The position numbers and the translations under genes were made by a program. From Thalassomonas sp. RHCl1 (GTDB lineage: Bacteria; Pseudomonadota; Gammaproteobacteria; Enterobacterales; Alteromonadaceae), in contig NZ_CANDNZ010000012.1 of assembly GCF_947387555.1 (NCBI RefSeq), positions 62,001 through 126,000 on the forward strand: a DNA stretch of 64,000 nucleotides. Reading direction: 5' to 3'. Positions 1 to 64,000 of this stretch are shown here, in pieces. A model generated the notes under the pieces. It was not told where the DNA came from, ran no database searches, and was given only the letters and a program-made list of their open reading frames with translations. Each line of letters starts with the position of its first letter. Positions within the stretch are counted from its first letter, which is position 1.

Positions 1-2996
1 TGCAAGTAAGAACCTTGCTTCAGCACACCCCAGTCATCATTGAGTAAGTTACCGACATTTTCAATCACGAAGAAAGCACTGCCTTTATGACCTTCCATAA
101 AGCCGGCAAATTCCTGCTCGACGCGAACATCGAACTTCACCCACCAGTCGCTGCTTAATTCGTTACGGTCCATGATTTCACCACGGGTCAGGCCTTCAGA
201 CTCGATGAAGTCATTAAAGGCAGCCACATCGAAGTTTTCACCGTAATTTACCAGAGGATCATTTTCCAGCGGTACATACAATAACTGGCGGTCAACGTCA
301 TTGTAGTCAAAGTCAAAACCACCGCTACTCAATTCCGTCCGGTTATTAGAGCCGCCGAACGCCCAGGTATATGGACGACCTTCGTTTGCCTGACCAAACA
401 GGCTGAAAGTGGTTTCATAACCGGCAAAGAATTCATGAACATAGCTGATGTTCAACGTGAATCTGTGCGGGATCTCATAGTTGGACGTTGCTTCTTCCAA
501 GCTATTAGGACTGGCGGTAGCAACATCGTGATAGTTGGTAAAGGCAACGGCGCTGGTCATAGGATGCACGTCGTTTGACTCGGTATAGGCATAAGAAGCG
601 GTAAAGCTAAAGCCGCTATCATAATTCTTGCTAACAGAAAGTGATAATACGGTAGTATCGCCACCGTCACTGACGTTGGTTAACAGGTAATCGTCACCGC
701 CGGTCGTGATCGGACGACCATCAGGGGCCAACTCATCTTTGTAAGTTTTGCCTATATTTTTAATGATAGCCGAGTCTTGCTTATCGGTATAAAGCAAGTC
801 TGCCATGATCACATATTCGTCTTCCGTGGTATAAGTGGCGCCTAAGGCATATTTCCACTCAGAAGGAATTTCAAAGTCAGGATCTGTGACATTAACATCA
901 TTATCCTGAGAGCCATTGGTAACATCATTAATCAAATCAACCGGAATATCATAACCCGGACGACCGCTGCCATCATATTCGATACCGTCAGGGCCGATGA
1001 TCAGGAACGGAGATCTGTCGCTGTTACGCATTCTGTACTGAAGGTTACGGACACCGTCGTTAGAATAACTGTTTGAAATCCATACGTTCGGGTTACCGCC
1101 GGAATAAAGGCCAAAGCCACCGCGTACTTCCAGCTGGTCGCTTGCTGCCCAGTTAAACCCGAATCTTGGCTGGATTAAATCCGCACCATCAAGGTTTTGC
1201 GCATTGGAGTAGCCATAACGATCAAAAAAGTTAGGGTTTTCGGTAGGTTTGTCACTGCTGGTATACCAGTCGTAACGTACGCCGACCATAAGGGTCAAGT
1301 CATATTCGTACAGTTCAAACTTGTCCTGGAAATACATGGTATTTAACGCGTATTTAAATTCGCCGGCGGCATCATCCGGGTTATGGCTGCTGGCATTACC
1401 ATACTCGATTTGCGCGGCTAAACCGTTCTCAAAATCATCAATAGAGTTAAAACGGGTTTCTGTCTGGCTGTGCTGCACGAACAAGTTGAAAACATCCAAC
1501 TCTTCACGCTCAATACCAAAATACAACTCATGATCATCCAGGTAATAGGTACCGGCAAGCTTGAAGGTCGTGGTATCGTATTTCAACTTATTCGACTGGC
1601 GGGAATCATCAGGGCCGATATAAACCCGGATATCATCTGCCTGAACACGGAATTCACCAAAACCGCTGTCAGCATCCCTTGAAATCTGACGGTTATCCAT
1701 CTCTAGGTAACCAACACGGAACTCAGTAGAAAAGTTATCTGTCCAGTCAGAATAAATAGAAGTCACATATGAAGTTAACTCGGCGCCACGCTCATAAACA
1801 TGGTTAGATAAGGAAATTTCCACCGGGTCAGCGTCGGACTGGCCCCATTCAAAACCATCATTATAGTTGTAAACAAAAGCGGCCCTGTGCTGGTCATTAA
1901 TGTTCCAGTCAAGTTTGACCAGGATCTTTTCATCGTCAACCGGTAAGCTCGGCTCCATGGTGCCGGGATCGTACTCATAAACATCTTTGGAAATTTGCGT
2001 GATGCGATCGATTTCTTCCTGGGTGATCCGGTTAGAACCATCGGTAAACGGCGTATAATCAAGGATTTGAGAGCCGTCTAATTTCTCATAAGCAGCAAAT
2101 AGGAATAGCTTATCTTCAAGTAGCGGCAAACCGACATTAAAGCCATAACGCTTTTCGGTATAATCACCGACGTCTTGCTTATCACCTTCCAGGCTATCGC
2201 CTTTTAACGAATCACTGGTGTAATCATAAAAGAAACCGCCATGCACTTCATTGGTACCGGACTTGGTCACGGCATTGATATTACAGGAAGTAAAACCACC
2301 GTACTGGACATCGAACGGCGCCAGCTCAACCGTTACCTGGTCAATGGCATCATAGGAAAAAGGAATACGAACCGTCGGATAACCATTGCTGTTTAAACCG
2401 AAGTTATCGTTCATCCGGGTACCGTCAACAGTCAAGCTGTTGAATTTCGGGTTACCACCGGCACAATTGATAGCGTCACTGTTGGTTTGGTCAATATAAA
2501 TACGCGGGTCGACACGAACCACATCTTTAATATCACGGTTAACCGTAGGTGCATTTACCAGATCATCCAGGTTAAAGTTACTGGCCGGGCTGGTGCTGCC
2601 GGCATTTTTATCCAGGATACGGCCGGTGACCGCAATCACTTCCATGTTTTGCTCAGCTTCCAGGCTGCGCTCTAATTCATAGGTTTTACCCAGTTGCAGG
2701 AAAACATCCTTAACTTCTTGATCTTCATAGGCATCAGAATCAATAACGATTTTGTAAGGACCACCGACACGTAAACCTTTGGCAGAGAAAATACCTGCTT
2801 CATTGACGGTTACTTGTTTAGTGGTACCCGACGGCACGTGGGTGATTGAAACGACAGTACCGGCGGCGGCATTGCCGCTAGGGCCGGTAATATGACCTTT
2901 GATCGCTGAAGAAGTGGTATTTGCCTGGGCAGTGGCGGTTAAGCCCAGTCCCAGTACCATAGCAGCGGCAACACGAGAGAGACGATGTGTTTTCAT
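1..2996 (-). CDS. Oar-like TonB-dependent receptor, C-terminus cut by window edge
   Basis: Outer-membrane active transporter. The reading frame is open from the ATG at 2996 to the left edge, about 998 codons, and lacks only the last strands of the barrel. Residues 1-25 are a signal peptide (MKTHRLSRVAAAMVLGLGL...). A carboxypeptidase-regulatory-like beta-sandwich follows (about 28-110, with VPSGTTKQVTV and GLRVGGPYKIVIDSD), then a TonB plug (about 115-240, with AVTGR and a TVDG motif) and a 22-strand-type barrel. The near-terminal NLLNDDWG matches the same motif in the next gene, so the two are tandem paralogues of Oar type. Substrate cannot be read from sequence; Oar-type receptors often take up peptides or glycans. 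ATG 2996 is chosen because the signal peptide starts there. Confidence 0.9.
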   Translation of the reverse strand, partial: MKTHRLSRVAAAMVLGLGLTATAQANTTSSAIKGHITGPSGNAAAGTVVSITHVPSGTTKQVTVNEAGIFSAKGLRVGGPYKIVIDSDAYEDQEVKDVFLQLGKTYELERSLEAEQNMEVIAVTGRILDKNAGSTSPASNFNLDDLVNAPTVNRDIKDVVRVDPRIYIDQTNSDAINCAGGNPKFNSLTVDGTRMNDNFGLNSNGYPTVRIPFSYDAIDQVTVELAPFDVQYGGFTSCNINAVTKSGTNEVHGGFFYDYTSDSLKGDSLEGDKQDVGDYTEKRYGFNVGLPLLEDKLFLFAAYEKLDGSQILDYTPFTDGSNRITQEEIDRITQISKDVYEYDPGTMEPSLPVDDEKILVKLDWNINDQHRAAFVYNYNDGFEWGQSDADPVEISLSNHVYERGAELTSYVTSIYSDWTDNFSTEFRVGYLEMDNRQISRDADSGFGEFRVQADDIRVYIGPDDSRQSNKLKYDTTTFKLAGTYYLDDHELYFGIEREELDVFNLFVQHSQTETRFNSIDDFENGLAAQIEYGNASSHNPDDAAGEFKYALNTMYFQDKFELYEYDLTLMVGVRYDWYTSSDKPTENPNFFDRYGYSNAQNLDGADLIQPRFGFNWAASDQLEVRGGFGLYSGGNPNVWISNSYSNDGVRNLQYRMRNSDRSPFLIIGPDGIEYDGSGRPGYDIPVDLINDVTNGSQDNDVNVTDPDFEIPSEWKYALGATYTTEDEYVIMADLLYTDKQDSAIIKNIGKTYKDELAPDGRPITTGGDDYLLTNVSDGGDTTVLSLSVSKNYDSGFSFTASYAYTESNDVHPMTSAVAFTNYHDVATASPNSLEEATSNYEIPHRFTLNISYVHEFFAGYETTFSLFGQANEGRPYTWAFGGSNNRTELSSGGFDFDYNDVDRQLLYVPLENDPLVNYGENFDVAAFNDFIESEGLTRGEIMDRNELSSDWWVKFDVRVEQEFAGFMEGHKGSAFFVIENVGNLLNDDWGVLKQGSYL

Positions 2997-2999
2997 CTG

Positions 3000-3430
3000 G
3001 TTTTCCTTAGTGTTATTTTGTTATATTGAGCAATTTTATTCTATTATGTTTTGTTTTCTTGATAGCTGCTTTCCCTGACAGCCATCATTTTCTGCTTTTC
3101 CAGCGTATTATTAATTTCTTTGTATTCGTACCCGGCAGTGATACTTACCCGGTATATAATCCTATCAGCCTGATAAGGGTCTAATCCTCAAATAATAGAC
3201 CATAGATAGTTTACTGTTTAATGACACACCTTAATAACAACGGCCTGTCCTTTTATTCAATAAAGGATAAAAGTATAGGCGTCATGATCAGTTATCACAT
3301 TTGTTGACACAAGTGTCAAGAATCGTCTAAAAACTGACCACGTGTTCAACTTATTTTATCGCAATCAAATAATCGCAAACAAGTGATATTGCAGTTAATT
3401 TATTGTTCTAGGGGCAAATAATGTAAACAA
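3000..3430. other. Intergenic region upstream of the first TonB receptor
   Basis: AT-rich non-coding stretch between two tandem receptor genes. It should hold the promoter of the receptor starting at 2996. The only ordered element I see is the palindrome at 3304-3319. No reading frame with coding character is present. Confidence 0.6.
3304..3319. promoter_or_regulatory. 16-bp palindrome, candidate operator
   Basis: TTGACACAAGTGTCAA has two perfect 7-bp arms around a 2-bp centre. It sits about 310 bp upstream of the receptor start at 2996. The shape fits a dimeric repressor or activator site. It resembles, but is not the same as, the TTGACC/GGTCAA sites at 7096-7385. The cognate regulator is unknown. 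Confidence 0.4.
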
Positions 3431-3435
3431 CAGGC

Positions 3436-3474
3436 AAAAAAAAACCTGTCGGTACATTACCGACAGGTTTTTTT
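3436..3474 (-). terminator. Rho-independent terminator after the second TonB receptor
   Basis: A perfect 10-bp stem (CCTGTCGGTA at 3445-3454, TACCGACAGG at 3458-3467) has a 3-nt loop and is flanked by an A-tract on one side and a T-tract on the other. On the minus strand the stem is followed by nine U residues, 40-80 nt past the stop of the 3516-6734 gene. The symmetry would let it work in both directions. Confidence 0.9.
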
Positions 3475-3515
3475 AACTTAATGATTACATTCTTTAAAAA
3501 TAAAGAAATTTATCA

Positions 3516-6500
3516 TTAGAATTTGTAAGTGATACCAACCTTAGCTTGCCAGATAGAAGTTTCTTCATCAACTTCACTGTAGTTACGGGTATCGGCGCCA
3601 TTATAACGCGCATCAATCACATACTTACCGTCTTCTAAACCACCAAAGTCATAAATGGCCTGGTTAGGGTAACGCATGTTTTTATCAATACCCCAGTCAT
3701 CGTTAAGCAGGTTAGCAAAGTTATCGATCATGAAGTAAATTTGTCCTTTATGACCTTCAGCAAATCCTGGAATTTCCTGCTTGATGCTGATATCTAAAGT
3801 GGTAACCCAAGGCTGAGTACCGGTATTACGATCTAAGATTTCACCACGTGCAGAGATGCCCGCTTGATCAAGTAGTACTTCCAGCTCATCCCAGCTTAAA
3901 CCAGACTCATCCCAATCTACATTTGGATCATCGGCACCAGTTGGGATATATGGTAAGTAAGCTGATTGCGTATAGAAATCAGAGCCATCACCTAGATCAC
4001 CGTCCCTGAACATACCCATTACCCAGCTAAACGGACGACCTGAGCGACGTTCGAAGAACATGTCAAAGCGTGTAGCATAACCTTCGAAGAACTCAGTGGT
4101 GTAGCCTAGGTTAATTTTGAAGCTGTGCTCAATTTCATAACTACCGCGAGCAGCCATATCCTGGTTACGGTTTTTAATGATGTTGTGTTTGTAGTTACTT
4201 CTTGCAACCGACGCAGAACCAACATGATTCTCTTCAATATCCTGATGAGCATAACTCATGGTCAGGTTAACACCATTATCCCAGGCTTTTGCAAGCGAGG
4301 TACTGAAGATAACTGAGCGGCCATCTTCTTTGGCATTGGTCATCATGATATCGTAGTTATCGTTATCATATCTGCTTTCGTAGATGATACGCTCGCCATC
4401 AGCAGCCACGTCGGACTGTACCAACGAAGTGTTCAACCAGGTAGCTTCATCTACTTTCTTGTGGTACATCAACTCGTTGGTCCACTTGAAGCCTTCGCCT
4501 AAGTAAGGCATATCGAAGGTGTAGTCAAAACCAATAGATGCACGCCAGCTAGATGGCAACTTAAACTTAGGATCGGTATAAGTTACGCTACCTTCACCAG
4601 CAACTAACGAATCTTTGATCTCGTCAGGTATTTGAGTGAAATCAACCGTATTGTTAGCATAATAAGTGTTAATATCGTCATTTTGCGCGGCAACTAAAGT
4701 AATACCGTCATTCTGGAACGGGTTGTTATACCAAACATTTGGTACTCCACCCTGGAAACGACCAACACCGGCACGTACCGTTAAGTCATCGGTTGCATAC
4801 CAGGTCAGGTTTAAACGAGGTAAGATAATATCTAAACCATCAAGGTTTTCAGTGTTATCGTAACCGTATGTTTCCAGGAAGTTTTCATTCAGGGTAGGCT
4901 TATCTGAAGACGCTAAACGCTCATAACGTACACCGGCACTCACTTCGATATCATCAGTTAAATAAAAAGTATCTTCTACATAAAGTGAAAATTGCTTTCT
5001 TGACGCATCATAAGCGGTATCAGCTGAATTATTGGTATAGGCATTGGCGTAAGAGAAATCATAACTGCCGATTCTACGCTCTTCGAACATTTCGATAGTA
5101 TCAAAATTCCAGCTACCTAAAGAGTTTTCTGCAAACAAGTTATATAAACGTAAACGTTCATATTGAGCACCAAAATCAATTTCATGCTCGCCCAGCAAGT
5201 AAGTAGCATCTACAGATAAGACAAAAGTTTGTGTCTCTGAAGCATTGGCATGTCTTTTTACGTCTGTACCAAAAACAAACCCTGGGCCACGTGATTCACT
5301 GTCTGCATCTACAGAAATCTCACCGAAATCAGAACGAGTGTTACTGTTTGAAGTTACGTCTTTATAGCTGATACCAACTTCAGTAGTAAAGTTGTCGGTC
5401 CAGTCGGAATAAAACTTAGCGGCGAAGTTATTGAGCTTAGTAATATAGTCATAACGGTTGGAGTTTAAAGAAACTGTGCTACCGCCTGTGCCCGCACCGC
5501 GCTCAGACTCATCATTTTGCCATTGGTGAGTAAAGTCTACACGGTGAGAATCATTGATATTCCAGCTCAGTTTGGTCAATAAACTTTCACTGGTATTTTC
5601 CGGATCACCGCCTAATGAGTCTTGAAGACCATAGGTATCGTTTAGAATGCGGGTGAAGTTATCATATTGAGCTTGGGTGACTTCATATTCGTGGGTAGCG
5701 CCACTGTCCTTAAAGCCATAGTCCATATCTGTGGTTTTGGACCACTTGTTGTAGTTCACAAAGAAGAATAACTTATCTTCTAGCACCGGACCACCGACGT
5801 TAAAACCGAACCTTTTTTCAGTTTCAGTAGGCTCAATTTTTCTTTTTTCAAAGGTTCTGTGACCGTTTTCGTCAAGCACAGGGAAGGTTCTTGTGGAACC
5901 GTCATCATACTCTACAACTTCGAAAACCTGGTCGATTTGCTCGGCGTCACCTGCCATGCTCGGAGTCGAAGTTTCATAAAAACCAGAGAATTTAAATTCA
6001 TTAGTACCAGACTTGGTTACTGCATTGATGGTACCACCACCAAAGTTGCCTTTTTTCGCAGTAAACGGAGAAGAGTCAACAGAGATTTGCTCAATGGCAT
6101 CTAATGAAACCGGCGGTTGCTCGGTTGGATAACCGCTAAATTCAACACCAAAGTCATCGCTTTGGCCGATACCGTCTACGGTAAAGCTGTTGGTACGCGG
6201 GTTACCACCGGCAATGCTCATTTCGCCGTCACCTTTAATGGTAACTAACGGGTTCATGCGGGCAATATCTTTAACGTCACGGTTAAAGCTTGGCGTATTC
6301 GAAATAGCGTCAGCGCCAAAAACACTGTTAGAACCACCTACGTCTTGCGTAAAACGATGACCGGTTACAGCAATACGCTCAACTTCCACTTCTGGCTCAA
6401 GTTGAGTGTTTAAACGGTAGGTATCACCCAAGGTTAAGAAAATCTGTTCTAATGCAGTATCCTGGTGTTCGTCAGAATCAATATATACCGTGTACGGACC

Positions 6501-6734
6501 ACCAACCTTTAGACCTTTGGCAATGAATACACCACTGTCATTGGTCATGAATTCTTTTACAGTGCCTGATGGTTGGTGTAATACAGTGATTTTAACATTT
6601 GCTGCATCATTACCTTGTGGACCAACAATTTTACCACGCATCGACGACGAGGTCTCTGCTGCCATAGCAGATGTTGAAAGCCCTAGGGCGATAACTAACG
6701 CGCCTGTAATACGCGAAAGACGATATGGTTTCAT
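3516..6734 (-). CDS. Oar-like TonB-dependent receptor
   Basis: A 1072-residue outer-membrane transporter. It has a signal peptide (residues 1-25, ending AMA-AE), a carboxypeptidase-regulatory-like domain (about 28-112, HQPSGTVKEF, GLKVGGPYTVYIDSD), and a plug domain beginning near IAVTGHRF with the motif FTVDGIGQ. A long beta-barrel ends in the aromatic residue typical of BAM substrates (KVGITYKF). It is a tandem paralogue of the partial receptor at 1-2996, with matching order and motifs. It lies opposite a TetR regulator across a 750-bp AT-rich gap with RutR-like operators, which raises the possibility of co-control with the phosphatase genes. A strong terminator follows. Substrate is unknown. 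Confidence 0.93.
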   Translation of the reverse strand: MKPYRLSRITGALVIALGLSTSAMAAETSSSMRGKIVGPQGNDAANVKITVLHQPSGTVKEFMTNDSGVFIAKGLKVGGPYTVYIDSDEHQDTALEQIFLTLGDTYRLNTQLEPEVEVERIAVTGHRFTQDVGGSNSVFGADAISNTPSFNRDVKDIARMNPLVTIKGDGEMSIAGGNPRTNSFTVDGIGQSDDFGVEFSGYPTEQPPVSLDAIEQISVDSSPFTAKKGNFGGGTINAVTKSGTNEFKFSGFYETSTPSMAGDAEQIDQVFEVVEYDDGSTRTFPVLDENGHRTFEKRKIEPTETEKRFGFNVGGPVLEDKLFFFVNYNKWSKTTDMDYGFKDSGATHEYEVTQAQYDNFTRILNDTYGLQDSLGGDPENTSESLLTKLSWNINDSHRVDFTHQWQNDESERGAGTGGSTVSLNSNRYDYITKLNNFAAKFYSDWTDNFTTEVGISYKDVTSNSNTRSDFGEISVDADSESRGPGFVFGTDVKRHANASETQTFVLSVDATYLLGEHEIDFGAQYERLRLYNLFAENSLGSWNFDTIEMFEERRIGSYDFSYANAYTNNSADTAYDASRKQFSLYVEDTFYLTDDIEVSAGVRYERLASSDKPTLNENFLETYGYDNTENLDGLDIILPRLNLTWYATDDLTVRAGVGRFQGGVPNVWYNNPFQNDGITLVAAQNDDINTYYANNTVDFTQIPDEIKDSLVAGEGSVTYTDPKFKLPSSWRASIGFDYTFDMPYLGEGFKWTNELMYHKKVDEATWLNTSLVQSDVAADGERIIYESRYDNDNYDIMMTNAKEDGRSVIFSTSLAKAWDNGVNLTMSYAHQDIEENHVGSASVARSNYKHNIIKNRNQDMAARGSYEIEHSFKINLGYTTEFFEGYATRFDMFFERRSGRPFSWVMGMFRDGDLGDGSDFYTQSAYLPYIPTGADDPNVDWDESGLSWDELEVLLDQAGISARGEILDRNTGTQPWVTTLDISIKQEIPGFAEGHKGQIYFMIDNFANLLNDDWGIDKNMRYPNQAIYDFGGLEDGKYVIDARYNGADTRNYSEVDEETSIWQAKVGITYKF

Positions 6735-7095
6735 CTAGTTTTCCTTAGTGTGTAGTTATATATTTTTTGTCTGGTACGTTCTATAAAAGCTCTATTTTTA
6801 TATGAATCGTCCCTCATCAACAAAAATATTACTTCTAACTTATAATTTTTTACCGGTGAAATTAGACCAGAGTTTCTTTACGATTTCATTACATTTTTTA
6901 AGAAACATACAAAAAATTAACTTTGATTAATTCTTAAAAAACCGTTTCAAGCAAGTTAAAAACATATAAAACCCCTTGATTTCAGTTATTTAAAATCGCA
7001 TTTTACCAATAACTAAAAGTTCCCTGCTCATCTGATTTTTTTTATAATTTTCATAAGAACAAAAAACAACCACAAGCAAAAAAACCATTAATTTC

Positions 7096-7111
7096 CTGAC
7101 CGCATGGTCAG
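7096..7111. promoter_or_regulatory. RutR-like operator, distal
   Basis: CTGACC-GCAT-GGTCAG is a perfect 6-4-6 inverted repeat. It matches the layout of the E. coli RutR site (TTGACCA, 2-bp gap, TGGTCAA) except at the outer base and one inner position. A further half-site TTGACCA lies 14 bp away at 7125-7131. It is about 360 bp upstream of the receptor start and about 370 bp upstream of the regulator gene. Confidence 0.55.
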
Positions 7112-7369
7112 CTTAATTATGATTTTGACCACAAACACCCATTTTAAGCACCTGCAATCACACACTCATTTACCAACCAAGTGAATAGTCTAAATTTTAA
7201 AATCTTGATATTTTTCTCTAACACTAAACAAACTGACATTTTAGTATGCTTTAATTTTATTTCGATAAAAACTGTGGCTTTTACCCTGTTATACTTCTGC
7301 TATATCAAGTAAATTATGCAAGTTTATCGAGTATATATGCAGAATAAACAATAAAAGCAGAACGCCGCC

Positions 7370-7385
7370 TTGACCTGATGGTCAA
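7370..7385. promoter_or_regulatory. RutR-like operator, proximal to the TetR gene
   Basis: TTGACC-TGAT-GGTCAA is a perfect 6-4-6 inverted repeat. It is very close to the known E. coli RutR site and lies about 100 bp upstream of a gene for a RutR-like protein, so autoregulation is the simplest reading. Confidence 0.7.
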
Positions 7386-7483
7386 TAAAAATAGAATAAC
7401 CAATAGTGACAGTGAAACATTTCACTGGTAAAACACAGCAGCCATAATAAAAACAAAAATTTACAACATGAGTCGCCAAACAG

Positions 7484-8119
7484 ATGAATGAAACGAAAAA
7501 ACCTAATAAACAGGGAAGGATCCGGGCTGAAAGTGAGCTGAAAATCATTACCGCCGCCCAAGAAGAGTTTATCTTACAAGGCTACGGCGGCGCCACGGTG
7601 CAGTCGATTGCCGACCGCTCCGGGCTGCCCAAAGCCAATATCTTGTACTACTTTAAAAACAAAGAAAACATTTACCACGCGGTATTGGAAAGAACCCTGA
7701 ATATGTGGGATCAGGCCATTGGCGATATTGATCCCGAACATGGCCCTAAAGTCGCGATTGAAAAATTTATCGCCGCCAAGGTCAAAATCTCGTTTGAGCA
7801 TCCAGGCGCTTCCAAGATCTACGCCATGGAGATCATCCAGGGGGCACAACACTTAAAAGAGTTTACCCGCACCTACCAGCGCCAGTGGGTCAGAGAAAAA
7901 GCCAAATTGTTCCAGCAATGGATAGATAACGGTGAAATGAAAAATGTTGACCCGGTCAACCTGATTTTCCTGATCTGGTCTTCCACCCAGCATTATGCCG
8001 ACTTTGAAACCCAGATCCTGCAGATCATGAACCGCGCCGATTACGAAGAAGACGATATTAGCCATGTCACACAGTTTCTTACCGACATCATCCTGCGCGG
8101 CTGCGGATTAATCGATTAA
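7484..8119 (+). CDS. RutR-like TetR-family transcriptional regulator
   Basis: A 211-residue one-component regulator. The N-terminal TetR helix-turn-helix covers about residues 20-65 (ATVQSIADRSGLPKANILYYF, then the NKENIYHAVL helix). The C-terminal ligand domain has the RutR/YcdC signature FLIWSSTQHYADFETQ. From memory, E. coli RutR, which senses uracil and thymine and controls pyrimidine use, shares both segments closely (LLYYF.SKE and FMIWASTQHYADF). A RutR-type palindrome lies about 100 bp upstream. The next gene starts 15 bp downstream and encodes a secreted phosphodiesterase-like lipoprotein, so the two are probably co-transcribed. The ligand is inferred, not shown. Confidence 0.9.
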   Translation: MNETKKPNKQGRIRAESELKIITAAQEEFILQGYGGATVQSIADRSGLPKANILYYFKNKENIYHAVLERTLNMWDQAIGDIDPEHGPKVAIEKFIAAKVKISFEHPGASKIYAMEIIQGAQHLKEFTRTYQRQWVREKAKLFQQWIDNGEMKNVDPVNLIFLIWSSTQHYADFETQILQIMNRADYEEDDISHVTQFLTDIILRGCGLID

Positions 8120-8133
8120 TTTTAGGAAGTAAA

Positions 8134-9393
8134 ATGAAACGCTATTTAATGTTACCCTTAATGCTGTTAACCGCCTGCGAGGGAACTGGCATCCATCAGT
8201 CAACAGCCATGAGCGAGAAAACAGCCTTGAGCGGACAAAAAGCCGTGAGCCAACAAAAAACCAAGGTGCGTATCGCCACCTTTAATGTCAGCATGGAAGC
8301 ATTAAATTACCTGCCTCACGTCGAGGGACAGGCGCCACAGGTAACAGGTGATGAACTGGCACACTCCCTGGGCACGAACCACCAGCAAATCCGTAATATT
8401 GCCGAAATTATCCAGCGTATCAGTCCGGATATTATCCTGCTTAATGAATTCGACCGCCGGGATGACTCACATCAGGCGCTGAAAACCTTTTTACAAGATT
8501 ACCTGGGCAAAAGCCAGCAGGGACAAACGCCGCAGCACTTCCCTTACTTTTTCCAGGGACCGGTCAATACCGGCGTACCCGCCCCTTTTGACTTTAATAA
8601 CAACGGCGAAAGCGGCGAATCCCCTGCCGATACCTACGGCTTTGGCTTTTTCCCCGGCCATTTTGCCATGGCATTATTATCCAAACATCCGATCTCAGTC
8701 GATCAGATCAGAACCTTTCAGCACTTTAAATGGCAGGATATGCCGGGAGCACTGCAACCGGTAGACCCACAAACCAATAAGCCCTGGTACAACAGCGACG
8801 CCTGGCAGCAAATGCGCTTATCTTCCAAGTCTCACTGGGACGTACCGGTTAGCGTCAACGGCCAAACCATACATATACTGGCCAGCCACCCGACCCCGCC
8901 GGTCTTTGACGGCCCGGAAGATCGCAACGGCAAACGCAACCACGACGAAATCCGTTTCTGGCTTGACTATATCACCCCGGGCAAAGGCGGCTACATCTAT
9001 GACGACAACGCCGTCAAAGGCGGATATCGAAGCCAGGAGCCTTTTGTGATCATGGGAGATCAAAATGCCTCCAGCGTCGAAGGCGATGCCATCAACACCG
9101 GTATCCAGGCCCTGCTTAACAGCAAGCAAGTACAAGATCCCAATCCCGAAAGCGACGGCGCAGCAGAATATACCCAAGGTAACCCTCACGGCAAACACCA
9201 TACCGCTTACTGGGGTATGCGCGCCGATTATGTGCTACCTTCTTCTTTCGGCTGGACAATTAAAGACTCCGGCGTATTTTGGCCCAAAGCCGATGATGAG
9301 ACCTACCGGTTAATTAAAGACCGCCAGGCATCGTCGGATCACCGCCTGGTGTGGGTCGATCTGGAATTGCCGCCACTTAGCAGCAATAAATAA
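8134..9393 (+). CDS. Endonuclease/exonuclease/phosphatase-family lipoprotein
   Basis: A 419-residue exported phosphoesterase. The N-terminus is a lipoprotein signal with lipobox LLTAC (Cys about 15). The EEP fold motifs occur in order: TFNVSMEAL, ILLNEFDR (metal-binding Glu), LASHPTPP, IMGDQNAS (G-D-x-N), RADYVLPS, and SSDHRLVWVDL (catalytic Asp-His). The family includes nucleases, sphingomyelinases and phosphatases, so the substrate is open. It begins 15 bp after the TetR gene, and a secreted alkaline phosphatase follows. This supports a role in releasing phosphate or nucleosides from extracellular nucleic acid or phosphodiesters at the cell surface. It is anchored to a membrane rather than free. 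Confidence 0.88.
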   Translation: MKRYLMLPLMLLTACEGTGIHQSTAMSEKTALSGQKAVSQQKTKVRIATFNVSMEALNYLPHVEGQAPQVTGDELAHSLGTNHQQIRNIAEIIQRISPDIILLNEFDRRDDSHQALKTFLQDYLGKSQQGQTPQHFPYFFQGPVNTGVPAPFDFNNNGESGESPADTYGFGFFPGHFAMALLSKHPISVDQIRTFQHFKWQDMPGALQPVDPQTNKPWYNSDAWQQMRLSSKSHWDVPVSVNGQTIHILASHPTPPVFDGPEDRNGKRNHDEIRFWLDYITPGKGGYIYDDNAVKGGYRSQEPFVIMGDQNASSVEGDAINTGIQALLNSKQVQDPNPESDGAAEYTQGNPHGKHHTAYWGMRADYVLPSSFGWTIKDSGVFWPKADDETYRLIKDRQASSDHRLVWVDLELPPLSSNK

Positions 9394-9403
9394 TAGATAA
9401 CAA

Positions 9404-9422
9404 CGGGCCCGCCAAGGGCCCG
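9404..9422 (+). terminator. GC-rich hairpin between phosphoesterase and phosphatase genes
   Basis: CGGGCCC and GGGCCCG form a perfect 7-bp stem with a 5-nt loop, 10 bp after the stop codon. No T-tract follows, so it may be a partial terminator or an mRNA-stabilising hairpin that lowers read-through into the phosphatase gene. Confidence 0.45.
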
Positions 9423-9503
9423 CTAATGTAAAAGTAATAACAACACAAACACAGCACAATAACAAAGGCGGCGAATATCCGCTTAATAACCTCAGGAAAG
9501 TAT

Positions 9504-10874
9504 ATGAAACGCGTATTATCTACACTTTTTCTCTGTATGAGTTCGATCTCTTATGCCAAAACAACCGCCCCGGAAAATATCATCATGATAGTTGCTGACG
9601 GTATGGGGCCGGCATATACCAGCGCCTATCGTTATTTTCAGGATGATCCCAATACCCAGACCATAGAAGAAACCGTATTCGACCGCCATTTAGTCGGTAT
9701 GAGCAGCACCTATCCGGCGCGGGTTTCCGGTTATGTCACCGACTCTGCCGCCGGCGCCACCGCCCTGGCCACAGGCGTTAAAACCTATAACGGCGCCATC
9801 GGGGTCGACGTTGACAAAAAACCACTGGAAAGTGTGCTGGTATGGGCGAAAAAACAAGGCAAACAAACCGGTGTTGTCGTTACCTCACGCATCAACCACG
9901 CCACCCCGGCCTCTTATTTGAGCCATAATGAAAGCCGTCGCAACTATGATGCAATAGCCGACAGTTATGTTGATAATAAGCTTAACGGCCAGATTAAGGC
10001 AGATCTTATGCTCGGCGGCGGCTGGAAGCACTTTATCCGTGACGACCGCAACCTGGTCAACGAATTCAAAAAAGCCGGTTTTCATTACCTCGACAACTAT
10101 GATCAGTTAAGCAATTTACCAAAAAACCAGCCGGTCCTCGGCCTGTTCGCCAACGGCGGCCTGCCCTGGGCACTTGATGACAGCAATAAATACAGGTTAT
10201 CGGCGATGGCCAAGGCCGCAACCAAACAGCTGGAAAATAAAAACGGTTATTTCATGCTGATTGAGGCCAGCCAGGTAGACTGGGGCGGGCACAGAAATGA
10301 TATTGCCGTCGCCATGGCAGAAATGGACGATCTGGCAAAAACCGTTGAGTTTTTAGAAGGTTATGTTGCGAAAAATCCCGATACCCTGGTGGTATTGACG
10401 GCAGATCACAGCACCGGCGGTTTCACTATCGGCGCCCATGGCGAATACGCCTGGCGTCCGGACGTACTGCGCACTATGGTGATGTCACCTGAAACCATTG
10501 CAGAAAAACTCAGCAAAAAAGACATCAACAAGTCTTTAGCTAAAAAGCTGTTTAATTTTGCCTTAACCGATGTTGAACTGGCACAGCTGCAACTGGACAA
10601 AGCCAGCGCCGAAGCCGAAATAAAAGCTTATGAAACAGCTAAGGCGGCAGGCAAAGAGAAAAAACTGAGCGAACCTAAAGCAGTGGCCTCGGTCCTGGAA
10701 ACCAGTATTAAACACTTGATCGACCAGCGCACCAATACCGGCTGGACCTCGGGCGGCCATACCGGCATCGATGTCCCCGTATTTGCCTTTGGCCAGCAAA
10801 GCGAGCTGTTTAACGGCTTGCAGGACAATACCGATATCGCCAAGAAAATCTTTGGCTTGCTGGGTAAAAAATAA
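9504..10874 (+). CDS. Secreted alkaline phosphatase
   Basis: A 456-residue periplasmic or secreted phosphomonoesterase of the PhoA superfamily. Residues 1-18 are a signal peptide (MKRVLSTLFLCMSSISYA). The first metal-binding motif is MIVADGMG. The nucleophile Ser is in DSAAGATALATG (about residue 80). Later ligands are in the ADHSTGGF segment and in the C-terminal SGGHTGIDVPVFAFG segment. The length is normal for the family. RBS AGGAAAG precedes the ATG. It lies 110 bp downstream of the phosphoesterase lipoprotein; together they could take phosphodiesters to free phosphate and nucleosides. A terminator follows directly. Confidence 0.93.
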   Translation: MKRVLSTLFLCMSSISYAKTTAPENIIMIVADGMGPAYTSAYRYFQDDPNTQTIEETVFDRHLVGMSSTYPARVSGYVTDSAAGATALATGVKTYNGAIGVDVDKKPLESVLVWAKKQGKQTGVVVTSRINHATPASYLSHNESRRNYDAIADSYVDNKLNGQIKADLMLGGGWKHFIRDDRNLVNEFKKAGFHYLDNYDQLSNLPKNQPVLGLFANGGLPWALDDSNKYRLSAMAKAATKQLENKNGYFMLIEASQVDWGGHRNDIAVAMAEMDDLAKTVEFLEGYVAKNPDTLVVLTADHSTGGFTIGAHGEYAWRPDVLRTMVMSPETIAEKLSKKDINKSLAKKLFNFALTDVELAQLQLDKASAEAEIKAYETAKAAGKEKKLSEPKAVASVLETSIKHLIDQRTNTGWTSGGHTGIDVPVFAFGQQSELFNGLQDNTDIAKKIFGLLGKK

Positions 10875-10904
10875 CCCCAAAACCGGTTCAACCACAATTA
10901 ACCA

Positions 10905-10930
10905 AGGGCGCTTTATGCGCTCTTTTTATT
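10905..10930 (+). terminator. Rho-independent terminator after the alkaline phosphatase
   Basis: AGGGCGC and GCGCTCT pair over 7 bp (one G-U) around the loop TTTAT, followed by TTTTATT. It lies 30 bp after the stop codon. Confidence 0.8.
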
Positions 10931-11072
10931 TGCCTTAAACAACTCCTGAATAACTTTGCACCGGGATAAAAGTCCAACTCCTGAGCCAGATCATTGCCCT
11001 ATAAAATTTATCCGGTAATAATAGCCGTGCAAAAGAACAAAAATATTCAGTAGTTTTAAGGATAAAAATATT

Positions 11073-12317
11073 ATGCTGACGAAGTATGAAGCTCAGTTAA
11101 AAACCATGAAGCAAAGTGGTCAGGCGGCAATCGATCAAGGCCTGTTCTTTATTACCCCCGACGATGAACAATTTAGCGAAGGCAGGTTTAACCTTAAAGG
11201 CAAGCCTGTTATCAACCTGTCGTCGTGTTCATACCTTGGACTGGAGCTTGACCCCCGCCTGGCAGAAGCCTCCGCAGACGCCGCCAGGAAATTCGGCACC
11301 CAGTACTCTTCTTGCAGGGCCTTTGCCCAATGCCCTTTATATGATGAACTAGAAGACTTGCTGTCGCAGATTTTCCAGGCACCTACGCTGGCCAACCTCA
11401 GCACCACCATAGGGCATATTGCCACCTTACCGATACTGGTCAAAGACAACAGCCACCTGGTACTGGATATCCAGTCTCACCATTGCCTGCGCATGAGTGC
11501 CGATTACCTGGCGAACCGGGGGATCAGCAGCAAAACCATTCGCCATAACGCCCTGGATCAACTGGAGCAGGAGATCCTTGCCCATCCGGACCAAGACATC
11601 TGGTACCTGATTGACGGCCTCTATTCCATGTACGGCGACTATGCCCCGATCGCTGAGCTGTTGGCCATGTTAGATCGCTACCCCCGGCTGCATCTTTATG
11701 TTGATGACGCCCACGGCACCAGCTGGACCGGTAAAAACGGTCAGGGTTACGCCCTGGAGCAGGGTCGCCATCCTCGTATGGTAGTATCCCATTCTTTCAC
11801 TAAAGCCTTTGGCGGCAGCGGCGGTTGCGTGGTATTTCCGGATCAGGAAACCCGGGATCAGGTGCGCCTGCTTGGCGGCCCCTTCTACTGGGGTAGCCCG
11901 ATAGCACCGCCGGTATTAGGCACTGCGGTCGCCTCTGCTAAATTACATCTCGACGGCAGTATTACCAAACTGCAGCAAACCCTGATGGCGAAAATAAAAC
12001 TGTTTAACCGTTTATGCCAGCAATACCAGATCCCGCTGATTGCCAATAATGATACCCCGATCCGTTATATCGGCCTGGGCAAACAGGAAACCACCAATAA
12101 TGTAACTAAGGCTCTGCTGGAAAAAGGCTTTTATGCCTCTGCCGTTTGCTATCCCTCGGTCTCAAAAAACAAAACCGGTTTACGCCTGGGTATCACCAAC
12201 CATTTGACAGAAGCGCAAATCCACCAGCTGGTGGAAACCCTGGCGGAGATACTCAAACGTGAAGTCACAGATGAAACCCGCGCCTTTATCGACAAAGCCT
12301 TTAAACGTGCTTTTTAG
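11073..12317 (+). CDS. PLP-dependent alpha-oxoamine-synthase-like enzyme
   Basis: A 414-residue fold-type I PLP enzyme related to the alpha-oxoamine synthases (BioF, Kbl, SPT, CqsA). Visible motifs: the N-terminal NLSSCSYLGLELDPRL of the family, the VDDAHGTSWTGKNGQG stretch (the usual family form is DEAHS.G), and the PLP lysine in SHSFTKAFGGSGG at about residue 244. The C-terminal domain ends with a GLRLGITNHLTEAQI element. It has its own RBS (AAGGATAAAAAT before ATG) and stands alone between two terminators, so context does not identify the substrate. It could condense an amino acid with an acyl thioester. No acyl carrier protein or ketoreductase is adjacent. The family is secure; the reaction is not. 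Confidence 0.8.
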   Translation: MLTKYEAQLKTMKQSGQAAIDQGLFFITPDDEQFSEGRFNLKGKPVINLSSCSYLGLELDPRLAEASADAARKFGTQYSSCRAFAQCPLYDELEDLLSQIFQAPTLANLSTTIGHIATLPILVKDNSHLVLDIQSHHCLRMSADYLANRGISSKTIRHNALDQLEQEILAHPDQDIWYLIDGLYSMYGDYAPIAELLAMLDRYPRLHLYVDDAHGTSWTGKNGQGYALEQGRHPRMVVSHSFTKAFGGSGGCVVFPDQETRDQVRLLGGPFYWGSPIAPPVLGTAVASAKLHLDGSITKLQQTLMAKIKLFNRLCQQYQIPLIANNDTPIRYIGLGKQETTNNVTKALLEKGFYASAVCYPSVSKNKTGLRLGITNHLTEAQIHQLVETLAEILKREVTDETRAFIDKAFKRAF

Positions 12318-12334
12318 CTATTACTAAAGATAAA

Positions 12335-12358
12335 AAGGGAGCCTGACTTGGCTCCCTT
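12335..12358. terminator. Bidirectional terminator between convergent genes
   Basis: AAGGGAGCC and GGCTCCCTT pair perfectly over 9 bp around a 6-nt loop. The stem has T-rich sequence on the plus side and an A-run (T on the minus strand) before it. It can serve both the gene ending at 12317 and metC, which ends at 12391. Confidence 0.8.
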
Positions 12359-12390
12359 CTTACTTTAAAACCTTTTTGCTTTAAGGCGTG

Positions 12391-13569
12391 CTAGCTTTCA
12401 AGCACCTGATTAAAACGCTCGAAGCCTTTTTCCAGATCTTCAATTAAATCATCAACATCTTCCAGGCCGACATGCAAACGCACCAAGGGATACTGATATG
12501 GCCATTTCGTCGCGCTACGCATAGAGCCGATGCTGCTCACGCCAAGAATAAGGCTTTCGAAACCGCCCCAGGAATAGCCCATTTTAAAATGCTCCATACC
12601 GTCAAGCAGCGCCGTTAATGCCGCCTGATTGCCCTTATTGAGCACAAAGGAAAACAAACCGTTGGCGCCGGTAAAGTCTCGCTGCCAAAATTCATGTCCG
12701 GGATTGCTGGCAAAAGCCGGGTGTAAAATAGTTTCCACTTCCTCCCGCCTTGAAAGCCAGTCGGCCACCTTGAGCGCACTTTGCTGGTGCTGTTTCATAC
12801 GCACCCCTAAGGTACGTATGCCGCGAAGGGCCAGGTACAAATCATCCGGGGAAGTACACTGCCCCATCAGATAAGAATTTTCCCTCAGCTGCGGCCAGCA
12901 TTTTTCGGTGGCGGTGGCGGTGCCTAACATCACATCTGAATGGCCGACAATATATTTGGTCGCCGCCTGAATGGAGACATCGACGCCATAATCAAACGGC
13001 TGGAAATTAATGCCCGCGCCCCAGGTATTATCGAGCATAACAATACAGTTATGTTTATGCGCGACTTCGGCAATGGCCGGTACATCCTGCACTTCCATGG
13101 TGAGTGAACCGGGGGATTCGAGAAAAATTACCCGGGTATTGGCTCGGATCAGATCTTCGATGCCCGCGCCAATCAGGGGGTCATAATAGGTGGTTTCCAC
13201 GCCGAGATTTACCAACATTTGATCGCAAAAAGCCCGGGTCGGCTCATAGGCGGTATCCACCATCAGCAAGTGATCGCCTGTCTTGATAAAAGATAAAATC
13301 GCATTGGTAATAGCAGCGGTACCGGACGGATAAATGGCACAGCCTGCCCCGCCTTCAAGTTCGGTCATGGCATCACTAAAAGCAAAAGACGTGGTCGTAC
13401 CGCGGCGACCATAAAACATCACCTGGTTAGCCTTATTGGCGGTGGCATGTTTCATCTCTTTAACACTGTCAAACACCACGGTAGAAGCCCGGGTAACCGA
13501 AGGATTAACCACCCCTTGCGTCCATTTTGAATGACGCCCGGCGTTTATTATTTTTGTGTCTTTTTTCAT
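12391..13569 (-). CDS. metC: Cystathionine beta-lyase
   Basis: A 392-residue cytoplasmic PLP enzyme that cleaves cystathionine to homocysteine, pyruvate and ammonia in methionine synthesis. It follows E. coli MetC along its whole length: FYGRRGTTTSFAF near the N-terminus, YPSGTAAITNAIL, TAYEPTRAFCD, FLESPGSLTMEVQDVP, then the PLP lysine in SIQAATKYIVGHSD, and RLHVGLEDVDDLI at the C-terminus. The start at 13569 (MKKDTKIINAGRH) is preferred over the in-frame Met at 13620 because GGAACAGG lies just upstream and the MetC family begins here. Three tandem MetJ-like boxes lie 55-78 bp upstream, consistent with methionine repression. Confidence 0.95.
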   Translation of the reverse strand: MKKDTKIINAGRHSKWTQGVVNPSVTRASTVVFDSVKEMKHATANKANQVMFYGRRGTTTSFAFSDAMTELEGGAGCAIYPSGTAAITNAILSFIKTGDHLLMVDTAYEPTRAFCDQMLVNLGVETTYYDPLIGAGIEDLIRANTRVIFLESPGSLTMEVQDVPAIAEVAHKHNCIVMLDNTWGAGINFQPFDYGVDVSIQAATKYIVGHSDVMLGTATATEKCWPQLRENSYLMGQCTSPDDLYLALRGIRTLGVRMKQHQQSALKVADWLSRREEVETILHPAFASNPGHEFWQRDFTGANGLFSFVLNKGNQAALTALLDGMEHFKMGYSWGGFESLILGVSSIGSMRSATKWPYQYPLVRLHVGLEDVDDLIEDLEKGFERFNQVLES

Positions 13570-13897
13570 ACCTGTTCCAATACAGTAACGTAAAATACAA
13601 TCGATAACTTGCGCCTTCACACTAGCTATCTAGCCATCTAAACATCTTTATAACCCGAAAACCAAAAGAGTGCATTAATTAATTTGTATTATTGACCAGC
13701 GATCCCTGTTTGCTGACATTTTTCGTCTATGTAGCTTTTTAATTAACCCTCATAAAATTTCGCCCGCCAACACCATTAACAAAAACGAAACAACACAGAC
13801 CTCTAAATGCAATATAACCATGTGATGATATTTTGCGCAATACAGATACAGGTTGCGACAAATATTCACAAATGATTAAAATAAAAGGAAAATAAAA
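13570..13897. other. Divergent intergenic region, metC and small secreted gene
   Basis: 328 bp without a gene. It holds the MetJ-like boxes (13624-13647) near metC, and AT-rich DNA that should carry the promoter of the gene at 13898. Nothing else stands out. Confidence 0.6.
13624..13647. promoter_or_regulatory. Three tandem MetJ-like met boxes
   Basis: Three adjoining 8-mers, AGCTATCT, AGCCATCT and AAACATCT, match the met box AGACGTCT at 5, 6 and 6 of 8 positions (counted by eye). Tandem 8-bp spacing is the hallmark of MetJ operators, and the site is 55 bp upstream of the metC start. Confidence 0.65.
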
Positions 13898-14215
13898 ATG
13901 AAAAAGCTTTTACTCGGTGCTGTGTTAATTGCTGGTCTTACTTCTGCTGCCCAGGCACGTGAAGTGATATTTGATAATGTTAGTGCCGTAAATGATTATG
14001 GCTGGTCACTTTCTATCTGGAGCGGCGCCTACAATGCCTATGGCTTTTGCCGCTCAAAAGGTTTTGCCGATGCGGTAACTTTCACTTCAAGTTGCGGTGA
14101 AGACGAAATGACCTTTTTAAACTACGCCGACGGTCGCTGGGTTGCCAAGGACAGTGGCAGCGCCAACCGCTGTTATGCCATCTTAGAGTCGGTTACGTGT
14201 AAATCTTACCAGTAA
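13898..14215 (+). CDS. Small secreted cysteine-containing protein, unknown function
   Basis: 105 residues. It starts with a clear Sec signal peptide (MKKLLLGAVLIAGLTSAAQA, cleavage after AQA), leaving a mature protein of about 85 residues with four cysteines (in YGFCRSK, TSSCGEDE, NRCYAI and VTCKSY), probably two disulfides. The RBS is AAGGAAAATAAAA before ATG. I do not recognise the family. It stands alone between metC and the glutathione transferase remnant and is followed by a strong hairpin, so it is probably a single-gene transcript encoding a periplasmic or secreted factor. Confidence 0.7.
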   Translation: MKKLLLGAVLIAGLTSAAQAREVIFDNVSAVNDYGWSLSIWSGAYNAYGFCRSKGFADAVTFTSSCGEDEMTFLNYADGRWVAKDSGSANRCYAILESVTCKSYQ

Positions 14216-14249
14216 TCCATTGATAATCTCCTGATTATCCAATGTAAGT

Positions 14250-14281
14250 CTTGATTTGGTCGCACTAGCGACCAGGTCAAG
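14250..14281 (+). terminator. Interrupted hairpin after the small secreted gene
   Basis: Outer arms CTTGA/TCAAG and inner arms TGGTCGC/GCGACCA pair perfectly, separated by a 2/2 internal loop, around loop ACTA. It lies 35 bp after the stop. There is no T-tract, so it may act as an mRNA end or processing structure rather than a classical terminator. Confidence 0.5.
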
Positions 14282-14357
14282 GCGCCGGTTTATAAATAAT
14301 TAAAATGTCGTCCAAAGCATCCACTATTTAATGTGATAAACATAAGCTGCTCAAGAA

Positions 14358-15009
14358 TTAGTAATACATCTGCAAAGCAGTGCCTTCAATCTCGCAAACT
14401 TGTTTTACCGACTCACGCCCGGCCAATGCCCTTAAATACCTGCCTAAATGCGCAAAAGATAAAGGCGCTTTTTCAAAGCCGCTTGCCCAGTGCGCCAGCA
14501 TAAACAAAAAGAAATCACAGACACTGAGCCGATTACCAACAAGAAACGTTTTCCCTTCCAGCTCCTTATCAAGCAAAGCAAACATCTCAGTAATACGCTT
14601 TTCCTGGGCCTTGGCTATTGCCGCCGTACTGTCAGTAGAGAGGGTGTGTTTATCCGGATAAAAATACAACATCAGCTCAGCTTGAATGGTGCCGGTCAGA
14701 TAAAAAAGCCATTGAAAGAAAGCCGGACGCAGCGGATCTCCAAGCTCGGGCACTAGGTTAAATTAGCGGATGGCTATCACACAAATGCAAGCAAATAGCA
14801 GCGCTTTCAGCAATCACCAAGTCACCATCGACCAGGGTCGGAATACGGCCGGTAGGATTGAGTTTTAAATATTCGCTTGATTTTTGCTGTTCTGATTTTC
14901 TGTCTACCAATATCAGTTCATGCTCAGCCCCTATTTCCTTAAGCAGCATATGAGGCGCCCAGCTGGCATTTCGCGGATAATAAAATAACTTGTACAAATT
15001 AACCCCCAC
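14358..15009 (-). pseudogene. Glutathione S-transferase, frameshifted
   Basis: Two adjoining frames together make one glutathione S-transferase. The first (15009-14758) has the thioredoxin-fold N-domain: LYKLFYYPRNASWAPHMLLKEIG, the LNPTGRIPTL cis-Pro motif and ESAAICLHL. It ends at a stop after DSHPLI. The second (14753-14358) continues with the helical C-domain: VPELGDPLRPAFFQWL, then FLVGNRLSVCDFFL, the N-capping motif of the family. Removing one base in the CTAATTT run at about 14760-14768 restores HPLFNLVPELGDP. So there is either a true +1 frameshift or a sequence error. The start is GTG at 15009 or the TTG shortly after it. It sits downstream of a same-strand LysR gene. Confidence 0.8.
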
Positions 15010-15156
15010 TATTGAATAACTTATTGTTCACCAGAAAAGTCAGGATTGTAACCAATCCCTGTTGAAAGTGCAGCAGTCACTATTCCCTCTTCAACCACAT
15101 GTATACAGGCCGGGGCTTTACTGTCGGGCAAGATAACCCAGCTAAGTAAAATCAAC

Positions 15157-16065
15157 TTAAGGTGCCTGGTGAAAGATACCCGGAATTTCCTTTTTAATGG
15201 TATCAATAACGGCCTTTACCCGGTGAATTTTATGGCTGCCAAAGCGGTAAGCCAGATAAACATCCACTGGCGCGCAGGCCCACTGAGGTAACACTTGCAC
15301 CAGCAAACCTTTTTCCACCCCTTCACGGGCCAGGCAGTCGGGCATATTACAGATCCCCAGCCCCTGCTGCGCCAGCTCCATCAAGGTTGAAAAATGCAAG
15401 GTACTAAAATGGGCATTAACGGTTATGGTTTGCTGTTTATTGCCATTAAACAAGGTCCAGCTCTGTTCATGACTGGCAGCAGAATGCCCCAGGCAGGGAC
15501 AGCTTTGCAGCTGTTTCACCTCCCTGAGCTGATACTTTTCGGCAAAATCCGGGCTGGCCACCAGAATACGTTTAAACGATCCCAGCGGCTCTACCACCAG
15601 GTTTTCATCGTGATTTTTGCCGATGCGAATGGCTAAATCAAATGCAGGATCCTGCAAGTCTTCCCGCTCAATCGACAGCCTGGCAACCAGATGAATATCC
15701 GGATAATTCGCCCTTAATACAGGCAGCAATTGTTTCATCACTAAGGTGCCCATATCCGGGGTTGCGCTGATGCGTACCATACCCGACGGTGTCGACTTCT
15801 GCCCTGCCGCCTGCTCCACCAGCCTTAAACCTTCAGCTAAAAAAGATTCAACCTGCGGCAGCAACTGCTCTCCTTCCCGGGTAAGGGCTAAGCGCCTGGC
15901 GCTGCGCTCCAGTAACTTTACCTGCAGCCGCTGCTCCAAGCGGTTTAACTGCAGGCTTACCGCCGATTTTGCCATACCAAGCTTCTGTGCGGCGGCGGTT
16001 ATGGTGCCGCTGCGAACAATCTCGCTAAACACATAAAATTCCTGGTAGTTTACTTTTTTCATCAC
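15157..16065 (-). CDS. LysR-family transcriptional regulator
   Basis: 302 residues. The N-terminal winged helix-turn-helix (about residues 5-65: FSEIVRSGTITAAAQKLGMAKSAVSLQLNRLEQRLQ in outline) is followed by the linker helix and the substrate-binding fold (from about 93, GMVRISATPDMGTLVMKQLL). It is of the CrbR/DsdC-like LTTR type common next to transferase or oxidoreductase targets. The start is one of two adjacent Met codons at 16065 and 16062. It is upstream of, and on the same strand as, the broken glutathione S-transferase, and divergent from the SRPBCC gene at 16287. Either is a plausible target. The effector is unknown. Confidence 0.9.
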   Translation of the reverse strand: MMKKVNYQEFYVFSEIVRSGTITAAAQKLGMAKSAVSLQLNRLEQRLQVKLLERSARRLALTREGEQLLPQVESFLAEGLRLVEQAAGQKSTPSGMVRISATPDMGTLVMKQLLPVLRANYPDIHLVARLSIEREDLQDPAFDLAIRIGKNHDENLVVEPLGSFKRILVASPDFAEKYQLREVKQLQSCPCLGHSAASHEQSWTLFNGNKQQTITVNAHFSTLHFSTLMELAQQGLGICNMPDCLAREGVEKGLLVQVLPQWACAPVDVYLAYRFGSHKIHRVKAVIDTIKKEIPGIFHQAP

Positions 16066-16286
16066 TTATGCCCTGAGCATCACCAAAAATTGAGAGTATA
16101 ACGTCAAGCAAGGCTTTTCAACGTTCTTAAATCAAGAACCTTAAGTTAACTTTATTGATGTTGTTCATTTTTTATCAATCTCAAATAATGTGCAGACATC
16201 AGGCGCAGGCTGCTTTTTTAGATGGCAGAGCCCAATGCCGCCCGATAAAACAGATTCAGCAATAGAGACCATTTGGAGAGAACACC

Positions 16287-16736
16287 ATGCCTAACGTAGT
16301 TGCCAGAAAATCCATCAATGCCCCGATCCAAACCGTCTGGTCATTACTCGATGATTTTGAAAATATTGATAAATTTCATCCGGGAGTAAAAAAATCCTAC
16401 CTGCTCAGCCACCAGGATACAGGTGTCGGGGCGAAACGGCAGTGCGACTTTCATAGCGGAGCCTCGGCCCAGGAAGAGATCGTTGACTATAAGCCTGAGC
16501 AACATTCGCTGACCGTGCGCATCCCTAAATTCGGACCGATGAAAAGCTTTATCGCCAAAGAGTCGGCAAGAGATCTGGGCAACGGTAAAACCGAAGTCAC
16601 CTTTACCGCAGATTTTATCGTGAAATTTGGCCTGCTCGGCGCCCTGTTTGGCAATTTAATCATCAAACCTGTGATGACGAAAAAAATGCAAGAAGTCATT
16701 GACGGCCTTGAGTCATATGCCACAAAACCCCGATAA
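16287..16736 (+). CDS. SRPBCC (START-like) family protein
   Basis: 149 residues with the polyketide-cyclase/dehydrase-like SRPBCC fold: the opening strand VVARKSINAPIQTVWSLLDDFENIDKFHPGVKKS in outline, a central sheet (TVRIPKFGPMKSF), and the C-terminal long helix (MTKKMQEVIDGLESYA). These small cytoplasmic proteins bind hydrophobic ligands in a deep pocket. No specific ligand can be assigned. The RBS GGAGAG precedes the ATG. It is divergent from the LysR gene 220 bp away, so it could be a target of that regulator. Confidence 0.8.
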   Translation: MPNVVARKSINAPIQTVWSLLDDFENIDKFHPGVKKSYLLSHQDTGVGAKRQCDFHSGASAQEEIVDYKPEQHSLTVRIPKFGPMKSFIAKESARDLGNGKTEVTFTADFIVKFGLLGALFGNLIIKPVMTKKMQEVIDGLESYATKPR

Positions 16737-16797
16737 CCTGGATGGAGCATAAGCACTTTTTTAGATAGGACGCAGGGGGAATAATACCGATTCGCCT

Positions 16798-17163
16798 TTA
16801 GATAGAGGCGTAATAGCTGGTAAAAGCGATGGCAAAAAAGCACATCCATGACAGATGCTTACCACGTGAAAATAGCAATGACACCAGCCCGCTCAAAGCA
16901 AATACCAGGGTTATAATCATCAAGATTTCCCCCTGGATATTTGCTTGTGGCTTTGACAGCACATACAAGATAGCGGCAAAGCCCCACCAGGCAAGCGTGG
17001 TTAAATGCCATGCAAACCTTAACACACGTTTGGTAAACCAATCACTGCCGAGCAATTTCGGCAAATTATCCCGCCGAAACAAACGCATTAAAATATACTT
17101 TTCACCCAAAAAAGAATGGATAAAGCCAATAACCACCAGTAAAAGCGCGCCGACAATTAACAT
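16798..17163 (-). CDS. Small four-helix membrane protein, unknown function
   Basis: 121 residues with about four hydrophobic segments: MLIVGALLLVVIGFIHSFLG, LAWWGFAAILYVL, ILMIITLVFALSGLVSLLF and MCFFAIAFTSYY. A basic loop (RLFRRDNLPKLLG) follows the first. The helices are close-packed with no periplasmic domain, as in small inner-membrane accessory proteins. I do not recognise a named family. It lies 26 bp before the next minus-strand gene's stop (17190) and may be translated from the same transcript as that gene. Confidence 0.7.
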   Translation of the reverse strand: MLIVGALLLVVIGFIHSFLGEKYILMRLFRRDNLPKLLGSDWFTKRVLRFAWHLTTLAWWGFAAILYVLSKPQANIQGEILMIITLVFALSGLVSLLFSRGKHLSWMCFFAIAFTSYYASI

Positions 17164-17189
17164 AAAACGTCCTTACAACCTTCTGCCGG

Positions 17190-17663
17190 TTAACCGGCAT
17201 CCCGCTTATCATAATTGATGGTAAAACTTTTAGCTTGGCCATCACTGACAGTCACGGTTAATTTATTCTCGCTCTGAAGCTGATAATGTAGCTTTTTAGG
17301 AAAATCATGCTCCGGATTTTCAAAAACGGCGCTACGTTTTGAACACCGGGTGAGCTTAAAGGGGACTGCAAGCTTATTATGTCTCACTTTTGCCAGGTAG
17401 AAGACGTTGTTCGACATTTCAACAAGCCTCATCGACTCGCTGCCTTTAAGGGCATTCGACGCTTTAGATCTCGTCTCCCCCGCTCCTTCATAAGTCAAGG
17501 GGCTCACTTTCTGCCATGACTCGATTACCACATTATTGCCATCAACCCCGCTCCAGCTTCCGAGCAGCCAGTCAACGGCCCTGAGTGAGTGGCAAGGCTG
17601 GGCATCAACAGACGAGCAGAAAAAACCGAAAAAAAGCGTTAACAAGACACTGATTATTTTCAT
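17190..17663 (-). CDS. DUF6265-like exported protein
   Basis: 157 residues with a signal peptide (MKIISVLLTLFFGFFCSSVDA). The mature part has the pattern of the DUF6265 family: the opening DWLLGSWSG, a central beta region, and FENPEHDFPKKLHYQ. This is a small lipocalin-like beta fold of unknown function. It begins the minus-strand run that continues to 16798, with 26 bp to the next gene. The start at 17663 is fixed by the signal peptide. Confidence 0.7.
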   Translation of the reverse strand: MKIISVLLTLFFGFFCSSVDAQPCHSLRAVDWLLGSWSGVDGNNVVIESWQKVSPLTYEGAGETRSKASNALKGSESMRLVEMSNNVFYLAKVRHNKLAVPFKLTRCSKRSAVFENPEHDFPKKLHYQLQSENKLTVTVSDGQAKSFTINYDKRDAG

Positions 17664-17730
17664 GATTTAAATAAACTCTGTGAATAACTAACAAGAGTAT
17701 ACGAAGCAAATACCGGATCTGGCCAGAGGT

Positions 17731-18126
17731 TTATTTAACAATATACATGCCTTCACTGCGGAGCCTGGAAAGTTTAAAGCCAAATTTTTCATAAAGCGCC
17801 GGCACATCGGCCATCAGGCATATATATGCGCCTTTAGGCGCTTGCCGGTCTAAATAGTCCATAATATGCTGCATGATCTGCCGGCCTAAGCCCTGCCCCT
17901 GAAATTCAGGTTGAACGGCTATATCGACAATATCGAAATTTAATGCACCGTCACCGACGACACGCCCCATGGCAATCACTTGATTTTCTTGCTTAATATG
18001 TACGCCATAAAGACTGTTGGGCAAGGCTTTGACCGCCGCCTCCCTGGGTCTGGGTGTTAACCCGGTGATGTTTCTCAGACGAATAAAATTATCGACATCA
18101 ACCACTTTTTCTATCACTTCGAACAT
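17731..18126 (-). CDS. GNAT-family N-acetyltransferase
   Basis: 131 residues with the GNAT core: strand-beta4 segment FDIVDIAVQPEFQGQGLGRQIMQHIM containing the acetyl-CoA loop Q-x-x-G-x-G, and the C-terminal VPALYEKFGFKL. The start at 18126 (MFEVIEK) is preferred over 18141 because GGTAAGGT lies 7-10 bp upstream of it, and a CTCCCC/GGGGAG hairpin (18150-18169) sits just ahead. The acceptor substrate is unknown. It lies in the minus-strand accessory block. Confidence 0.85.
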   Translation of the reverse strand: MFEVIEKVVDVDNFIRLRNITGLTPRPREAAVKALPNSLYGVHIKQENQVIAMGRVVGDGALNFDIVDIAVQPEFQGQGLGRQIMQHIMDYLDRQAPKGAYICLMADVPALYEKFGFKLSRLRSEGMYIVK

Positions 18127-18250
18127 GAAGAACCTTACCATTTATTCATCTCCCCAAGGCGTAGGGGAGCTTACATTTTGGCTTATAGTACCATCACATG
18201 AAAGCGCATGTATTGACTATAGGAGAAAATAGCATAAGCCGGAAAAACAG

Positions 18251-18320
18251 CTGTTACAGCAACAATGACTGAATGAAGAACATTGACATGTGTGCTCTCC
18301 TTTTGAATTGGAGCGCACAC
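18251..18320. repeat. Copy A of a ~70-bp repeat also found upstream of the SymE-like gene
   Basis: On the minus strand the segment contains an AAAGGAGAGCAC core inside an inverted repeat (GTGTGC ... GCACAC). It is followed by a TCAATGTTCTTCATTCA stretch and TGTAACAGC. The segment at 23943-24008 has the same order with scattered mismatches. Only an 11-codon frame follows the ribosome-binding-like AAGGAG here, so it may be a remnant leader of a lost gene. Confidence 0.45.
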
Positions 18321-18422
18321 TTAACAATAGGTATTGTTATCGACAAACCGAAGATGTGAAATTTGCTTTTCACCATAATGTGGCAAATTCCCCAATTGTT
18401 TTAAAACGCCTATAAGTTAGTT
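18319..18422. repeat. Imperfect inverted repeat resembling an integron attC site
   Basis: ACTTAACAATAGG at one end and CCTATAAGTTAGTT at the other pair imperfectly across 104 bp. ACTTAAC fits the attC core RYYYAAC. GTTAGTT is one base off GTTRRRY. The stop codon of the NTF2-like gene (18427) lies 5 bp outside, as in gene cassettes. No integrase gene is visible, so this is only a resemblance. Confidence 0.3.
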
Positions 18423-18426
18423 ACAA

Positions 18427-18897
18427 CTAGGATTTTTTCTTCGCGACAAATGTTTTATTGATGATACGCCAGTTGTTTTCGCGTTTGTACATCACCAGGT
18501 AGTCAATGTAGTGTGTTTTTGGGGTGTCAAAATCAAGCTTGACCATCGCCATTTTTTCATCAACGATATCAACGGACAGAATATTTGCTTGCCATGTATC
18601 TGTAGTGGCTTTCTTAAAGTAGCCGGCAAACTCTTTTAACGGGACAGATCTAATGGTCTCTTTCCCTGTTGCTTTATCAATGCTGATCATTTTCACATGG
18701 CCAAACTCTAAATCAAACGCTTGTGAAAGTAGCTTTTGATCCCCATTGGCCGCGCCATTGAAATAGTTATAGGCCGTTTCCACAACCGCTTGATATTCTT
18801 TACCAGATATAGATTCAGCATAAGTAGGCAAAGAGAATAGAAAGAAGAATACTGCAATAGTTTTTGAAAAGGCTTTAATGCGTTTCATTTTGTTCAT
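18427..18897 (-). CDS. Exported NTF2-like (lumazine-binding-type) protein
   Basis: 156 residues with a signal peptide (MNKMKRIKAFSKTIAVFFFLFSLPTYA) and a SnoaL/NTF2-like cone fold: the opening helix YQAVVETAYNYFNGAANGD, then SQAFDLEFGHVKM, and the C-terminal strands YLVMYKRENNWRIINKTF. These proteins usually bind small ligands or act as accessory factors. No catalytic residues can be assigned. The start at 18897 is chosen over 18924 because it gives a normal signal peptide. A nested hairpin lies immediately upstream (18916-18962). Confidence 0.7.
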   Translation of the reverse strand: MNKMKRIKAFSKTIAVFFFLFSLPTYAESISGKEYQAVVETAYNYFNGAANGDQKLLSQAFDLEFGHVKMISIDKATGKETIRSVPLKEFAGYFKKATTDTWQANILSVDIVDEKMAMVKLDFDTPKTHYIDYLVMYKRENNWRIINKTFVAKKKS

Positions 18898-18915
18898 GTC
18901 CCATAAATAAATGTA

Positions 18916-18962
18916 GAGTATCAAGTAGCATTCACTGCGATAGTGAACTCTATTTGATACTC
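18916..18962. promoter_or_regulatory. Nested inverted repeat upstream of the NTF2-like gene
   Basis: The outer arms GAGTATCAA/TTGATACTC (9 bp) and inner arms TTCACT/AGTGAA (6 bp) are both perfect. They are separated by 6-nt side loops, with a 5-nt apical loop. The structure ends about 20 bp before the start codon at 18897. It could be a double operator or a 5'-UTR hairpin. Confidence 0.5.
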
Positions 18963-19123
18963 AAAACATGAGAAAGTAAACGCTTGAAATTGTAATAGTT
19001 TATGAATATAAACTGGCTGATGATGTTCAGGTTTAACCAGCAAAACGCCGAGCTTAATCAATGCTCCTGAACTGAACAACCGGCTATTTGAGTCCTGACA
19101 TCTGCTCTTGTACTTCACTTAAT

Positions 19124-20323
19124 TCACAGCTGGGTTAGCTTTTGTTTATATACATTCACCCGGGGATCTGCTTTTAGTGATGCATATTCAATGGCTTTTT
19201 TCATATGGCTTTTTGCTTTTACTTTTTTATTTAAACCAACTAACGCGTCGCTCATATCCGCATGCAAAATGGCAGACTCGGGGAATTGTGCCAAAGCTTT
19301 ATCTAACACGACCCGGGCTTTATTGAACGCTTCATGTTTCATGTAAAATTGAGCCCAGTCACTCCCCCACACAGGAAAAGAGATTTCATCGGTGAACTTA
19401 GTAAATTCAGTTAAAAAGTTATCAAAACTTTCAAGGTTATCTTCTTTGATGGCAGTGATCAGCAGAGAAAATTGTGTTCTGTCGTGTATCTCCTGGGAAA
19501 TATCATATCGTTGGCCACGACTCTTATAAACTTCCTTTAGCTTTTGCATTCCGCCAAACTCAACAAAGTCATTTAAGGTATAAAACTTCATTGGCGGGTA
19601 ATCGCTAAAGAAGTTACGCAATCCTTGGTAGATGGTTTGATATGGAGTGGTATGATGATCATCATTGACTAAGCGGGTATATTGCCAATTTAAATCTTCG
19701 GGTGCGATATCGGTTAATAATGCATTAAAGTCATCTGCAAAAGACTCATACTCACCCTGGGTAAAATATAGGTAAGGTGCATCTTTTTTATAGCTTTTTA
19801 TTTTAGGCGTAATGGTTTCAATGCGCTGTTTTGATATATGGGTTGGACTTGCGAGCAAATAAGCATCAAAAAGGTTCGTTTCCGCCATAACCTGGGTTGC
19901 AAAACCACCCGCCATTTCCCAGCCAAACAAGATCCTCTCTTTAGATGTTCTATAGCTTGAGTCAATATGAGGTATCAATTCATCCTTAAGAAAACGAAGA
20001 AACATTGGTGATTGATACCCCAATAACTCCCTGCGCTTTCGAATATCCATATCAATGCCGACAACAATAAAGTCAGGTGTTTTTTGTACAAACTTTAAGG
20101 TCTTTTGATAAGTCACGCCATGAAAGAAGTAGTTTTGCCCATCCAGCATATATAGAACAGGGTAAGATTGCTTGGCGCTATGGTAATTGGCAGGTAAATA
20201 TATTTGAATATTTCGGGATTGATTTAATATTTTAGATTCTATTTCACTTATGTTAATTTCATTTGCTCCCGCTGGGGAAGCCGAAATTACCATCAAAAAT
20301 GCCAAAAAGATTATTTTTTTCAT
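19124..20323 (-). CDS. Exported esterase-like alpha/beta hydrolase with TPR tail
   Basis: 399 residues. A signal peptide (residues 1-20, ending GANA-like) is followed by an esterase-D-type alpha/beta hydrolase domain (about 25-250: RNIQIYLPANYH, YPVLYMLDGQNYFF, FIVVGIDM). The nucleophile elbow reads ILFGWEMAGG, so residue 136 is Glu where the family has Ser (G-x-S-x-G). The expected catalytic His region, NDDHHTTPY, is kept. The C-terminal third is helical and TPR-like (FNKARVVLDKALAQFPESA, DALVGLNKKVKAKSH). It may be a non-catalytic binding protein or use altered chemistry. It is on the same strand as the dipeptidase-like gene upstream. Confidence 0.8.
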   Translation of the reverse strand: MKKIIFLAFLMVISASPAGANEINISEIESKILNQSRNIQIYLPANYHSAKQSYPVLYMLDGQNYFFHGVTYQKTLKFVQKTPDFIVVGIDMDIRKRRELLGYQSPMFLRFLKDELIPHIDSSYRTSKERILFGWEMAGGFATQVMAETNLFDAYLLASPTHISKQRIETITPKIKSYKKDAPYLYFTQGEYESFADDFNALLTDIAPEDLNWQYTRLVNDDHHTTPYQTIYQGLRNFFSDYPPMKFYTLNDFVEFGGMQKLKEVYKSRGQRYDISQEIHDRTQFSLLITAIKEDNLESFDNFLTEFTKFTDEISFPVWGSDWAQFYMKHEAFNKARVVLDKALAQFPESAILHADMSDALVGLNKKVKAKSHMKKAIEYASLKADPRVNVYKQKLTQL

Positions 20324-20447
20324 ATTTATCCTTTAAGGTTATGTTTCTTGCCTGAACCGGACAGCCAACAATCTACATCCCAAGTTTCTCTCTGGTGCCA
20401 ACTAATGGCTGTTAAGCTGCCGGTAATAACTTTTTTTATATCAGTAA

Positions 20448-21653
20448 CTATCCCCATACCTCTTTCATGAGTCGCATTGCATTGATGCCAAATATTTTCT
20501 CAATGGTCGCTTCCTTGTGACCCCGGCGTGACAACATGTCCGCTATTTTGAGGAATTGTTCGGGCCCGGCCAAATCCGGCAATAGATTCACATTACCAAT
20601 CTTTTCACCGGCAGCGGCAGCACCTGAATCGAGTCTTTTCTGGGTAAACTTGGCCGTTTTTTCACGGTGCTTTTCCATATCATCGATGCCAACATAAGTG
20701 CCGTCGGTGCCAAAAGCGACATGGTCTTCACCACAAATATTTAAAGCATGCTCTATATGAGCCACTAAATGCCTGCCGGTGGCATTGCTGTCGGCAGCTA
20801 AAAACGGCATAAAATAAAGACCAAATAACCCGCCCTTGTCTGCCAACAGCTTCATCTCTTCATCGGTTTTGTTTCTGGGAAAGTCTGCTAAGGCACGGCA
20901 ACCACTGTGACTAATGGTTACCGGTGATTTACTGGCTCTAATGGCATCCAAACAGGTTTGACGGCCACCATGGCTCAAATCAATAATAACTTTACTGTCA
21001 TTCATTTTCTCAATGGCTTTATGTCCGAAATCCGTCAGTTTTATTTTTTCATTGGCGTTTGCCCCGCCCCCTAACTGGTTCTGGCCGTTATAAGTCAGCT
21101 GCATAGTCAACACGCCAAGCGATCTAAACACATCAACCAAATCAACATTTTTACCTAAAGCGTGTGAATTCTGAAAGCCTAAGGTAATACCGATTTTGTT
21201 GTTTTTCTTGGCTGTTAATATGTCGTCAGTGCTTTTAATTAACGTAAGGAAGTCGCTATTCCTATAGATCCATTCATGCGCCCAGCTGATATTTGAAATG
21301 GCGGTTTCAAAGGTATTATCACCCGGATAAGAAGCATGTACCGCCCCTGTTGTTTGCCTGAGAACGGTCAAACCGGAAGCTCTGATGTCACGTTTTGTCC
21401 GCTCTGAGATAAAATAGGGACCTACATCTTTATTGGCTTCATAATCGAAATTTGGGTCGTATACTGCGCCCAAACCATCAAATATTAACCAATCCTGCAT
21501 TTTACTGTTTGAATGCTTAATAGCCGTGGCAACATTAGCCGTATTAGCAAAACCAGAAGTCGCACTTAGCAAGCCAGTTGCTCCTACTGACGCTACCGCT
21601 ACGTTCTTAAGAAAATCTCTTCTAGAATTATCGGTCTTATTATTTTTTTCCAT
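20448..21653 (-). CDS. Tat-exported membrane-dipeptidase-like protein (M19 fold)
   Basis: 401 residues. A twin-arginine signal (SRRDFLKNVAVASVGATG, residues 10-27) sends it folded to the periplasm. The rest is the M19 renal-dipeptidase TIM barrel: QLTYNGQNQLGGG, VIIDLSHGGRQTCLDA and VTISHSGCRAL, and the terminal GINAMRLM. In canonical M19 enzymes the metal ligands are His-x-Asp in DGH(N/C)D, a Glu in G-x-E-G, and two His. Here the first motif reads DGLGA and the Glu position reads GFQNSHAL, so three of five ligands are replaced while the two His remain. Activity on dipeptides is therefore doubtful. It has its own RBS and lies between two other hydrolase genes on the same strand. Confidence 0.85.
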   Translation of the reverse strand: MEKNNKTDNSRRDFLKNVAVASVGATGLLSATSGFANTANVATAIKHSNSKMQDWLIFDGLGAVYDPNFDYEANKDVGPYFISERTKRDIRASGLTVLRQTTGAVHASYPGDNTFETAISNISWAHEWIYRNSDFLTLIKSTDDILTAKKNNKIGITLGFQNSHALGKNVDLVDVFRSLGVLTMQLTYNGQNQLGGGANANEKIKLTDFGHKAIEKMNDSKVIIDLSHGGRQTCLDAIRASKSPVTISHSGCRALADFPRNKTDEEMKLLADKGGLFGLYFMPFLAADSNATGRHLVAHIEHALNICGEDHVAFGTDGTYVGIDDMEKHREKTAKFTQKRLDSGAAAAGEKIGNVNLLPDLAGPEQFLKIADMLSRRGHKEATIEKIFGINAMRLMKEVWG

Positions 21654-21763
21654 TTTATTTTTCTTTTCCTATATATGACTTATGAATATTCCAACCAGAC
21701 TTGATGGCAGTTTGTAAATGAAAGCACTCTTGCGTATATGCGTAAATTTGCCTGTACTTAAAA

Positions 21764-22594
21764 TCATTCATCTACACCGCACATACAGAGTATTTTTTTC
21801 ATTAAGGGATTATTCCTGTTGCTAAGCATGCGAGATACAGTGTAATGATTCTTGCTTTTTAAAATCTGAAACTCATCCAAACTTTTAGATGCCTGTAACT
21901 TGTTAGCATATGTTTGTGACTGTTCAACAAACTCTTCGGTTTCATCTTCGCCCACAGCAACCATTACAGGTAGAAAGCCGCTTGTATCGGCAAACATTGG
22001 ACTTAAATTTGCTACGTCATCATCTGACAGTCTTACAGACTTGTTTAAGTATGACTGTTTCATGTTAGATAAATCATATAGTCCACTAAGCAGGACAGCC
22101 CCTGAAATCGACTGCCGCACCTCTTGCTGCCAGTCAAACTCAAGGATCTTTGCCACAAGGAAGGCCCCTACCGAATGCCCGCATAAAACGATATTCTCGG
22201 GATTGCCATTCCAGCGGCTAATATTCTCATGAACCCACTTAAATGCCTTTATGTTCTGCTCGATAATTTCCTTCACACTAACCGCAGGAGCCAAGTCATA
22301 ATTGATTAAAACGACCGTACACCCTGCAGCCACAAAAGGTTGAGCAATATAGTTATACTGTCTTTTATCAAGCGCCCTAAAATACCCGCCATGAATAAAG
22401 AAAAATACCGGTGCGTTAGGCTGTGCTGCGGGAAATATATCAACTTTCTCGCCCGAGCTATGACCATAACTGATATCTAGCGATTTCCTTAAAGTTAATC
22501 TTGCCACCCAGCTTTGTAACTCATTCGCCAACAAATGAACTCTACCCAGAGGATGTCGCTTACGAAGATTAAATTGCTCATCAAGATGGGTCAT
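21764..22594 (-). CDS. Alpha/beta hydrolase, arylformamidase-like
   Basis: 276 residues. The oxyanion motif FIHGGYFRALDKRQY and the nucleophile elbow CGHSVGAFL (G-H-S-V-G) place it in the HSL/kynurenine-formamidase group of alpha/beta hydrolases. VLINYDLAP follows the family. The catalytic His is probably in KSKNHYTVSRML. The start at 22594 (MTHLDEQFN) is preferred to 22621 because AAAGGGA lies 8-13 bp upstream. No signal peptide is present, so it is cytoplasmic. No tryptophan-pathway genes are adjacent, so the formamidase assignment is by similarity of motifs only. Confidence 0.82.
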   Translation of the reverse strand: MTHLDEQFNLRKRHPLGRVHLLANELQSWVARLTLRKSLDISYGHSSGEKVDIFPAAQPNAPVFFFIHGGYFRALDKRQYNYIAQPFVAAGCTVVLINYDLAPAVSVKEIIEQNIKAFKWVHENISRWNGNPENIVLCGHSVGAFLVAKILEFDWQQEVRQSISGAVLLSGLYDLSNMKQSYLNKSVRLSDDDVANLSPMFADTSGFLPVMVAVGEDETEEFVEQSQTYANKLQASKSLDEFQILKSKNHYTVSRMLSNRNNPLMKKILCMCGVDE

Positions 22595-22707
22595 AGATAT
22601 ACATCCCTTTGTAACACCCAACTTAAGCGGGTGGCGTTCGTAATATTTTTGCGTAAGGTAAAAGTACAGCAGGTTAGTGAATTTATTTCATGCATTGATA
22701 AGAGAGC

Positions 22708-23154
22708 TTATTGAACCGACATGGCGAGTTTTTCAATGCCATGTGACGGGGTCCACCTTTTAAACTCAACAAAGCCATGTTTCTTATATAAATTAATTGC
22801 CGGCTCATTTACCACAGCGGTTTCTACCGTAGCATCTGTATAGTCAAAGGCTTCCAGCGCATAGCTTATCAATTTGCCTGCGATACCTTTTCTAAAAAAT
22901 TTCGGATCAACAGTTAAGCTATGAATTTCCAGGTGCTTTTCTTCAACTGTTATTTCAATAATGGCTGCGAGACAATTATTATCACTAAAACCATAAAAAT
23001 CGGTTTTTGAATTGGCTATGTCTTGCACACTGCGTGACAGTGGAGGAAAATCAGCAACACCAATAAGCTCGGCTTCAACTTTATAAGAGTTTTGAAAAAT
23101 ACTATAAATTTGATTGGCAACAATCTCATTCGAATTTTCAAGTTTTATTATCAT
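22708..23154 (-). CDS. GNAT-family N-acetyltransferase
   Basis: 148 residues with a complete GNAT core: EIHSLTVDPKFFRKGIAGKLISYALEA (acetyl-CoA loop R-K-G-I-A) and AINLYKKHGFVEFKRW. The acceptor is unknown. The gene starts at ATG 23154 and lies 422 bp from the SymE-like gene across a repeat-rich gap. It is on the same strand as the hydrolases that follow, 113 bp away. Confidence 0.88.
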   Translation of the reverse strand: MIIKLENSNEIVANQIYSIFQNSYKVEAELIGVADFPPLSRSVQDIANSKTDFYGFSDNNCLAAIIEITVEEKHLEIHSLTVDPKFFRKGIAGKLISYALEAFDYTDATVETAVVNEPAINLYKKHGFVEFKRWTPSHGIEKLAMSVQ

Positions 23155-23254
23155 ACTATGCCTTGTTTCAGTACTTGCATTGTTATCTAGGTTTGCCTTC
23201 GTGATTTAAATTGCCGTTTAAACGCGAAGCAGCTTGTTCATTAAAACAATCCTT

Positions 23255-23336
23255 GTTAGATGCCAATGTAAGCGCCTCTATTTCGAAGAAACACCAAAGC
23301 ACTTAGTAAGTAGAGACTTCCTTTGCTTCGACTTCT
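23255..23336. repeat. Direct repeat R1, left of the SymE-like gene
   Basis: An 82-bp segment that begins GTTAGATGCC and ends in a TAGAGACTTCC...CTTCGACTTCT block. It recurs at 24145-24226, also 82 bp, where the last 32 bp match at 29 positions and the first 10 bp at 9 (counted by eye). The two copies bracket the SymE-like gene. GTTAGAT fits the integron core GTTRRRY. Confidence 0.65.
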
Positions 23337-23392
23337 CAAACCAGGCTTGAACACCCCTGAATTTATTTAAGCCAATGACAATATCACGCAGC

Positions 23393-23465
23393 CAGTAAAA
23401 GACAACGGAAATAACTTATTTTACTGTAAAATCATCCGGTTTCAGTAAAACAAAAGTACGGATGA
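23393..23465. repeat. Two adjacent inverted repeats in the non-coding gap
   Basis: CAGTAAAA (23393-23400) pairs with TTTTACTG (23419-23426), and TCATCCG (23432-23438) pairs with CGGATGA (23459-23465). The two stem-loops are 5 bp apart. They could form a structured RNA or a site-specific recombination target. I see no conserved RNA family. Confidence 0.4.
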
Positions 23466-23536
23466 CCAAAAATAGTATTGGTGGCTAAGCCAGGCTGGCA
23501 GTGGTTAACAGCTACCGCCCGGCTTATTGCTTATCA

Positions 23537-23564
23537 ATAAAAACGGCCCGCTTTCAGGTGGCCG
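23537..23564 (-). terminator. Terminator of the SymE-like gene
   Basis: On the minus strand CGGCC and GGCCG pair around an 11-nt loop and are followed by TTTTTATT, about 15 bp after the stop codon at 23577. Confidence 0.75.
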
Positions 23565-23576
23565 ACTCATATCAGC

Positions 23577-23846
23577 TTATCCAGGCGTGATGTACCTAGG
23601 TTTAATGATAATTTCTTCCTGATTTATCAAAACACTGACTTTGTGGCCAACAGGAAAACCGGCCTGTCGCAGCCACTTGCCCCTGAGCACAATGCAAGGT
23701 TCAAGGTGAACCGGGACATAGTTAATGCCGATACCGCGGGTTTTACCTGCTGACTCGCAAGTGGTCTCCAACACGGTAAGTTGTCGATAAATAGGATATT
23801 TTACTTTTGCCGAGCCTGGCTCTGACGTATGATGACATTCAGCCAT
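23577..23846 (-). CDS. SymE-like toxin
   Basis: 89 residues. The C-terminal half matches the SymE toxin family: a RQLTV strand, a proline-containing segment (YVPVHLEPC), then IVLRGKWLRQAGFPVGHKV and VLINQEEIIIKP. E. coli SymE has LKGQWLEAAGFATGTAV and CIVL at the same places. SymE has an AbrB-like swapped-hairpin fold, is an SOS-induced nucleoid or RNA-acting toxin, and is held down by the antisense RNA SymR. Here GAGGAG precedes the ATG, a hairpin covers the leader (23877-23913) and a terminator follows. No antisense promoter can be proved by eye. It sits alone between two 82-bp direct repeats, like a mobile cassette. Confidence 0.8.
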   Translation of the reverse strand: MAECHHTSEPGSAKVKYPIYRQLTVLETTCESAGKTRGIGINYVPVHLEPCIVLRGKWLRQAGFPVGHKVSVLINQEEIIIKPRYITPG

Positions 23847-23942
23847 GACGTACTCCTCGATAGTTCGTTGTGGTTAGCGACCTCTGGGTGTTGCTGCACT
23901 CAGGGGTTGCGACTTTGATTGTTGCTGTTACGGCTTCACTTC

Positions 23943-24008
23943 TATAACAGCAGTGCTTGAATAGAAAATATTGAGGTAAGTGCTCTCCTTTGTAAAATGG
24001 ATAGCACT
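23943..24008. repeat. Copy B of the ~70-bp leader repeat
   Basis: Read on the minus strand, it has AGTGCT ... AGCACT arms enclosing CAAAGGAGAGCACT and then TCAATATTTTCTATTCA and a TGTTATAG stretch. The order matches copy A at 18251-18320. It lies about 100 bp upstream of the SymE-like start. Confidence 0.45.
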
Positions 24009-24010
24009 CT

Positions 24011-24060
24011 AAATAAAGACCATTAAACTGGCTAAATCAATAGGGAAATGGTCTTTATTT
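24011..24060. repeat. 14-bp perfect inverted repeat
   Basis: AAATAAAGACCATT (24011-24024) and AATGGTCTTTATTT (24047-24060) are perfectly complementary around a 22-nt loop. No U-tract follows on either strand beyond the stem's own AT run. It could be an operator pair, a hairpin in an untranslated RNA, or an old transposon end. Confidence 0.55.
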
Positions 24061-24144
24061 ATGATTAATTTGAGAGGAGTTGCTAAGAGCTGATAAGCCT
24101 CAAATTCAGGTTGATTTAACCGGCAAAGTATCCATTAATTTTTT

Positions 24145-24226
24145 GTTAAATGCCGATGGTGCATATCTCTATTTTGAAAAGCCGCCAAAAGCTTAGCAAA
24201 TAGAGACTTCCTTTTCTTCGACTTCT
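24145..24226. repeat. Direct repeat R2, right of the SymE-like gene
   Basis: Partner of R1 (23255-23336), in the same orientation 890 bp away. It starts GTTAAATGCC and ends with the same TAGAGACTTCC...CTTCGACTTCT block. ATTTAAC at 24114-24120 and GTTAAAT at 24145-24151 are also exact inverse complements of each other. Confidence 0.65.
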
Positions 24227-24312
24227 GGTTTTACTTCACCGCTTGCCAAGGTATATGCCTGTTCCCTGTTAATACGTTACCTGAAACTTTTGTCCATCCG
24301 ATAAGGCATAGC

Positions 24313-25191
24313 TTATAAAACCAAATCTATTTGTATGTCCGGGTGTAGCTTCTTCGCAGATACTTTAATTGAACTTTGGATCTCATCCAGCATTTTGTCG
24401 CTTGTTAACCCAAAGCTACCGGTAAACCTCACTTGCAGCTTAATGTACAACAATCTACCAGATAACATCATTTGAGTATCAAAAACCTTTAAGTTGTGCT
24501 CAGCGAGGACTGTCGTTAATTCAGTCTTTAATTGCTGCTCTAGTTCAGGTTGAGGAGCCGCCCCAAGTAATTGATTAAAACTGTCTGTTATTATTTCAAA
24601 CGGGATTTTGATAACCAACAATACCAACAAAATAACAATGGCCGGGTCTATGTATGGAACGATAAAGTTCCATTTGGAGCTTTGTATAAAATAAGCGAAC
24701 AGAAATGTCACTGCGATACCTGCGCTGATCACTCCGTTTACCAGCCAATTAAAAGATTCCAATTCAACTAAAGGCGAGTGAAGTTGTTTTCTGAAATGCC
24801 TTAATATGGAGGCGGTTACAAAACAAATAATCGTAGCAGTTATGGCATAGATAGCAGCCAGTCCCGTATCGAGTGGTTTTCCACCGCTCAAAATCACCAG
24901 TAATGAGTCTACTCCTGCAATCAGGCATAAAACTAAAATTATGCTCCCTTTGGTCATATTTAACATGGGTTCAAAACCATAATAACCGAATTGAAACTTA
25001 GCGCTACTGCCTTGCTTAATTAACCGGGCAACTTTTAACGTTAATAAACTCATTATCAAAGTAACTAGATTAAATAGAGCATCAAGTAAGATAGCGTCAG
25101 AATCGGTCAACAAAGCGAAACTTATCCCCAGCACCGTCATAACGACGGCACCAAAGATAACGTACAAAAGCGCGATTTGTTCTTTATTCAT
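24313..25191 (-). CDS. Cation diffusion facilitator-family transporter
   Basis: 292 residues with six membrane segments. The first pair contains LLTDSDAILLDALFNLVTLIMSLLTLKVARL, with Asp residues in the CDF metal-site position of TM2. The fifth carries YIDPAIVILLVLLVIKIPFE. A cytoplasmic ferredoxin-like C-terminal domain follows (about 215-292, TELTTVLAEHNLKVFDTQM). CDF proteins export Zn, Mn, Fe or Co by proton antiport; the metal cannot be fixed by eye. It starts 5 bp after the NmrA-like gene, so the two are co-transcribed. Confidence 0.85.
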   Translation of the reverse strand: MNKEQIALLYVIFGAVVMTVLGISFALLTDSDAILLDALFNLVTLIMSLLTLKVARLIKQGSSAKFQFGYYGFEPMLNMTKGSIILVLCLIAGVDSLLVILSGGKPLDTGLAAIYAITATIICFVTASILRHFRKQLHSPLVELESFNWLVNGVISAGIAVTFLFAYFIQSSKWNFIVPYIDPAIVILLVLLVIKIPFEIITDSFNQLLGAAPQPELEQQLKTELTTVLAEHNLKVFDTQMMLSGRLLYIKLQVRFTGSFGLTSDKMLDEIQSSIKVSAKKLHPDIQIDLVL

Positions 25192-25196
25192 TGTGC

Positions 25197-26072
25197 TTAA
25201 TTAAGTTGCTTTATAAAGTCGTCAAAGCCCATTTCAGGTTCACCTAAAACCTGTTGTGATTCGCCGGCAACGGCTTGCTCTGATAACTGCTCTACAAATA
25301 ACATCAAGTGTTCCATAAACATGGCCTGCTCTTCAGGCATCCCCATTTGCGCAATGGCTTCAATGGGAAATTGTTCAATTGCAATTTCAGGATCAAAATG
25401 TTTCACAAATCGTTTTGCTGCTTCGGGGAATGTCATGGCTTCTCTCCCTTGAATTGCGAACGAACGGTTACAAGCATCCGGATTAGCAATAGCCTTGTAT
25501 AAACTATTTGCCAATTGATTTGTGTTGGTGAAATACAGGGGATATTTTAAATCGCCGATAATCGCAAACAGCTTGTCTTGCACATAAAGCGGAAACGAGT
25601 CTGCAAAGAATGAACAAAACAGTAAAGTATGTGGGATGCCTGATGCCTTTACATAGCTCATGCCTTGATCCCGAATCAGGCTGGTTTTTAAAGCTAGTCC
25701 TTCAACCGCAAACTCCGGGTGTAACGATTCAATACCGCCAATCTGAATAAGTTGTTTTACATTATTGTTTTCTGCGGCTGTGACTATGTTTTTAACACCG
25801 TCTCTTTCCGGGTGAAAAGGCAGGCTTTCATCTAATGAAGTGGTATTTAAATGAATATATACCTGCTCTGAGCCTGCTAAAGCTGTATTTAGGCTTGCAA
25901 GGTTTTCTACGTCTCCATAAACAAGTTCAACAGCCGGCGGCAAGAGTAACTTAGCTTTATCTAAATTACGTACCACAGCTTTTACAGATACGCCTTTTTC
26001 TACTAGTCGTTTGATAACCGGAACCGATAAATTACCAGTTGCGCCAATAACGGTTAATGTTTTGTTACTCAT
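25197..26072 (-). CDS. NmrA/HSCARG-like NAD(P)-binding protein
   Basis: 291 residues with a Rossmann fold. The dinucleotide motif is VIGATGNLSVPVIKRL (G-x-x-G-x-x). VKAVVRNLDKAKLLLPPAVELVYGDVEN and the later QLIQIGGIES follow the atypical SDR/NmrA pattern. Such proteins act as redox sensors or reductases. The start at 26072 (MSNKTLTVIGATG) has AAAGGAAAAAAG upstream; the longer frame would start at TTG. It lies between the AraC regulator (62 bp plus) and the transporter (5 bp), forming a likely three-gene operon. Confidence 0.83.
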   Translation of the reverse strand: MSNKTLTVIGATGNLSVPVIKRLVEKGVSVKAVVRNLDKAKLLLPPAVELVYGDVENLASLNTALAGSEQVYIHLNTTSLDESLPFHPERDGVKNIVTAAENNNVKQLIQIGGIESLHPEFAVEGLALKTSLIRDQGMSYVKASGIPHTLLFCSFFADSFPLYVQDKLFAIIGDLKYPLYFTNTNQLANSLYKAIANPDACNRSFAIQGREAMTFPEAAKRFVKHFDPEIAIEQFPIEAIAQMGMPEEQAMFMEHLMLFVEQLSEQAVAGESQQVLGEPEMGFDDFIKQLN

Positions 26073-26149
26073 CTTTTTTCCTTTCAATTAACAAGATGAG
26101 TGAACTTTACAGCTTTATTGATAAAGGGGCGTTTCCATTCTTGCTAAGT

Positions 26150-27106
26150 TCAAATAGGTTTAACAGGCAGGTAAATCTCTAACTGCCAATGACCTGACGG
26201 GGTTTGTAAATCAAATTGCTTGAATACCTCTACTGCCGGTACTCCTGATAGCACATAGCCACTATAAGGTAACCAACCAATAACCAAATCATCCCATGGT
26301 TTTTCTAAATCACCATCAGTTATCGTGCATCTATAAACAGCGCAAAGAGATTCGGGAAACTCCTGTACGCTGAAGTTGCCAGGAATATCGAAATCACCAG
26401 ACAAGGTTATGCCCAAATCGTATCGACATTTAGCACCTTCAGTAATGTTTGGGTTATCCCAGGCCACGCCGACTGGATTGGTTCTTTTTAACCGCTCTAT
26501 ACCAATATTGTCCGATAGGGTCTTTAAATAAGTCAGCGTAGACATTGACTGATAAGGCTCTATAAATCTCATATAGGCTAATTGGAATGCTGGCTGAGTT
26601 TTTATTACTACCTCTAGGTCTTCATGCATTGGGTGAGTAACACCTTTAGCATTGGAGCTAGCGGAACTTTGTTGAATTAAAGCCAAGCTTGCGCCGCTAT
26701 TATTATCTTGTCTAAAGAAGCTGGGAGATTCGCCAAAGTGTTTAGTAAATTGTTTTGTAAAGTTTTGAGCGCTGGAAAAACCATAATCGAGTGCAATTTT
26801 TGTGATGCTTTGTGCTTTGTCTAAATATAATAAATTAGCCGCTTGCTCTAGTCTGATCCTTCTTGTGAAACCCGCGACAGTTTCCCCGGCAAAAGCTTTA
26901 AATATCCGGTGAAAATGATATTTAGAAAAGTAGGCTTTTTGCGCAATATCGTCCAGGGACAAACTCTCTGTCGCATGTTCACTTATGTAATTCATCGCCT
27001 GATTAATTCGGCGTTGGTATTCTTTACATCTTGTATCAGGTTTAAGTTGGTCGGGCATTAACAACACATTATTTTCAAATTTTGCTGTAATGAAGTTTAC
27101 CAACAT
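26150..27106 (-). CDS. AraC-family regulator with GyrI-like effector domain
   Basis: 318 residues. The N-terminal double helix-turn-helix (about 30-135: SLDDIAQKAYFSKYHFHRIFKAF and ITKIALDYGFSSAQNFTKQFTKHFGESPS in outline) is joined to a C-terminal GyrI/Rob-like domain (about 165-318: EVVIKTQPAFQLAYMRFIEP, LPYSGYVLSGVPAVEVF, LEIYLPVKP). This build, HTH first, is that of Rob/TetD-like multidrug or small-molecule sensors. The first Met is at 27106; a second in-frame Met at 27058 is also possible, as neither has a strong RBS. It heads the AraC-NmrA-CDF set. Confidence 0.85.
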   Translation of the reverse strand: MLVNFITAKFENNVLLMPDQLKPDTRCKEYQRRINQAMNYISEHATESLSLDDIAQKAYFSKYHFHRIFKAFAGETVAGFTRRIRLEQAANLLYLDKAQSITKIALDYGFSSAQNFTKQFTKHFGESPSFFRQDNNSGASLALIQQSSASSNAKGVTHPMHEDLEVVIKTQPAFQLAYMRFIEPYQSMSTLTYLKTLSDNIGIERLKRTNPVGVAWDNPNITEGAKCRYDLGITLSGDFDIPGNFSVQEFPESLCAVYRCTITDGDLEKPWDDLVIGWLPYSGYVLSGVPAVEVFKQFDLQTPSGHWQLEIYLPVKPI

Positions 27107-27172
27107 GCTTTGATATTAAGAAGTGCAAACTAAATAGCCTGCTATAGAATGTCGCAAGATTGAACATCTCTG

Positions 27173-27210
27173 GAATTCCCCTAAAAAATAGACACTGTTT
27201 ATGGGGAACT
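27173..27210. repeat. Imperfect inverted repeat, possible mobile-element remnant
   Basis: GAATTCCCCTAA and TATGGGGAACTC are inverse complements at 9 of 12 positions, 14 bp apart, around AAAATAGACACTGT. It lies between the acyltransferase stop and the AraC start. It may be a leftover transposon end or a weak hairpin; no transposase is near. Confidence 0.35.
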
Positions 27211-27236
27211 CTACGATGATTTAGGCAACTAACACC

Positions 27237-28286
27237 TCAAGCAGAGGTTACGGCTTTGCTGCTGTCCTGCAGCCCTGAATTGTTAGCTACTATGCTTCGT
27301 ATTAACTTTGCAACAGGCCTCTCGAAGTATCTAAACGATATATATGCCACAACAATAGTTAACACAAATGACATTAACAGCTTTAACTCAATGGATAAAT
27401 CAAACTGATTAACTTTTGCAATTACTGGCATATGCAACAAATACAGGGAATAAGATATCTTTCCAATAAAGTCACCAAACTTATTGGCTAATAAAATATT
27501 GTTATTGGGAACTAAAAATACTATGCAAAAGAAAACTGAGCTCATAACAAGCAGTACTTCATAGCTTAGCCACATTTTTCTTTTGGCCTCAGAAGTAACA
27601 GGACTCAACCCGGGATACATTAACGGAATTAAACAAAGAGCCAATATAAACCAATGTTTTCTGAGGTACTCAGGGATTTTTAATGATTTGTAATGCATGC
27701 CAAAGATAACCCCAACGAAAAAGAAAGGTAAGCTTCTTAGCACATTGAAAACGTTATACGGGACGCCGTTAATATCACCACTTATCCGCGGAAAATTTGT
27801 AAAAAATAGAAAAATCATAACCGCGAAGACAGACAGATAAATATATCCGGCCCTGCGCTTTGCAAATGCCCAAAAAATAATAAAAATGAAATAAAACTGT
27901 ATTTCCGGAGGAATCGACCAAAGGACACTTTCACCATATATAAAGAATAAGTGGCCTAATAAGGTATTGAAATCAGGTATGTTATATAGACTGTTATTAT
28001 CGGCTAGAGATAATAAACAGGAGCAGAAAACAATGACCAGGTACAAGGGGAGCACCCTGCCGGCTCTGGCTAAAAAATAAGCCTTGATATTAGCCTTAGT
28101 AAACTCTCTGTCTAAATAGAGATAAGCCATTAAAAATCCACTCAATAAGAAGAAGAGCATGACACCATATGCCCCAGAGCCACCACCTAAAGCACCATCA
28201 AGCCAATTGGTAATATCACTGAAGTGAGTTAAGAAAACGATGATTGCGGCTATGCCCCGCAAAGTATTTAACTTCCTAATTTCCAA
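27237..28286 (-). CDS. Acyltransferase family 3 membrane protein
   Basis: 349 residues with about ten membrane helices. The catalytic-type motif is at the N-terminus (LRGIAAIIVFLTHFSDI: the conserved LRGIA plus His). GVMLFFLLSGFLMAYLY and the R of ARAGRVLPLYL also follow the AT3/OafA family. It transfers acyl groups to sugars of lipopolysaccharide, peptidoglycan or exopolysaccharide. ATG 28286 is the natural start. No glycan-synthesis genes adjoin it, so the acceptor is unknown. It is flanked by an attC-like repeat on its upstream side. Confidence 0.87.
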   Translation of the reverse strand: MEIRKLNTLRGIAAIIVFLTHFSDITNWLDGALGGGSGAYGVMLFFLLSGFLMAYLYLDREFTKANIKAYFLARAGRVLPLYLVIVFCSCLLSLADNNSLYNIPDFNTLLGHLFFIYGESVLWSIPPEIQFYFIFIIFWAFAKRRAGYIYLSVFAVMIFLFFTNFPRISGDINGVPYNVFNVLRSLPFFFVGVIFGMHYKSLKIPEYLRKHWFILALCLIPLMYPGLSPVTSEAKRKMWLSYEVLLVMSSVFFCIVFLVPNNNILLANKFGDFIGKISYSLYLLHMPVIAKVNQFDLSIELKLLMSFVLTIVVAYISFRYFERPVAKLIRSIVANNSGLQDSSKAVTSA

Positions 28287-28316
28287 AAAACTCTCCTATG
28301 CCCAAGACGAGGGTAG

Positions 28317-28358
28317 ACTTAACGCTCTGCACATTTCCATTTGAGTGCTTCGTTATAC
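28317..28358. repeat. Short attC-like inverted repeat at the phzF end
   Basis: ACTTAACG and CGTTATAC bracket 42 bp, with inner pairing GCAC/GTGC. ACTTAAC equals the core at 18319-18325. The stop codon of the PhzF gene lies inside GTATAAC, as is common for integron cassettes. It is shorter than typical attC sites, so the call is weak. Confidence 0.3.
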
Positions 28359-29216
28359 GGGGATGACCACTGTACCGATATTACTTGCAAAACCACCAAC
28401 CTTTACATTGATTACAGCTGAATGATTAGACTTTACAGATGCCGTGATTATGGAAGTACACTTCATCGCCCTGCCTTGTTCAAAAACATAATCACCGCCT
28501 AAAGCCAGATGCTCTGTCAGATAGCATGCTAAAGCACCGCTAGAGCTACCTGTAGCGGATTCTTCTGAGATACCAAACAAAGGCGCAAAATTACGGCAAC
28601 TTGCGGTAAGTTCACTTTCCGGATCACAAAGCTCAAAAACATGAAAACCAACAACTTTATGTTTTTTGCAGAACTCTGCGATAAGCTCATCATCCGGTAC
28701 TATCACATCTAAATACCCGCCGGGCACAGGAATAATCACATCAGCTAAGCCTGTCGAAACAACTTCAATAGGTAACTGAGTACTTTCTAACAGGTGAGTT
28801 TCAATGCCAATGACATTTGAAATTTCTTGGTATGAAAAGCGGTTTAATTTTTGAGGCAATTGCTGATCCATCACTACCTTACCATCTGGCTCGATGGATA
28901 CTGGCAGTATTCCGGCTTTTGTTCGCTGAAGATAAGAGCCTGCAGTAATAAGCCCTTTTTTGTACATAGTTGAAAAAGTCGCCAGCGTAGCATGGCCGCA
29001 AAAGTCAACTTCTCCCGTGGTAGTAAAAAAAGATACCTGATAATCAACTTCGTCATCACCACAGACAAAAGCTGTTTCTGAATACCCTACGGCTTGTGCG
29101 ATTGTTAGTTTTTGAGCATCCGACAGCTGGTCAGCGTTAAGGACTACACCGGCGGGATTTCCGCCTTTGCCATTTTCAGTAAATGAGTTTACTAATGTCA
29201 CTTCAATGTTAGCCAA
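28353..29216 (-). CDS. PhzF-family isomerase-like protein
   Basis: 287 residues with the two-lobed diaminopimelate-epimerase-like fold of PhzF. The signature is GNPAGVVL near the N-terminus (GKGGNPAGVV), then SETAFV (catalytic Glu region), DFCGHATLAT, and in the second lobe EESATGSSSGALACYL. PhzF itself isomerises DHHA in phenazine synthesis, but most family members lie outside phenazine loci, as here, and their substrates are unknown. It starts 12 bp after the helix-hairpin-helix gene, so the two share a transcript. Confidence 0.9.
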   Translation of the reverse strand: MANIEVTLVNSFTENGKGGNPAGVVLNADQLSDAQKLTIAQAVGYSETAFVCGDDEVDYQVSFFTTTGEVDFCGHATLATFSTMYKKGLITAGSYLQRTKAGILPVSIEPDGKVVMDQQLPQKLNRFSYQEISNVIGIETHLLESTQLPIEVVSTGLADVIIPVPGGYLDVIVPDDELIAEFCKKHKVVGFHVFELCDPESELTASCRNFAPLFGISEESATGSSSGALACYLTEHLALGGDYVFEQGRAMKCTSIITASVKSNHSAVINVKVGGFASNIGTVVIPV

Positions 29217-29228
29217 AACCCTACGACC

Positions 29229-29465
29229 TCATAAGCCTTTTTCAGCTCTTTGGATGGCTGCACTGATAGCCATTTTTGCTTGAGGGCTATTTTTCCAACA
29301 TGTTGTGTGCAACATAGAAGCTACGCGTTCAGCTATTTCTGTTGCGTTATATGTTGATAATTCTTCAAAAGAGTTTATTCCAATTTCCTCAAACCGCTTT
29401 ATCACCGTCAGCCCTACACCCTTAACATCTAGAAGTGCTGCTTTTTCTACTTCTGAGAAAGACAT
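29229..29465 (-). CDS. Small helix-hairpin-helix protein
   Basis: 78 residues. A single helix-hairpin-helix motif (LLDVKGVGLTVIKRFEEIGINSFEELS in outline) is the DNA-backbone-binding element found in repair proteins. It is followed by a short helical tail (HTTCWKNSPQAKMAISAAIQRAEKG). It resembles the small Cdd1/'pathogenicity locus' type of HhH protein, but I am not certain of the family. The gene ends 12 bp before phzF and is probably co-transcribed with it. Confidence 0.7.
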   Translation of the reverse strand: MSFSEVEKAALLDVKGVGLTVIKRFEEIGINSFEELSTYNATEIAERVASMLHTTCWKNSPQAKMAISAAIQRAEKGL

Positions 29466-29682
29466 TTTATTTCTCCATCACATATTACAGCTTAACAAAC
29501 AACAAAATATCGCAATTAAACACGACACTTGTCGCCTGCACAGCATCAAATAAGATTAAAATTTAATATTCCCCAACTATATCAGTTTGTTCTATAAATG
29601 AGGGGAAATTAACGCACCTAAAGTACGACTTTTTACCGCCTGATCAGCATACTTCACCACTTAAGCCGCCCCTGAAAATGAA

Positions 29683-32115
29683 TCAGGAAAATAAACTCAA
29701 CTGAGCATCGGTGATTTCAGCAAAGCTGGTACCGATAAAAGGCAAAATCGCATCGGCAACGGCCTCCAGTTGGCGCTCGATATAGAGATCATAATCCAGC
29801 GCCGCCGATAAGTGCTCTTTGGTTTGCGGGCCGTTTAAGGTGAGCAAATATTCCACCCAGCCCTTATTCTGATACCTTAACGGTTTACCTTCTTTAGCAT
29901 TTTGCTCATCCGCCAGCCGGGCCGCTTTCACATGGGGCGGCACATTTTTCACATAATCTTTCAATTTGCGTCTGAGCCGTTTCCGGTAAACCAGGCAGTG
30001 ATCAAACTCTCCCGCGCGGGTTTTCGCCACCATCTCCTTAACATAATCCGCCACTTCCAGATTGTTGAACACCCTGTGGTATAACTCCCGCTGGAATATT
30101 TTCGCCAGCTCGGTCCAGTCGGTGCGCACACTTTCCAGTCCTTTAAAGATGATCTTTTGCTCGCCGTTGTTTTCCACTAGCCCGGCATAACGCTTTTTGG
30201 TACCCACATCCAACCCACGGATGGTGGGCATTAAAAACTTACTGAAATGGGTTTCAAACTCAATTTCCAGCTGGCTTTGCAAACCATAATTTTCGCTAAT
30301 GGTTTGTTGCCACTTTTCGTTGATTAAATCCTGTAATTCCTTGCCTAGCGCCCTGCTCTGCTGCTGGTTATAATCGGCGCTGATATCAACAAATATCGAG
30401 TCGGTATCGCCGTAAATCACCTTATAACCTTTGTCTTCAATCCATTCCTGGGTGGTTTTTAATATCGCATGGCTGCGCTTGGTGATAGAACCCGACAGGC
30501 GCGGATCATAAAAGCGACATCCATTAGAGCCCAGTACGCCGTAAAAAGAGTTCATGATAATTTTAATCGCCTGCGACAAAGCTGCATTTTTATCGCGCTT
30601 GGCCTTGTCCCGCTCCGACCATAGCGACTCGATAATATTAGGGAGAAAATGCTGTTCACGGGAGAAATAAGCGCCGTCAAACCCTGGAATACTAGCATCC
30701 GGTGTCGCTAACCCTTCGATCAACCCCATAGGGTCAATTTTAAAGGTGCGGATAATACTCGGGTACAGACTTTTAAAATCCAGCACCAATACATTGGTGT
30801 ACAGGCCGGGAATAGAGTCCATTACATAACCGCCGGGAGATACCAGACCGGAATGACCGTCTCCCATATTGGGGGCTACATAACCGCTACGATGTAATTT
30901 CGGCAGGTATAAGTTAGTAAACGCCGCCACCGAGCCACCAACGCGGTCAATCGCCAGCCCGGTCAATTGCGCCCTGAGTTTGGCAAAATCCAGCATCAAG
31001 GTTTCTTCGAAAATCAGCCATACCAGGCGGCAATCTTCCAGGTTATAGGCCGCCAGCGCCGGTTTGTTATTAAGAAAATTATCGGTTATTTCTTTAAGGC
31101 GGTTATCAACATCGTCGACTTTTTTTCCTATGCCGAGCAAGGCATTGGCAACATAATCTAAGGTAAAACTTGGAAAGTTATAGGTGGCAGTTTTTAATAC
31201 ATCGATACCGTCAAGTACCACACGACCGGCAATTTCCAGGTATTTTTGTTCGCTGTTTTTATTTTTACGCCAGTAAGCGGGTTTATTGTCGCGGCCTATA
31301 GTAAAACTGATGCCATATTTATCGCAGCGCTTTTGCAGCAGGTCCATATCAAAGTTGATCACATTCCAGCCAATAATAATGTCGGGATCATAATCACGCA
31401 ACCAGGCTAAAAAGGTGTGCAGCAGCTGCACTTCATTTTCTATCCAGACAATATAGTCAGCCCCTGCGCTGTCCGCATTGCCATCAGTATCGGTCGGCAC
31501 TGGCCCTATCATAAACACTTTTTGGCAGGTATCGCTGTAGGCACCGATGGAATAAAGGGCACCATCCATTGCACATTCAATATCAATGGATACCATCACC
31601 AGAGGAATATCGACCTGCTGCGGTCGGCAACGGGCCCTGGCCACTTCAAGATATTGATTGCCGCTACCGTCCGCGTTTTTTACTTCACGTAAACGCCCGT
31701 CACCGGCCCCTTCACCGCCGACAAAAGCAATTCCGGCGGTGATAAAGCGCTCCATCAAATAACGGTCGTCCGGGCGAAAATCATCTTCATAACATTTAAT
31801 GCCGCCGGTTTTTAAACAATCCCGGGCGCTGTAAAAGTCCCGCATGGTATTAAAATAAAAACCCGTAACTTCCTCCTGAGCGAAGGTTTTTAGGGCTAAA
31901 GGGGAGACTTTCGCCACCGGTATCTGCTGCTCGTTTAACAGCTTTTTGGCCAAAGCGACCAGGTCGTTTACGACAAAAAAGACCGACTGTTCATTTTCTA
32001 TCAGTAACTTTACCGCCCCCTGCGCCGTTTTTAACCACAGGGTGATCACTGTGCCATGGCCGTGATCCTGCGATTGGCGGGTAAGCAGAAAACCATTTTT
32101 CACTAATTGATTCAT
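29683..32115 (-). CDS. polB: DNA polymerase II
   Basis: A 810-residue family-B DNA polymerase with 3'-5' proofreading exonuclease, used in lesion bypass and fork restart. The exonuclease motifs are SIDIECAMDGALYSIG (Exo I) and NVINFDMDLLQ (Exo II). The polymerase motifs are DFKSLYPSIIRTFKIDP (A), IKIIMNSFYGVLGSNG (B) and YGDTDSIFVDI (C). Length matches E. coli Pol II (783). Start at 32115 (MNQLVKNGF) is preferred to the Met at 32172 because the family begins there. A LexA-like box lies about 30 bp upstream, so SOS induction is likely. dinG is divergent 235 bp away, making this a damage-response pair. Confidence 0.95.
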   Translation of the reverse strand: MNQLVKNGFLLTRQSQDHGHGTVITLWLKTAQGAVKLLIENEQSVFFVVNDLVALAKKLLNEQQIPVAKVSPLALKTFAQEEVTGFYFNTMRDFYSARDCLKTGGIKCYEDDFRPDDRYLMERFITAGIAFVGGEGAGDGRLREVKNADGSGNQYLEVARARCRPQQVDIPLVMVSIDIECAMDGALYSIGAYSDTCQKVFMIGPVPTDTDGNADSAGADYIVWIENEVQLLHTFLAWLRDYDPDIIIGWNVINFDMDLLQKRCDKYGISFTIGRDNKPAYWRKNKNSEQKYLEIAGRVVLDGIDVLKTATYNFPSFTLDYVANALLGIGKKVDDVDNRLKEITDNFLNNKPALAAYNLEDCRLVWLIFEETLMLDFAKLRAQLTGLAIDRVGGSVAAFTNLYLPKLHRSGYVAPNMGDGHSGLVSPGGYVMDSIPGLYTNVLVLDFKSLYPSIIRTFKIDPMGLIEGLATPDASIPGFDGAYFSREQHFLPNIIESLWSERDKAKRDKNAALSQAIKIIMNSFYGVLGSNGCRFYDPRLSGSITKRSHAILKTTQEWIEDKGYKVIYGDTDSIFVDISADYNQQQSRALGKELQDLINEKWQQTISENYGLQSQLEIEFETHFSKFLMPTIRGLDVGTKKRYAGLVENNGEQKIIFKGLESVRTDWTELAKIFQRELYHRVFNNLEVADYVKEMVAKTRAGEFDHCLVYRKRLRRKLKDYVKNVPPHVKAARLADEQNAKEGKPLRYQNKGWVEYLLTLNGPQTKEHLSAALDYDLYIERQLEAVADAILPFIGTSFAEITDAQLSLFS

Positions 32116-32143
32116 TAAGCTGAGATAAACTGATAAAATAAAC

Positions 32144-32159
32144 CTGGTAATATATACAG
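32144..32159. promoter_or_regulatory. LexA-like SOS box upstream of polB
   Basis: CTGG-TAATATAT-ACAG fits the LexA consensus CTGT-N8-ACAG with one changed base and a fitting AT-rich centre. It is 29 bp upstream of the polB start. polB and dinG are both LexA targets in E. coli. Next to it AGTGTA (32161-32166) and TACACT (32177-32182) form a further 6-bp inverted repeat. Confidence 0.6.
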
Positions 32160-32349
32160 CAGTGTAAAACATCTACTACACTTTGAACATCAAAATTGTC
32201 ATCTTGGCCCGTCAAAGTGAAATAAAATGTCCTGCTGCCGCTATTTTCCTTGCCATAGGCAGCTTAAGCAAGTGAAATAGCGCGCGGGGCAACACAGGTG
32301 TTAACCACCATAAATAAACAACCTTGAAGATCAGGAAACCAACGCAGGC

Positions 32350-34422
32350 ATGTTAAGCGATAAGTTAAAGCAAGCAATCAGACAAGCATATAAAGCCATA
32401 GGTGAAAACTTGCCTAACTTTAATCCCCGCAAACAGCAAACCTTTCTGATAGCGGAAATTGCCAAAACCCTGGCGGGCGACTATGACAAAGCCCGTAAAA
32501 TCATCACCATAGAAGCCGGTACCGGTACCGGAAAATCTCTGGCTTACAGCCTGGGCTCCATCCCAATTGGTTTATCGAGACAAAAGAAAGTCTGTATCTC
32601 CACCGCCACCGTCGCCCTGCAAGAGCAGCTGGTGGATAAAGATCTGCCTTTTTTAAAAAAACATTCCGGGTTAAATTTTAAGTTCACCCTGGTCAAAGGA
32701 CGCCAGCGTTATGTTTGCCGGCAAAAGCTCAGCCATGCGGTAACCACAGACGACCCCCAGGCGGGTTTTACCTTTGCCGAAAAACCCAAAGCCAGCGATA
32801 TCAAAACCCTGAACAAGATGTTCAAAGCCCTTAATGACGGCAGCTGGTCGGGCGATATCGACTCCTGGCCGGAAAGCGTACATCATAATATCTGGCAGCA
32901 GATCCAAAGCGATAAACACAGCTGCCTGCGCCACTTATCCGAGCACACTCATTGTCCGTTCCATAAAGCCCGCGACACCATGGATGAGTCGGATGTGCTG
33001 GTGATTAACCATAGCCTGCTGCTGGCCGATTTAGATCTGGGCGGCGGCGTGATCTTACCGTCACCGGAAGATACCTATTATATTATCGACGAAGCCCATC
33101 ACCTGCCCAAAGTCACCCGGGATTTTGCCAGCGCCAGCGTCACCGTTAAAGGGGCGATCGACTGGCTCGGCAAGCTCAGGGAAACCGGCGATAAAATTGC
33201 CAAACTGATCAAGTCACAACGGGCTATTGCCCCGTCAATCAGCCTGGCGGATGATTGCCAGGATTTGCTGGTAGAGCTGCAAAAAGTACACACTTTTATT
33301 GAGAATAACCAAAGCGTTTATTTTCATTCCGAAGGCGTCTACCGCTTTGAAAACGGCATCTTGCCAAAAACCCTGAAAACCTGGTCCGCTGATATCAGCG
33401 AACTCAGTAAAAAAGCCCTCGGCCATATCAACAAACTCTACGCCCAGCTGATGGAATCGGTCAAAGACGGCGATACCCAAATGTACCTGGCAGAGCCTTT
33501 GCTGGCTGAAGCGGGTTTTATGATCTCACGGTTGGAAAATTTCGCCGCCCTGTGGCAGATGTTTGATAAAACCGACAGTGAAAAAGGCGCCCCGCTCGCC
33601 CGCTGGATTGAAAAATTAGAAGGCAAACGCCAGGACTACCTGCTGTCCGCCTCGCCGATAGAGGTAGGTTTTACCTTGGAAGACAAGCTATGGAGTCAAT
33701 GTGAAGGAGCGGTATTATGCTCGGCTACTATCATGGCGCTCAATTCTTTTGATCATTTCCGTTTCCAGGCGGGACTTAAAACCAATGACGGCAGCCAATA
33801 CCAGCAGGTAAGCTCACCTTTTGACTATATCAACAAGGCCAGGTTAGTGATCCCGAAAATGCGCTATGAGCCCAGCGCCGATCAGTTCACCGATGAGGTG
33901 ATCACTAAATTACCCGCACTGCTAAAACAGGGTAACGCCTCCCTGGTGTTATTTTCTTCCTACTGGCAGATGGACAAAGTCGCCACGGCGCTGAGAGACA
34001 AACATAAGCTCGATATTCAGGTACAGGGAGAGCAGTCGCGCCAGCATATTATCGATTTGCATAAAAAGCGTTGCGATAAAGAGCAAACCAGCATTATTTT
34101 CGGCACCCAGAGCTTTTCCGAAGGGCTGGATTTACCCGGTAAATACCTCACCAATTTGATCATTACCAAACTGCCGTTTTCCGTACCCACTTCGCCGGTA
34201 GAAGAAGCACAGGCGGAATATATTACCGCCAAAGGCGGCAATCCCTTTATGTCGATTTCGGTGCCGGAAACCTCGAAAAAGCTGATCCAGGCCAGCGGCC
34301 GCCTGCTGCGCAATGAAAAAGACGAAGGCATTATCACCCTGATGGACCGGCGTGTGGTCAGCAAACGTTACGGCAAGCAGCTGCTCGACTCCCTGCCGCC
34401 GTTTAAACGCATCGTTGAATAA
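32350..34422 (+). CDS. dinG: ATP-dependent DNA helicase DinG
   Basis: 690 residues. An XPD-like superfamily 2 5'-3' helicase with an iron-sulfur domain that removes R-loops and helps damaged forks. Walker A is EAGTGTGKSLAYSL (about residues 55-68). The Fe-S cysteines are in RYVCRQKL and the CLRHLSEHTHCPFHKA segment. The DEAH box is YYIIDEAHHLPK, and motif VI contains QASGRLLRNEKDEG. Length is close to E. coli DinG (716). It is divergent from polB around a LexA-like box. It converges on the PEP-CTERM/subtilisin gene, with a terminator between. Confidence 0.95.
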   Translation: MLSDKLKQAIRQAYKAIGENLPNFNPRKQQTFLIAEIAKTLAGDYDKARKIITIEAGTGTGKSLAYSLGSIPIGLSRQKKVCISTATVALQEQLVDKDLPFLKKHSGLNFKFTLVKGRQRYVCRQKLSHAVTTDDPQAGFTFAEKPKASDIKTLNKMFKALNDGSWSGDIDSWPESVHHNIWQQIQSDKHSCLRHLSEHTHCPFHKARDTMDESDVLVINHSLLLADLDLGGGVILPSPEDTYYIIDEAHHLPKVTRDFASASVTVKGAIDWLGKLRETGDKIAKLIKSQRAIAPSISLADDCQDLLVELQKVHTFIENNQSVYFHSEGVYRFENGILPKTLKTWSADISELSKKALGHINKLYAQLMESVKDGDTQMYLAEPLLAEAGFMISRLENFAALWQMFDKTDSEKGAPLARWIEKLEGKRQDYLLSASPIEVGFTLEDKLWSQCEGAVLCSATIMALNSFDHFRFQAGLKTNDGSQYQQVSSPFDYINKARLVIPKMRYEPSADQFTDEVITKLPALLKQGNASLVLFSSYWQMDKVATALRDKHKLDIQVQGEQSRQHIIDLHKKRCDKEQTSIIFGTQSFSEGLDLPGKYLTNLIITKLPFSVPTSPVEEAQAEYITAKGGNPFMSISVPETSKKLIQASGRLLRNEKDEGIITLMDRRVVSKRYGKQLLDSLPPFKRIVE

Positions 34423-34483
34423 AAATGTCCTGGTCACGCCTGCTCATCCATGAGCCTGTGAGCTTCACCCTAAAGATAATAAA

Positions 34484-34506
34484 GGGGCGGAACTACGCTC
34501 CGCCCC
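34484..34506. terminator. Bidirectional terminator between dinG and the PEP-CTERM/protease gene
   Basis: GGGGCGGA and TCCGCCCC pair perfectly over 8 bp around a 7-nt loop. It lies 62 bp after dinG and 11 bp after the stop of the minus-strand gene. The U-tracts are weak on both sides. Confidence 0.6.
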
Positions 34507-34516
34507 TGCCATAAGG

Positions 34517-37500
34517 TTAGGATTTCACCACAGCGATCACGGTATTAAATATCGCTTCCCCGATACCACTACCGCTGGATGAGATCGGACAAACAATAGG
34601 CTGTCCCGCCGGTATTTCAATGGCAGCATCGCTATCGCAGTTAACCCCTTCTTCAGGCGCCAGAGTCTCTGTGCCCAGCACCACCTGGCGCAGATCGTTA
34701 ATCGCGCCGCTACCTGCGCCGATACCTATCACCTTAATATCTTTATCCTTCAAGGCAGTGATGGTTTCGGCAAAGGTGGGTCCTGGATAACCTATAATGG
34801 GCTCAAGATCCGAGTTCGAATCATTCTTGACATGAAAACTGGCATCGGTCCAAAGGATCATTATCCGGATCGGCTTCAAACTGTCCACCGGCGACTTACG
34901 GAAAGTAGCCCCTTTACCGGCAGCAATATTGGCACCGCCATGTCCGGCCACCGTCTGGCCTGCCCCCGTAGCTCCCTGGAACAGCGCCACCAGCTGGCTC
35001 TCTCGAAGATCATTGCCGCTGCGGATCGCCAAGGCATTGATAGCGTTAACAATGGGCTTGGCACCTGTGGCATCTTCAATACTTTGTATATCCAATACCC
35101 GGTTATAGGCCCGGTCTGTGGCCGCCCCCCACGGCGTGATCGGATAATCCTCAAATTGAGCCAAACCGATATGGATATTTAATCCGCTGTCATCAAGTTC
35201 ATCGACCAGAGAAGTCGCCTCAGCGCGAAAAGAAGCCAGGTCATCGCCGAAACTGCCGGAAGTATCAACCACCATAAAGACATCAACCGGCACCAGCAAA
35301 AATTTAATCGCCGCCCCCAGGTCCACTATCTTGCCGCTGATGGTGTTCACTCCTGCATTCTTGGTAGCCGTTGCCAGCAGAATTTTTCTTAACTGTTTCA
35401 GCTCCAGCGCACCATCGGTTGCCAGCATAAGCCCGAGCGAGCCCGCCGTTAACGGTGAAGAAAAAGAGGTGCCATTAACCCGCCGGTAATCTGCGGCATC
35501 GAGCGGGGCGGTAAAGTCCGTTGGTGCATAAACCGATACCCCGGGGGCCGCAATATCAACACCTGCCCCGGTATTGGTAAAGCTGGCCGCAGCTGCGGTG
35601 TCCGGATCGGCCGATGCATCCGTCGCCCCCACGGTCAAGACATTATCGGCATTGATGTTGGAAGGATAAGAGTCGGCAACCGCAAGTGAACTGTTACCGG
35701 CAGAGAGCACAAACATCACATCGGGATGCGCGTTAAACCGGCCGCGGTAAAAGTTTGTCAGTGCGGTGAAGGTGGCATCAGAGGCACCGAAACATTGCCG
35801 CTCGGTTTTTGCGCTGGCAACCGTCGCCTGTGCCTGTAGCGTTGCCACATGCACCAGCGTCTGCGCTTCATTGGCTGCGTTCACCCGCAACTTGATGCGT
35901 GTACCGCTTGAACGAAGCACAGCCCCGCCCACTAAGGTCGCCAGGGCAGCTGCCGTACCCGCAGGCGCTCCCGGATTAAGAAAGACAATCACAGTATCTA
36001 CCGGCAATGCGCTTTTACGTGAACCGCCAAAACTCATATTGATAACTTTGGCACCGGCGTTGACCATACGTGAAATCAGTGTCTGGTTCGCTATTAAAGT
36101 AGAGCCCAGTCGCCGGGTATCAAGTTTGTACGGCACACTTGAGCCGTCGGCCGAATTATCGGTGACTCCCCCGAGTATGCCGTTGGTTTGAAACGCACCG
36201 CCGCCACCGGCTTTATTACCGGCCCCTATGACCCCGGCAACGGCCGTACCATGATCTTTGCTACCGGTACTACACCCGGCCCGGGCCGCCCAGCCGGCAT
36301 CATTGCGGGTTGAACCGCCGGTAAATGCCACACCATCAAATTCACCATGCCGCTGAAAGCCCCGATCGAGCACCCCTACCACCACAGGCGAAAACTTATG
36401 TTTGGCATCGAATAAAAGATCCCAGGCATCAGAGGCCCTGATTTGCTCGTAAGCACTTTTATCTGCTGCCGGCAAGGCCTGTGCATCGTTGCCCGCGGCA
36501 GTAGGTTCAAGTACCGAGTCTGTGGTGTAATTGCGTATCGCCAGGACCACCCTGGGATCAATCAGCAAAGCATCAATAATGAGATCAAGTGCTTCTATGG
36601 TCAACGTGGGCACCCTCAGCTGATACAGGTTAGCGGTCGGTGCAAAACCTACCACTTCTCCCGACTGGCTTGCCGCCAGGCTTTCGGCTGTTGTTATATC
36701 CTCGCCGTCAATAAGGGACACCAGTACCTCGTCGACAGCAAACTCCGCCCCTTCACTGCTGACAAGTTTGTCATCCGGGGTCGGGCTGAAGAAAGGTTCA
36801 AGATCCGTGCGCACCAACACCAACTCAGACTGGGTTCGCCGCATGGTGCCACGGTAAGCAACAGAAACCCGGTATCTCAGTACACTCGGGCTTGACACCA
36901 ACACGTCAAGTTCAGTGGTGAAAACCAAATCCCCCGCAGTGCTGTCGCCGTTACTGCCGTCATCAAACATAGTGGCGGCAACCGCCAGCCTGCCGTCTTC
37001 CTGCACCTGCAACAAACGGACACTTGCCGGGATCAAATTATCATCCGGCGCGACCCTGGCCGCAAACCTGACCGTGGTTGGCGTATCAACAAACACCAAC
37101 GCCGGGGTGGCGACAACGGATTCAACCCGCTGCACGGCGTAAGACGGCGCTGTCGTTAACACAGCAAGGCCAAACGCCAGCATGAACTTTACCTTGTGGT
37201 ACCTGACCCGTTTAGCGCGCATCACAACGAGTATTAACAAGGCGATCAGGGTAATGAGCAATACCGATGGCTCAGGCACAGAGGTATCTAAGGGAGTAAA
37301 GTCAAACTGATCCAGGGTAAAAGATCCCCCAAAAGGATCGCCTTCAAAAATCACCCGAGAAATGCCCAAGGCAGAGCTTAGCGACAACAGTTCATTCGGT
37401 GAAGATCCGGCCTCACCGCTAAGTGCCATATTATTGAAAAAACTTGAGGTGTCGGTATCAAGCAGCGAATTGCTCAAATCAAACGCTGCCGCACTCAGCC

Positions 37501-37792
37501 CCACGCTATAGGTAAATAACCCCGAGACACTGAATACCGGCGTATCAAACAAAACCTCAATCAGGCCGAATTGGTCAAAGACGACATTATCTCCGGATAC
37601 AGGCGGAAACTCAAACTCGTTCAATGAGATGCCTGCGGTCAAAACCGTTGCTCCGGAAAAAGTAAGCCCGGGATACTGGGTCGTCACAGCTTCCAGATCA
37701 GAAAGGGTATCAAAGGTTATCGGTATCGCAGTTGCTAACGCGCTGGTCGTTAGCATTATCGCCGCGAATATGGCTCTAATGAGTCTAGTCAT
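34517..37792 (-). CDS. PEP-CTERM protein fused to subtilisin/von Willebrand A protein
   Basis: 1091 residues in one open frame, in two halves. Residues 1-203 are a complete PEP-CTERM exoprotein: a signal peptide (ending ALATA), a beta-rich choice-of-anchor-like body, and the sorting tail VPEPSVLLITLIALLILVV followed by MRAKRVR. Immediately after, residue 204 is Met and starts a second signal peptide (MLAFGLAVLTTAPSYA). The second half has a beta domain, a subtilisin S8 domain (Asp in VGVLDRGF about 475, His in KDHGTAVAG about 514, Ser in NGTSFSSP about 776) and a von Willebrand A domain with the MIDAS DTSGS (about 841). AAGG lies 9 bp before Met 204, so a separate product from 37183 is possible. 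A long structured leader precedes it. Confidence 0.88.
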   Translation of the reverse strand: MTRLIRAIFAAIMLTTSALATAIPITFDTLSDLEAVTTQYPGLTFSGATVLTAGISLNEFEFPPVSGDNVVFDQFGLIEVLFDTPVFSVSGLFTYSVGLSAAAFDLSNSLLDTDTSSFFNNMALSGEAGSSPNELLSLSSALGISRVIFEGDPFGGSFTLDQFDFTPLDTSVPEPSVLLITLIALLILVVMRAKRVRYHKVKFMLAFGLAVLTTAPSYAVQRVESVVATPALVFVDTPTTVRFAARVAPDDNLIPASVRLLQVQEDGRLAVAATMFDDGSNGDSTAGDLVFTTELDVLVSSPSVLRYRVSVAYRGTMRRTQSELVLVRTDLEPFFSPTPDDKLVSSEGAEFAVDEVLVSLIDGEDITTAESLAASQSGEVVGFAPTANLYQLRVPTLTIEALDLIIDALLIDPRVVLAIRNYTTDSVLEPTAAGNDAQALPAADKSAYEQIRASDAWDLLFDAKHKFSPVVVGVLDRGFQRHGEFDGVAFTGGSTRNDAGWAARAGCSTGSKDHGTAVAGVIGAGNKAGGGGAFQTNGILGGVTDNSADGSSVPYKLDTRRLGSTLIANQTLISRMVNAGAKVINMSFGGSRKSALPVDTVIVFLNPGAPAGTAAALATLVGGAVLRSSGTRIKLRVNAANEAQTLVHVATLQAQATVASAKTERQCFGASDATFTALTNFYRGRFNAHPDVMFVLSAGNSSLAVADSYPSNINADNVLTVGATDASADPDTAAAASFTNTGAGVDIAAPGVSVYAPTDFTAPLDAADYRRVNGTSFSSPLTAGSLGLMLATDGALELKQLRKILLATATKNAGVNTISGKIVDLGAAIKFLLVPVDVFMVVDTSGSFGDDLASFRAEATSLVDELDDSGLNIHIGLAQFEDYPITPWGAATDRAYNRVLDIQSIEDATGAKPIVNAINALAIRSGNDLRESQLVALFQGATGAGQTVAGHGGANIAAGKGATFRKSPVDSLKPIRIMILWTDASFHVKNDSNSDLEPIIGYPGPTFAETITALKDKDIKVIGIGAGSGAINDLRQVVLGTETLAPEEGVNCDSDAAIEIPAGQPIVCPISSSGSGIGEAIFNTVIAVVKS

Positions 37793-38648
37793 GGCAAAAC
37801 CTCCTTACATTATCAGTTTGCCGACATGTGCAGTTTTGTAGCGTGTTCTTTTGCGGCGGACAGCCCATATTCCCACCACTTTTGGTGGTTTTATTCCGCC
37901 AGAGCCCGAGAAAATTTCGTTAGTTTTTGCCGGTTCATGCACGTTAGCAACAAACGTAAATGAAACAGCGCGCTTCCTCCTTAGTGTTGTCAGATATGAG
38001 CTTAGATAGTGTAGACAAGTATCAGCGTGATGTACGTAAATCTTCGTACAAACTAAAATATGCGATTTGCCCTGCTCTTCGTCTCTGCCTCTTTTACCGC
38101 TCAATCAAGGCCCGGCTTAGAGCAAGAAAATTTCCGGCTTATTTCAGTGGATACTTATCTTTGTATGTAATCTCAAAGCTTGTTTGCATAACATCATGGC
38201 CGCTTGTTCCGGAAAATTGGCGATATAAATCCCCTTGCCTGAACAAGCCACCATGTCCCTCATTAAAAGTGCAACTTAGAGAGTAAATCACTCACCCGAA
38301 AGCGATTAAAATCTCAGGAAATTCAACACAGCAGAGCAAGCCACTGAATTTTCTTACTTTTATCTTTTGAAAATAGTTAACTTGGTCGGCAAACATTCAG
38401 TGCCGGCAATAAGCTATACAGCCAGTATTTAAGGACGGCATTAACTAAAATGCTATCAGGATAAAGATTGGGGCAACAACGCGATACCTTGATGCCAGAA
38501 GCTTGGAGAAGTCTTTGTTTTTATGGTAGGTTACCTAATTGAAGAGTTATTACTTTAATTGATTTTGTTTTATTTCAGCCTTCACTTTAACCATAAAGCA
38601 CACTGAATTAACAAGATTTGCGACCCGATACAGATCCAGGATAAATAA
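37793..38648. other. Long divergent intergenic region between protease and DUF6701 genes
   Basis: 856 bp with no convincing gene on either strand. It should hold promoters for the PEP-CTERM/protease gene (minus) and the first DUF6701 gene (plus). The structured segment at 37855-37900 is the only ordered element I see; the remainder is AT-rich and unordered. Confidence 0.6.
37855..37900 (-). promoter_or_regulatory. Structured leader of the PEP-CTERM/protease mRNA
   Basis: On the minus strand, outer arms GGCGGA/TCCGCC (6 bp) enclose an inner hairpin with 5-bp stem ACCAC/GTGGT and a 5-nt loop. The structure ends about 63 nt before the start codon at 37792, whose RBS is AAGGAGG. No known riboswitch class fits what I can see. 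It could be a leader hairpin or attenuator. Confidence 0.4.
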
Positions 38649-41354
38649 ATGTCTTCCCGTTTGTTACTTTTTTTTATTCTTTTCCTCATGCCCTTATCTG
38701 GCGCAATGGCTACCGAGTGTTCCGCTGTCTTCACATCTGATGAATCATTTTCTGTAAACGGCGCTTCAACCATTAACAACACTAATGTCTGTAATAACGG
38801 CAGTTGTGACACCCCCAGCAGTTTTAGCACAACACCACCACCTTCCCTGTCTGGCCGCCCCAATAATTTTAACGCTACCGAGATAAGTAGTGGAGCGACT
38901 AAATATAATAACTGGACCCTGCCCGCTAATGGTGAAATCACCTTTAACGGCTCAGGCACGGCCGTACTTTATTTTGTCGGGGGGCTGAGCATACCCGAAG
39001 GCACTCAACTGAATGTCGGCGGGGATCCGGCCAATGTATTAATTGTTGTTTCAGGAAGTTTAACTATCGCGCAAAATACGCAAATAAACGGCAACATCTA
39101 TGTGTCGGGCAGCGCTTCGTTACATAATAACATCACCTATAACGGAGGGCTTGCGGTTGGCGGCGCTTTGTCGGTAAGCGATAACGGTAACTACAACTTT
39201 TCTCCCGCCTATGTCAATAATATAGATGCCGCAGACTTTTGCGAACAAACCGTCACTCAGGTGCACCATTATGAAATCATCCATAACGACCGGGGTTTGA
39301 CCTGTAAGACAGAAGAAATCACCATCAGGGCCTGTGACGTTAGCGATTGTACAACCCTTAGCAATCAGAATGTCAGCTTAGATTTTCTTGTTGATAATGT
39401 GGTCACCCCCGTCAGCTTTTTAGGCAGCACTACGGTTAATTTACAACACCTAACCCCGGGTACGGTAACCTTGTCGCTGGACAATACCATACCGGGAACT
39501 GCTAATGACCTGCTCTGCTCTGCAGCCGACTGTCAAGTCACCTTTGCTGATGCCGGTTTTGTTTTTTCCGCCATAAACAACCAGGTGGCGGGCGTGCCTT
39601 TTTCGGATATCACCCTGCAAGCCGTACGGGCCGGTGATGACGGTAACGGCGGCGTATCCTGTGATCCCAACCTGGATTTTAATGATGCGACCATAGACAT
39701 AGATCTTGCACAGGAAAATATCACCCCTTCAGGGACTTCAGGACTGGAATTCTTTATCGGGGACGATGACACAGCCTTGCAAAAATACCCCGGTTCCAGA
39801 GCGGTATCGCTGAAATTTCTCAACAGTTATGCCACACTCAGCAAGCCCAATTACCTCGATGCCGGCGAAATACAATTACGTGCCAGTTTTGACACTGCTA
39901 CCGGCGGAAATATCACCGGCATCAGCAACCGTTTCTGGGTCAGCCCGAGTATGCTCAAACTCAGCGCACAGGCCAATGACACAGATATAGATGCCACTGC
40001 TGTCACAGCCAGCCCTACCCATAAAGCCGGAAACGCCTTTGATCTTAAAGTTACTGCGGTCAATGCCTCAGGCGATAACACAGAGAACTACTCCCCCGGT
40101 CAACTACAGCTCAAACTGACCAGAACCGCTCCCAGCAGCGGTAGCAACGAAGGCAACTTAACCTATGCAGAGGGGGAGCAGATCACATCCGCACTGACCG
40201 CCAGTTTTAAAGACGTCACTTTAAGCAGTTTTATCTCCGGCAGCTCAAGTTATGATCAGGCCAGTTACTCCGAGGTCGGACTTATTAATCTGGATGTGCA
40301 GGACAGCAACTATGGCAACAGTAATATAACGGTGCCCGCCGACGCCATAGCCATAGGCCGCTTTATTCCCGATCATTTCACCCTGGTGGATAACCCTGCA
40401 GAAATCTCGGGTTGGTGCGGCAGCACCAGCACCAAATTCACCTATATGGACCAAGCCCAACTGCATGTGGATTATGCACTTGAAGCACGCAATAAAGCCG
40501 GGGAAATAACAAAAAACTATTTCGACCATGCCGATCCCGATCAAGATTATGCCAGAGCCAGTGTAACCCTGGTGGCAGAAAATAATAACAGCGGTGACGG
40601 TGAAAGTTTCCCTGCCAGGATCTCGGCTTTTAGCGGCAGCTGGATTGAAGGCAGCTATCAACCGGCAAATACCACAGCTGCTTTTCCAAGAATCAGCACA
40701 CCTGCCGCCGCGGTCGACGGGCCTTTTGAATTGCTGCAATTAGGCTTAACCCTGACAGATGAAGACGGACCTGTATTGGCCGAGCCTTTCGATATGCTGG
40801 CAACAGAAGCAGGCCCATGCACCCGGGATGAAGACCCGATAACCGACTGTAATGCTATCCAACTCTCCGGTAGCGCTAAACTGCTTTATGGCCGCTGGTA
40901 TATCGAAAATAACTTTGGCCCGGAAACCACCAACCTGCCTATGGTGATGTCGCTGCAATACTGGAACGGCAGCAGCTTCGTCACTAATCTTGATGACAGC
41001 TGTACCACCTACAACGGCGAAACCGTCAATAATTATGCCTTTGACAACAGCAACCTTAATCCGGCCCTGGCGGATGATCCCGGCATAGCAGCCACCACAG
41101 GCACAGGCACTTTCATTAACGGCAGCAACAGCCATAGCCCGTTGATGCTGACCGCCCCCGGCGCCGGCAATGTCGGCCACACCTATTATATCTACGGCGG
41201 CAGCAATAATATCACCCCTGACTGGTTAAAATATGACTGGGACAACGAGGACGGAGATTTTGACGGCCCCTATGACGATAATCCCAAAGGCCTGGCCAGT
41301 TTCGGCCAGTATCACGGTAATGACCGTATTCTCTACTGGCGCGAGGTAGATTAA
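38649..41354 (+). CDS. DUF6701 (MshQ-like) surface protein 1
   Basis: 901 residues. A signal peptide (residues 1-22, ending AMA-TE) is followed by a glycine-rich beta-helix resembling polymer-forming proteins (about 90-190: GTAVLYFVGGLSIPEGTQ and NGNIYVSGSASL). Next is an Ig-like Cys-containing module (from about 205, HYEIIHNDRGLTC), then the DUF6701 region ending in the family's C-terminal signature WLKYDW...ASFGQYHGNDRILYWRE. DUF6701 is the conserved end of MshQ, encoded in many MSHA pilus operons, but no other Msh gene is here. It is a paralogue of the next gene, with the same order. RBS CAGGATAAATA. An exported cell-surface or adhesion role is inferred. Confidence 0.87.
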   Translation: MSSRLLLFFILFLMPLSGAMATECSAVFTSDESFSVNGASTINNTNVCNNGSCDTPSSFSTTPPPSLSGRPNNFNATEISSGATKYNNWTLPANGEITFNGSGTAVLYFVGGLSIPEGTQLNVGGDPANVLIVVSGSLTIAQNTQINGNIYVSGSASLHNNITYNGGLAVGGALSVSDNGNYNFSPAYVNNIDAADFCEQTVTQVHHYEIIHNDRGLTCKTEEITIRACDVSDCTTLSNQNVSLDFLVDNVVTPVSFLGSTTVNLQHLTPGTVTLSLDNTIPGTANDLLCSAADCQVTFADAGFVFSAINNQVAGVPFSDITLQAVRAGDDGNGGVSCDPNLDFNDATIDIDLAQENITPSGTSGLEFFIGDDDTALQKYPGSRAVSLKFLNSYATLSKPNYLDAGEIQLRASFDTATGGNITGISNRFWVSPSMLKLSAQANDTDIDATAVTASPTHKAGNAFDLKVTAVNASGDNTENYSPGQLQLKLTRTAPSSGSNEGNLTYAEGEQITSALTASFKDVTLSSFISGSSSYDQASYSEVGLINLDVQDSNYGNSNITVPADAIAIGRFIPDHFTLVDNPAEISGWCGSTSTKFTYMDQAQLHVDYALEARNKAGEITKNYFDHADPDQDYARASVTLVAENNNSGDGESFPARISAFSGSWIEGSYQPANTTAAFPRISTPAAAVDGPFELLQLGLTLTDEDGPVLAEPFDMLATEAGPCTRDEDPITDCNAIQLSGSAKLLYGRWYIENNFGPETTNLPMVMSLQYWNGSSFVTNLDDSCTTYNGETVNNYAFDNSNLNPALADDPGIAATTGTGTFINGSNSHSPLMLTAPGAGNVGHTYYIYGGSNNITPDWLKYDWDNEDGDFDGPYDDNPKGLASFGQYHGNDRILYWREVD

Positions 41355-41362
41355 CTCTCCCG

Positions 41363-41385
41363 GTTACCGGGCTTTGTCCGGTAAC
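41363..41385 (+). terminator. Hairpin between the two DUF6701 genes
   Basis: GTTACCGG and CCGGTAAC pair perfectly over 8 bp around a 7-nt loop, starting 9 bp after the stop codon. The following sequence is only weakly T-rich (TTCCC), so termination may be partial, letting both genes share a transcript. Confidence 0.45.
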
Positions 41386-41567
41386 TTCCCTCCCAACTAT
41401 TAACTTCCCTTTACCACTTGCGAATGAAATTTCTTGATAAGCAGTGGAAATTTCAAGATTTATTGGTCTTCCCCTCATTTACCACCATACTCAAATAAGC
41501 TGGTAAGCAAAAACGTCAACTCATTTAAAAAATTAACATTAGCCATTAAGCCACAAGGAAGGAAAGA

Positions 41568-44500
41568 ATGTCATTTCGCCTGTTACTCTTTTTTATTCTT
41601 TGTTTATTTCCCGTGTTTATTACCCAGGCTACCGACTGCACCGATGTATTCCCGGGTCCGCAAAGCTTCGCGGTAAAGGGCAGTCTGAGTACGGAAACCG
41701 GTGTCACCTGTAACGGTAGTAGCTGCAGCGCCGCCAGCTTTACCGAAGTAACTTTAAAAAGCATCAGTAACGGCGGCGACTTTAATGGCAGTACCATATC
41801 AGACGGGGTTACCGATTATAACGGCTGGGGCCTGGGGGACAATTCCACCGTCACCTATAACGGCACCGCTAACGGCACGGCGGTGCTCTATTTTAAAGAT
41901 AACGATGTTGTGCTAAAAAAAGGGGTAAAAATCAATCAGGGAGGCGATCCCGCCAATGTCTTACTGGTGTTCAAGGGCAAATTAAAAATAGAGGAAAATG
42001 CCAGGATCAATGCTTTTATTTATGTCAAAGGCAATGAACTGACCATAGAAAAAGACTCAGAGATAGATGGCGGCATAGCAGCCAAAAAAGATGTCATTCT
42101 CAAAGAGAACAGTAGCTTTACCTATACGCCATCGGATTTGAATAGTCTCGACTCCCAGGGCTTTTGTGATCAGGCAGCAGTGACCATAGATCATTATCAA
42201 ATCACTCACGACGGCAGCGGCTCCGTCTGCGAAGCTGAAACGGTTACCATTAAGGCCTGTCTCGACGGCGGCTGCTCAAGTTTAAGCACAGATGCCGTCA
42301 CCTTAGACTTTCAGGCAAACAGCATAACCAAAACGACAACAACCTTTACCGGCAGCACCAGCTTTACGTTCGACCATACCACGGCAGAAGTCCTGACGCT
42401 CTCGGTGGCCAACCCGAGCATCACCCCGACCAATGCACTTGAATGCGACAGCGGTGGCGGCAACAGTTGCGATATCAGTTTTTCTTCAACCGGCTGCAGC
42501 AACGTCTGCGCGGCCTATTTCCCCAACACGGTACAGGGACATGATGTCGGCAGTTTATTAAAATTTAAAAACAATGGCCAAGTATTGGGGGATGCCGATA
42601 ACCTGTTCGCCTTTCCCTCTCTGACCGATGAAACCGATGCCAGCCACGATACCTGCGGCAGCACAGATTGCACTATTTCCAGCACAACCGCCCCGGCCCT
42701 GACCCTGCCGGCATTTGAAACCACCTCAACCACCACAGATATAGCTTTGTCCGCCGGCACCTCCACCATAGGCCCGGGTGGCGATTACGATATGACTGAA
42801 ATTGATCAGCTCAGTTTAACCAGTAATGCCAATGTCACTTTTTTGTCTTCGCCAACCGACTATAAAATTACCACCGGTTTGTTTCACAACAATTCCGTTA
42901 TTACCCTCAATGCCGGCACATATTGGTTCGACTTTCTCGAAATATTCAATTCCAGCCAGGTGATAGTCAATGGTCCGGTGATTATTTATGTCAACCAACA
43001 TTTCGACATCGAAAACAACAGCCTGGTGAATGTCAACGGCGTTGCCCGAAACCTGGTATTTATCGGTTATGAACAAATCCACTTAAAAGGAGATGCACAG
43101 GTAAAGGCGGTGCTCTATGGCGCCGGTCAGGATGTGCACATTCAAAATAACGCCGTCCATACCGGGGCGATATCGGCAAACGGCACCCTGGAAATTAAAA
43201 ACTCGGCATCCGTCAACCATGAAGGTATTGCCGGTTTGACCCTTGACGGACTCTGTGAAACTGTTGCAGATATTCACCATTATCAAATTATCCATAATAA
43301 CCAGGGATTAACCTGCGCCGATGAAGAGGTCACCATTAATGCCTGTGAAGTGGCCGACTGCTCGGTGTTAAGTACACAGAACGTCACTATGGATGTCTAC
43401 GTCGGCACCAAGAAAATCGCCGACACCCTCACCTTCCAGGGCACCAGCACCTTTGACTTTACCTATGCCATTGCCGAAACCGTCTCTTTTTCACTGGATA
43501 ATGTCAGTCCCACTGCCACAGATGATATCGAATGTTCTTATGCCAACTGTGAAATCACCTTCACCGATGCCGAATTCTCGTTTTCCGAAATAACCAACCA
43601 GGTAGCAGGGGTAGAATTTACCGATATTATTCTCACCGCCACTAAGTCTAAACGTGCCGGCGCCGGATTTTTCTGCATCAGCGACGATACCTTTGTCAGT
43701 AAAACCGTGACCATAGACTTAGCCCAGGAAAATATCGCGCCAACAGGCACCAGCGGCTTGTTATTTACTTTAGATGAAGATGCCACCAGCCTGGCTAAAT
43801 ACCCAGGTTTTACCGCGGTAGATTTGGTATTTGATGCCGATGCTCAAGCCATAATTCCCAAACCTAACTATAAAGATGCCGGGCAAATACGTCTGCAAGC
43901 CAGTTATAGCAACGGCGGCACCGATATTACCGGCGCCAGCAACAGCTTCTGGGTCAGACCCGATGCCCTCAAGTTAAACGCACAGGCCGATGGCAGCAAC
44001 CTGGATGCCACCACAGTTGACGCAAGCCCCGTACACCAGGCCGGCGCCGATTTTGATTTTGACGTCACCGCCGTCAATGCCGACGGCAACACAACCCAAA
44101 ACTATACCCCCGGGCAAATACAATTAATGTTGCAAAGAACCGGCCCCACCTCAGGCAGCAATGAAGGTAATTTTACCTATGCCGCCAGTAATAGTCTGCC
44201 AAGCTCCCTGACACCGGCCTTTGTCGATGTCACCTTAAGTAGTTTTTCTGCCGGCAACTCCAGCTTTAGCAGTGCCAAGTATTCAGATGTCGGTTTACTT
44301 AACCTGGATATACAGGACAACGCCTATGGCGACGGCAGCCTGACGGTACCTGGCGCCGCCCTGGATATCGGCCGATTTGTCCCCGATCATTTTACCCTCT
44401 TCAGCTCCCAGGTTTCAGGCTGGTGCGGCGCAGGCGATCCGGATAACTTCGTGTATATGGACCAGAGTGAACTGGAAATCAGCTATCAGCTGCAGGCCTT

Positions 44501-45338
44501 AAACCAGGCGGGAGAAGTCACCAAAAACTACTTTGACCATGTAGATAATGCTCAAGATTATGCCAAAGCCGGTATCAGCCTGGCGTTGGAGAACAATAAC
44601 GACGGCGAGGATTTATCATCACGTTTATCCGGTTTTTCCAGTAACTGGGTTGAAGGGGTTTATACCCTGGAAGACGTCAAAGGCAATTTTAGCCGTGCTG
44701 CTGTCGATCCCGATGGCCCGTTTGAAGTTCTGCTATTTGGCATCAGTGTGGATGACGGCGAGACGCCAACGCCGGTCTCTTTGCTTACCGGCCTGGATAT
44801 GCGCGTCGATACCAATGATACTTGTACCACTGACACAAACCCGGCCACCGATTGCAACGCCAAACAACTCAGCGGCAGCGCAAACATACGCTTTGGCCGC
44901 TGGTTTGTTGAAAATAACTTTGGTCCGGAAACCTCAGATCTGCCGATGGTGATGTCGGTGCAATACTGGAATGGCACAGGTTTTATCACCAATGAAGATG
45001 ACAGCTGCACAGCTTATAACGGAGAAACCCTTAATAACTATGCCTTTGATACTACAGGCTTGAACCCGGCTCTGGCCACAAGTCCGGGCATATCCTCAGG
45101 CAGCGGAACTTTCATTAACGGCAGCAACAGCATCACCCCCTTGATGCTCACCGCCCCCGGCGCAGAGAATGTCGGTAATACCTATTATATCTACGGCGGC
45201 GGCAATGATGTTACCCCGGATTGGTTGAAATATGACTGGGACAGCGACACCAATCATGATAACAATCCCCAAGGCCTGGCCAGCTTTGGCCAGTACCGCG
45301 GAAACGACCGTATTCTTTACTGGCGTGAGATTAATTAA
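41568..45338 (+). CDS. DUF6701 (MshQ-like) surface protein 2, with internal duplication
   Basis: 1256 residues, a longer paralogue of the gene before it. A signal peptide (about residues 1-20, ending TQA-TD) leads into a polymer-forming-like beta-helix (about 85-200). Then an Ig-like module (from about 207, HYQITHDGSGSVC), a second beta-helix region (about 390-560, TYWFDFLEIFNSSQVIVNG and NVNGVARNLVFIGY), a second Ig-like module (from about 567, HYQIIHNNQGLTC), and the DUF6701 end with ASFGQYRGNDRILYWRE. So helix plus Ig have been duplicated relative to paralogue 1. Strong RBS AAGGAAGGAAAGA. It converges on the beta-lactamase gene 33 bp downstream. Confidence 0.87.
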   Translation: MSFRLLLFFILCLFPVFITQATDCTDVFPGPQSFAVKGSLSTETGVTCNGSSCSAASFTEVTLKSISNGGDFNGSTISDGVTDYNGWGLGDNSTVTYNGTANGTAVLYFKDNDVVLKKGVKINQGGDPANVLLVFKGKLKIEENARINAFIYVKGNELTIEKDSEIDGGIAAKKDVILKENSSFTYTPSDLNSLDSQGFCDQAAVTIDHYQITHDGSGSVCEAETVTIKACLDGGCSSLSTDAVTLDFQANSITKTTTTFTGSTSFTFDHTTAEVLTLSVANPSITPTNALECDSGGGNSCDISFSSTGCSNVCAAYFPNTVQGHDVGSLLKFKNNGQVLGDADNLFAFPSLTDETDASHDTCGSTDCTISSTTAPALTLPAFETTSTTTDIALSAGTSTIGPGGDYDMTEIDQLSLTSNANVTFLSSPTDYKITTGLFHNNSVITLNAGTYWFDFLEIFNSSQVIVNGPVIIYVNQHFDIENNSLVNVNGVARNLVFIGYEQIHLKGDAQVKAVLYGAGQDVHIQNNAVHTGAISANGTLEIKNSASVNHEGIAGLTLDGLCETVADIHHYQIIHNNQGLTCADEEVTINACEVADCSVLSTQNVTMDVYVGTKKIADTLTFQGTSTFDFTYAIAETVSFSLDNVSPTATDDIECSYANCEITFTDAEFSFSEITNQVAGVEFTDIILTATKSKRAGAGFFCISDDTFVSKTVTIDLAQENIAPTGTSGLLFTLDEDATSLAKYPGFTAVDLVFDADAQAIIPKPNYKDAGQIRLQASYSNGGTDITGASNSFWVRPDALKLNAQADGSNLDATTVDASPVHQAGADFDFDVTAVNADGNTTQNYTPGQIQLMLQRTGPTSGSNEGNFTYAASNSLPSSLTPAFVDVTLSSFSAGNSSFSSAKYSDVGLLNLDIQDNAYGDGSLTVPGAALDIGRFVPDHFTLFSSQVSGWCGAGDPDNFVYMDQSELEISYQLQALNQAGEVTKNYFDHVDNAQDYAKAGISLALENNNDGEDLSSRLSGFSSNWVEGVYTLEDVKGNFSRAAVDPDGPFEVLLFGISVDDGETPTPVSLLTGLDMRVDTNDTCTTDTNPATDCNAKQLSGSANIRFGRWFVENNFGPETSDLPMVMSVQYWNGTGFITNEDDSCTAYNGETLNNYAFDTTGLNPALATSPGISSGSGTFINGSNSITPLMLTAPGAENVGNTYYIYGGGNDVTPDWLKYDWDSDTNHDNNPQGLASFGQYRGNDRILYWREIN

Positions 45339-45371
45339 CCGGTCCTTGGTACTTGCCGTTATCACCAGAGA

Positions 45372-46208
45372 CTAAATAATATCCAAAGCCTTTAAATGTG
45401 CCCTCGCCAATGCCGGCCGCTTTTGCTGGACCTCGGCAAAGGTTTTGCCTTCAACATGAAAGGCAAAATAAAAAGTGCCGTTATTGTTTTCAACAAAACC
45501 GACATACCAGGCAATATATTGCTGTTTGCCTATCGAGCCGGTGCCGGTCTTAGCAAAAAGCTGATAACGTGGCCCTTCTTCAACGAACATCAGATCTTTT
45601 AATTTACCGATACTTGCCTGGGATAAGGCAAAGTCATTATTTTTAAGGGCCCGTAAAAAATGCACCTGCTCGATGGCGGATATTTTCAAACTGCCGTTTA
45701 GCCAGAAGTTATCTAAGCCCGAGCTGATATCCAGGTTGCCGTATTGAAACTTTTGCATATAAGCCGCCATTTTTGCCGCGCCGATTTCCCCCGCCAGTTG
45801 ACGGTAAACAGGTACCACGGAATGTTTAAAGGCGCTTTTTAGGTTATGTGCTTGCTGCCAGCTTTTTGGCCACCAGACCTGAAGGGGATATTTTGCCTTA
45901 TCATAACGCAGTGGCTGGTAAATACTCGTCACCGTACCGGTTTCCAGCGCTATCATCGAATTGGCAATTTTAAAGGTGGAATAAGGCGACCGGGCTTGTG
46001 CCGCCCTGCCCGGATTAACCTTTAGCAGCGCATCATGGTCTTTTGTTTTCGAAGCTAAGTTGCTCTGGCTAAGCAACACAAAAGTGCACTGGTTTTCAGG
46101 ATCATTACAGGGAAGCTCAGCAGCAGCTTTCGCCTGGCAGCTAGTGGTTGCGGCCATTGCGCTGATGGCGGTAATAAAACATAACGGGGCCAATCGGGAC
46201 TGGGACAA
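45372..46208 (-). CDS. bla: Class D beta-lactamase (OXA-type)
   Basis: 278 residues. A serine beta-lactamase of the periplasm. The signal region is about residues 1-28. Class D motifs: the nucleophile STFK in SPYSTFKIANSM, S-x-V in KHSVVPVYRQL, YGN in KFQYGNLDIS, and KTG in LFAKTGTGS. LDNFWLNGSLKIS also follows the OXA family. The start codon appears to be TTG at 46208: AAGGAAAC lies 7 nt upstream and the downstream frame opens with a signal peptide. No mobile element flanks it, so it is probably an intrinsic chromosomal gene of this genus. Three 13-bp direct repeats lie 38-76 bp upstream. Substrate range is not readable. Confidence 0.9.
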   Translation of the reverse strand: MSQSRLAPLCFITAISAMAATTSCQAKAAAELPCNDPENQCTFVLLSQSNLASKTKDHDALLKVNPGRAAQARSPYSTFKIANSMIALETGTVTSIYQPLRYDKAKYPLQVWWPKSWQQAHNLKSAFKHSVVPVYRQLAGEIGAAKMAAYMQKFQYGNLDISSGLDNFWLNGSLKISAIEQVHFLRALKNNDFALSQASIGKLKDLMFVEEGPRYQLFAKTGTGSIGKQQYIAWYVGFVENNNGTFYFAFHVEGKTFAEVQQKRPALARAHLKALDII

Positions 46209-46245
46209 AATAGTTTCCTTTACTTTATTATTTTACTTTAATAGA

Positions 46246-46284
46246 GAGCTGTTATAGAGAACTGTTATAGCAAGCTGTGATAGC
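46246..46284. repeat. Three tandem 13-bp repeats upstream of the beta-lactamase
   Basis: GAGCTGTTATAGA, GAACTGTTATAGC and AAGCTGTGATAGC are adjoining copies with 2-3 differences each. They start 38 bp before the start codon. Iterated spacing fits an activator or repressor binding in tandem. They do not match the TTCAC tag of the Aeromonas BlrA regulon. Confidence 0.55.
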
Positions 46285-46479
46285 AAACATACAATAAAAC
46301 CGGGCTTTGCTCTCTCCTCAAAACCCGGCTTTCACTTATTGTCTTTCTTTACTTTAACAGTTTGCTTTAGGTACTTTATTTAAGAAAAATGTTGTTAACT
46401 TTATTATTAGTATATCCTCTGAGGATACACAGCCTCACCTCCTTACTATCCTGATTGTTAGCTTACTTTGTCACAGAGA

Positions 46480-47298
46480 TTAGTTCTTTGCGGTTTGCTC
46501 CAGGTTTTGATGTAACTTCACCACCACACGGCGATCATAAAAGCTGACTTCTTTTTCGGCATTGGCCACCACAGGCGCATTTTCACCGTGGGCATAAGTT
46601 TGGATGCGGCGACCGGCAACCCCTTGGGCTACCAGGGCATTTTTAACCGAATCCACCCGGGCAACGGACAAGTTATGATTCAAGGTCTCATCCCCTTGTA
46701 AATCGGTATAACCGGAAAGATCTATCGACAAGGCCGGCGAGCGTTTGAGCAAATTCGCCAACGCCGCAATTTGCTCCTGATAGTGCGGGGCGATGTCGCT
46801 GGAGCCGGTCGAAAACTGCAGGCTCATTAACAGGTTCTCCGCCTGCAGCTGCCCGGTTGCCTGATAGCTTTGCTGCAGCGCCAATAACTCTGCCTGATAG
46901 GCCTGCTCTGCCAGTTCAAGCTTACGGTTAAGGGCCATCAGACTATGTTCCTGCTCTTGCTCCTGCTCCATTAAGGCCAGTTCAAGCTGATCCACTTCCT
47001 CGGTGGCATTGATGTTTTTAGCGATAAAAGTACCGGCAATACCAGTCACAAAAGCCCCCGCCGGACCGCCAAATATCGCCCCTAACACCATGCCGGTGCC
47101 TAAGCCCACTTCTTCACGTACTTTAGCCGACGCCTGTAATTCCTCCTGGGTTTTCATATCGGTGGCAAAACTGTTTGCGCTCACTAAAGGTGCGCAGCTT
47201 AAAGCGCCGATAAGCAGCATATTGATCATTTTTACTTTACCGCCGGCTTTTTTGTCCAAGTTGCTGTTTGAAGCTGAAAATGTAGTGTTGTTCATCAT
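46480..47298 (-). CDS. pdsO: Sortase-associated OmpA-like protein PdsO
   Basis: 272 residues. A hydrophobic segment at about 24-45 (MINMLLIGALSCAPLVSANSFA) acts as a signal or anchor behind a polar N-terminal stretch. A glycine-rich segment follows (GLGTGMVLGAIFGGPAGAFVTG, about 65-85), then a Gln/Glu-rich coiled coil (about 95-145) and an OmpA-like peptidoglycan-binding domain (LSGYTDLQGDETLNHNLSVARVD in outline, and ending in YDRRVVVKL). This layout is that of PdsO of the proteobacterial dedicated sortase system. It is divergent from pdsR-pdsS. The start at 47298 has AGGGGATACC before it. The sortase and its target, usually adjacent, are not in the window. Confidence 0.85.
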   Translation of the reverse strand: MMNNTTFSASNSNLDKKAGGKVKMINMLLIGALSCAPLVSANSFATDMKTQEELQASAKVREEVGLGTGMVLGAIFGGPAGAFVTGIAGTFIAKNINATEEVDQLELALMEQEQEQEHSLMALNRKLELAEQAYQAELLALQQSYQATGQLQAENLLMSLQFSTGSSDIAPHYQEQIAALANLLKRSPALSIDLSGYTDLQGDETLNHNLSVARVDSVKNALVAQGVAGRRIQTYAHGENAPVVANAEKEVSFYDRRVVVKLHQNLEQTAKN

Positions 47299-47516
47299 GG
47301 TATCCCCTGTTCGTTGCAGTCATGTTAGTTGCATTAGCTCTTTGCTTGATGACTCCTATTAAACAAGGTAAAAACGGCACTACTCGGACGCAAAAAAGGC
47401 AATTTGCCGGGAAAATGTGGCAACAAAATGGCAATTTCAATAAAACAGCGCAGTAACGAATATTTTTCGTTATAGTGGCCCCATAAGATGCCCAGCAGTG
47501 AAAGAAAGAGAACACC

Positions 47517-48248
47517 ATGAGCAAACGTATAGCCATAGTAGAAGATGAAGCGGCGATCCGGGAAAACTATGCCGATGTCCTGCGCACCCAGGGCTACCAG
47601 GTACAAACCTATGAAAACCGCGAAAGTGCCACCGCGGCCTTTAACTTGCGCCTGCCCCACTTAGTTATTTTAGATATCGGCCTGGAGCAGGAGTATGACG
47701 GCGGCTTTACCCTGTGCCAGTGGCTGAGAACCTTATCGAAAACCTTGCCGATTATTTTCCTGACCGCCCGGGATAACGACTTTGATACCGTCTCCGGCTT
47801 GCGCATGGGCGCGGACGACTATTTAACCAAAGACATCAGTTTGCCCCATTTAAGCGCCCGCATTGCCGCCCTGTTCCGCCGCCAGGACGCGTTAGATCAA
47901 CCGACCCAGCAAGAGCATATGCTAGTCTCAGGTCCGCTGAGCATCGACAGCCAGCGCATGACGATCGCCTGGCAGCAACAAACCGTCGACCTGACCGTGA
48001 CCGAATTCTGGATGGTCTTTGCCCTGGCCAAACACCCGGGGCATGTCAAAAACCGCCAGCAGCTGATGCAGGACTCGAAAATTTACGTCGACGACAGCAC
48101 CATTACCTCCCATATCAAGCGCATCCGTAAAAAATTTATGCGTATCGACAGCGAGTTTGACTGTATCGAAACCGTCTACGGCATGGGTTATCGCTGGAAT
48201 GAGCCCCAGAATACGGGTAAAGGGCCAACAGGTACGGAAGAGAGTTAA
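47517..48248 (+). CDS. pdsR: Response regulator of the dedicated sortase system
   Basis: 243 residues. An OmpR-type response regulator. The receiver (1-120) keeps the acidic pair (IVEDEAA), phosphoacceptor Asp in VILDIGLEQEYDGG, Thr in IIFLTARDND and Lys in DYLTKDISLPH. The winged-helix DNA-binding domain (about 140-230) has VDLTVTEFWMVFALAKHPGHVKNRQQL and ends with VYGMGYRW. ATG 47517 has GAAAGAGAACACC upstream. It overlaps the kinase gene by 1 bp (TAATG), so the two are translationally coupled. It is divergent from pdsO over 218 bp, which it probably controls. Confidence 0.9.
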   Translation: MSKRIAIVEDEAAIRENYADVLRTQGYQVQTYENRESATAAFNLRLPHLVILDIGLEQEYDGGFTLCQWLRTLSKTLPIIFLTARDNDFDTVSGLRMGADDYLTKDISLPHLSARIAALFRRQDALDQPTQQEHMLVSGPLSIDSQRMTIAWQQQTVDLTVTEFWMVFALAKHPGHVKNRQQLMQDSKIYVDDSTITSHIKRIRKKFMRIDSEFDCIETVYGMGYRWNEPQNTGKGPTGTEES

Positions 48249-50428
48249 TGGCTTTATCATTGCCGATCCGTTTTGGCCTGCGCAGTAAACTGTTTTTATT
48301 ATCGACTTTTTTGTTTTCCATCCCCTGGTTCGGTTATCAATATGTCTGGGAAATGGAGAAATATTTACGCTACGGCCAGGAGCAAACCCTGGTGGGTACG
48401 GCGCGCGCCCTGGCCACCACCTTGCACGACCGGCCTAACTTATTTAACAACCACGCCAGCTTTTTACCCAGCGTGGAACAAGGCCGGGACTTATACGGCT
48501 ATCAGTTGAAAAACCCCATCCGCCTCGACGGCCAATACCGCGACTGGCCCAATTTCACCAGCCGCGGCCATGAATACGGTCAGGATCACCTGCTTTATCA
48601 GCAAGAGAGCGATTCCTCTGGCACAGGGCTGAGCATGGCATTTAAAACCACCCTGGGCAAATACGACAAATACCTGTACCTGTTCTTTAATGTCACCGAT
48701 GATAAAGTGGTGTATCGCGACAAAAATATGATCAATATCAACCGCAATGATCACCTGGAACTGGCGTTTGTTGACCAGGCGGGAAAATTCAGCCGCTACC
48801 TGGTTAGTAATAAAAAACCCGGCTGGCTCGATACCTATCGCATTACCGATCTGGACAATAATATTCCCGTAGTCACCCCGCAAATTCAGGGGCAATGGCT
48901 GACAACGGATCAGGGTTACAACATAGAATTGCGCGTGCCCCTGTCTATGGTCGGCGATAAGATCGCCTTTGCGATACACGATGTCGACCAGATACAGGGA
49001 AAAGTCACCCATACCGTAGGCTCTGCCGATCCCCGCTTTGCCAAAACCTTAGGTACTGTGTTAGTGCCGTCTCCGGAAATCGAACGCATAGTGCGCAGCA
49101 TGCGTTATACCAACTCCAGCATCTGGGTGGTGGATCAGCATCACAGGGTGCTGGCCACCGCAGGCGATATCCGCCAGGCCGCCGGGGTCTGGCATAAAAA
49201 AAGCGCCGCTGGCGAAAACACCAGCTGGTGGCGGGGCCTGGAGCAAAAATGGCTCATTCCCCTGTATTACATGGTACTGACCCGGCCACCGAGCGATTTT
49301 ATCGACCAGCTTTATGATGCCAGTAACCTCACCGGCAAACATATCGTCGGCGCCCTCAAAGGGGCAGCCACTTCGCAATGGCGCCTGACCCAGGATCAGC
49401 AGGCGGTGATCTTATCCGCCGCCTACCCTATCTTTATCAACAACCAGGTACAGGGAGCAGTGATCGTCGAAGAAACCACCAACGGCATACGTACCTTAAG
49501 AAACCGGGCGCTGGAGAAATTATTCAGCTCGATTTTAGCCATCATGCTGCTCGGTGCTGTGGCGTTTTTCCTGTTTGCCTCGCGTATTTCCAGCCGTATC
49601 CGCACCTTAAGGAACCAGGCGGAGCAGGCTATCGACGAGCATGGCCGCATCAAACAGGCGCTGCCGCCGTCAAACACCAATGATGAAATCGGCGACTTGT
49701 CGCGCAGTTTTACCACGGCAGTCAACCGATTGAGCCAGTATAACCATTACCTGGAAAACATGTCGTCACGCCTGTCCCATGAACTGAGAACGCCGATTGC
49801 CGTGGTCAGGACCTCGCTGGAAAACCTGTCGATGCAAGCCATGCCGGAAAATGCCTCGGCCTATATCGACCGGGCGCAATCGGGGATCAACCGTCTCAAC
49901 CTGATCTTAACCAATATGAGTGAGGCCACCCGCATCGAGCAGATGCTACATACCACAGATAAAATGGACTTTGATTTTATCCAGGTAGTCAAGGGCTGTG
50001 TCCAGGGCTATCAGCAAATCTACCCGGATATCCGCTTTAACATTAACGTCGGCGAAGCGCTTAAAACACTTCATTTTCTCGGTTCCCCCGAACATATTGC
50101 CCAACTGCTGGATAAGGTGGTGGCCAATGCCGTGGAATTTACCCAGGATAACCAGGTTGAACTTGCTATCAATGAGGAGAAATCCCAGCTGATATTAACC
50201 GTCAGTAATAACGGCGAATTGCTGCCAGAGCAGATGCAGGAGCGCTTGTTTGATTCTATGGTGTCGGTAAGGTCTTCAAAAAGGCAGGAGCAGCCGCATT
50301 TAGGGCTGGGCTTATATATCGCCCGGTTAATTTGTGAGTTCCATCAGGGAAAAATCAGCGCCAGCAATCACCATGAGCCGGACGGGGTAACCGTCACCAT
50401 CAGCTTGCCGTTAGGCACTAAAGGTTAG
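48248..50428 (+). CDS. pdsS: Sensor histidine kinase of the dedicated sortase system
   Basis: 726 residues. It opens with IRFGLRSKLFLLSTFLFSIPWFGYQYVWEMEKYLRYGQEQTLVGTARALAT in outline, a pattern specific to the Pds kinase. A large periplasmic sensor (about 45-425) contains a CBM9/DOMON-like beta domain (IRLDGQYRDWP, LYLFFNVTDDKVVYRD, HLELAFVD). A second membrane segment (about 430, LEKLFSSILAIMLLGAVAFFLFASRIS) leads to HAMP, the His box RLSHELRTPIAVVRTS, and an ATPase domain with NAVEFTQDNQ and LGLGLYIARLICEFHQG. Overlaps pdsR by 1 bp. The sugar-binding-like sensor suggests detection of a cell-wall or glycan ligand (inference). Confidence 0.9.
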   Translation: MALSLPIRFGLRSKLFLLSTFLFSIPWFGYQYVWEMEKYLRYGQEQTLVGTARALATTLHDRPNLFNNHASFLPSVEQGRDLYGYQLKNPIRLDGQYRDWPNFTSRGHEYGQDHLLYQQESDSSGTGLSMAFKTTLGKYDKYLYLFFNVTDDKVVYRDKNMININRNDHLELAFVDQAGKFSRYLVSNKKPGWLDTYRITDLDNNIPVVTPQIQGQWLTTDQGYNIELRVPLSMVGDKIAFAIHDVDQIQGKVTHTVGSADPRFAKTLGTVLVPSPEIERIVRSMRYTNSSIWVVDQHHRVLATAGDIRQAAGVWHKKSAAGENTSWWRGLEQKWLIPLYYMVLTRPPSDFIDQLYDASNLTGKHIVGALKGAATSQWRLTQDQQAVILSAAYPIFINNQVQGAVIVEETTNGIRTLRNRALEKLFSSILAIMLLGAVAFFLFASRISSRIRTLRNQAEQAIDEHGRIKQALPPSNTNDEIGDLSRSFTTAVNRLSQYNHYLENMSSRLSHELRTPIAVVRTSLENLSMQAMPENASAYIDRAQSGINRLNLILTNMSEATRIEQMLHTTDKMDFDFIQVVKGCVQGYQQIYPDIRFNINVGEALKTLHFLGSPEHIAQLLDKVVANAVEFTQDNQVELAINEEKSQLILTVSNNGELLPEQMQERLFDSMVSVRSSKRQEQPHLGLGLYIARLICEFHQGKISASNHHEPDGVTVTISLPLGTKG

Positions 50429-50487
50429 CAATACCGTCAGTGCTGCTTTGCCGCTAAACCATAAAATGATGCGCTTGAAAAACAGAA

Positions 50488-50520
50488 AGCCAGCCAGCTA
50501 ATAACATTAGCTGGCTGGCT
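50488..50520. terminator. Strong hairpin terminator between pdsS and the molybdoenzyme gene
   Basis: AGCCAGCCAGCTAAT and ATTAGCTGGCTGGCT form a perfect 15-bp stem with a 3-nt loop. It lies 60 bp after pdsS (plus) and 36 bp after the stop of the minus-strand gene, so it can end both transcripts. TTTG follows on the plus strand. Confidence 0.8.
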
Positions 50521-50555
50521 TTTGCTGCCGAACGCTTCGTTATCAAAGCATAAGG

Positions 50556-52823
50556 TTACACCGACAAAGGTTTCATCGGCAAGTCGCGGTAGCGTTTGCC
50601 TGAGGCGGCAAAGATAGCATTACTCAATGCCGGCGCAAACGGCGCCACCCCGGGTTCCCCTAAGCCCGTGGGCTTGTGATCCGATTCCACCATATGCACG
50701 GCAACCTCCGGCATATCCGAAATACGCATCACAGGATAATCGTGGAAGTTGGAATTGACTACGGCGCCGTCTTTAAAGCTGATTTCCGTACTGAGCGCCA
50801 GCGACATGCCCATGACCACGGCTCCTTCCATTTGCGCGGTAGCACCGTCGACATTAAGGATCTGACCGCAATCCAGGGCGCAATCCACCTTAAGTACCCG
50901 GATATTTTCCCCCTTGACTTCAACACGTACCGCCATGGCGACATAAGAGTTAAAGCTGTAATGCACCGCCAGGCCGATGCCCTGCCCCTTGGGCAGTTTA
51001 TCGCGCTGATCCCAACCGGCTTTTTTCGCTGCCAGCGCCAGTGCCCCTTTAGAGCGGGCCGCCCGCTCTTTTTGCCTGTCGTTGATATTGCTGCTGTCGT
51101 CATAAAGCTGGTTCAGGAAATCAAAGGTATTTTTACCCGCCTTATCCGCCAGTTCGTCGGCAAAGGTGCCAAAGGCAAAACCGTAGAAAATAGCATAAAC
51201 CGCACGATACCAGCCGATACGGGTATGGGCCTTGGCTTCGCCGCTTTCGGCGCGGAAATTTTCGATGGCAAAAGGATGCATGGCGACATCTTCCAAACTG
51301 CCCTTGGACGCCCGATCCAGCGACGGATTAAATAACGAGCCGATAGAAGGGAAAGCAGCGCGGTGCAGCCAGCCGGTGACCTTACCGTTTTCATCCAGGG
51401 AAGCCTCGATATGCTGGGCACTGGTGGAATGATAGTAACCGGTGCGCATATCTTCTTCACGCGACCAGATCAGCTGAATGGGCATCTTCATTTTTTGGGA
51501 GATCACCGCCGCTTCATGCACATAATCACATTTAAACTTACGGCCGAATGCGCCGCCCGACATAGTGACATGGACAAGAATGTCTTTCGGTTCGCGTTTT
51601 AAATACTGTGCCAACACCTTCTGGATATCCGCCGGGCTTTGCGTTGCCGCCCACACTTCACAGCTGTTATCCTGTACCCAAACCACACTGGCATTGGGCT
51701 CCATCGGTGAATGGGATAAGTGGCCGCCGGTATAGGTAGCGCTGACTTTTTGTTTTGCCTTGGCAAAAGCCTGCTCGACACTGCCCCGTTCGTGGGTCAC
51801 TTGTGCCGGCTTTTCAACATTCGCCACCAGCTGCTGCTTATAGGCCTTAGTGTTATATACCTGGTTTTCTCCCAGGTCCCAGCTGATTTTCAGCTTTTTC
51901 AGTGCCTGCTGGGCGGTCCAGCTATTATCCGCCACCACGGCAACCCCGCCGATAGAGCCGTAAGGCACGTCAAAGCGGGGAATCTCCACTACGCCCAGTA
52001 CCCCTTTAACTTTAAGGGCTTCGCTTTGATCCAGGCTTTTCAGTTTACCACCAAGCACGGGACAATGGGTAATGGCGGCATATTTCAATCCGGGAAGTTT
52101 AGTATCAACGCCATACATGCGCTTACCGATCACAACCTCGTCCTGATCATGTCTTGGCAGGGCATGCCCGATATAGCGAAATTCCTCTTTGCTTTTTAAT
52201 ACCGGACTTGAAGGTACCGGCATATTGGCGGCCAAGCTGGCCAGCTCGCCATAGCCAAGTTTTTGCTTATTGAGTTTGTTATAAACAAAGTGAGCCTGTG
52301 CATAACAATTATCGGTACTGGTTTTCCATACCTTGGCTGCCGCGCCAATCAGCATGGCTTTGGCCGCAGCACCGGCTTCACGCATCGGCTGGTACATACG
52401 GACAATACTGGCGGAGCCGCCGGTCGCCTGCGGGCCGTATTTATCTTCATCGCCGTCCGCCTGCTCGACACGCACCCGCGACCAGTCGGCTTCCATTTCA
52501 TCGGCTACCGCCGAAGGCAATGCCGTGCTGATCCCCTGCCCCATTTCACAGCGGCCGCAGTAGATCAGGGTATCGCCATTTTCACTTAAATGAATAAAGG
52601 CATTAGGGTTAAAGGTGCTCTCGCTTGCCAATCCGGCCATTTTTTCAGTTTTGCTTCCGGCATAGCCGGGTAAACTGACCCCTAATACTAAACCGCCGCC
52701 GGCAACCCCGGCCATTTTCATAAAGCTGCGCCGTCCGGCATTACTGGGTTGTTCGCTGTTTGGTCTATTGCTGCTTAACTGCCCGCTTTTCGCGTTATTA
52801 TCAAGATCCGTGACTTTGCTCAT
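50556..52823 (-). CDS. Isoquinoline 1-oxidoreductase beta-like molybdopterin subunit
   Basis: 755 residues. The large, Tat-exported subunit of an IsoB-type molybdenum hydroxylase or aldehyde oxidase. The twin-arginine signal is GRRSFMKMAGVAGGG (from about residue 30). Molybdopterin motifs include VTMSGGAFGRKF and the C-terminal catalytic Glu in PTGLGEPGVAPFAPALSN. The start at 52823 (MSKVTDLDN) is preferred to the Met at 52973 because it lies directly after the stop of the upstream partner gene (52825) and gives the Tat signal a normal position. It is co-transcribed with the 2Fe-2S subunit. No cytochrome subunit is adjacent, so the electron acceptor is unknown. Confidence 0.9.
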   Translation of the reverse strand: MSKVTDLDNNAKSGQLSSNRPNSEQPSNAGRRSFMKMAGVAGGGLVLGVSLPGYAGSKTEKMAGLASESTFNPNAFIHLSENGDTLIYCGRCEMGQGISTALPSAVADEMEADWSRVRVEQADGDEDKYGPQATGGSASIVRMYQPMREAGAAAKAMLIGAAAKVWKTSTDNCYAQAHFVYNKLNKQKLGYGELASLAANMPVPSSPVLKSKEEFRYIGHALPRHDQDEVVIGKRMYGVDTKLPGLKYAAITHCPVLGGKLKSLDQSEALKVKGVLGVVEIPRFDVPYGSIGGVAVVADNSWTAQQALKKLKISWDLGENQVYNTKAYKQQLVANVEKPAQVTHERGSVEQAFAKAKQKVSATYTGGHLSHSPMEPNASVVWVQDNSCEVWAATQSPADIQKVLAQYLKREPKDILVHVTMSGGAFGRKFKCDYVHEAAVISQKMKMPIQLIWSREEDMRTGYYHSTSAQHIEASLDENGKVTGWLHRAAFPSIGSLFNPSLDRASKGSLEDVAMHPFAIENFRAESGEAKAHTRIGWYRAVYAIFYGFAFGTFADELADKAGKNTFDFLNQLYDDSSNINDRQKERAARSKGALALAAKKAGWDQRDKLPKGQGIGLAVHYSFNSYVAMAVRVEVKGENIRVLKVDCALDCGQILNVDGATAQMEGAVVMGMSLALSTEISFKDGAVVNSNFHDYPVMRISDMPEVAVHMVESDHKPTGLGEPGVAPFAPALSNAIFAASGKRYRDLPMKPLSV

Positions 52824-52824
52824 A

Positions 52825-53292
52825 TCAGGCATCCTCTTGCATTTCTTGTGCGGCTTCGCCGATGGCTTTTTTAATGCGCTGATAAGTACCGCAGCGGCAG
52901 ATATTGCCCTGCATCGCGGTATCGATTTCTTCTTCACTGGGGGCAGCATTGACGGCCAATAAGCTGGCGGCATTCATAATCTGTCCAGCCTGGCAGTATC
53001 CGCACTGGGGTACCTTGTTGTTTAACCAGGCTTTTTGCAGCGGGTGATCGCCGTTTTCTGACAGACCTTCTATGGTGGTAATACTTTTTCCCGCCAATGT
53101 AGCCACAGGCGTGATGCAGGAGCGGGTGGCCTGGCCGTCGACATGTACGGTACAGGCGCCGCACAAGCCGCTGCCGCAACCGAATTTGGTGCCGGTAAAT
53201 TCCAATTTATCACGCAAGAACCACAGCAAAGGCATATCGCCGTCGACATCTATTTCATGCGCTTGTCCGTTTATTGTTATCAACTCACTCAT
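52825..53292 (-). CDS. Isoquinoline 1-oxidoreductase alpha-like 2Fe-2S subunit
   Basis: 155 residues. The small iron-sulfur subunit paired with the gene below. The plant-type ferredoxin cluster ligands are in [17 protein letters not shown]. The second cluster uses [10 protein letters not shown] and [11 protein letters not shown]. These two 2Fe-2S clusters carry electrons from the molybdenum centre. It has no signal peptide; export is with the Tat partner. Its stop is 1 bp from the start of the large subunit. Confidence 0.93.
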
Positions 53293-53432
53293 AAATTTGT
53301 CTTTTTTCTAGTTATAGTGGTCAAGATAATAGACGAGTTTTTGGGCAAAAAGCTATAGCTTGCGGCTGATTGACTAATTTTTGCGGTCAATGGTATTTCT
53401 CCGGGCTCACCAATAACCGGGACAAAAATAAC

Positions 53433-53918
53433 TTATTGCTTGTGGTTAACTCTTTGCACGGCGCAGCTGAAACAGCCGGGGTTGGCATTATGGATGTGCA
53501 GATAGTTGACCTGCTCCCGGGCGAACATAGTCTCAATCGCCGCTTTTAGCTCACGACCCGGTATGACTATGGCGTCTATCATCATATGTTCACTGTTATA
53601 TGCCCTGAGGGAAAGCAACCTGTGTTGCACCACTTCGGGAATTTCATTGATTGCCGGCAGATGGGTTTGTGCATTTAAGCGAACAAAAACAGGTCCGCTC
53701 GCCCGGTATGGCGAATCGACATCATGATGGTTATAAGGTAACACCAGTACCTGCTCGCCAACTTTTGCCTCAATTAACGATACCCGGCACGGATATCCCG
53801 GATGCTCATCGACATCAAGCACTTTTGCATGGGCACTTGCCAATGCCTCGGGGGCTAGCGATAGCACAGGCTGAAACGCTTCGATATCAACCGGGATGAT
53901 CTGAAAGTCTATGGTCAT
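53433..53918 (-). CDS. DUF1203-domain protein
   Basis: 161 residues matching the DUF1203 family: HPGYPCRVSLIEAKVGEQVLVLPYNHHDV, DSPYRASGPVFVRL and HIHNANPGCFSCAVQRV in outline. Function is unknown. The paired cysteines near the end (GCFSC) are a family hallmark and could bind metal or form a redox pair. The start at 53918 (MTIDFQIIP) is preferred to 53954 because CAGGAGTTGTT lies just upstream. It sits 140 bp from the iron-sulfur subunit gene, on the same strand. Confidence 0.8.
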   Translation of the reverse strand: MTIDFQIIPVDIEAFQPVLSLAPEALASAHAKVLDVDEHPGYPCRVSLIEAKVGEQVLVLPYNHHDVDSPYRASGPVFVRLNAQTHLPAINEIPEVVQHRLLSLRAYNSEHMMIDAIVIPGRELKAAIETMFAREQVNYLHIHNANPGCFSCAVQRVNHKQ

Positions 53919-54066
53919 AACAACTCCTGAAAATAAAAAATAACAAATAAACAATAGAGCCAGTGTACCGGGACGGTTTTACCGATACTGGCCATTTTCG
54001 GCAGTGATATTTTTTCTGTAAATAATTATCCACCTCAATTTAGGATTGATCTTTCAATAGACCAGT

Positions 54067-54090
54067 TGTACCATCACAACACATGGTACA
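54067..54090. promoter_or_regulatory. Operator of the YtrA-type GntR gene
   Basis: TGTACCAT and ATGGTACA are perfect 8-bp arms around an 8-bp spacer, 19 bp upstream of the regulator start at 54110. YtrA-subfamily GntR regulators usually bind such a palindrome in their own leader. Confidence 0.7.
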
Positions 54091-54109
54091 TGTGGAACAA
54101 GGAGATATA

Positions 54110-54490
54110 ATGGAAATAAGCATAGATATTGACGATCCCGTGCCCTTATTTACCCAGTTGGTCACCCAGGTCAAACAGGCGGTAAACCAGGAGAAGCTGG
54201 CCCCCGGTGATGCCCTACCGTCTATCAGGCAACTGGCAAATGATTTGACGATGAACAGTAAAACCGTGGCCAAAGCCTATCGTATATTGGAGCGTGACGG
54301 CGTAATTCAAACCCGGGGCTATCGCGGGACCTTTATCCACCCCGAGGCAAAAACCAACAGCACGGTGGATTTAAATGAATGGCTGCATACAACATTAAAT
54401 GAAACGGTCAGCAAACTGAAAGCCAGCGGCATTACCGATTCTGAGATCAGAATCGCTTTTAGCCAGGTAATGAACAATAACCACAATTAA
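54110..54490 (+). CDS. GntR-family (YtrA-type) transcriptional regulator
   Basis: 126 residues. A short GntR regulator: an N-terminal winged helix (about 8-75: PLFTQLVTQVKQAVNQEKLAPGDALPSIRQLANDLTMNSKTVAKAYRILERDGVI in outline) and a short helical tail of YtrA type. The start at 54110 (MEISIDIDDP) is preferred to 54083 because AAGGAGATATA directly precedes it and the palindromic operator lies ahead. Stop and next start are 10 bp apart, so it forms an operon with the membrane protein that follows. YtrA members typically control a transporter or membrane gene in their own operon; here no ABC ATPase is seen. Confidence 0.88.
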   Translation: MEISIDIDDPVPLFTQLVTQVKQAVNQEKLAPGDALPSIRQLANDLTMNSKTVAKAYRILERDGVIQTRGYRGTFIHPEAKTNSTVDLNEWLHTTLNETVSKLKASGITDSEIRIAFSQVMNNNHN

Positions 54491-54500
54491 GGAAAGCAAT

Positions 54501-55361
54501 ATGTTGGACAATCTTTTATTTTTCCTGGTCTTTATCAGCCAGATTTTGCTGATTTCGTACTATTTTCCTCAAAAAGTTAAACGGCGCACCCGCTTTGTGT
54601 TTGATAACTATCCGCCAAAAAGCTATCCCAAACTCTACCCTAAGCCCCTTGCAGCTTATGAAAAAGGGCTGCGTAATTTCATGGCGATCAACCACCTGAT
54701 ACTTGTCTTGGGATTTGTCCTGCTGGCTTTTTACGCCATGTTGTCGGCCGAACATCCGGCAAATAAAAAAGTTGCCGAAGGTTTACCGATATTTTTCGGC
54801 CTGTGCCAGTTTATTCCCTTTTTCCTGATGGAAATATCCGGGTTTAAACAAGTAAAATTAATGAGAGCAGCAAACGTCAGCAGCACACGTAAGGCTGAGC
54901 TGAGTCCAAGGCACCTATTTGATTTTGTATCCCCTGCACTTGTTATCGCCACCGCCGTCATCTATCTTGCCTTTATCCTGGTGGAGTTATTGCTCAAAGA
55001 ATTTAGCTCCGGTGATGCCCTTGTGCGAATATCGGCAACCATTCTTTGTAATTTGCTCCTCGGCGGCATTCTTTACTGGAACCTATACGGTAAAAAACTC
55101 GACCCTTACCAGAGCTACCAGGACAGGAACAGACAAATAGGCTTCACGATCAGGTCAATGTTTTATATCAGTATTGCCTTAAGTCTTTACCTGATGGTAT
55201 TAAAAACCATAGCGGTTTTTCATTTAGAGTACCTGGAAGTTATCCTCAACAGCTTGTATTTCCAGCTGATCGGCGCTTTCAGCATCTTCACCACCTTGCG
55301 CATACTCGATGTCAGGGACATTAATTTTGATGTTTATAAAAAACAGGATAATGCAAACTAA
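54501..55361 (+). CDS. Multi-spanning membrane protein, unknown function
   Basis: 286 residues with about six or seven membrane helices (LLFFLVFISQILLISYYF, INHLILVLGFVLLAFYAML, IFFGLCQFIPFFLMEI, VIATAVIYLAFILVELLL, ISATILCNLLLGGILYW, MFYISIALSLYLMVLKTIAVF, and a C-terminal segment). No transporter motif or catalytic site is apparent, and I do not recognise the family. It begins 10 bp after the YtrA-type regulator, so it is the likely controlled gene. RBS AAGGAAAGCAA. Confidence 0.8.
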   Translation: MLDNLLFFLVFISQILLISYYFPQKVKRRTRFVFDNYPPKSYPKLYPKPLAAYEKGLRNFMAINHLILVLGFVLLAFYAMLSAEHPANKKVAEGLPIFFGLCQFIPFFLMEISGFKQVKLMRAANVSSTRKAELSPRHLFDFVSPALVIATAVIYLAFILVELLLKEFSSGDALVRISATILCNLLLGGILYWNLYGKKLDPYQSYQDRNRQIGFTIRSMFYISIALSLYLMVLKTIAVFHLEYLEVILNSLYFQLIGAFSIFTTLRILDVRDINFDVYKKQDNAN

Positions 55362-55367
55362 TTGAAC

Positions 55368-55406
55368 GCCCCCGCATGCAAGGCACAAATGGCTGCGGGG
55401 GGCTTT
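55368..55406 (+). terminator. GC-rich hairpin after the membrane-protein gene
   Basis: GCCCCCGCA and TGCGGGGGGC pair over about 9 bp (one extra G) around a 17-nt loop, followed by TTTG. It lies 7 bp after the stop codon. Confidence 0.5.
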
Positions 55407-55474
55407 GAGAACAGCAGGAACGAAAAAAGGCTTAACTTCTTTCTTGCTGATAATTACCAAGTTTTCAAGCAGTA

Positions 55475-55891
55475 TTAAACATTGACGGCAAAATTTAATA
55501 ATAATTTTTTCGCAACCCTATCACTCTTTATTACCGCCTCTCTATCAAGCCCCTGTTGGAAAATGTCAGAAAATCCGGCTAATTCCTCGGGAGCACAGGT
55601 CGTTAAATTTTTAAAGCCCATACTCCAGTCAGGAAAGTCTCTTTCGGTAATTTCTTCTTCAAGCAAGGTAACCACACTGTTATTTCTTGGATCTTTTTTT
55701 ATTGCACTATAAATTTCATGCACATCTTTTTCTTCTCCCTCTAATACCTGCATATAAGTTGCGTTGCCATATAGCAGCAGGCCGGTAATATTTTGTCTGA
55801 TATTCCTTGCCCTGGCCTGCTCCAGCAACTCGGTAAGATCCCGCTCCGTCGGCCAGCTGGTTGCCGAGCTGATATAAATTAAATGTATCAT
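55475..55891 (-). CDS. BLUF-domain photoreceptor 1
   Basis: 138 residues, a single blue-light sensor domain binding FAD. All key residues are in place: Tyr6 (HLIYISS), Asn30 (ARNIRQNITG), Gln48 (YMQVLEG), Trp89 and Met91 (PDWSMGF). These correspond to Tyr21, Asn45, Gln63, Trp104 and Met106 of AppA, with the same spacings. It has no output domain, so it must act on a partner protein. It is a close paralogue of the gene that follows upstream at 55916-56356, 24 bp away. Confidence 0.93.
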   Translation of the reverse strand: MIHLIYISSATSWPTERDLTELLEQARARNIRQNITGLLLYGNATYMQVLEGEEKDVHEIYSAIKKDPRNNSVVTLLEEEITERDFPDWSMGFKNLTTCAPEELAGFSDIFQQGLDREAVIKSDRVAKKLLLNFAVNV

Positions 55892-55915
55892 GTCCCTTTT
55901 CCATTTATTTAAACA

Positions 55916-56356
55916 TTAAAAACGTTTAGTAGGCTGCTCATAGTTTAACTGAACAAAATTAGCCAACAACTTTTTCGAAATCCCTTCATCCTTGATGACG
56001 ATCTTGTGCTTCGCCTGCTCATTGAGGACATCAATAAATCCGGGCAAATCTTCCGGGGAACATACGGTTAAATTTCGAAAGCCCATGCTCCAGTCAGGAA
56101 AACTTCTTGCGGGAATAACTTCTTCTACCAGGGTCAATACATTGGTATTTCTGGGGTCTTTTTTAATGGAAGCATAAATATCATGCACATCCCGGCTATC
56201 TCCTTCCAACACCTGCATATAAGTACCATTGGCATATAACAGCATACCGGTAATATTTTGCCTGATATTCCTTGCCCGTGCCTGCTCCAACAGTTCGGTC
56301 AAGTCCTGTTCGTTCGGCACGCCAACTGCCGAACTGGTGTAAATTAAATGCACCAT
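55916..56356 (-). CDS. BLUF-domain photoreceptor 2
   Basis: 146 residues, a second single-domain BLUF photoreceptor. Tyr6, Asn30, Gln48, Trp89 and Met91 are again present (HLIYTSS, ARNIRQNITG, YMQVLEG, PDWSMGF). The start at 56356 (MVHLIYTSSAVG) is preferred over 56401 because AAGGAAGGCGTT lies just upstream and the domain begins there. The C-terminal tail (KDEGISKKLLANFVQLNY) is like that of its paralogue, suggesting a shared partner. The two genes lie 24 bp apart on one strand, so a recent tandem duplication with co-expression is likely. Confidence 0.93.
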   Translation of the reverse strand: MVHLIYTSSAVGVPNEQDLTELLEQARARNIRQNITGMLLYANGTYMQVLEGDSRDVHDIYASIKKDPRNTNVLTLVEEVIPARSFPDWSMGFRNLTVCSPEDLPGFIDVLNEQAKHKIVIKDEGISKKLLANFVQLNYEQPTKRF

Positions 56357-56560
56357 AACGCCTTCCTTGTCATTTTTCCGATCAGATATGCAAGTATTCA
56401 CTAAGCATAAGCTAACACTTAATTAAAACTTATTACTTTTCAATATTTAAGTCCACCCTAATCTAGCATATCTGTCTCAGTAGCCAGGGTTAGCTCTAAT
56501 TTTTCTTCTGCTCCGACTTAAAGACAAAACTTTTCACCGGGAACCTGCGCCAAACGAGTA

Positions 56561-57022
56561 TCAACCCGCCTTATGTAAGAAAAAAGTAGCCAATTGCCTT
56601 AAAGCAAATTTTATATCCCGCGCAATAACATGTTTAACGATAAAATCCGGGATCCATTTCGGGCCGTTACAGCAGATCCGGTACTCAACCAAGGTTGAAC
56701 CGCCCTGGTCGACAAAAGCAATATCTCCCCGGTGCTGAGAAACCGGGCCGGGCCCTATAATTTGATAACGAATACCGGAAAGTGAAGCTGAAATAATTTC
56801 CTCTAAGAATTGCTGCCTTCCTATGGTCACCTGGCGGACACAGCCTTTACCGCCGCTGATTTGTCCTTTATCCTCAGGTTGAACCACGGCAAATCCGGCT
56901 TTAAAAAAGCGCCCTAATCTTGGGTGATCCAACAATATCTCCAGCAATTGCGCCGGGGTTGTTACTATTTCCTGATGCAAACAGATATTAATCCCCTGCC
57001 TCCCGATGCCCTTCATTGTCAT
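56561..57022 (-). CDS. SRPBCC-like small protein
   Basis: 153 residues with an SRPBCC-type pattern: INICLHQEIVTTPAQLLEILLDHPRLGRFF in outline, a central GGKGCVRQVTIGRQQFLEEII, strand STLVEYRICCNGPKWIPDF, and a C-terminal helix DIKFALRQLATFFLH. These proteins bind hydrophobic small molecules; a specific ligand cannot be named. Two adjacent Met codons (57022 and 57016) are possible starts, with AAAGGA just upstream. It lies on the same strand as the BLUF pair, 204 bp from it, but no functional link is shown. Confidence 0.7.
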   Translation of the reverse strand: MTMKGIGRQGINICLHQEIVTTPAQLLEILLDHPRLGRFFKAGFAVVQPEDKGQISGGKGCVRQVTIGRQQFLEEIISASLSGIRYQIIGPGPVSQHRGDIAFVDQGGSTLVEYRICCNGPKWIPDFIVKHVIARDIKFALRQLATFFLHKAG

Positions 57023-57415
57023 GTCCTTTATTATTATTTTCTTTTATTCGCCGCTTTGTGTTTATTTGCTCTTAAGCCATTTTCAAAATCGGTCCCGGTG
57101 CTGGCACTTTTCCTCTTAGTTAATTAGAATATGCCGCAATCTAACAACAGCATTTTTGTGAAAGAAAACAGGCTTTAACCGGGTTATTGACCAAATGTAT
57201 CACACTATTGGCTCCCCCCGGCAATTTATATTCACTTATGACGGTGAAGAAATAACACTTTAAAACTGTATAAACAAACAGTATTATTTAAGTTTTTTTA
57301 AGCCTGGGTAGTTAACCTCAGCTGGCAAGCTGTAGCTTGGGTTTTACTACGGGCTTTTATTAGCTGGCAATATAACTGGCATTTATTATTAGCCTTTATC
57401 AACTAAAGAGAAATC
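57023..57415. other. Non-coding region upstream of mfd
   Basis: 393 bp without a gene. It is AT-rich and should carry the mfd promoter and that of the SRPBCC gene. The only ordered element I see is the small palindrome CAAGCT-GT-AGCTTG at 57326-57339. Nothing else is supported. Confidence 0.55.
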
Positions 57416-60400
57416 ATGAGTCAAACAAGCAATATTTTCGAACCAATCATCGCCAAACGCCGCGGTGATCTTGCCGATAAAAAAGTATGGAGCAACTTAG
57501 TCGGTAGCAGCAGCGCGCTGGCCATTTATCATGGTGCGAAAAATGCGGGGTCGCCGGTATTGCTGATCACTTATGATACCCCCTCGGCACTGCGTCTGGA
57601 GCAGGAATTACTGAGTTTAAACTTTGATAACAGTTTATCCGTGTGTTTATTCCCCGACTGGGAAACCTTGCCCTATGACAGTTTTTCTCCCCACCAGGAC
57701 ATTATTTCCCAGCGACTGTCTACCCTGTATCAGCTGTCCCGGCTGGAACAAGGCATAGTCATAGTCCCGGTTACCACCTTAATGCAGCGACTGGCGCCGA
57801 AACAGTATCTGGATGCCAATAGCCTGGTGATTAAAAAAGGCGATAAAAAAGATCTGCACCAGCTCAGACAAGAACTGGAGGCCAGCGGCTACCGCCATGT
57901 CGACCAGGTAATGGAACACGGTGAATTTTCCGCCCGCGGCGCCATCCTGGATTTATTTCCCATGGGCAGCACCAGTCCGTTCCGCCTGGACTTTTTTGAC
58001 GATGAAATAGATGAAATCCGTTTATTTGATCCCGACAGCCAGCGCTCCAGCGATAAAATAAACGATATAAACTTATTGCCCGCCCATGAATTCCCCATAG
58101 ATCAGGCTGGCATCAATTTATTTCGTAGCCAATACCGGGAGCTTTTTAGCGGCACCATAGACAAAGAATCCGTCTACCATAAAGTCAGCGGCGGCATTTT
58201 ACCTGCCGGCATAGAATATTATCTGCCGCTGTTTTTTCAGCAAACCAGTACCCTGTGCGACTATTTATCCGCACAAACCTTAGTGATGCTTTACGGCGAT
58301 ATCGACCAGGCGTTAAACCACCACTGGGGTGATATCAAGCATCGCTATGAAGAAAGGCGTTACGACCGATCCCGCCCCCTGGTGCCGCCGGAGCAGTTGT
58401 TCCTGGGCAGTGAGGAGCTTTATAGCGCGTTAAAGCCTTTTGACCGCATCAAACTCGATGCCGCCGGCGGACAAACACAGGCCAATGAAGCAAAAGCCGC
58501 GACCGTCAACTTTGATGTCAAAGTCTTGCCGGATTTAAGCGTTAACCATAAGTTAAAGCAGCCGTTTGAGTTACTGGATCAGTTTATCGCCGCCAAAGAT
58601 ACTCCGGATAAAATTCTCTTTGTCGCCGAAAGTCAGGGGCGCCGGGAAAGCGTGCTGGAATTGCTTATCCGGGATAATATCAAACCTCAGCTGGTGGACA
58701 GCATAGATGATTTCATTAACAGCGATATCCGGCTGGGCATCACGGTAAATGCGCTAACAACCGGCTTTATTTTTCAGAGCGACGAAAAAAGCAAACACGG
58801 CCCTGAAGCCATTGCCCTGATCACCGAAGCGGAATTACTCGGCGACCGGGTCAGGCAGACCCGCCGCCGCAACAAACAGCAGGATGTCCAGGCAGATGCC
58901 CTGTTTAAAAACCTGGCAGAACTTTCTATCGGTCAGGCGGTAGTACATTTTGAACACGGCATTGGCCGCTATATGGGCTTACAGACACTGGAAACCGGCG
59001 GCATCACCACAGAATTTTTGATGCTCAGTTATGCCAACGACGCCAAATTATATGTCCCGGTGGCCTCATTGCATCTCATCAGCCGCTACTCCGGCGCCGA
59101 GGGTGACCGCGCACCGCTGCATAAATTAGGCACAGATGCCTGGAGCAAGGCCAAGAAAAAAGCCGCAGAGAAAGTGCGCGACGTCGCGGCAGAATTGCTG
59201 GATATTTACGCCAAGCGCGCCAGCAACCAGGGTTATAAATTTAACCGCGATAAAAAGGACTACCAGGCCTTTAGCGACAGTTTCGGCTTTGAGGAAACCT
59301 TAGATCAGGAGCAGGCCATCAATGCCGTGATCAGCGATATGCTCCAGGCCAAGGCCATGGACCGCCTGGTGTGCGGCGACGTCGGTTTTGGTAAAACCGA
59401 AGTGGCGATGAGGGCGGCCTTTGTTGCCGTCAATGATTCTAAACAGGTCGCCATTTTGGTGCCGACCACTTTGCTGGCCCAGCAGCATTACGAAAATTTC
59501 CGGGATCGTTTTGCCAACTGGCCGGTCACCATAGAAGTCTTGTCCCGCTTTAAATCCGCCAAAGAGCAAAACGAGGTGATCTCCCGGGTCGAATCCGGCC
59601 AGGTGGATATCTTGATCGGCACCCATAAATTGCTGCAAAATTCCATCACCTATAAAGACTTAGGTTTGCTTATCGTCGATGAAGAACACAGGTTCGGGGT
59701 CAAGCAAAAAGAGAAAATCAAGCAACTGCGCAGCAATGTCGATATCCTGACCCTGACCGCCACCCCGATCCCCAGAACCTTAAATATGGCCATGGGCGGC
59801 ATGCGCGACTTATCCATTATCGCCACGCCGCCGGCAAAACGCCTGGCGGTAAAAACCTTTGTCCGCCAGCGCGATGATGCCCTGATACGCGAGTCTGTCT
59901 TGAGGGAAATCCTGCGCGGCGGCCAGGTGTATTTCCTGCACAATAATGTCGATACCATAGAAAAAACCGCCGCAGATCTGCAAACCCTGATGCCGGAGGC
60001 AAAAATCATTATCGCCCACGGGCAAATGCGTGAGCGTGAACTTGAGCGCATCATGAGTGATTTTTACCACCAGAGATACAATGTGCTGGTATGTACCACC
60101 ATCATTGAAACCGGTATCGATATTCCCAGCGCCAATACCATCATCATGGACCGGGCGGATCACTTAGGCCTGGCACAACTGCATCAACTCAGGGGCCGGG
60201 TCGGCCGCTCCCATCACCAGGCCTATGCCTATTTATTAACCCCGCATGAGAAACGCATGACCAAGGATGCGAAAAAGCGTCTCGAAGCCATCGCTTCACT
60301 CGAAGATCTCGGGGCAGGTTTCACCCTGGCCACCCATGATTTAGAGATCCGCGGCGCCGGTGAATTACTCGGGGAAGATCAAAGCGGCCAGATGAGCCAG

Positions 60401-60931
60401 ATAGGTTTCAGCCTCTATATGGAAATGCTGGATCTGGCGGTAGATGCCCTAAAAGAAGGCAAAGAGCCGACCTTAAACCAGGTCACCTCCTCGCAAACGG
60501 AAATCGATTTACGCCTGCCGGCCCTGCTGCCGGATGATTATATTTTTGATGTCAGCATCCGCTTGAGCCTTTATAAGCGTATCGCCAGCTGTAAGAATAA
60601 AAACCAGCTCGATGAAATCCAGGTGGAGCTCATTGACCGTTTCGGCTTATTGCCCCAGGCCACGAAAAACCTGATACAAATCGCAAAATTACGTTTAAAG
60701 GCACAAAAAATCGGTATCGCCCGGCTTGAAGCCGGTCCGGCGGGAGGCGCTATCGAATTTACCGATAATACTAAGGTCGATCCTATGTTTATTATCGGCC
60801 TGATCCAGCAACAACCGGCGATTTATAAAATGGAAGGGGCCAATAAACTCAAGTTTAAACACCCGACCGATGACGCTAAATCCCGTTTTGATCTGGTCAC
60901 CAATATGATAAATGACCTGGCAAAACACTAG
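57416..60931 (+). CDS. mfd: Transcription-repair coupling factor
   Basis: 1171 residues; E. coli Mfd is 1148. It displaces stalled RNA polymerase and recruits UvrA. In order: a UvrB-homology region (about 1-350, GSSSALAIYHGAKN, FPDWETLPYDSFSPH), the RNA-polymerase-interacting CarD-like domain (about 500-570, VVHFEHGIGRYMG), a RecG-like helicase (Walker A GDVGFGKTEVAMRAAF, DEEH in LIVDEEHRFGVKQ, GRVGRSHHQAYAYLL), and the C-terminal TRCF domain (DLRLPALLPDDYIFDVSIRLSLYKRI in outline). It starts at ATG 57416 with a weak GAGAAATC RBS. Its stop codon TAG overlaps the left end of a MITE-like element. Confidence 0.97.
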   Translation: MSQTSNIFEPIIAKRRGDLADKKVWSNLVGSSSALAIYHGAKNAGSPVLLITYDTPSALRLEQELLSLNFDNSLSVCLFPDWETLPYDSFSPHQDIISQRLSTLYQLSRLEQGIVIVPVTTLMQRLAPKQYLDANSLVIKKGDKKDLHQLRQELEASGYRHVDQVMEHGEFSARGAILDLFPMGSTSPFRLDFFDDEIDEIRLFDPDSQRSSDKINDINLLPAHEFPIDQAGINLFRSQYRELFSGTIDKESVYHKVSGGILPAGIEYYLPLFFQQTSTLCDYLSAQTLVMLYGDIDQALNHHWGDIKHRYEERRYDRSRPLVPPEQLFLGSEELYSALKPFDRIKLDAAGGQTQANEAKAATVNFDVKVLPDLSVNHKLKQPFELLDQFIAAKDTPDKILFVAESQGRRESVLELLIRDNIKPQLVDSIDDFINSDIRLGITVNALTTGFIFQSDEKSKHGPEAIALITEAELLGDRVRQTRRRNKQQDVQADALFKNLAELSIGQAVVHFEHGIGRYMGLQTLETGGITTEFLMLSYANDAKLYVPVASLHLISRYSGAEGDRAPLHKLGTDAWSKAKKKAAEKVRDVAAELLDIYAKRASNQGYKFNRDKKDYQAFSDSFGFEETLDQEQAINAVISDMLQAKAMDRLVCGDVGFGKTEVAMRAAFVAVNDSKQVAILVPTTLLAQQHYENFRDRFANWPVTIEVLSRFKSAKEQNEVISRVESGQVDILIGTHKLLQNSITYKDLGLLIVDEEHRFGVKQKEKIKQLRSNVDILTLTATPIPRTLNMAMGGMRDLSIIATPPAKRLAVKTFVRQRDDALIRESVLREILRGGQVYFLHNNVDTIEKTAADLQTLMPEAKIIIAHGQMRERELERIMSDFYHQRYNVLVCTTIIETGIDIPSANTIIMDRADHLGLAQLHQLRGRVGRSHHQAYAYLLTPHEKRMTKDAKKRLEAIASLEDLGAGFTLATHDLEIRGAGELLGEDQSGQMSQIGFSLYMEMLDLAVDALKEGKEPTLNQVTSSQTEIDLRLPALLPDDYIFDVSIRLSLYKRIASCKNKNQLDEIQVELIDRFGLLPQATKNLIQIAKLRLKAQKIGIARLEAGPAGGAIEFTDNTKVDPMFIIGLIQQQPAIYKMEGANKLKFKHPTDDAKSRFDLVTNMINDLAKH

Positions 60932-61091
60932 GGTCTGTTTATCTTTAGAGGGGATGAAGATTTTTGAGCCGTTTTTTCATATATCAAGGCAGAAAAATGG
61001 ACCTGTAGTTATTCTACATGACATTTTTCTAACGCCGATAGAGGGAAAAACCGCCACAAAGATCATTCACGGGCAAAGATAAACAGACCCT
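60930..61091. mobile_element. MITE-like element at the mfd stop codon
   Basis: AGGGTCTGTTTATCTTT (60930-60946) and its exact inverse complement (61075-61091) are 17-bp terminal repeats of a 162-bp element. The halves between them are also imperfect inverse complements (for example AGAAAAATG at the left centre and CATTTTTCT at the right). The whole element can therefore fold into one long hairpin. It has no coding capacity. No clear target duplication is visible. In mRNA it could also serve as the 3' end of mfd. Confidence 0.8.
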
Positions 61092-61193
61092 GATAATGTA
61101 ACGACATGCGAAAACGTATTAAATCAGCCATAAATTTTGTTATCATAACTGCTAACAGTGACGTGATAACCGTTGATAAGGGTCAGATAATAA

Positions 61194-62891
61194 ATGAAAT
61201 TTAACCGGGCTTTAGCCTTGGGCAGCGCTATTTTGATGTCAGCCAGCGCCCTTGCGGCCAGCAAAGGGAGCAATCAGCGCTGGTTTGAAATGGAAGTCAT
61301 TTTATTTAGCCAGCTTTCGGATAAGGCCTTATTAAAAGAGCACTTCCCCGATAGCCAGCCACTGCCACAATATAAAAAAGTGGTGGATTTGCTGACCCCT
61401 TATCTCAACCCGGATATTGCCGCTTTAAAACAGCAACTTACCACCTGTGGCGATGAGCAGTCGGCACAGGATCTGATCAGTCAGGCGATAACAGACAGCC
61501 GCCAGGCGTTCTTTAGCCCAAAAACCCTGGAGCAAATTCAGCTAACGGAGTTTGCTCCACAGCAAACGTTTGCCGATGACTTTTCTGATCCGGCTTTTTA
61601 CAATCCGGCCTTAAGCACAAACGAAGCTCTCTTTAGCCAGAATAACGCTATCAGCGAACCGGGTACTGATAATCTATCACAGCGGGATTTTACCGGCAGT
61701 GCCACCAGCGAGCTGGCCGGCAATGAGCCAGGGACTGAGAGCAACATGGCGCAGCAAGTTGGCGAAACCTTACCTGAGGCCATCAATACCAATGAGCCAC
61801 TTGGTGAAATCCCTGAGCTTGACACCGGACTCAGTCCGGAACAAGCTGCGTTGGTTAATTTAGCCGAGCAGGAGTTTTCTCCGATCCAGTTTAACTATTC
61901 GCCGCAAACACTTCCCCGCAGCCTTTGCCGGCTTGATCAAGCACTTTTTGACCAGTATCAGCAAGATCATAGCGAATATAGCCTAAACGGTTTTACCGTC
62001 ACACAAATGCCGCTGCGCATCGACGGCATCGAAGATGAGTACTCGTCTGTGCCTTATTTACTGAGCAAGGACTCGCTGAAATTACGCAGCATAGTCACCC
62101 AGCTCAGACGCAGTAAAAACTTTAAGCCGCTATTGCATCTGGGCTGGCGACAACCCACGGTATCACGGCGCCGCGCTGTGCCGCTGCGTTTATTTGCCGG
62201 CGACAACCTGCAAGCCCATTACCAGGGCGCCCATGAGTCATATCTACAAGACATGGCCGAGTCCAGGGAGCAAGAGCAAATATTGGCTCAGACACTGGCA
62301 GGTCAAGATAACCAGTCTGGCTTAACAACAGCTGTAGCACCTGCAGCGCAAGCAGATCCGACACAAATGTTCGAGCAAAGGCTGAACCTGCAAATCCGGG
62401 ATATCCTTGCACAAATCGACACCCTGGATGAAGACGTCTCAGCACAGGAAAATCAAAATGACACAGGTCAAAACATAACAGCCGGTGTGCTTAGCGATGC
62501 CAGTTTACTTGACGAGCTGAATAAACCACAGATGCCGCTGGAGCAAAATATTGAAGATTTCAGCGAGCAGCTGATGCTGGCCAATGCCCCCGAGCCGCCG
62601 GTACAACCCTGGTTTCTCGACGGCTTCTTTAAGGTGCATGTAAACCACTACTTATATATCACCGCCGACTTTAATATCATGGATACCACGCTGGCGCAGC
62701 AGGCGACACAGGCACTGGCGCCGCAGGGAAATGATTTACAGGAAAGCACCTTGCCAAAAGCCATTAATTTTAAGCAAAACCGGCGGGTGATCAGCGGTGA
62801 GATCCATTATTTCGATCACCCTTATATGGGCATGATAGTACAAATCCGCCGCTATAAACGCCCTGAGCCGCCGGCACAGGATAACGAATAA
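61194..62891 (+). CDS. csiV: CsiV-family peptidoglycan-binding protein
   Basis: 565 residues. A periplasmic protein of the CsiV family. In Vibrio cholerae CsiV binds peptidoglycan and works with LpoA and PBP1A in cell-wall synthesis. A signal peptide (about residues 1-22, ending ALA-AS) leads into WFEMEVILFSQLSDKALLKEHF, the family opening, and a low-complexity Gln/Glu/Pro-rich middle (about 120-250). The C-terminal conserved part is from about 475 (PWFLDGFFKVHVNHYLYITADF) through SGEIHYFDHPYMGMIVQIRRY. It lies beside mfd, as in related Vibrio and Shewanella genomes, which supports the call. The long middle is variable between species. Confidence 0.9.
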   Translation: MKFNRALALGSAILMSASALAASKGSNQRWFEMEVILFSQLSDKALLKEHFPDSQPLPQYKKVVDLLTPYLNPDIAALKQQLTTCGDEQSAQDLISQAITDSRQAFFSPKTLEQIQLTEFAPQQTFADDFSDPAFYNPALSTNEALFSQNNAISEPGTDNLSQRDFTGSATSELAGNEPGTESNMAQQVGETLPEAINTNEPLGEIPELDTGLSPEQAALVNLAEQEFSPIQFNYSPQTLPRSLCRLDQALFDQYQQDHSEYSLNGFTVTQMPLRIDGIEDEYSSVPYLLSKDSLKLRSIVTQLRRSKNFKPLLHLGWRQPTVSRRRAVPLRLFAGDNLQAHYQGAHESYLQDMAESREQEQILAQTLAGQDNQSGLTTAVAPAAQADPTQMFEQRLNLQIRDILAQIDTLDEDVSAQENQNDTGQNITAGVLSDASLLDELNKPQMPLEQNIEDFSEQLMLANAPEPPVQPWFLDGFFKVHVNHYLYITADFNIMDTTLAQQATQALAPQGNDLQESTLPKAINFKQNRRVISGEIHYFDHPYMGMIVQIRRYKRPEPPAQDNE

Positions 62892-62953
62892 ACAGCAAAG
62901 TCAGCGCTACGGCGCTGCTTCATTCACCCGGTTAACAAGAGTTGAGAGTTACC

Positions 62954-63241
62954 ATGGACAAACAAGATCAAATACAGGCGGCGGTTTTTCGCCGTTTATT
63001 GGCCCATCTGGACAGCCGCAAAGACGTACAGAATATCGAATTGATGAATTTAGCCGGTTTTTGCCGCAACTGCTTTTCCAAATGGACGGTGGCCGAAGCA
63101 GAAAAACTCGGTGTCGACATCGATATAGACACCGCCCGCGAACAGGTTTACGGCATGCCTTACAGCGAATGGAAAGAAAAACACCAGCTGCCGGCAACCC
63201 CCGAGCAACTGGCGAAATTTAACGAATTGAATCCGAAATAA
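62954..63241 (+). CDS. DUF1244-domain protein
   Basis: 95 residues, almost wholly alpha-helical. It fits the DUF1244 family: AAVFRRLLAHLDSRKDVQNIELMNLAGFCRNCFSKW in outline, and AREQVYGMPYSEWKEKHQ. The two cysteines in FCRNC are conserved in the family. Function unknown. The start at 62954 (MDKQDQIQAAV) is preferred to 62942 because it is the family's N-terminus. It follows csiV by 63 bp and is probably transcribed with it. Confidence 0.85.
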   Translation: MDKQDQIQAAVFRRLLAHLDSRKDVQNIELMNLAGFCRNCFSKWTVAEAEKLGVDIDIDTAREQVYGMPYSEWKEKHQLPATPEQLAKFNELNPK

Positions 63242-63255
63242 ATTTCCCCAGTCCC

Positions 63256-63286
63256 TGCGGTTATTGGCACCTGATTAATAACCGCA
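63256..63286 (+). terminator. Hairpin after the DUF1244 gene
   Basis: TGCGGTTATT and AATAACCGCA form a perfect 10-bp stem around an 11-nt loop, starting 15 bp after the stop. No strong T-tract follows, so it may act with the next hairpin. Confidence 0.55.
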
Positions 63287-63299
63287 GATAACGACTTTC

Positions 63300-63329
63300 C
63301 AAAAATTGAGCAGGTTAAGGCCTGCTCAA
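63300..63329 (-). terminator. Rho-independent terminator of the last minus-strand gene
   Basis: TTGAGCAGG and CCTGCTCAA form a 9-bp stem around a 6-nt loop. On the minus strand it is followed by TTTTTGG. It lies just after the stop of the 63341 gene, which supports that gene being real. Confidence 0.8.
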
Positions 63330-63340
63330 TAAATTAGCAC

Positions 63341-64000
63341 TCAGGGAATATCCGCCACCGAGCCAAGCAAGGTTTCATCACAGCAAAGCAGATTACGCGC
63401 CCGCAATGCCCCGGTAATAGCGTTCATATTTTCGCGGCGTACAGCTTCACTATCCAACCGGGTTGGCCGGCTATGGGGAGTTTCGATATTGATATATCGG
63501 TGATTGCTGCCAAGACGCACGTACAAGGTGGATAAATCGGTGGCTGACTCACCTGCCGCCCTGTCCTGCAAGACCACATTAAAATTTTGCCCGCTAAAAG
63601 CATTAAAATCCTCACGTGTAGTGGTCCAGATAACAAAATCCGGATGCTCGGGATCGCCGACATAGCAGGAGACGATTTCCGGCATATTGCACCAGCGGAA
63701 AATATTGGTAGTGCCCCCTAAGTTTAATAACCGGCTAAAATCCGGCCTTCTGCGCCCCCTGACCTCTGGGCTGACTGCCTGCAACCGGCTACGCAAGTCA
63801 TCACGGCTGGTGCTACCGCTTGCCGTCTCCCGCTCAACACCACCTGTCAATGAAGCATTTTGCTGCTCGGTCAAGCCTGCGCCACGAAAAGCGTCGGTAT
63901 CACTGCTACGGTTATTGTGCAGGGCAATGGTCGGCAAGGAAAAATTTTTTGAGCATTGCTTCATGGTCAGGAAAAACTGAATTTGCATCGCCCGACGGTC
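63341..64000 (-). CDS. Unrecognised protein, N-terminus beyond the window
   Basis: At least 215 residues from the Met at 63988; the frame stays open to the right edge (64000), so the true start may lie outside. I do not recognise a family. The mid part is mixed charged (GVERETASGSTSRDDLRSRLQ), and the C-terminal half contains CYVGDPEHPDFVIWTTTRED, GQNFNVVLQD and TLYVRLGSNHRYINIETP, with beta-strand character. There are two adjacent cysteines (LLCCDE) near the end. A strong terminator follows. It converges on the DUF1244 gene. Confidence 0.6.
   Translation of the reverse strand, partial: DRRAMQIQFFLTMKQCSKNFSLPTIALHNNRSSDTDAFRGAGLTEQQNASLTGGVERETASGSTSRDDLRSRLQAVSPEVRGRRRPDFSRLLNLGGTTNIFRWCNMPEIVSCYVGDPEHPDFVIWTTTREDFNAFSGQNFNVVLQDRAAGESATDLSTLYVRLGSNHRYINIETPHSRPTRLDSEAVRRENMNAITGALRARNLLCCDETLLGSVADIP

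Follow-up and report, generated by a model that had tools for sequence, protein, structure and literature searches.

A PEP-CTERM-type exported protein and a subtilase encoded in one reading frame of Thalassomonas sp. RHCl1

Sorting signals of the PEP-CTERM type belong at the extreme C-terminus: 87% of PEP-CTERM proteins have fewer than ten residues beyond the signal, and the very few non-terminal matches have been judged possibly non-functional (Haft et al. 2006, PMC1569441). The 64,000-nucleotide stretch of Thalassomonas sp. RHCl1 analysed here (the window) raises the question of how such a signal, directly followed by a second signal peptide, comes to lie inside a single open reading frame. 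A previous sequence-only reading proposed a fusion of two genes through loss of a stop, a polyprotein cut by two enzymes, or overlapping genes in the same frame. The best explanation, to which a probability of about 60% is assigned on the sequence evidence, is an operon-derived polyprotein that would form a membrane hairpin and be cut by signal peptidase I, possibly also by an exosortase.

Architecture and conservation of the joined frame

The frame at 34517-37792 (minus strand, as are all features below) starts with ATG, encodes 1091 amino acids and contains its sole stop at the end. Its Shine-Dalgarno sequence, AAGGAGG (37800-37806), has a duplex energy of -12.8 kcal/mol and is identical in four of four species of the genus. 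A first signal peptide, placed by eye at approximately residues 1-22 (37727-37792), precedes an exported domain, part A (residues 23-171, 37280-37726; pN/pS 0.13), which is predicted to be a beta jelly roll similar to carbohydrate-binding modules. When part A was modelled alone, AlphaFold2 gave a mean pLDDT of 78, and the best Foldseek matches were the gingipain adhesin domain 3km5, CBM29 and CBM6; the full-length model (pLDDT 33) was uninformative. Part A is followed by an invariant VPEPS (V172-P-E-P-S176, 37265-37279), a hydrophobic helix without glycine (residues 177-191, 37220-37264), and a basic loop (residues 192-203, 37184-37219) with a net charge of +4 to +6 across the four species. 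The second signal peptide (residues 204-219, 37136-37183) begins with Met204, whose codon is at 37183, and ends in an invariant P-S-Y-A before V220.

Part B opens with a domain at residues 220-330 (36803-37135) that is called choice-of-anchor-X-like because its NF041940 score of 23.2 bits is under the cut-off of 25, yet profile A3 relates it to this group. Behind it lie a subtilase propeptide-like segment (residues 339-400, 36593-36778; PF22148, 17.2 bits, under the cut-off of 21), a subtilase (peptidase S8) domain (residues 470-817, 35342-36385; Pfam, 95.8 bits versus a cut-off of 21.8) and a VWA match (residues 837-910, 35063-35284; Pfam, 25.0 bits versus 23.8). The catalytic residues D476, H514 and S776, together with N700, are present in all four species, as is the DxSxS MIDAS motif in the form DTSGS. 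An Rfam search of 34000-38650 returned no match. The order of elements described by the sequence-only reading (export signal, exoprotein, VPEP with membrane segment and basic tail, second signal peptide, subtilase/VWA protein) is thus confirmed by the sequence, and its orthologues agree.

The three other species of the genus carry the same ungapped, stop-free frame at 85-89% identity, with dinG on the 3' side of the gene in four of four species. Two of these further genomes consist of 2 contigs and one of a single contig. Because no stop codon separates the halves in any of the three, the frame is not a sequencing slip; an assembly artefact, or a recent stop loss in one assembly, has a negligible probability and is rejected for the genus, where nothing favours it. 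Such an artefact would be conceivable for two joined cases outside the genus (L060 and L064, see below), each of which is a single contig of a metagenome-assembled genome (MAG). Within the genus, the four available genomes probably represent one fusion event.

At the protein level the junction is the fastest-evolving region, and its signals persist within it. VPEPS, R192, K194, M204 and SYA|V are invariant across the four species, and the basic loop has kept its positive charge at a pN/pS of 0.37. The segment preceding SYA|V varies, while P216, S217 and A219 do not, and S217 and A219 supply the small residues at -3 and -1 that the sequence rule for signal peptidase sites calls for. According to rough neutral simulations over four lineages, the 12-codon linker would remain stop-free with a probability of 0.20 and codons 176-219 with a probability of 0.010. 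Of 2000 composition-shuffled versions of the protein, 51 satisfied a simple ad hoc rule for a helix, a basic residue and a signal-like segment, which makes the bare pattern no great rarity; that it is real follows from its conservation in four of four species and from the homology of both halves to separate genes elsewhere.

Separate and joined relatives outside the genus

Outside the genus, 22 loci contain a clear relative of part A, and at 19 of these a part-B relative lies within 0.4 kb or in frame. In 17 of the 19 close pairs the genes are separate; L060 shows a clean joint, and L064 is joined from the tag onward only, by a joint that involves a frame change. Some of the separate pairs overlap by ATGA or GTGA, while others are split by one stop and one codon in the same frame. 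L117, a split pair whose protease is of the same type, encodes a part A that is 42% identical, then a stop, 65 bases, AAGGAGA and a B gene with a subtilase, the signal peptide of which also ends in SYA. The ribosome-binding site before this B gene is evidently good (-9.2 kcal/mol, scored with the start codon misplaced by one base). For the separate B genes of the mostly acidobacterial pairs, values run from +0.1 to -12.1 kcal/mol (15 of 16 such pairs, L100 being omitted), compared to -0.7 and -1.5 kcal/mol at the B start of the joined L060 and L064; given this broad spread, the Shine-Dalgarno test does not discriminate among these pairs. No relative turned up in scans of viral contigs, and a plasmid search produced two records, both partial and distant.

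Compared separately, both halves are therefore related to genes that stand apart elsewhere in the same order. The proposed fusion is strongly supported by the contrast between 17 of 19 separate pairs outside the genus and four of four fused species within it. Homologues that always occurred as two genes with a stop had been named as the outcome that would count against it; instead, the halves are joined in all four species and in L060. The split state is inferred from its spread to be the older one. The ancestor would have been a two-gene operon, in which gene A, encoding an exported jelly roll with a PEP-CTERM tail, preceded gene B, encoding a secreted choice-of-anchor-X-like or subtilase protein that in the fused gene also has a VWA domain. 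In the genus, A and B have lost the stop between them and share one frame.

Translation, topology and cleavage

The evidence supports translation from the strong start of A, which would yield one chain. The overlapping-genes proposal, according to which part B is also or mainly initiated at Met204, appears very improbable, and a start at Met204 is rejected as the main route. Met204 is invariant, and the window does have the AAGG reported upstream of 37183, separated from the ATG by 8 bases; however, it occurs in only two of the four species. The duplex energies at Met204 (-3.9, -3.9, -2.9 and -0.4 kcal/mol) are reached by 33, 35, 54 and 81% of in-frame codons, respectively, whereas L117 has a real site at the corresponding place. 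Synonymous variation is somewhat low in codons 172-191 (pS 0.34), but it is high in codons 192-203 (0.61) and near the median in codons 184-203 (0.50 versus 0.47). Predicted binding is thus ordinary and unconserved and the synonymous sites are not unusually constrained, which leaves the internal-start reading unsupported.

For the single chain, we infer from the conserved signals a hairpin topology. The first signal peptide would export part A, the tag helix would halt transfer and leave the basic loop in the cytoplasm, and the second signal peptide would re-enter the membrane and export part B. Since the fused gene retains both a sorting tag and a second export signal, the chain is probably cut in two at the membrane. 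Signal peptidase I would cut after SYA219 and thereby release the protease proenzyme. Part A would keep the helix and a tail formed by the old signal peptide, and a subsequent exosortase cut close to VPEPS may transfer it outward. The polyprotein proposal accordingly fits the topology signals and the exosortase in the genome (TIGR02602, 150.8 bits versus a cut-off of 105.55), a presence that had been suggested as a check, with both cuts standing as predictions from sequence. Of the genomes searched that carry part A, 13 of 13 have an exosortase above the cut-off.

The condition of the tag bears directly on the exosortase cut. The window protein scores 15.7 on TIGR02595, just under the cut-off of 16, and 16.3 on PF07589 (cut-off 20.7), while its three orthologues reach 16.5, 18.6 and 21.1 on TIGR02595. 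After the 24-residue motif come 896 residues, whereas all 30 high-scoring tails of the genus stop 0-9 residues past the motif and 17 lower-scoring tails (of 20, three having been dropped) at most 14. On hydropathy and membrane-insertion scales, the tag helix is in all four species more hydrophobic than the 48 other tag helices measured in the genus (48 of 50, from 30 high-scoring loci, within which orthologues of the fused gene were counted apart, and 20 lower-scoring stretches; L139 and L149 yielded no tail). Outside the genus, helix hydrophobicity is weaker evidence: core hydropathy is 2.25 in L060, within the range of the 12 first-picked unfused A genes (1.50-2.43), and 2.51 in L064, slightly over it. 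Among 16 unfused A genes with a tag-like tail, L100 (core 2.94, best-13 3.45) exceeds L003, L004, L060 and L064 and is exceeded by the window protein and L002, and L101 and L102 also have no glycine in the helix. Unfused genes, too, can have a highly hydrophobic helix; that of the fused gene is as hydrophobic as a stop-transfer segment would need to be, though one unfused relative matches it.

It is a serious possibility, at a little under even odds, that signal peptidase cuts and exosortase does not, the PEP-CTERM remnant serving as a mere stop-transfer anchor. This is compatible with the operon-derived polyprotein, for which the exosortase cut is only possible. The sub-threshold TIGR02595 score of the window protein and the very hydrophobic, glycine-free helix, unlike other tags of the genus, point this way, and exosortase could have ceased to use the tag. 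Against this, VPEPS is invariant beside a varying helix, three of four species exceed the TIGR02595 cut-off, and all four genomes encode an exosortase. It is unlikely that neither site is cleaved and that a two-headed protease is anchored in the inner membrane with both domains outside. The strength of the helix would suit such an uncut hairpin, the subtilase could free itself through propeptide processing, and part B of some Acidobacteriota relatives (L059, L060) begins by eye with an apparently uncleaved anchor; however, P216 and SYA|V are invariant behind a varying segment, and L117 keeps SYA at its signal peptide. A further reading, less likely than not, is that the exosortase tag works mid-chain, with both enzymes cutting the two ends of one hairpin and the joint having arisen more than once. 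The protease and the surface protein with its carbohydrate-binding role would then be exported in equal numbers, through a joint made repeatedly (in the genus, a Bryobacterales MAG and perhaps another acidobacterial MAG) from a scattered two-gene operon.

Comparison with known systems

The cytochrome b/c1 precursor FbcH of Bradyrhizobium is likewise a single chain with an internal signal peptide and a signal peptidase cut; however, it has no sorting tag at the joint, and its parts are respiratory subunits. LtaS of Staphylococcus aureus, which SpsB cuts between Ala217 and Ser218 as described in PMC11898559, shares the signal peptidase cut after an internal membrane segment that is predicted here, but it is one multi-pass enzyme and not two secreted proteins joined. 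At the core-E1 junction of hepatitis C virus, as outlined in PMC5402940, an internal signal peptide closes the first protein and directs export of the second, with a signal peptidase cut between them, although that unrelated system involves a virus and the eukaryotic ER. The titles and abstract openings listed in searches of one open-access library included neither a bacterial polyprotein with an internal signal peptide nor a study of an internal PEP-CTERM.

The fused protein resembles the PEP-CTERM/exosortase (EpsH) proteins described in PMC1569441 in its N-terminal signal peptide, PEP motif at the outer membrane face, helix, basic cluster and genomic exosortase, and differs from them in the long extension after the signal, which opens with a second signal peptide. 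As a natural single-chain substrate, it could allow terminal peptides to separate the exosortase cut from the signal peptidase cut. In arrangement it also resembles the two-gene pairs of a PEP-CTERM protein and a choice-of-anchor-X-like protein (such as L057, L059 and L117), which have homologous halves in the same order but are split by a stop or an overlap. The pairing suggests that a tagged surface protein and its partner, a subtilase or another choice-of-anchor-X-like protein, act together, and here a non-terminal PEP-CTERM has been kept through four genomes of a genus while retaining a clear two-gene counterpart elsewhere.

Layout and conservation of the fused gene

A single ORF of 1091 codons on the minus strand (window 34517-37792), starting with an ATG behind TAAGGAGGTTTTGCC, encodes a candidate signal peptide recognised by its sequence appearance (residues 1-22), the exported domain of part A (residues 23-171), and a PEP-CTERM-like sorting tag (residues 172-203) in which VPEPS precedes a hydrophobic helix and a basic cluster. 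Part B follows in the same frame, with a second candidate signal peptide (residues 204-219) ending in PSYA before a valine, a choice-of-anchor-X-like domain after residue 219 (23.2 bits, below the cut-off of 25), a subtilase (Pfam S8, 95.8 bits versus 21.8) and, C-terminal to it, a VWA domain (Pfam, 25.0 bits versus 23.8). The sequence and the two Pfam scores thus bear out the sequence-only reading, which had described two export signals, a tag in mid-frame and a subtilisin/VWA protein in one ORF. The subtilase residues Asp476, His514 and Ser776 and the VWA motif DTSGS occur in all four species compared. The window protein falls slightly below the cut-offs of the PEP-CTERM models, and its three orthologues exceed the TIGR02595 cut-off of 16 (16.5, 18.6 and 21.1).

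The same frame is present in the three other species compared from the genus (1091 codons, gap-free, 85-89% identity), each with dinG on the 3' side of the gene. None of the three has the stop codon between the halves that had been suggested as something to look for in related genomes, and this shared stop-free, ungapped frame rules out an artefact. Fifteen of 59 relatives (own genome counted) match the fused protein at E <= 0.001, with the matches outside the genus being short and lying on the subtilase part, or on the VWA part in a single case. Searched by itself, part A (residues 25-203) matches one of 394 genomes from the order, the own genome, where it is single-copy; each genome of the genus has a single full-length match to part B, and two of them also have short, weak ones, three in all.

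The 37 bases immediately 5' of the start (window 37793-37829) are identical in all four species, while the DNA farther upstream diverges; they are possibly a regulatory element, and the region including them has no Rfam match. Two tandem large proteins adjoin the fused gene on the plus strand (window 38649-41354 and 41568-45338); both contain a DUF6701 domain, scoring 346.9 and 335.5 bits, respectively. The start of the first also adjoins the fused gene in the orthologous locus L002, and has no match in the flanks compared of the orthologous loci L003 and L004.

Relatives of the two halves outside the genus

An AlphaFold2 model of part A, computed from the window part together with seven relatives, reached a pLDDT of 78. 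Its best PDB matches in Foldseek were the adhesin domain of gingipain Kgp (E 6.7e-5) and modules of the CBM29 and CBM6 families, at modest TM-scores (0.4-0.5) and with large rmsd; with moderate confidence, part A is predicted to be a carbohydrate-binding-like jelly roll. Scanning genome contigs yielded 8 loci from 65 candidates, seven of these loci lying in Acidobacteriota MAGs. With A2, a profile of part A built from 10 rows, matches were found in at least 4 of 396 genomes in the phylum of L060 (a Bryobacterales MAG), at least 20 of 257 in its order, at least 2 of 274 in the window's class, and, for two further orders, at least 1 of 250 and at least 1 of 12 (among the matches listed, the centre genome alone in both), these counts taking in centre genomes and genomes already known. 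The part A family is therefore rare and scattered.

Among the loci examined, 22 outside the genus score at least 80 bits with A2 (L057-L064, L096, L097, L099-L109 and L117), and in 19 of them A is followed by a B-type domain (profile A3) within about 0.4 kb or in the same frame; the exceptions are L058 (B 3.3 kb off), L097 (B not found) and L108 (end of contig). Weaker A2 matches (L098, L110-L114) had no B neighbour within the stretches examined. A and B are separate genes in 17 of these 19 close pairs and share one frame in all four species of the genus, which upholds the proposed fusion of two genes and suggests that its direction was from two genes to one. With spacings resting on the start codons judged likeliest, the junctions comprise ATGA/GTGA overlaps (L059, L062, L099, L106), a single stop plus one codon before an in-frame ATG (L057, L104, L105), and spacings from -17 to +394 elsewhere; in the second group, loss of the single stop would yield the fused layout. 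Gene A has another C-terminus, without the tag, in L106, L107 and L109, and an altered PEP in L063 and L101.

Homologues do not always occur as two stop-separated genes. In L060, part A, VPEPT, a helix, PKK, MKRSLII and an anchor-X-type domain follow one another in one stop-to-stop frame of 544 codons, with no N in the stretch. In L064, an acidobacterial MAG contig, an A body in frame 1 ends at a masked stretch, past which frame 2 carries a tag, a signal-like segment, a short anchor-X-type piece, a second partial A, another tag-like segment and a further anchor-X stretch, the frame being still open at the contig end. Two successive tag-plus-signal-peptide joints thus stand in one frame (L064:4136-5065), with partial domains. 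Both cases are one MAG contig each and may reflect misassembly or gene decay, L064 especially.

The cargo of B varies widely (L057, L063, L103, L104, L105, L117), including Glucodextran_B and other Ig-like repeats, PKD domains and subtilase, while the constant part is a choice-of-anchor-X-like head. By content, L117 is the best split counterpart; its source belongs to a different family within the window's class. Its A is 42% identical across nearly the full length (identity rises to 54% in certain acidobacterial A genes) and ends in SIPEPATTLLFAIGAIVIGVMRRFRTHSSSR and a stop; B begins at ATG 1279, 65 bases past that stop, behind TTAAGGAGAACATC. Its product has a signal peptide with SYA at the end, a pair of anchor-X-type stretches, a propeptide-like domain and a subtilase scoring 177 bits. 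Among eight B genes outside the genus run against Pfam (L057, L060, L063, L102-L105 and L117), L117 alone has a subtilase.

Translation, predicted topology and proposed processing

The fused ORF is probably translated once, inserted as a membrane hairpin and cut by signal peptidase I after A219, perhaps with an exosortase cut near VPEPS; its halves would then be made in equal amounts and might function jointly. Overlapping genes with an internal start at 37183 (Met204) had been offered as another reading, which the sequence comparisons do not support. Predicted anti-Shine-Dalgarno pairing is -12.8 kcal/mol at the start of A in all four species versus -3.9, -3.9, -2.9 and -0.4 kcal/mol at Met204, values equalled or surpassed by 33, 35, 54 and 81% of the ORF's in-frame codons. 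Synonymous divergence (pS), whose median over the ORF is 0.47, amounts to 0.34 for codons 172-191, 0.61 for codons 192-203 and 0.50 for codons 184-203, and therefore no hidden site is clearly kept; no internal ribosome site is predicted at Met204. With pN/pS of 0.37 in the loop (residues 192-203), 0.13 in the A domain and 0.16 in S8, the junction looks translated and constrained, if loosely. In a rough neutral star-tree simulation with four lineages, the probability of remaining stop-free was 0.20 for codons 192-203 and 0.010 for codons 176-219.

A C-terminal tag may manage with a marginal helix; a tag that has to stop the chain and let another signal peptide start from the cytoplasm would require a firm one. 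The fused helix is glycine-free, with a core Kyte-Doolittle mean of 3.06-3.19 in the four species, compared to 1.55-2.16 and at least two glycines in 30 high-scoring tails of the genus and 1.28-2.61 in 17 of 20 lower-scoring own-genome tails. When compared by their best 13-residue window, all 48 tails are less hydrophobic than each of the four fused helices. Among the tag-like tails of 16 unfused A genes, only that of L100 is equally hydrophobic (above L003 and L004, below the window and L002). The net charge is +4 to +6 in the loop and -2 to -3 in the preceding segment (residues 160-172) in the four species, and P216, S217, Y218, A219 and V220 are invariant. The strongly hydrophobic helix fits hairpin insertion; alternatively, the tag could have turned into a plain anchor.

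An exosortase, sought in the own genome as the enzyme for the tag, is present there: TIGR02602 exceeds its cut-off in all 13 A-carrying genomes searched (four within the genus, nine outside it), and 14 control genomes gave one match, below cut-off. The own genome (7.6 Mb) has 72 PEP-CTERM matches at E <= 1 versus this single exosortase match, some of the 72 being maybe due to chance, as the same search matches in 7 of 14 control genomes. The internal position of the tag is exceptional. All 30 high-scoring tails end 0-9 residues past the motif and the 17 lower-scoring ones at most 14, and the PEP-CTERM matches listed for the own genome (E up to 0.00114, the window's own match lying beyond) include no open frame above 382 aa.

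Haft et al. 2006 (PMC1569441) suspect that PEP-CTERM matches followed by long tails, of which there are very few, are non-functional, and describe atypically placed ones as varying more; the fused gene differs in that its VPEPS is invariant in the four species, while its helix is variable. The proposed cut after an internal membrane segment resembles that of LtaS, for which such signal peptidase cleavage is described in PMC11898559.
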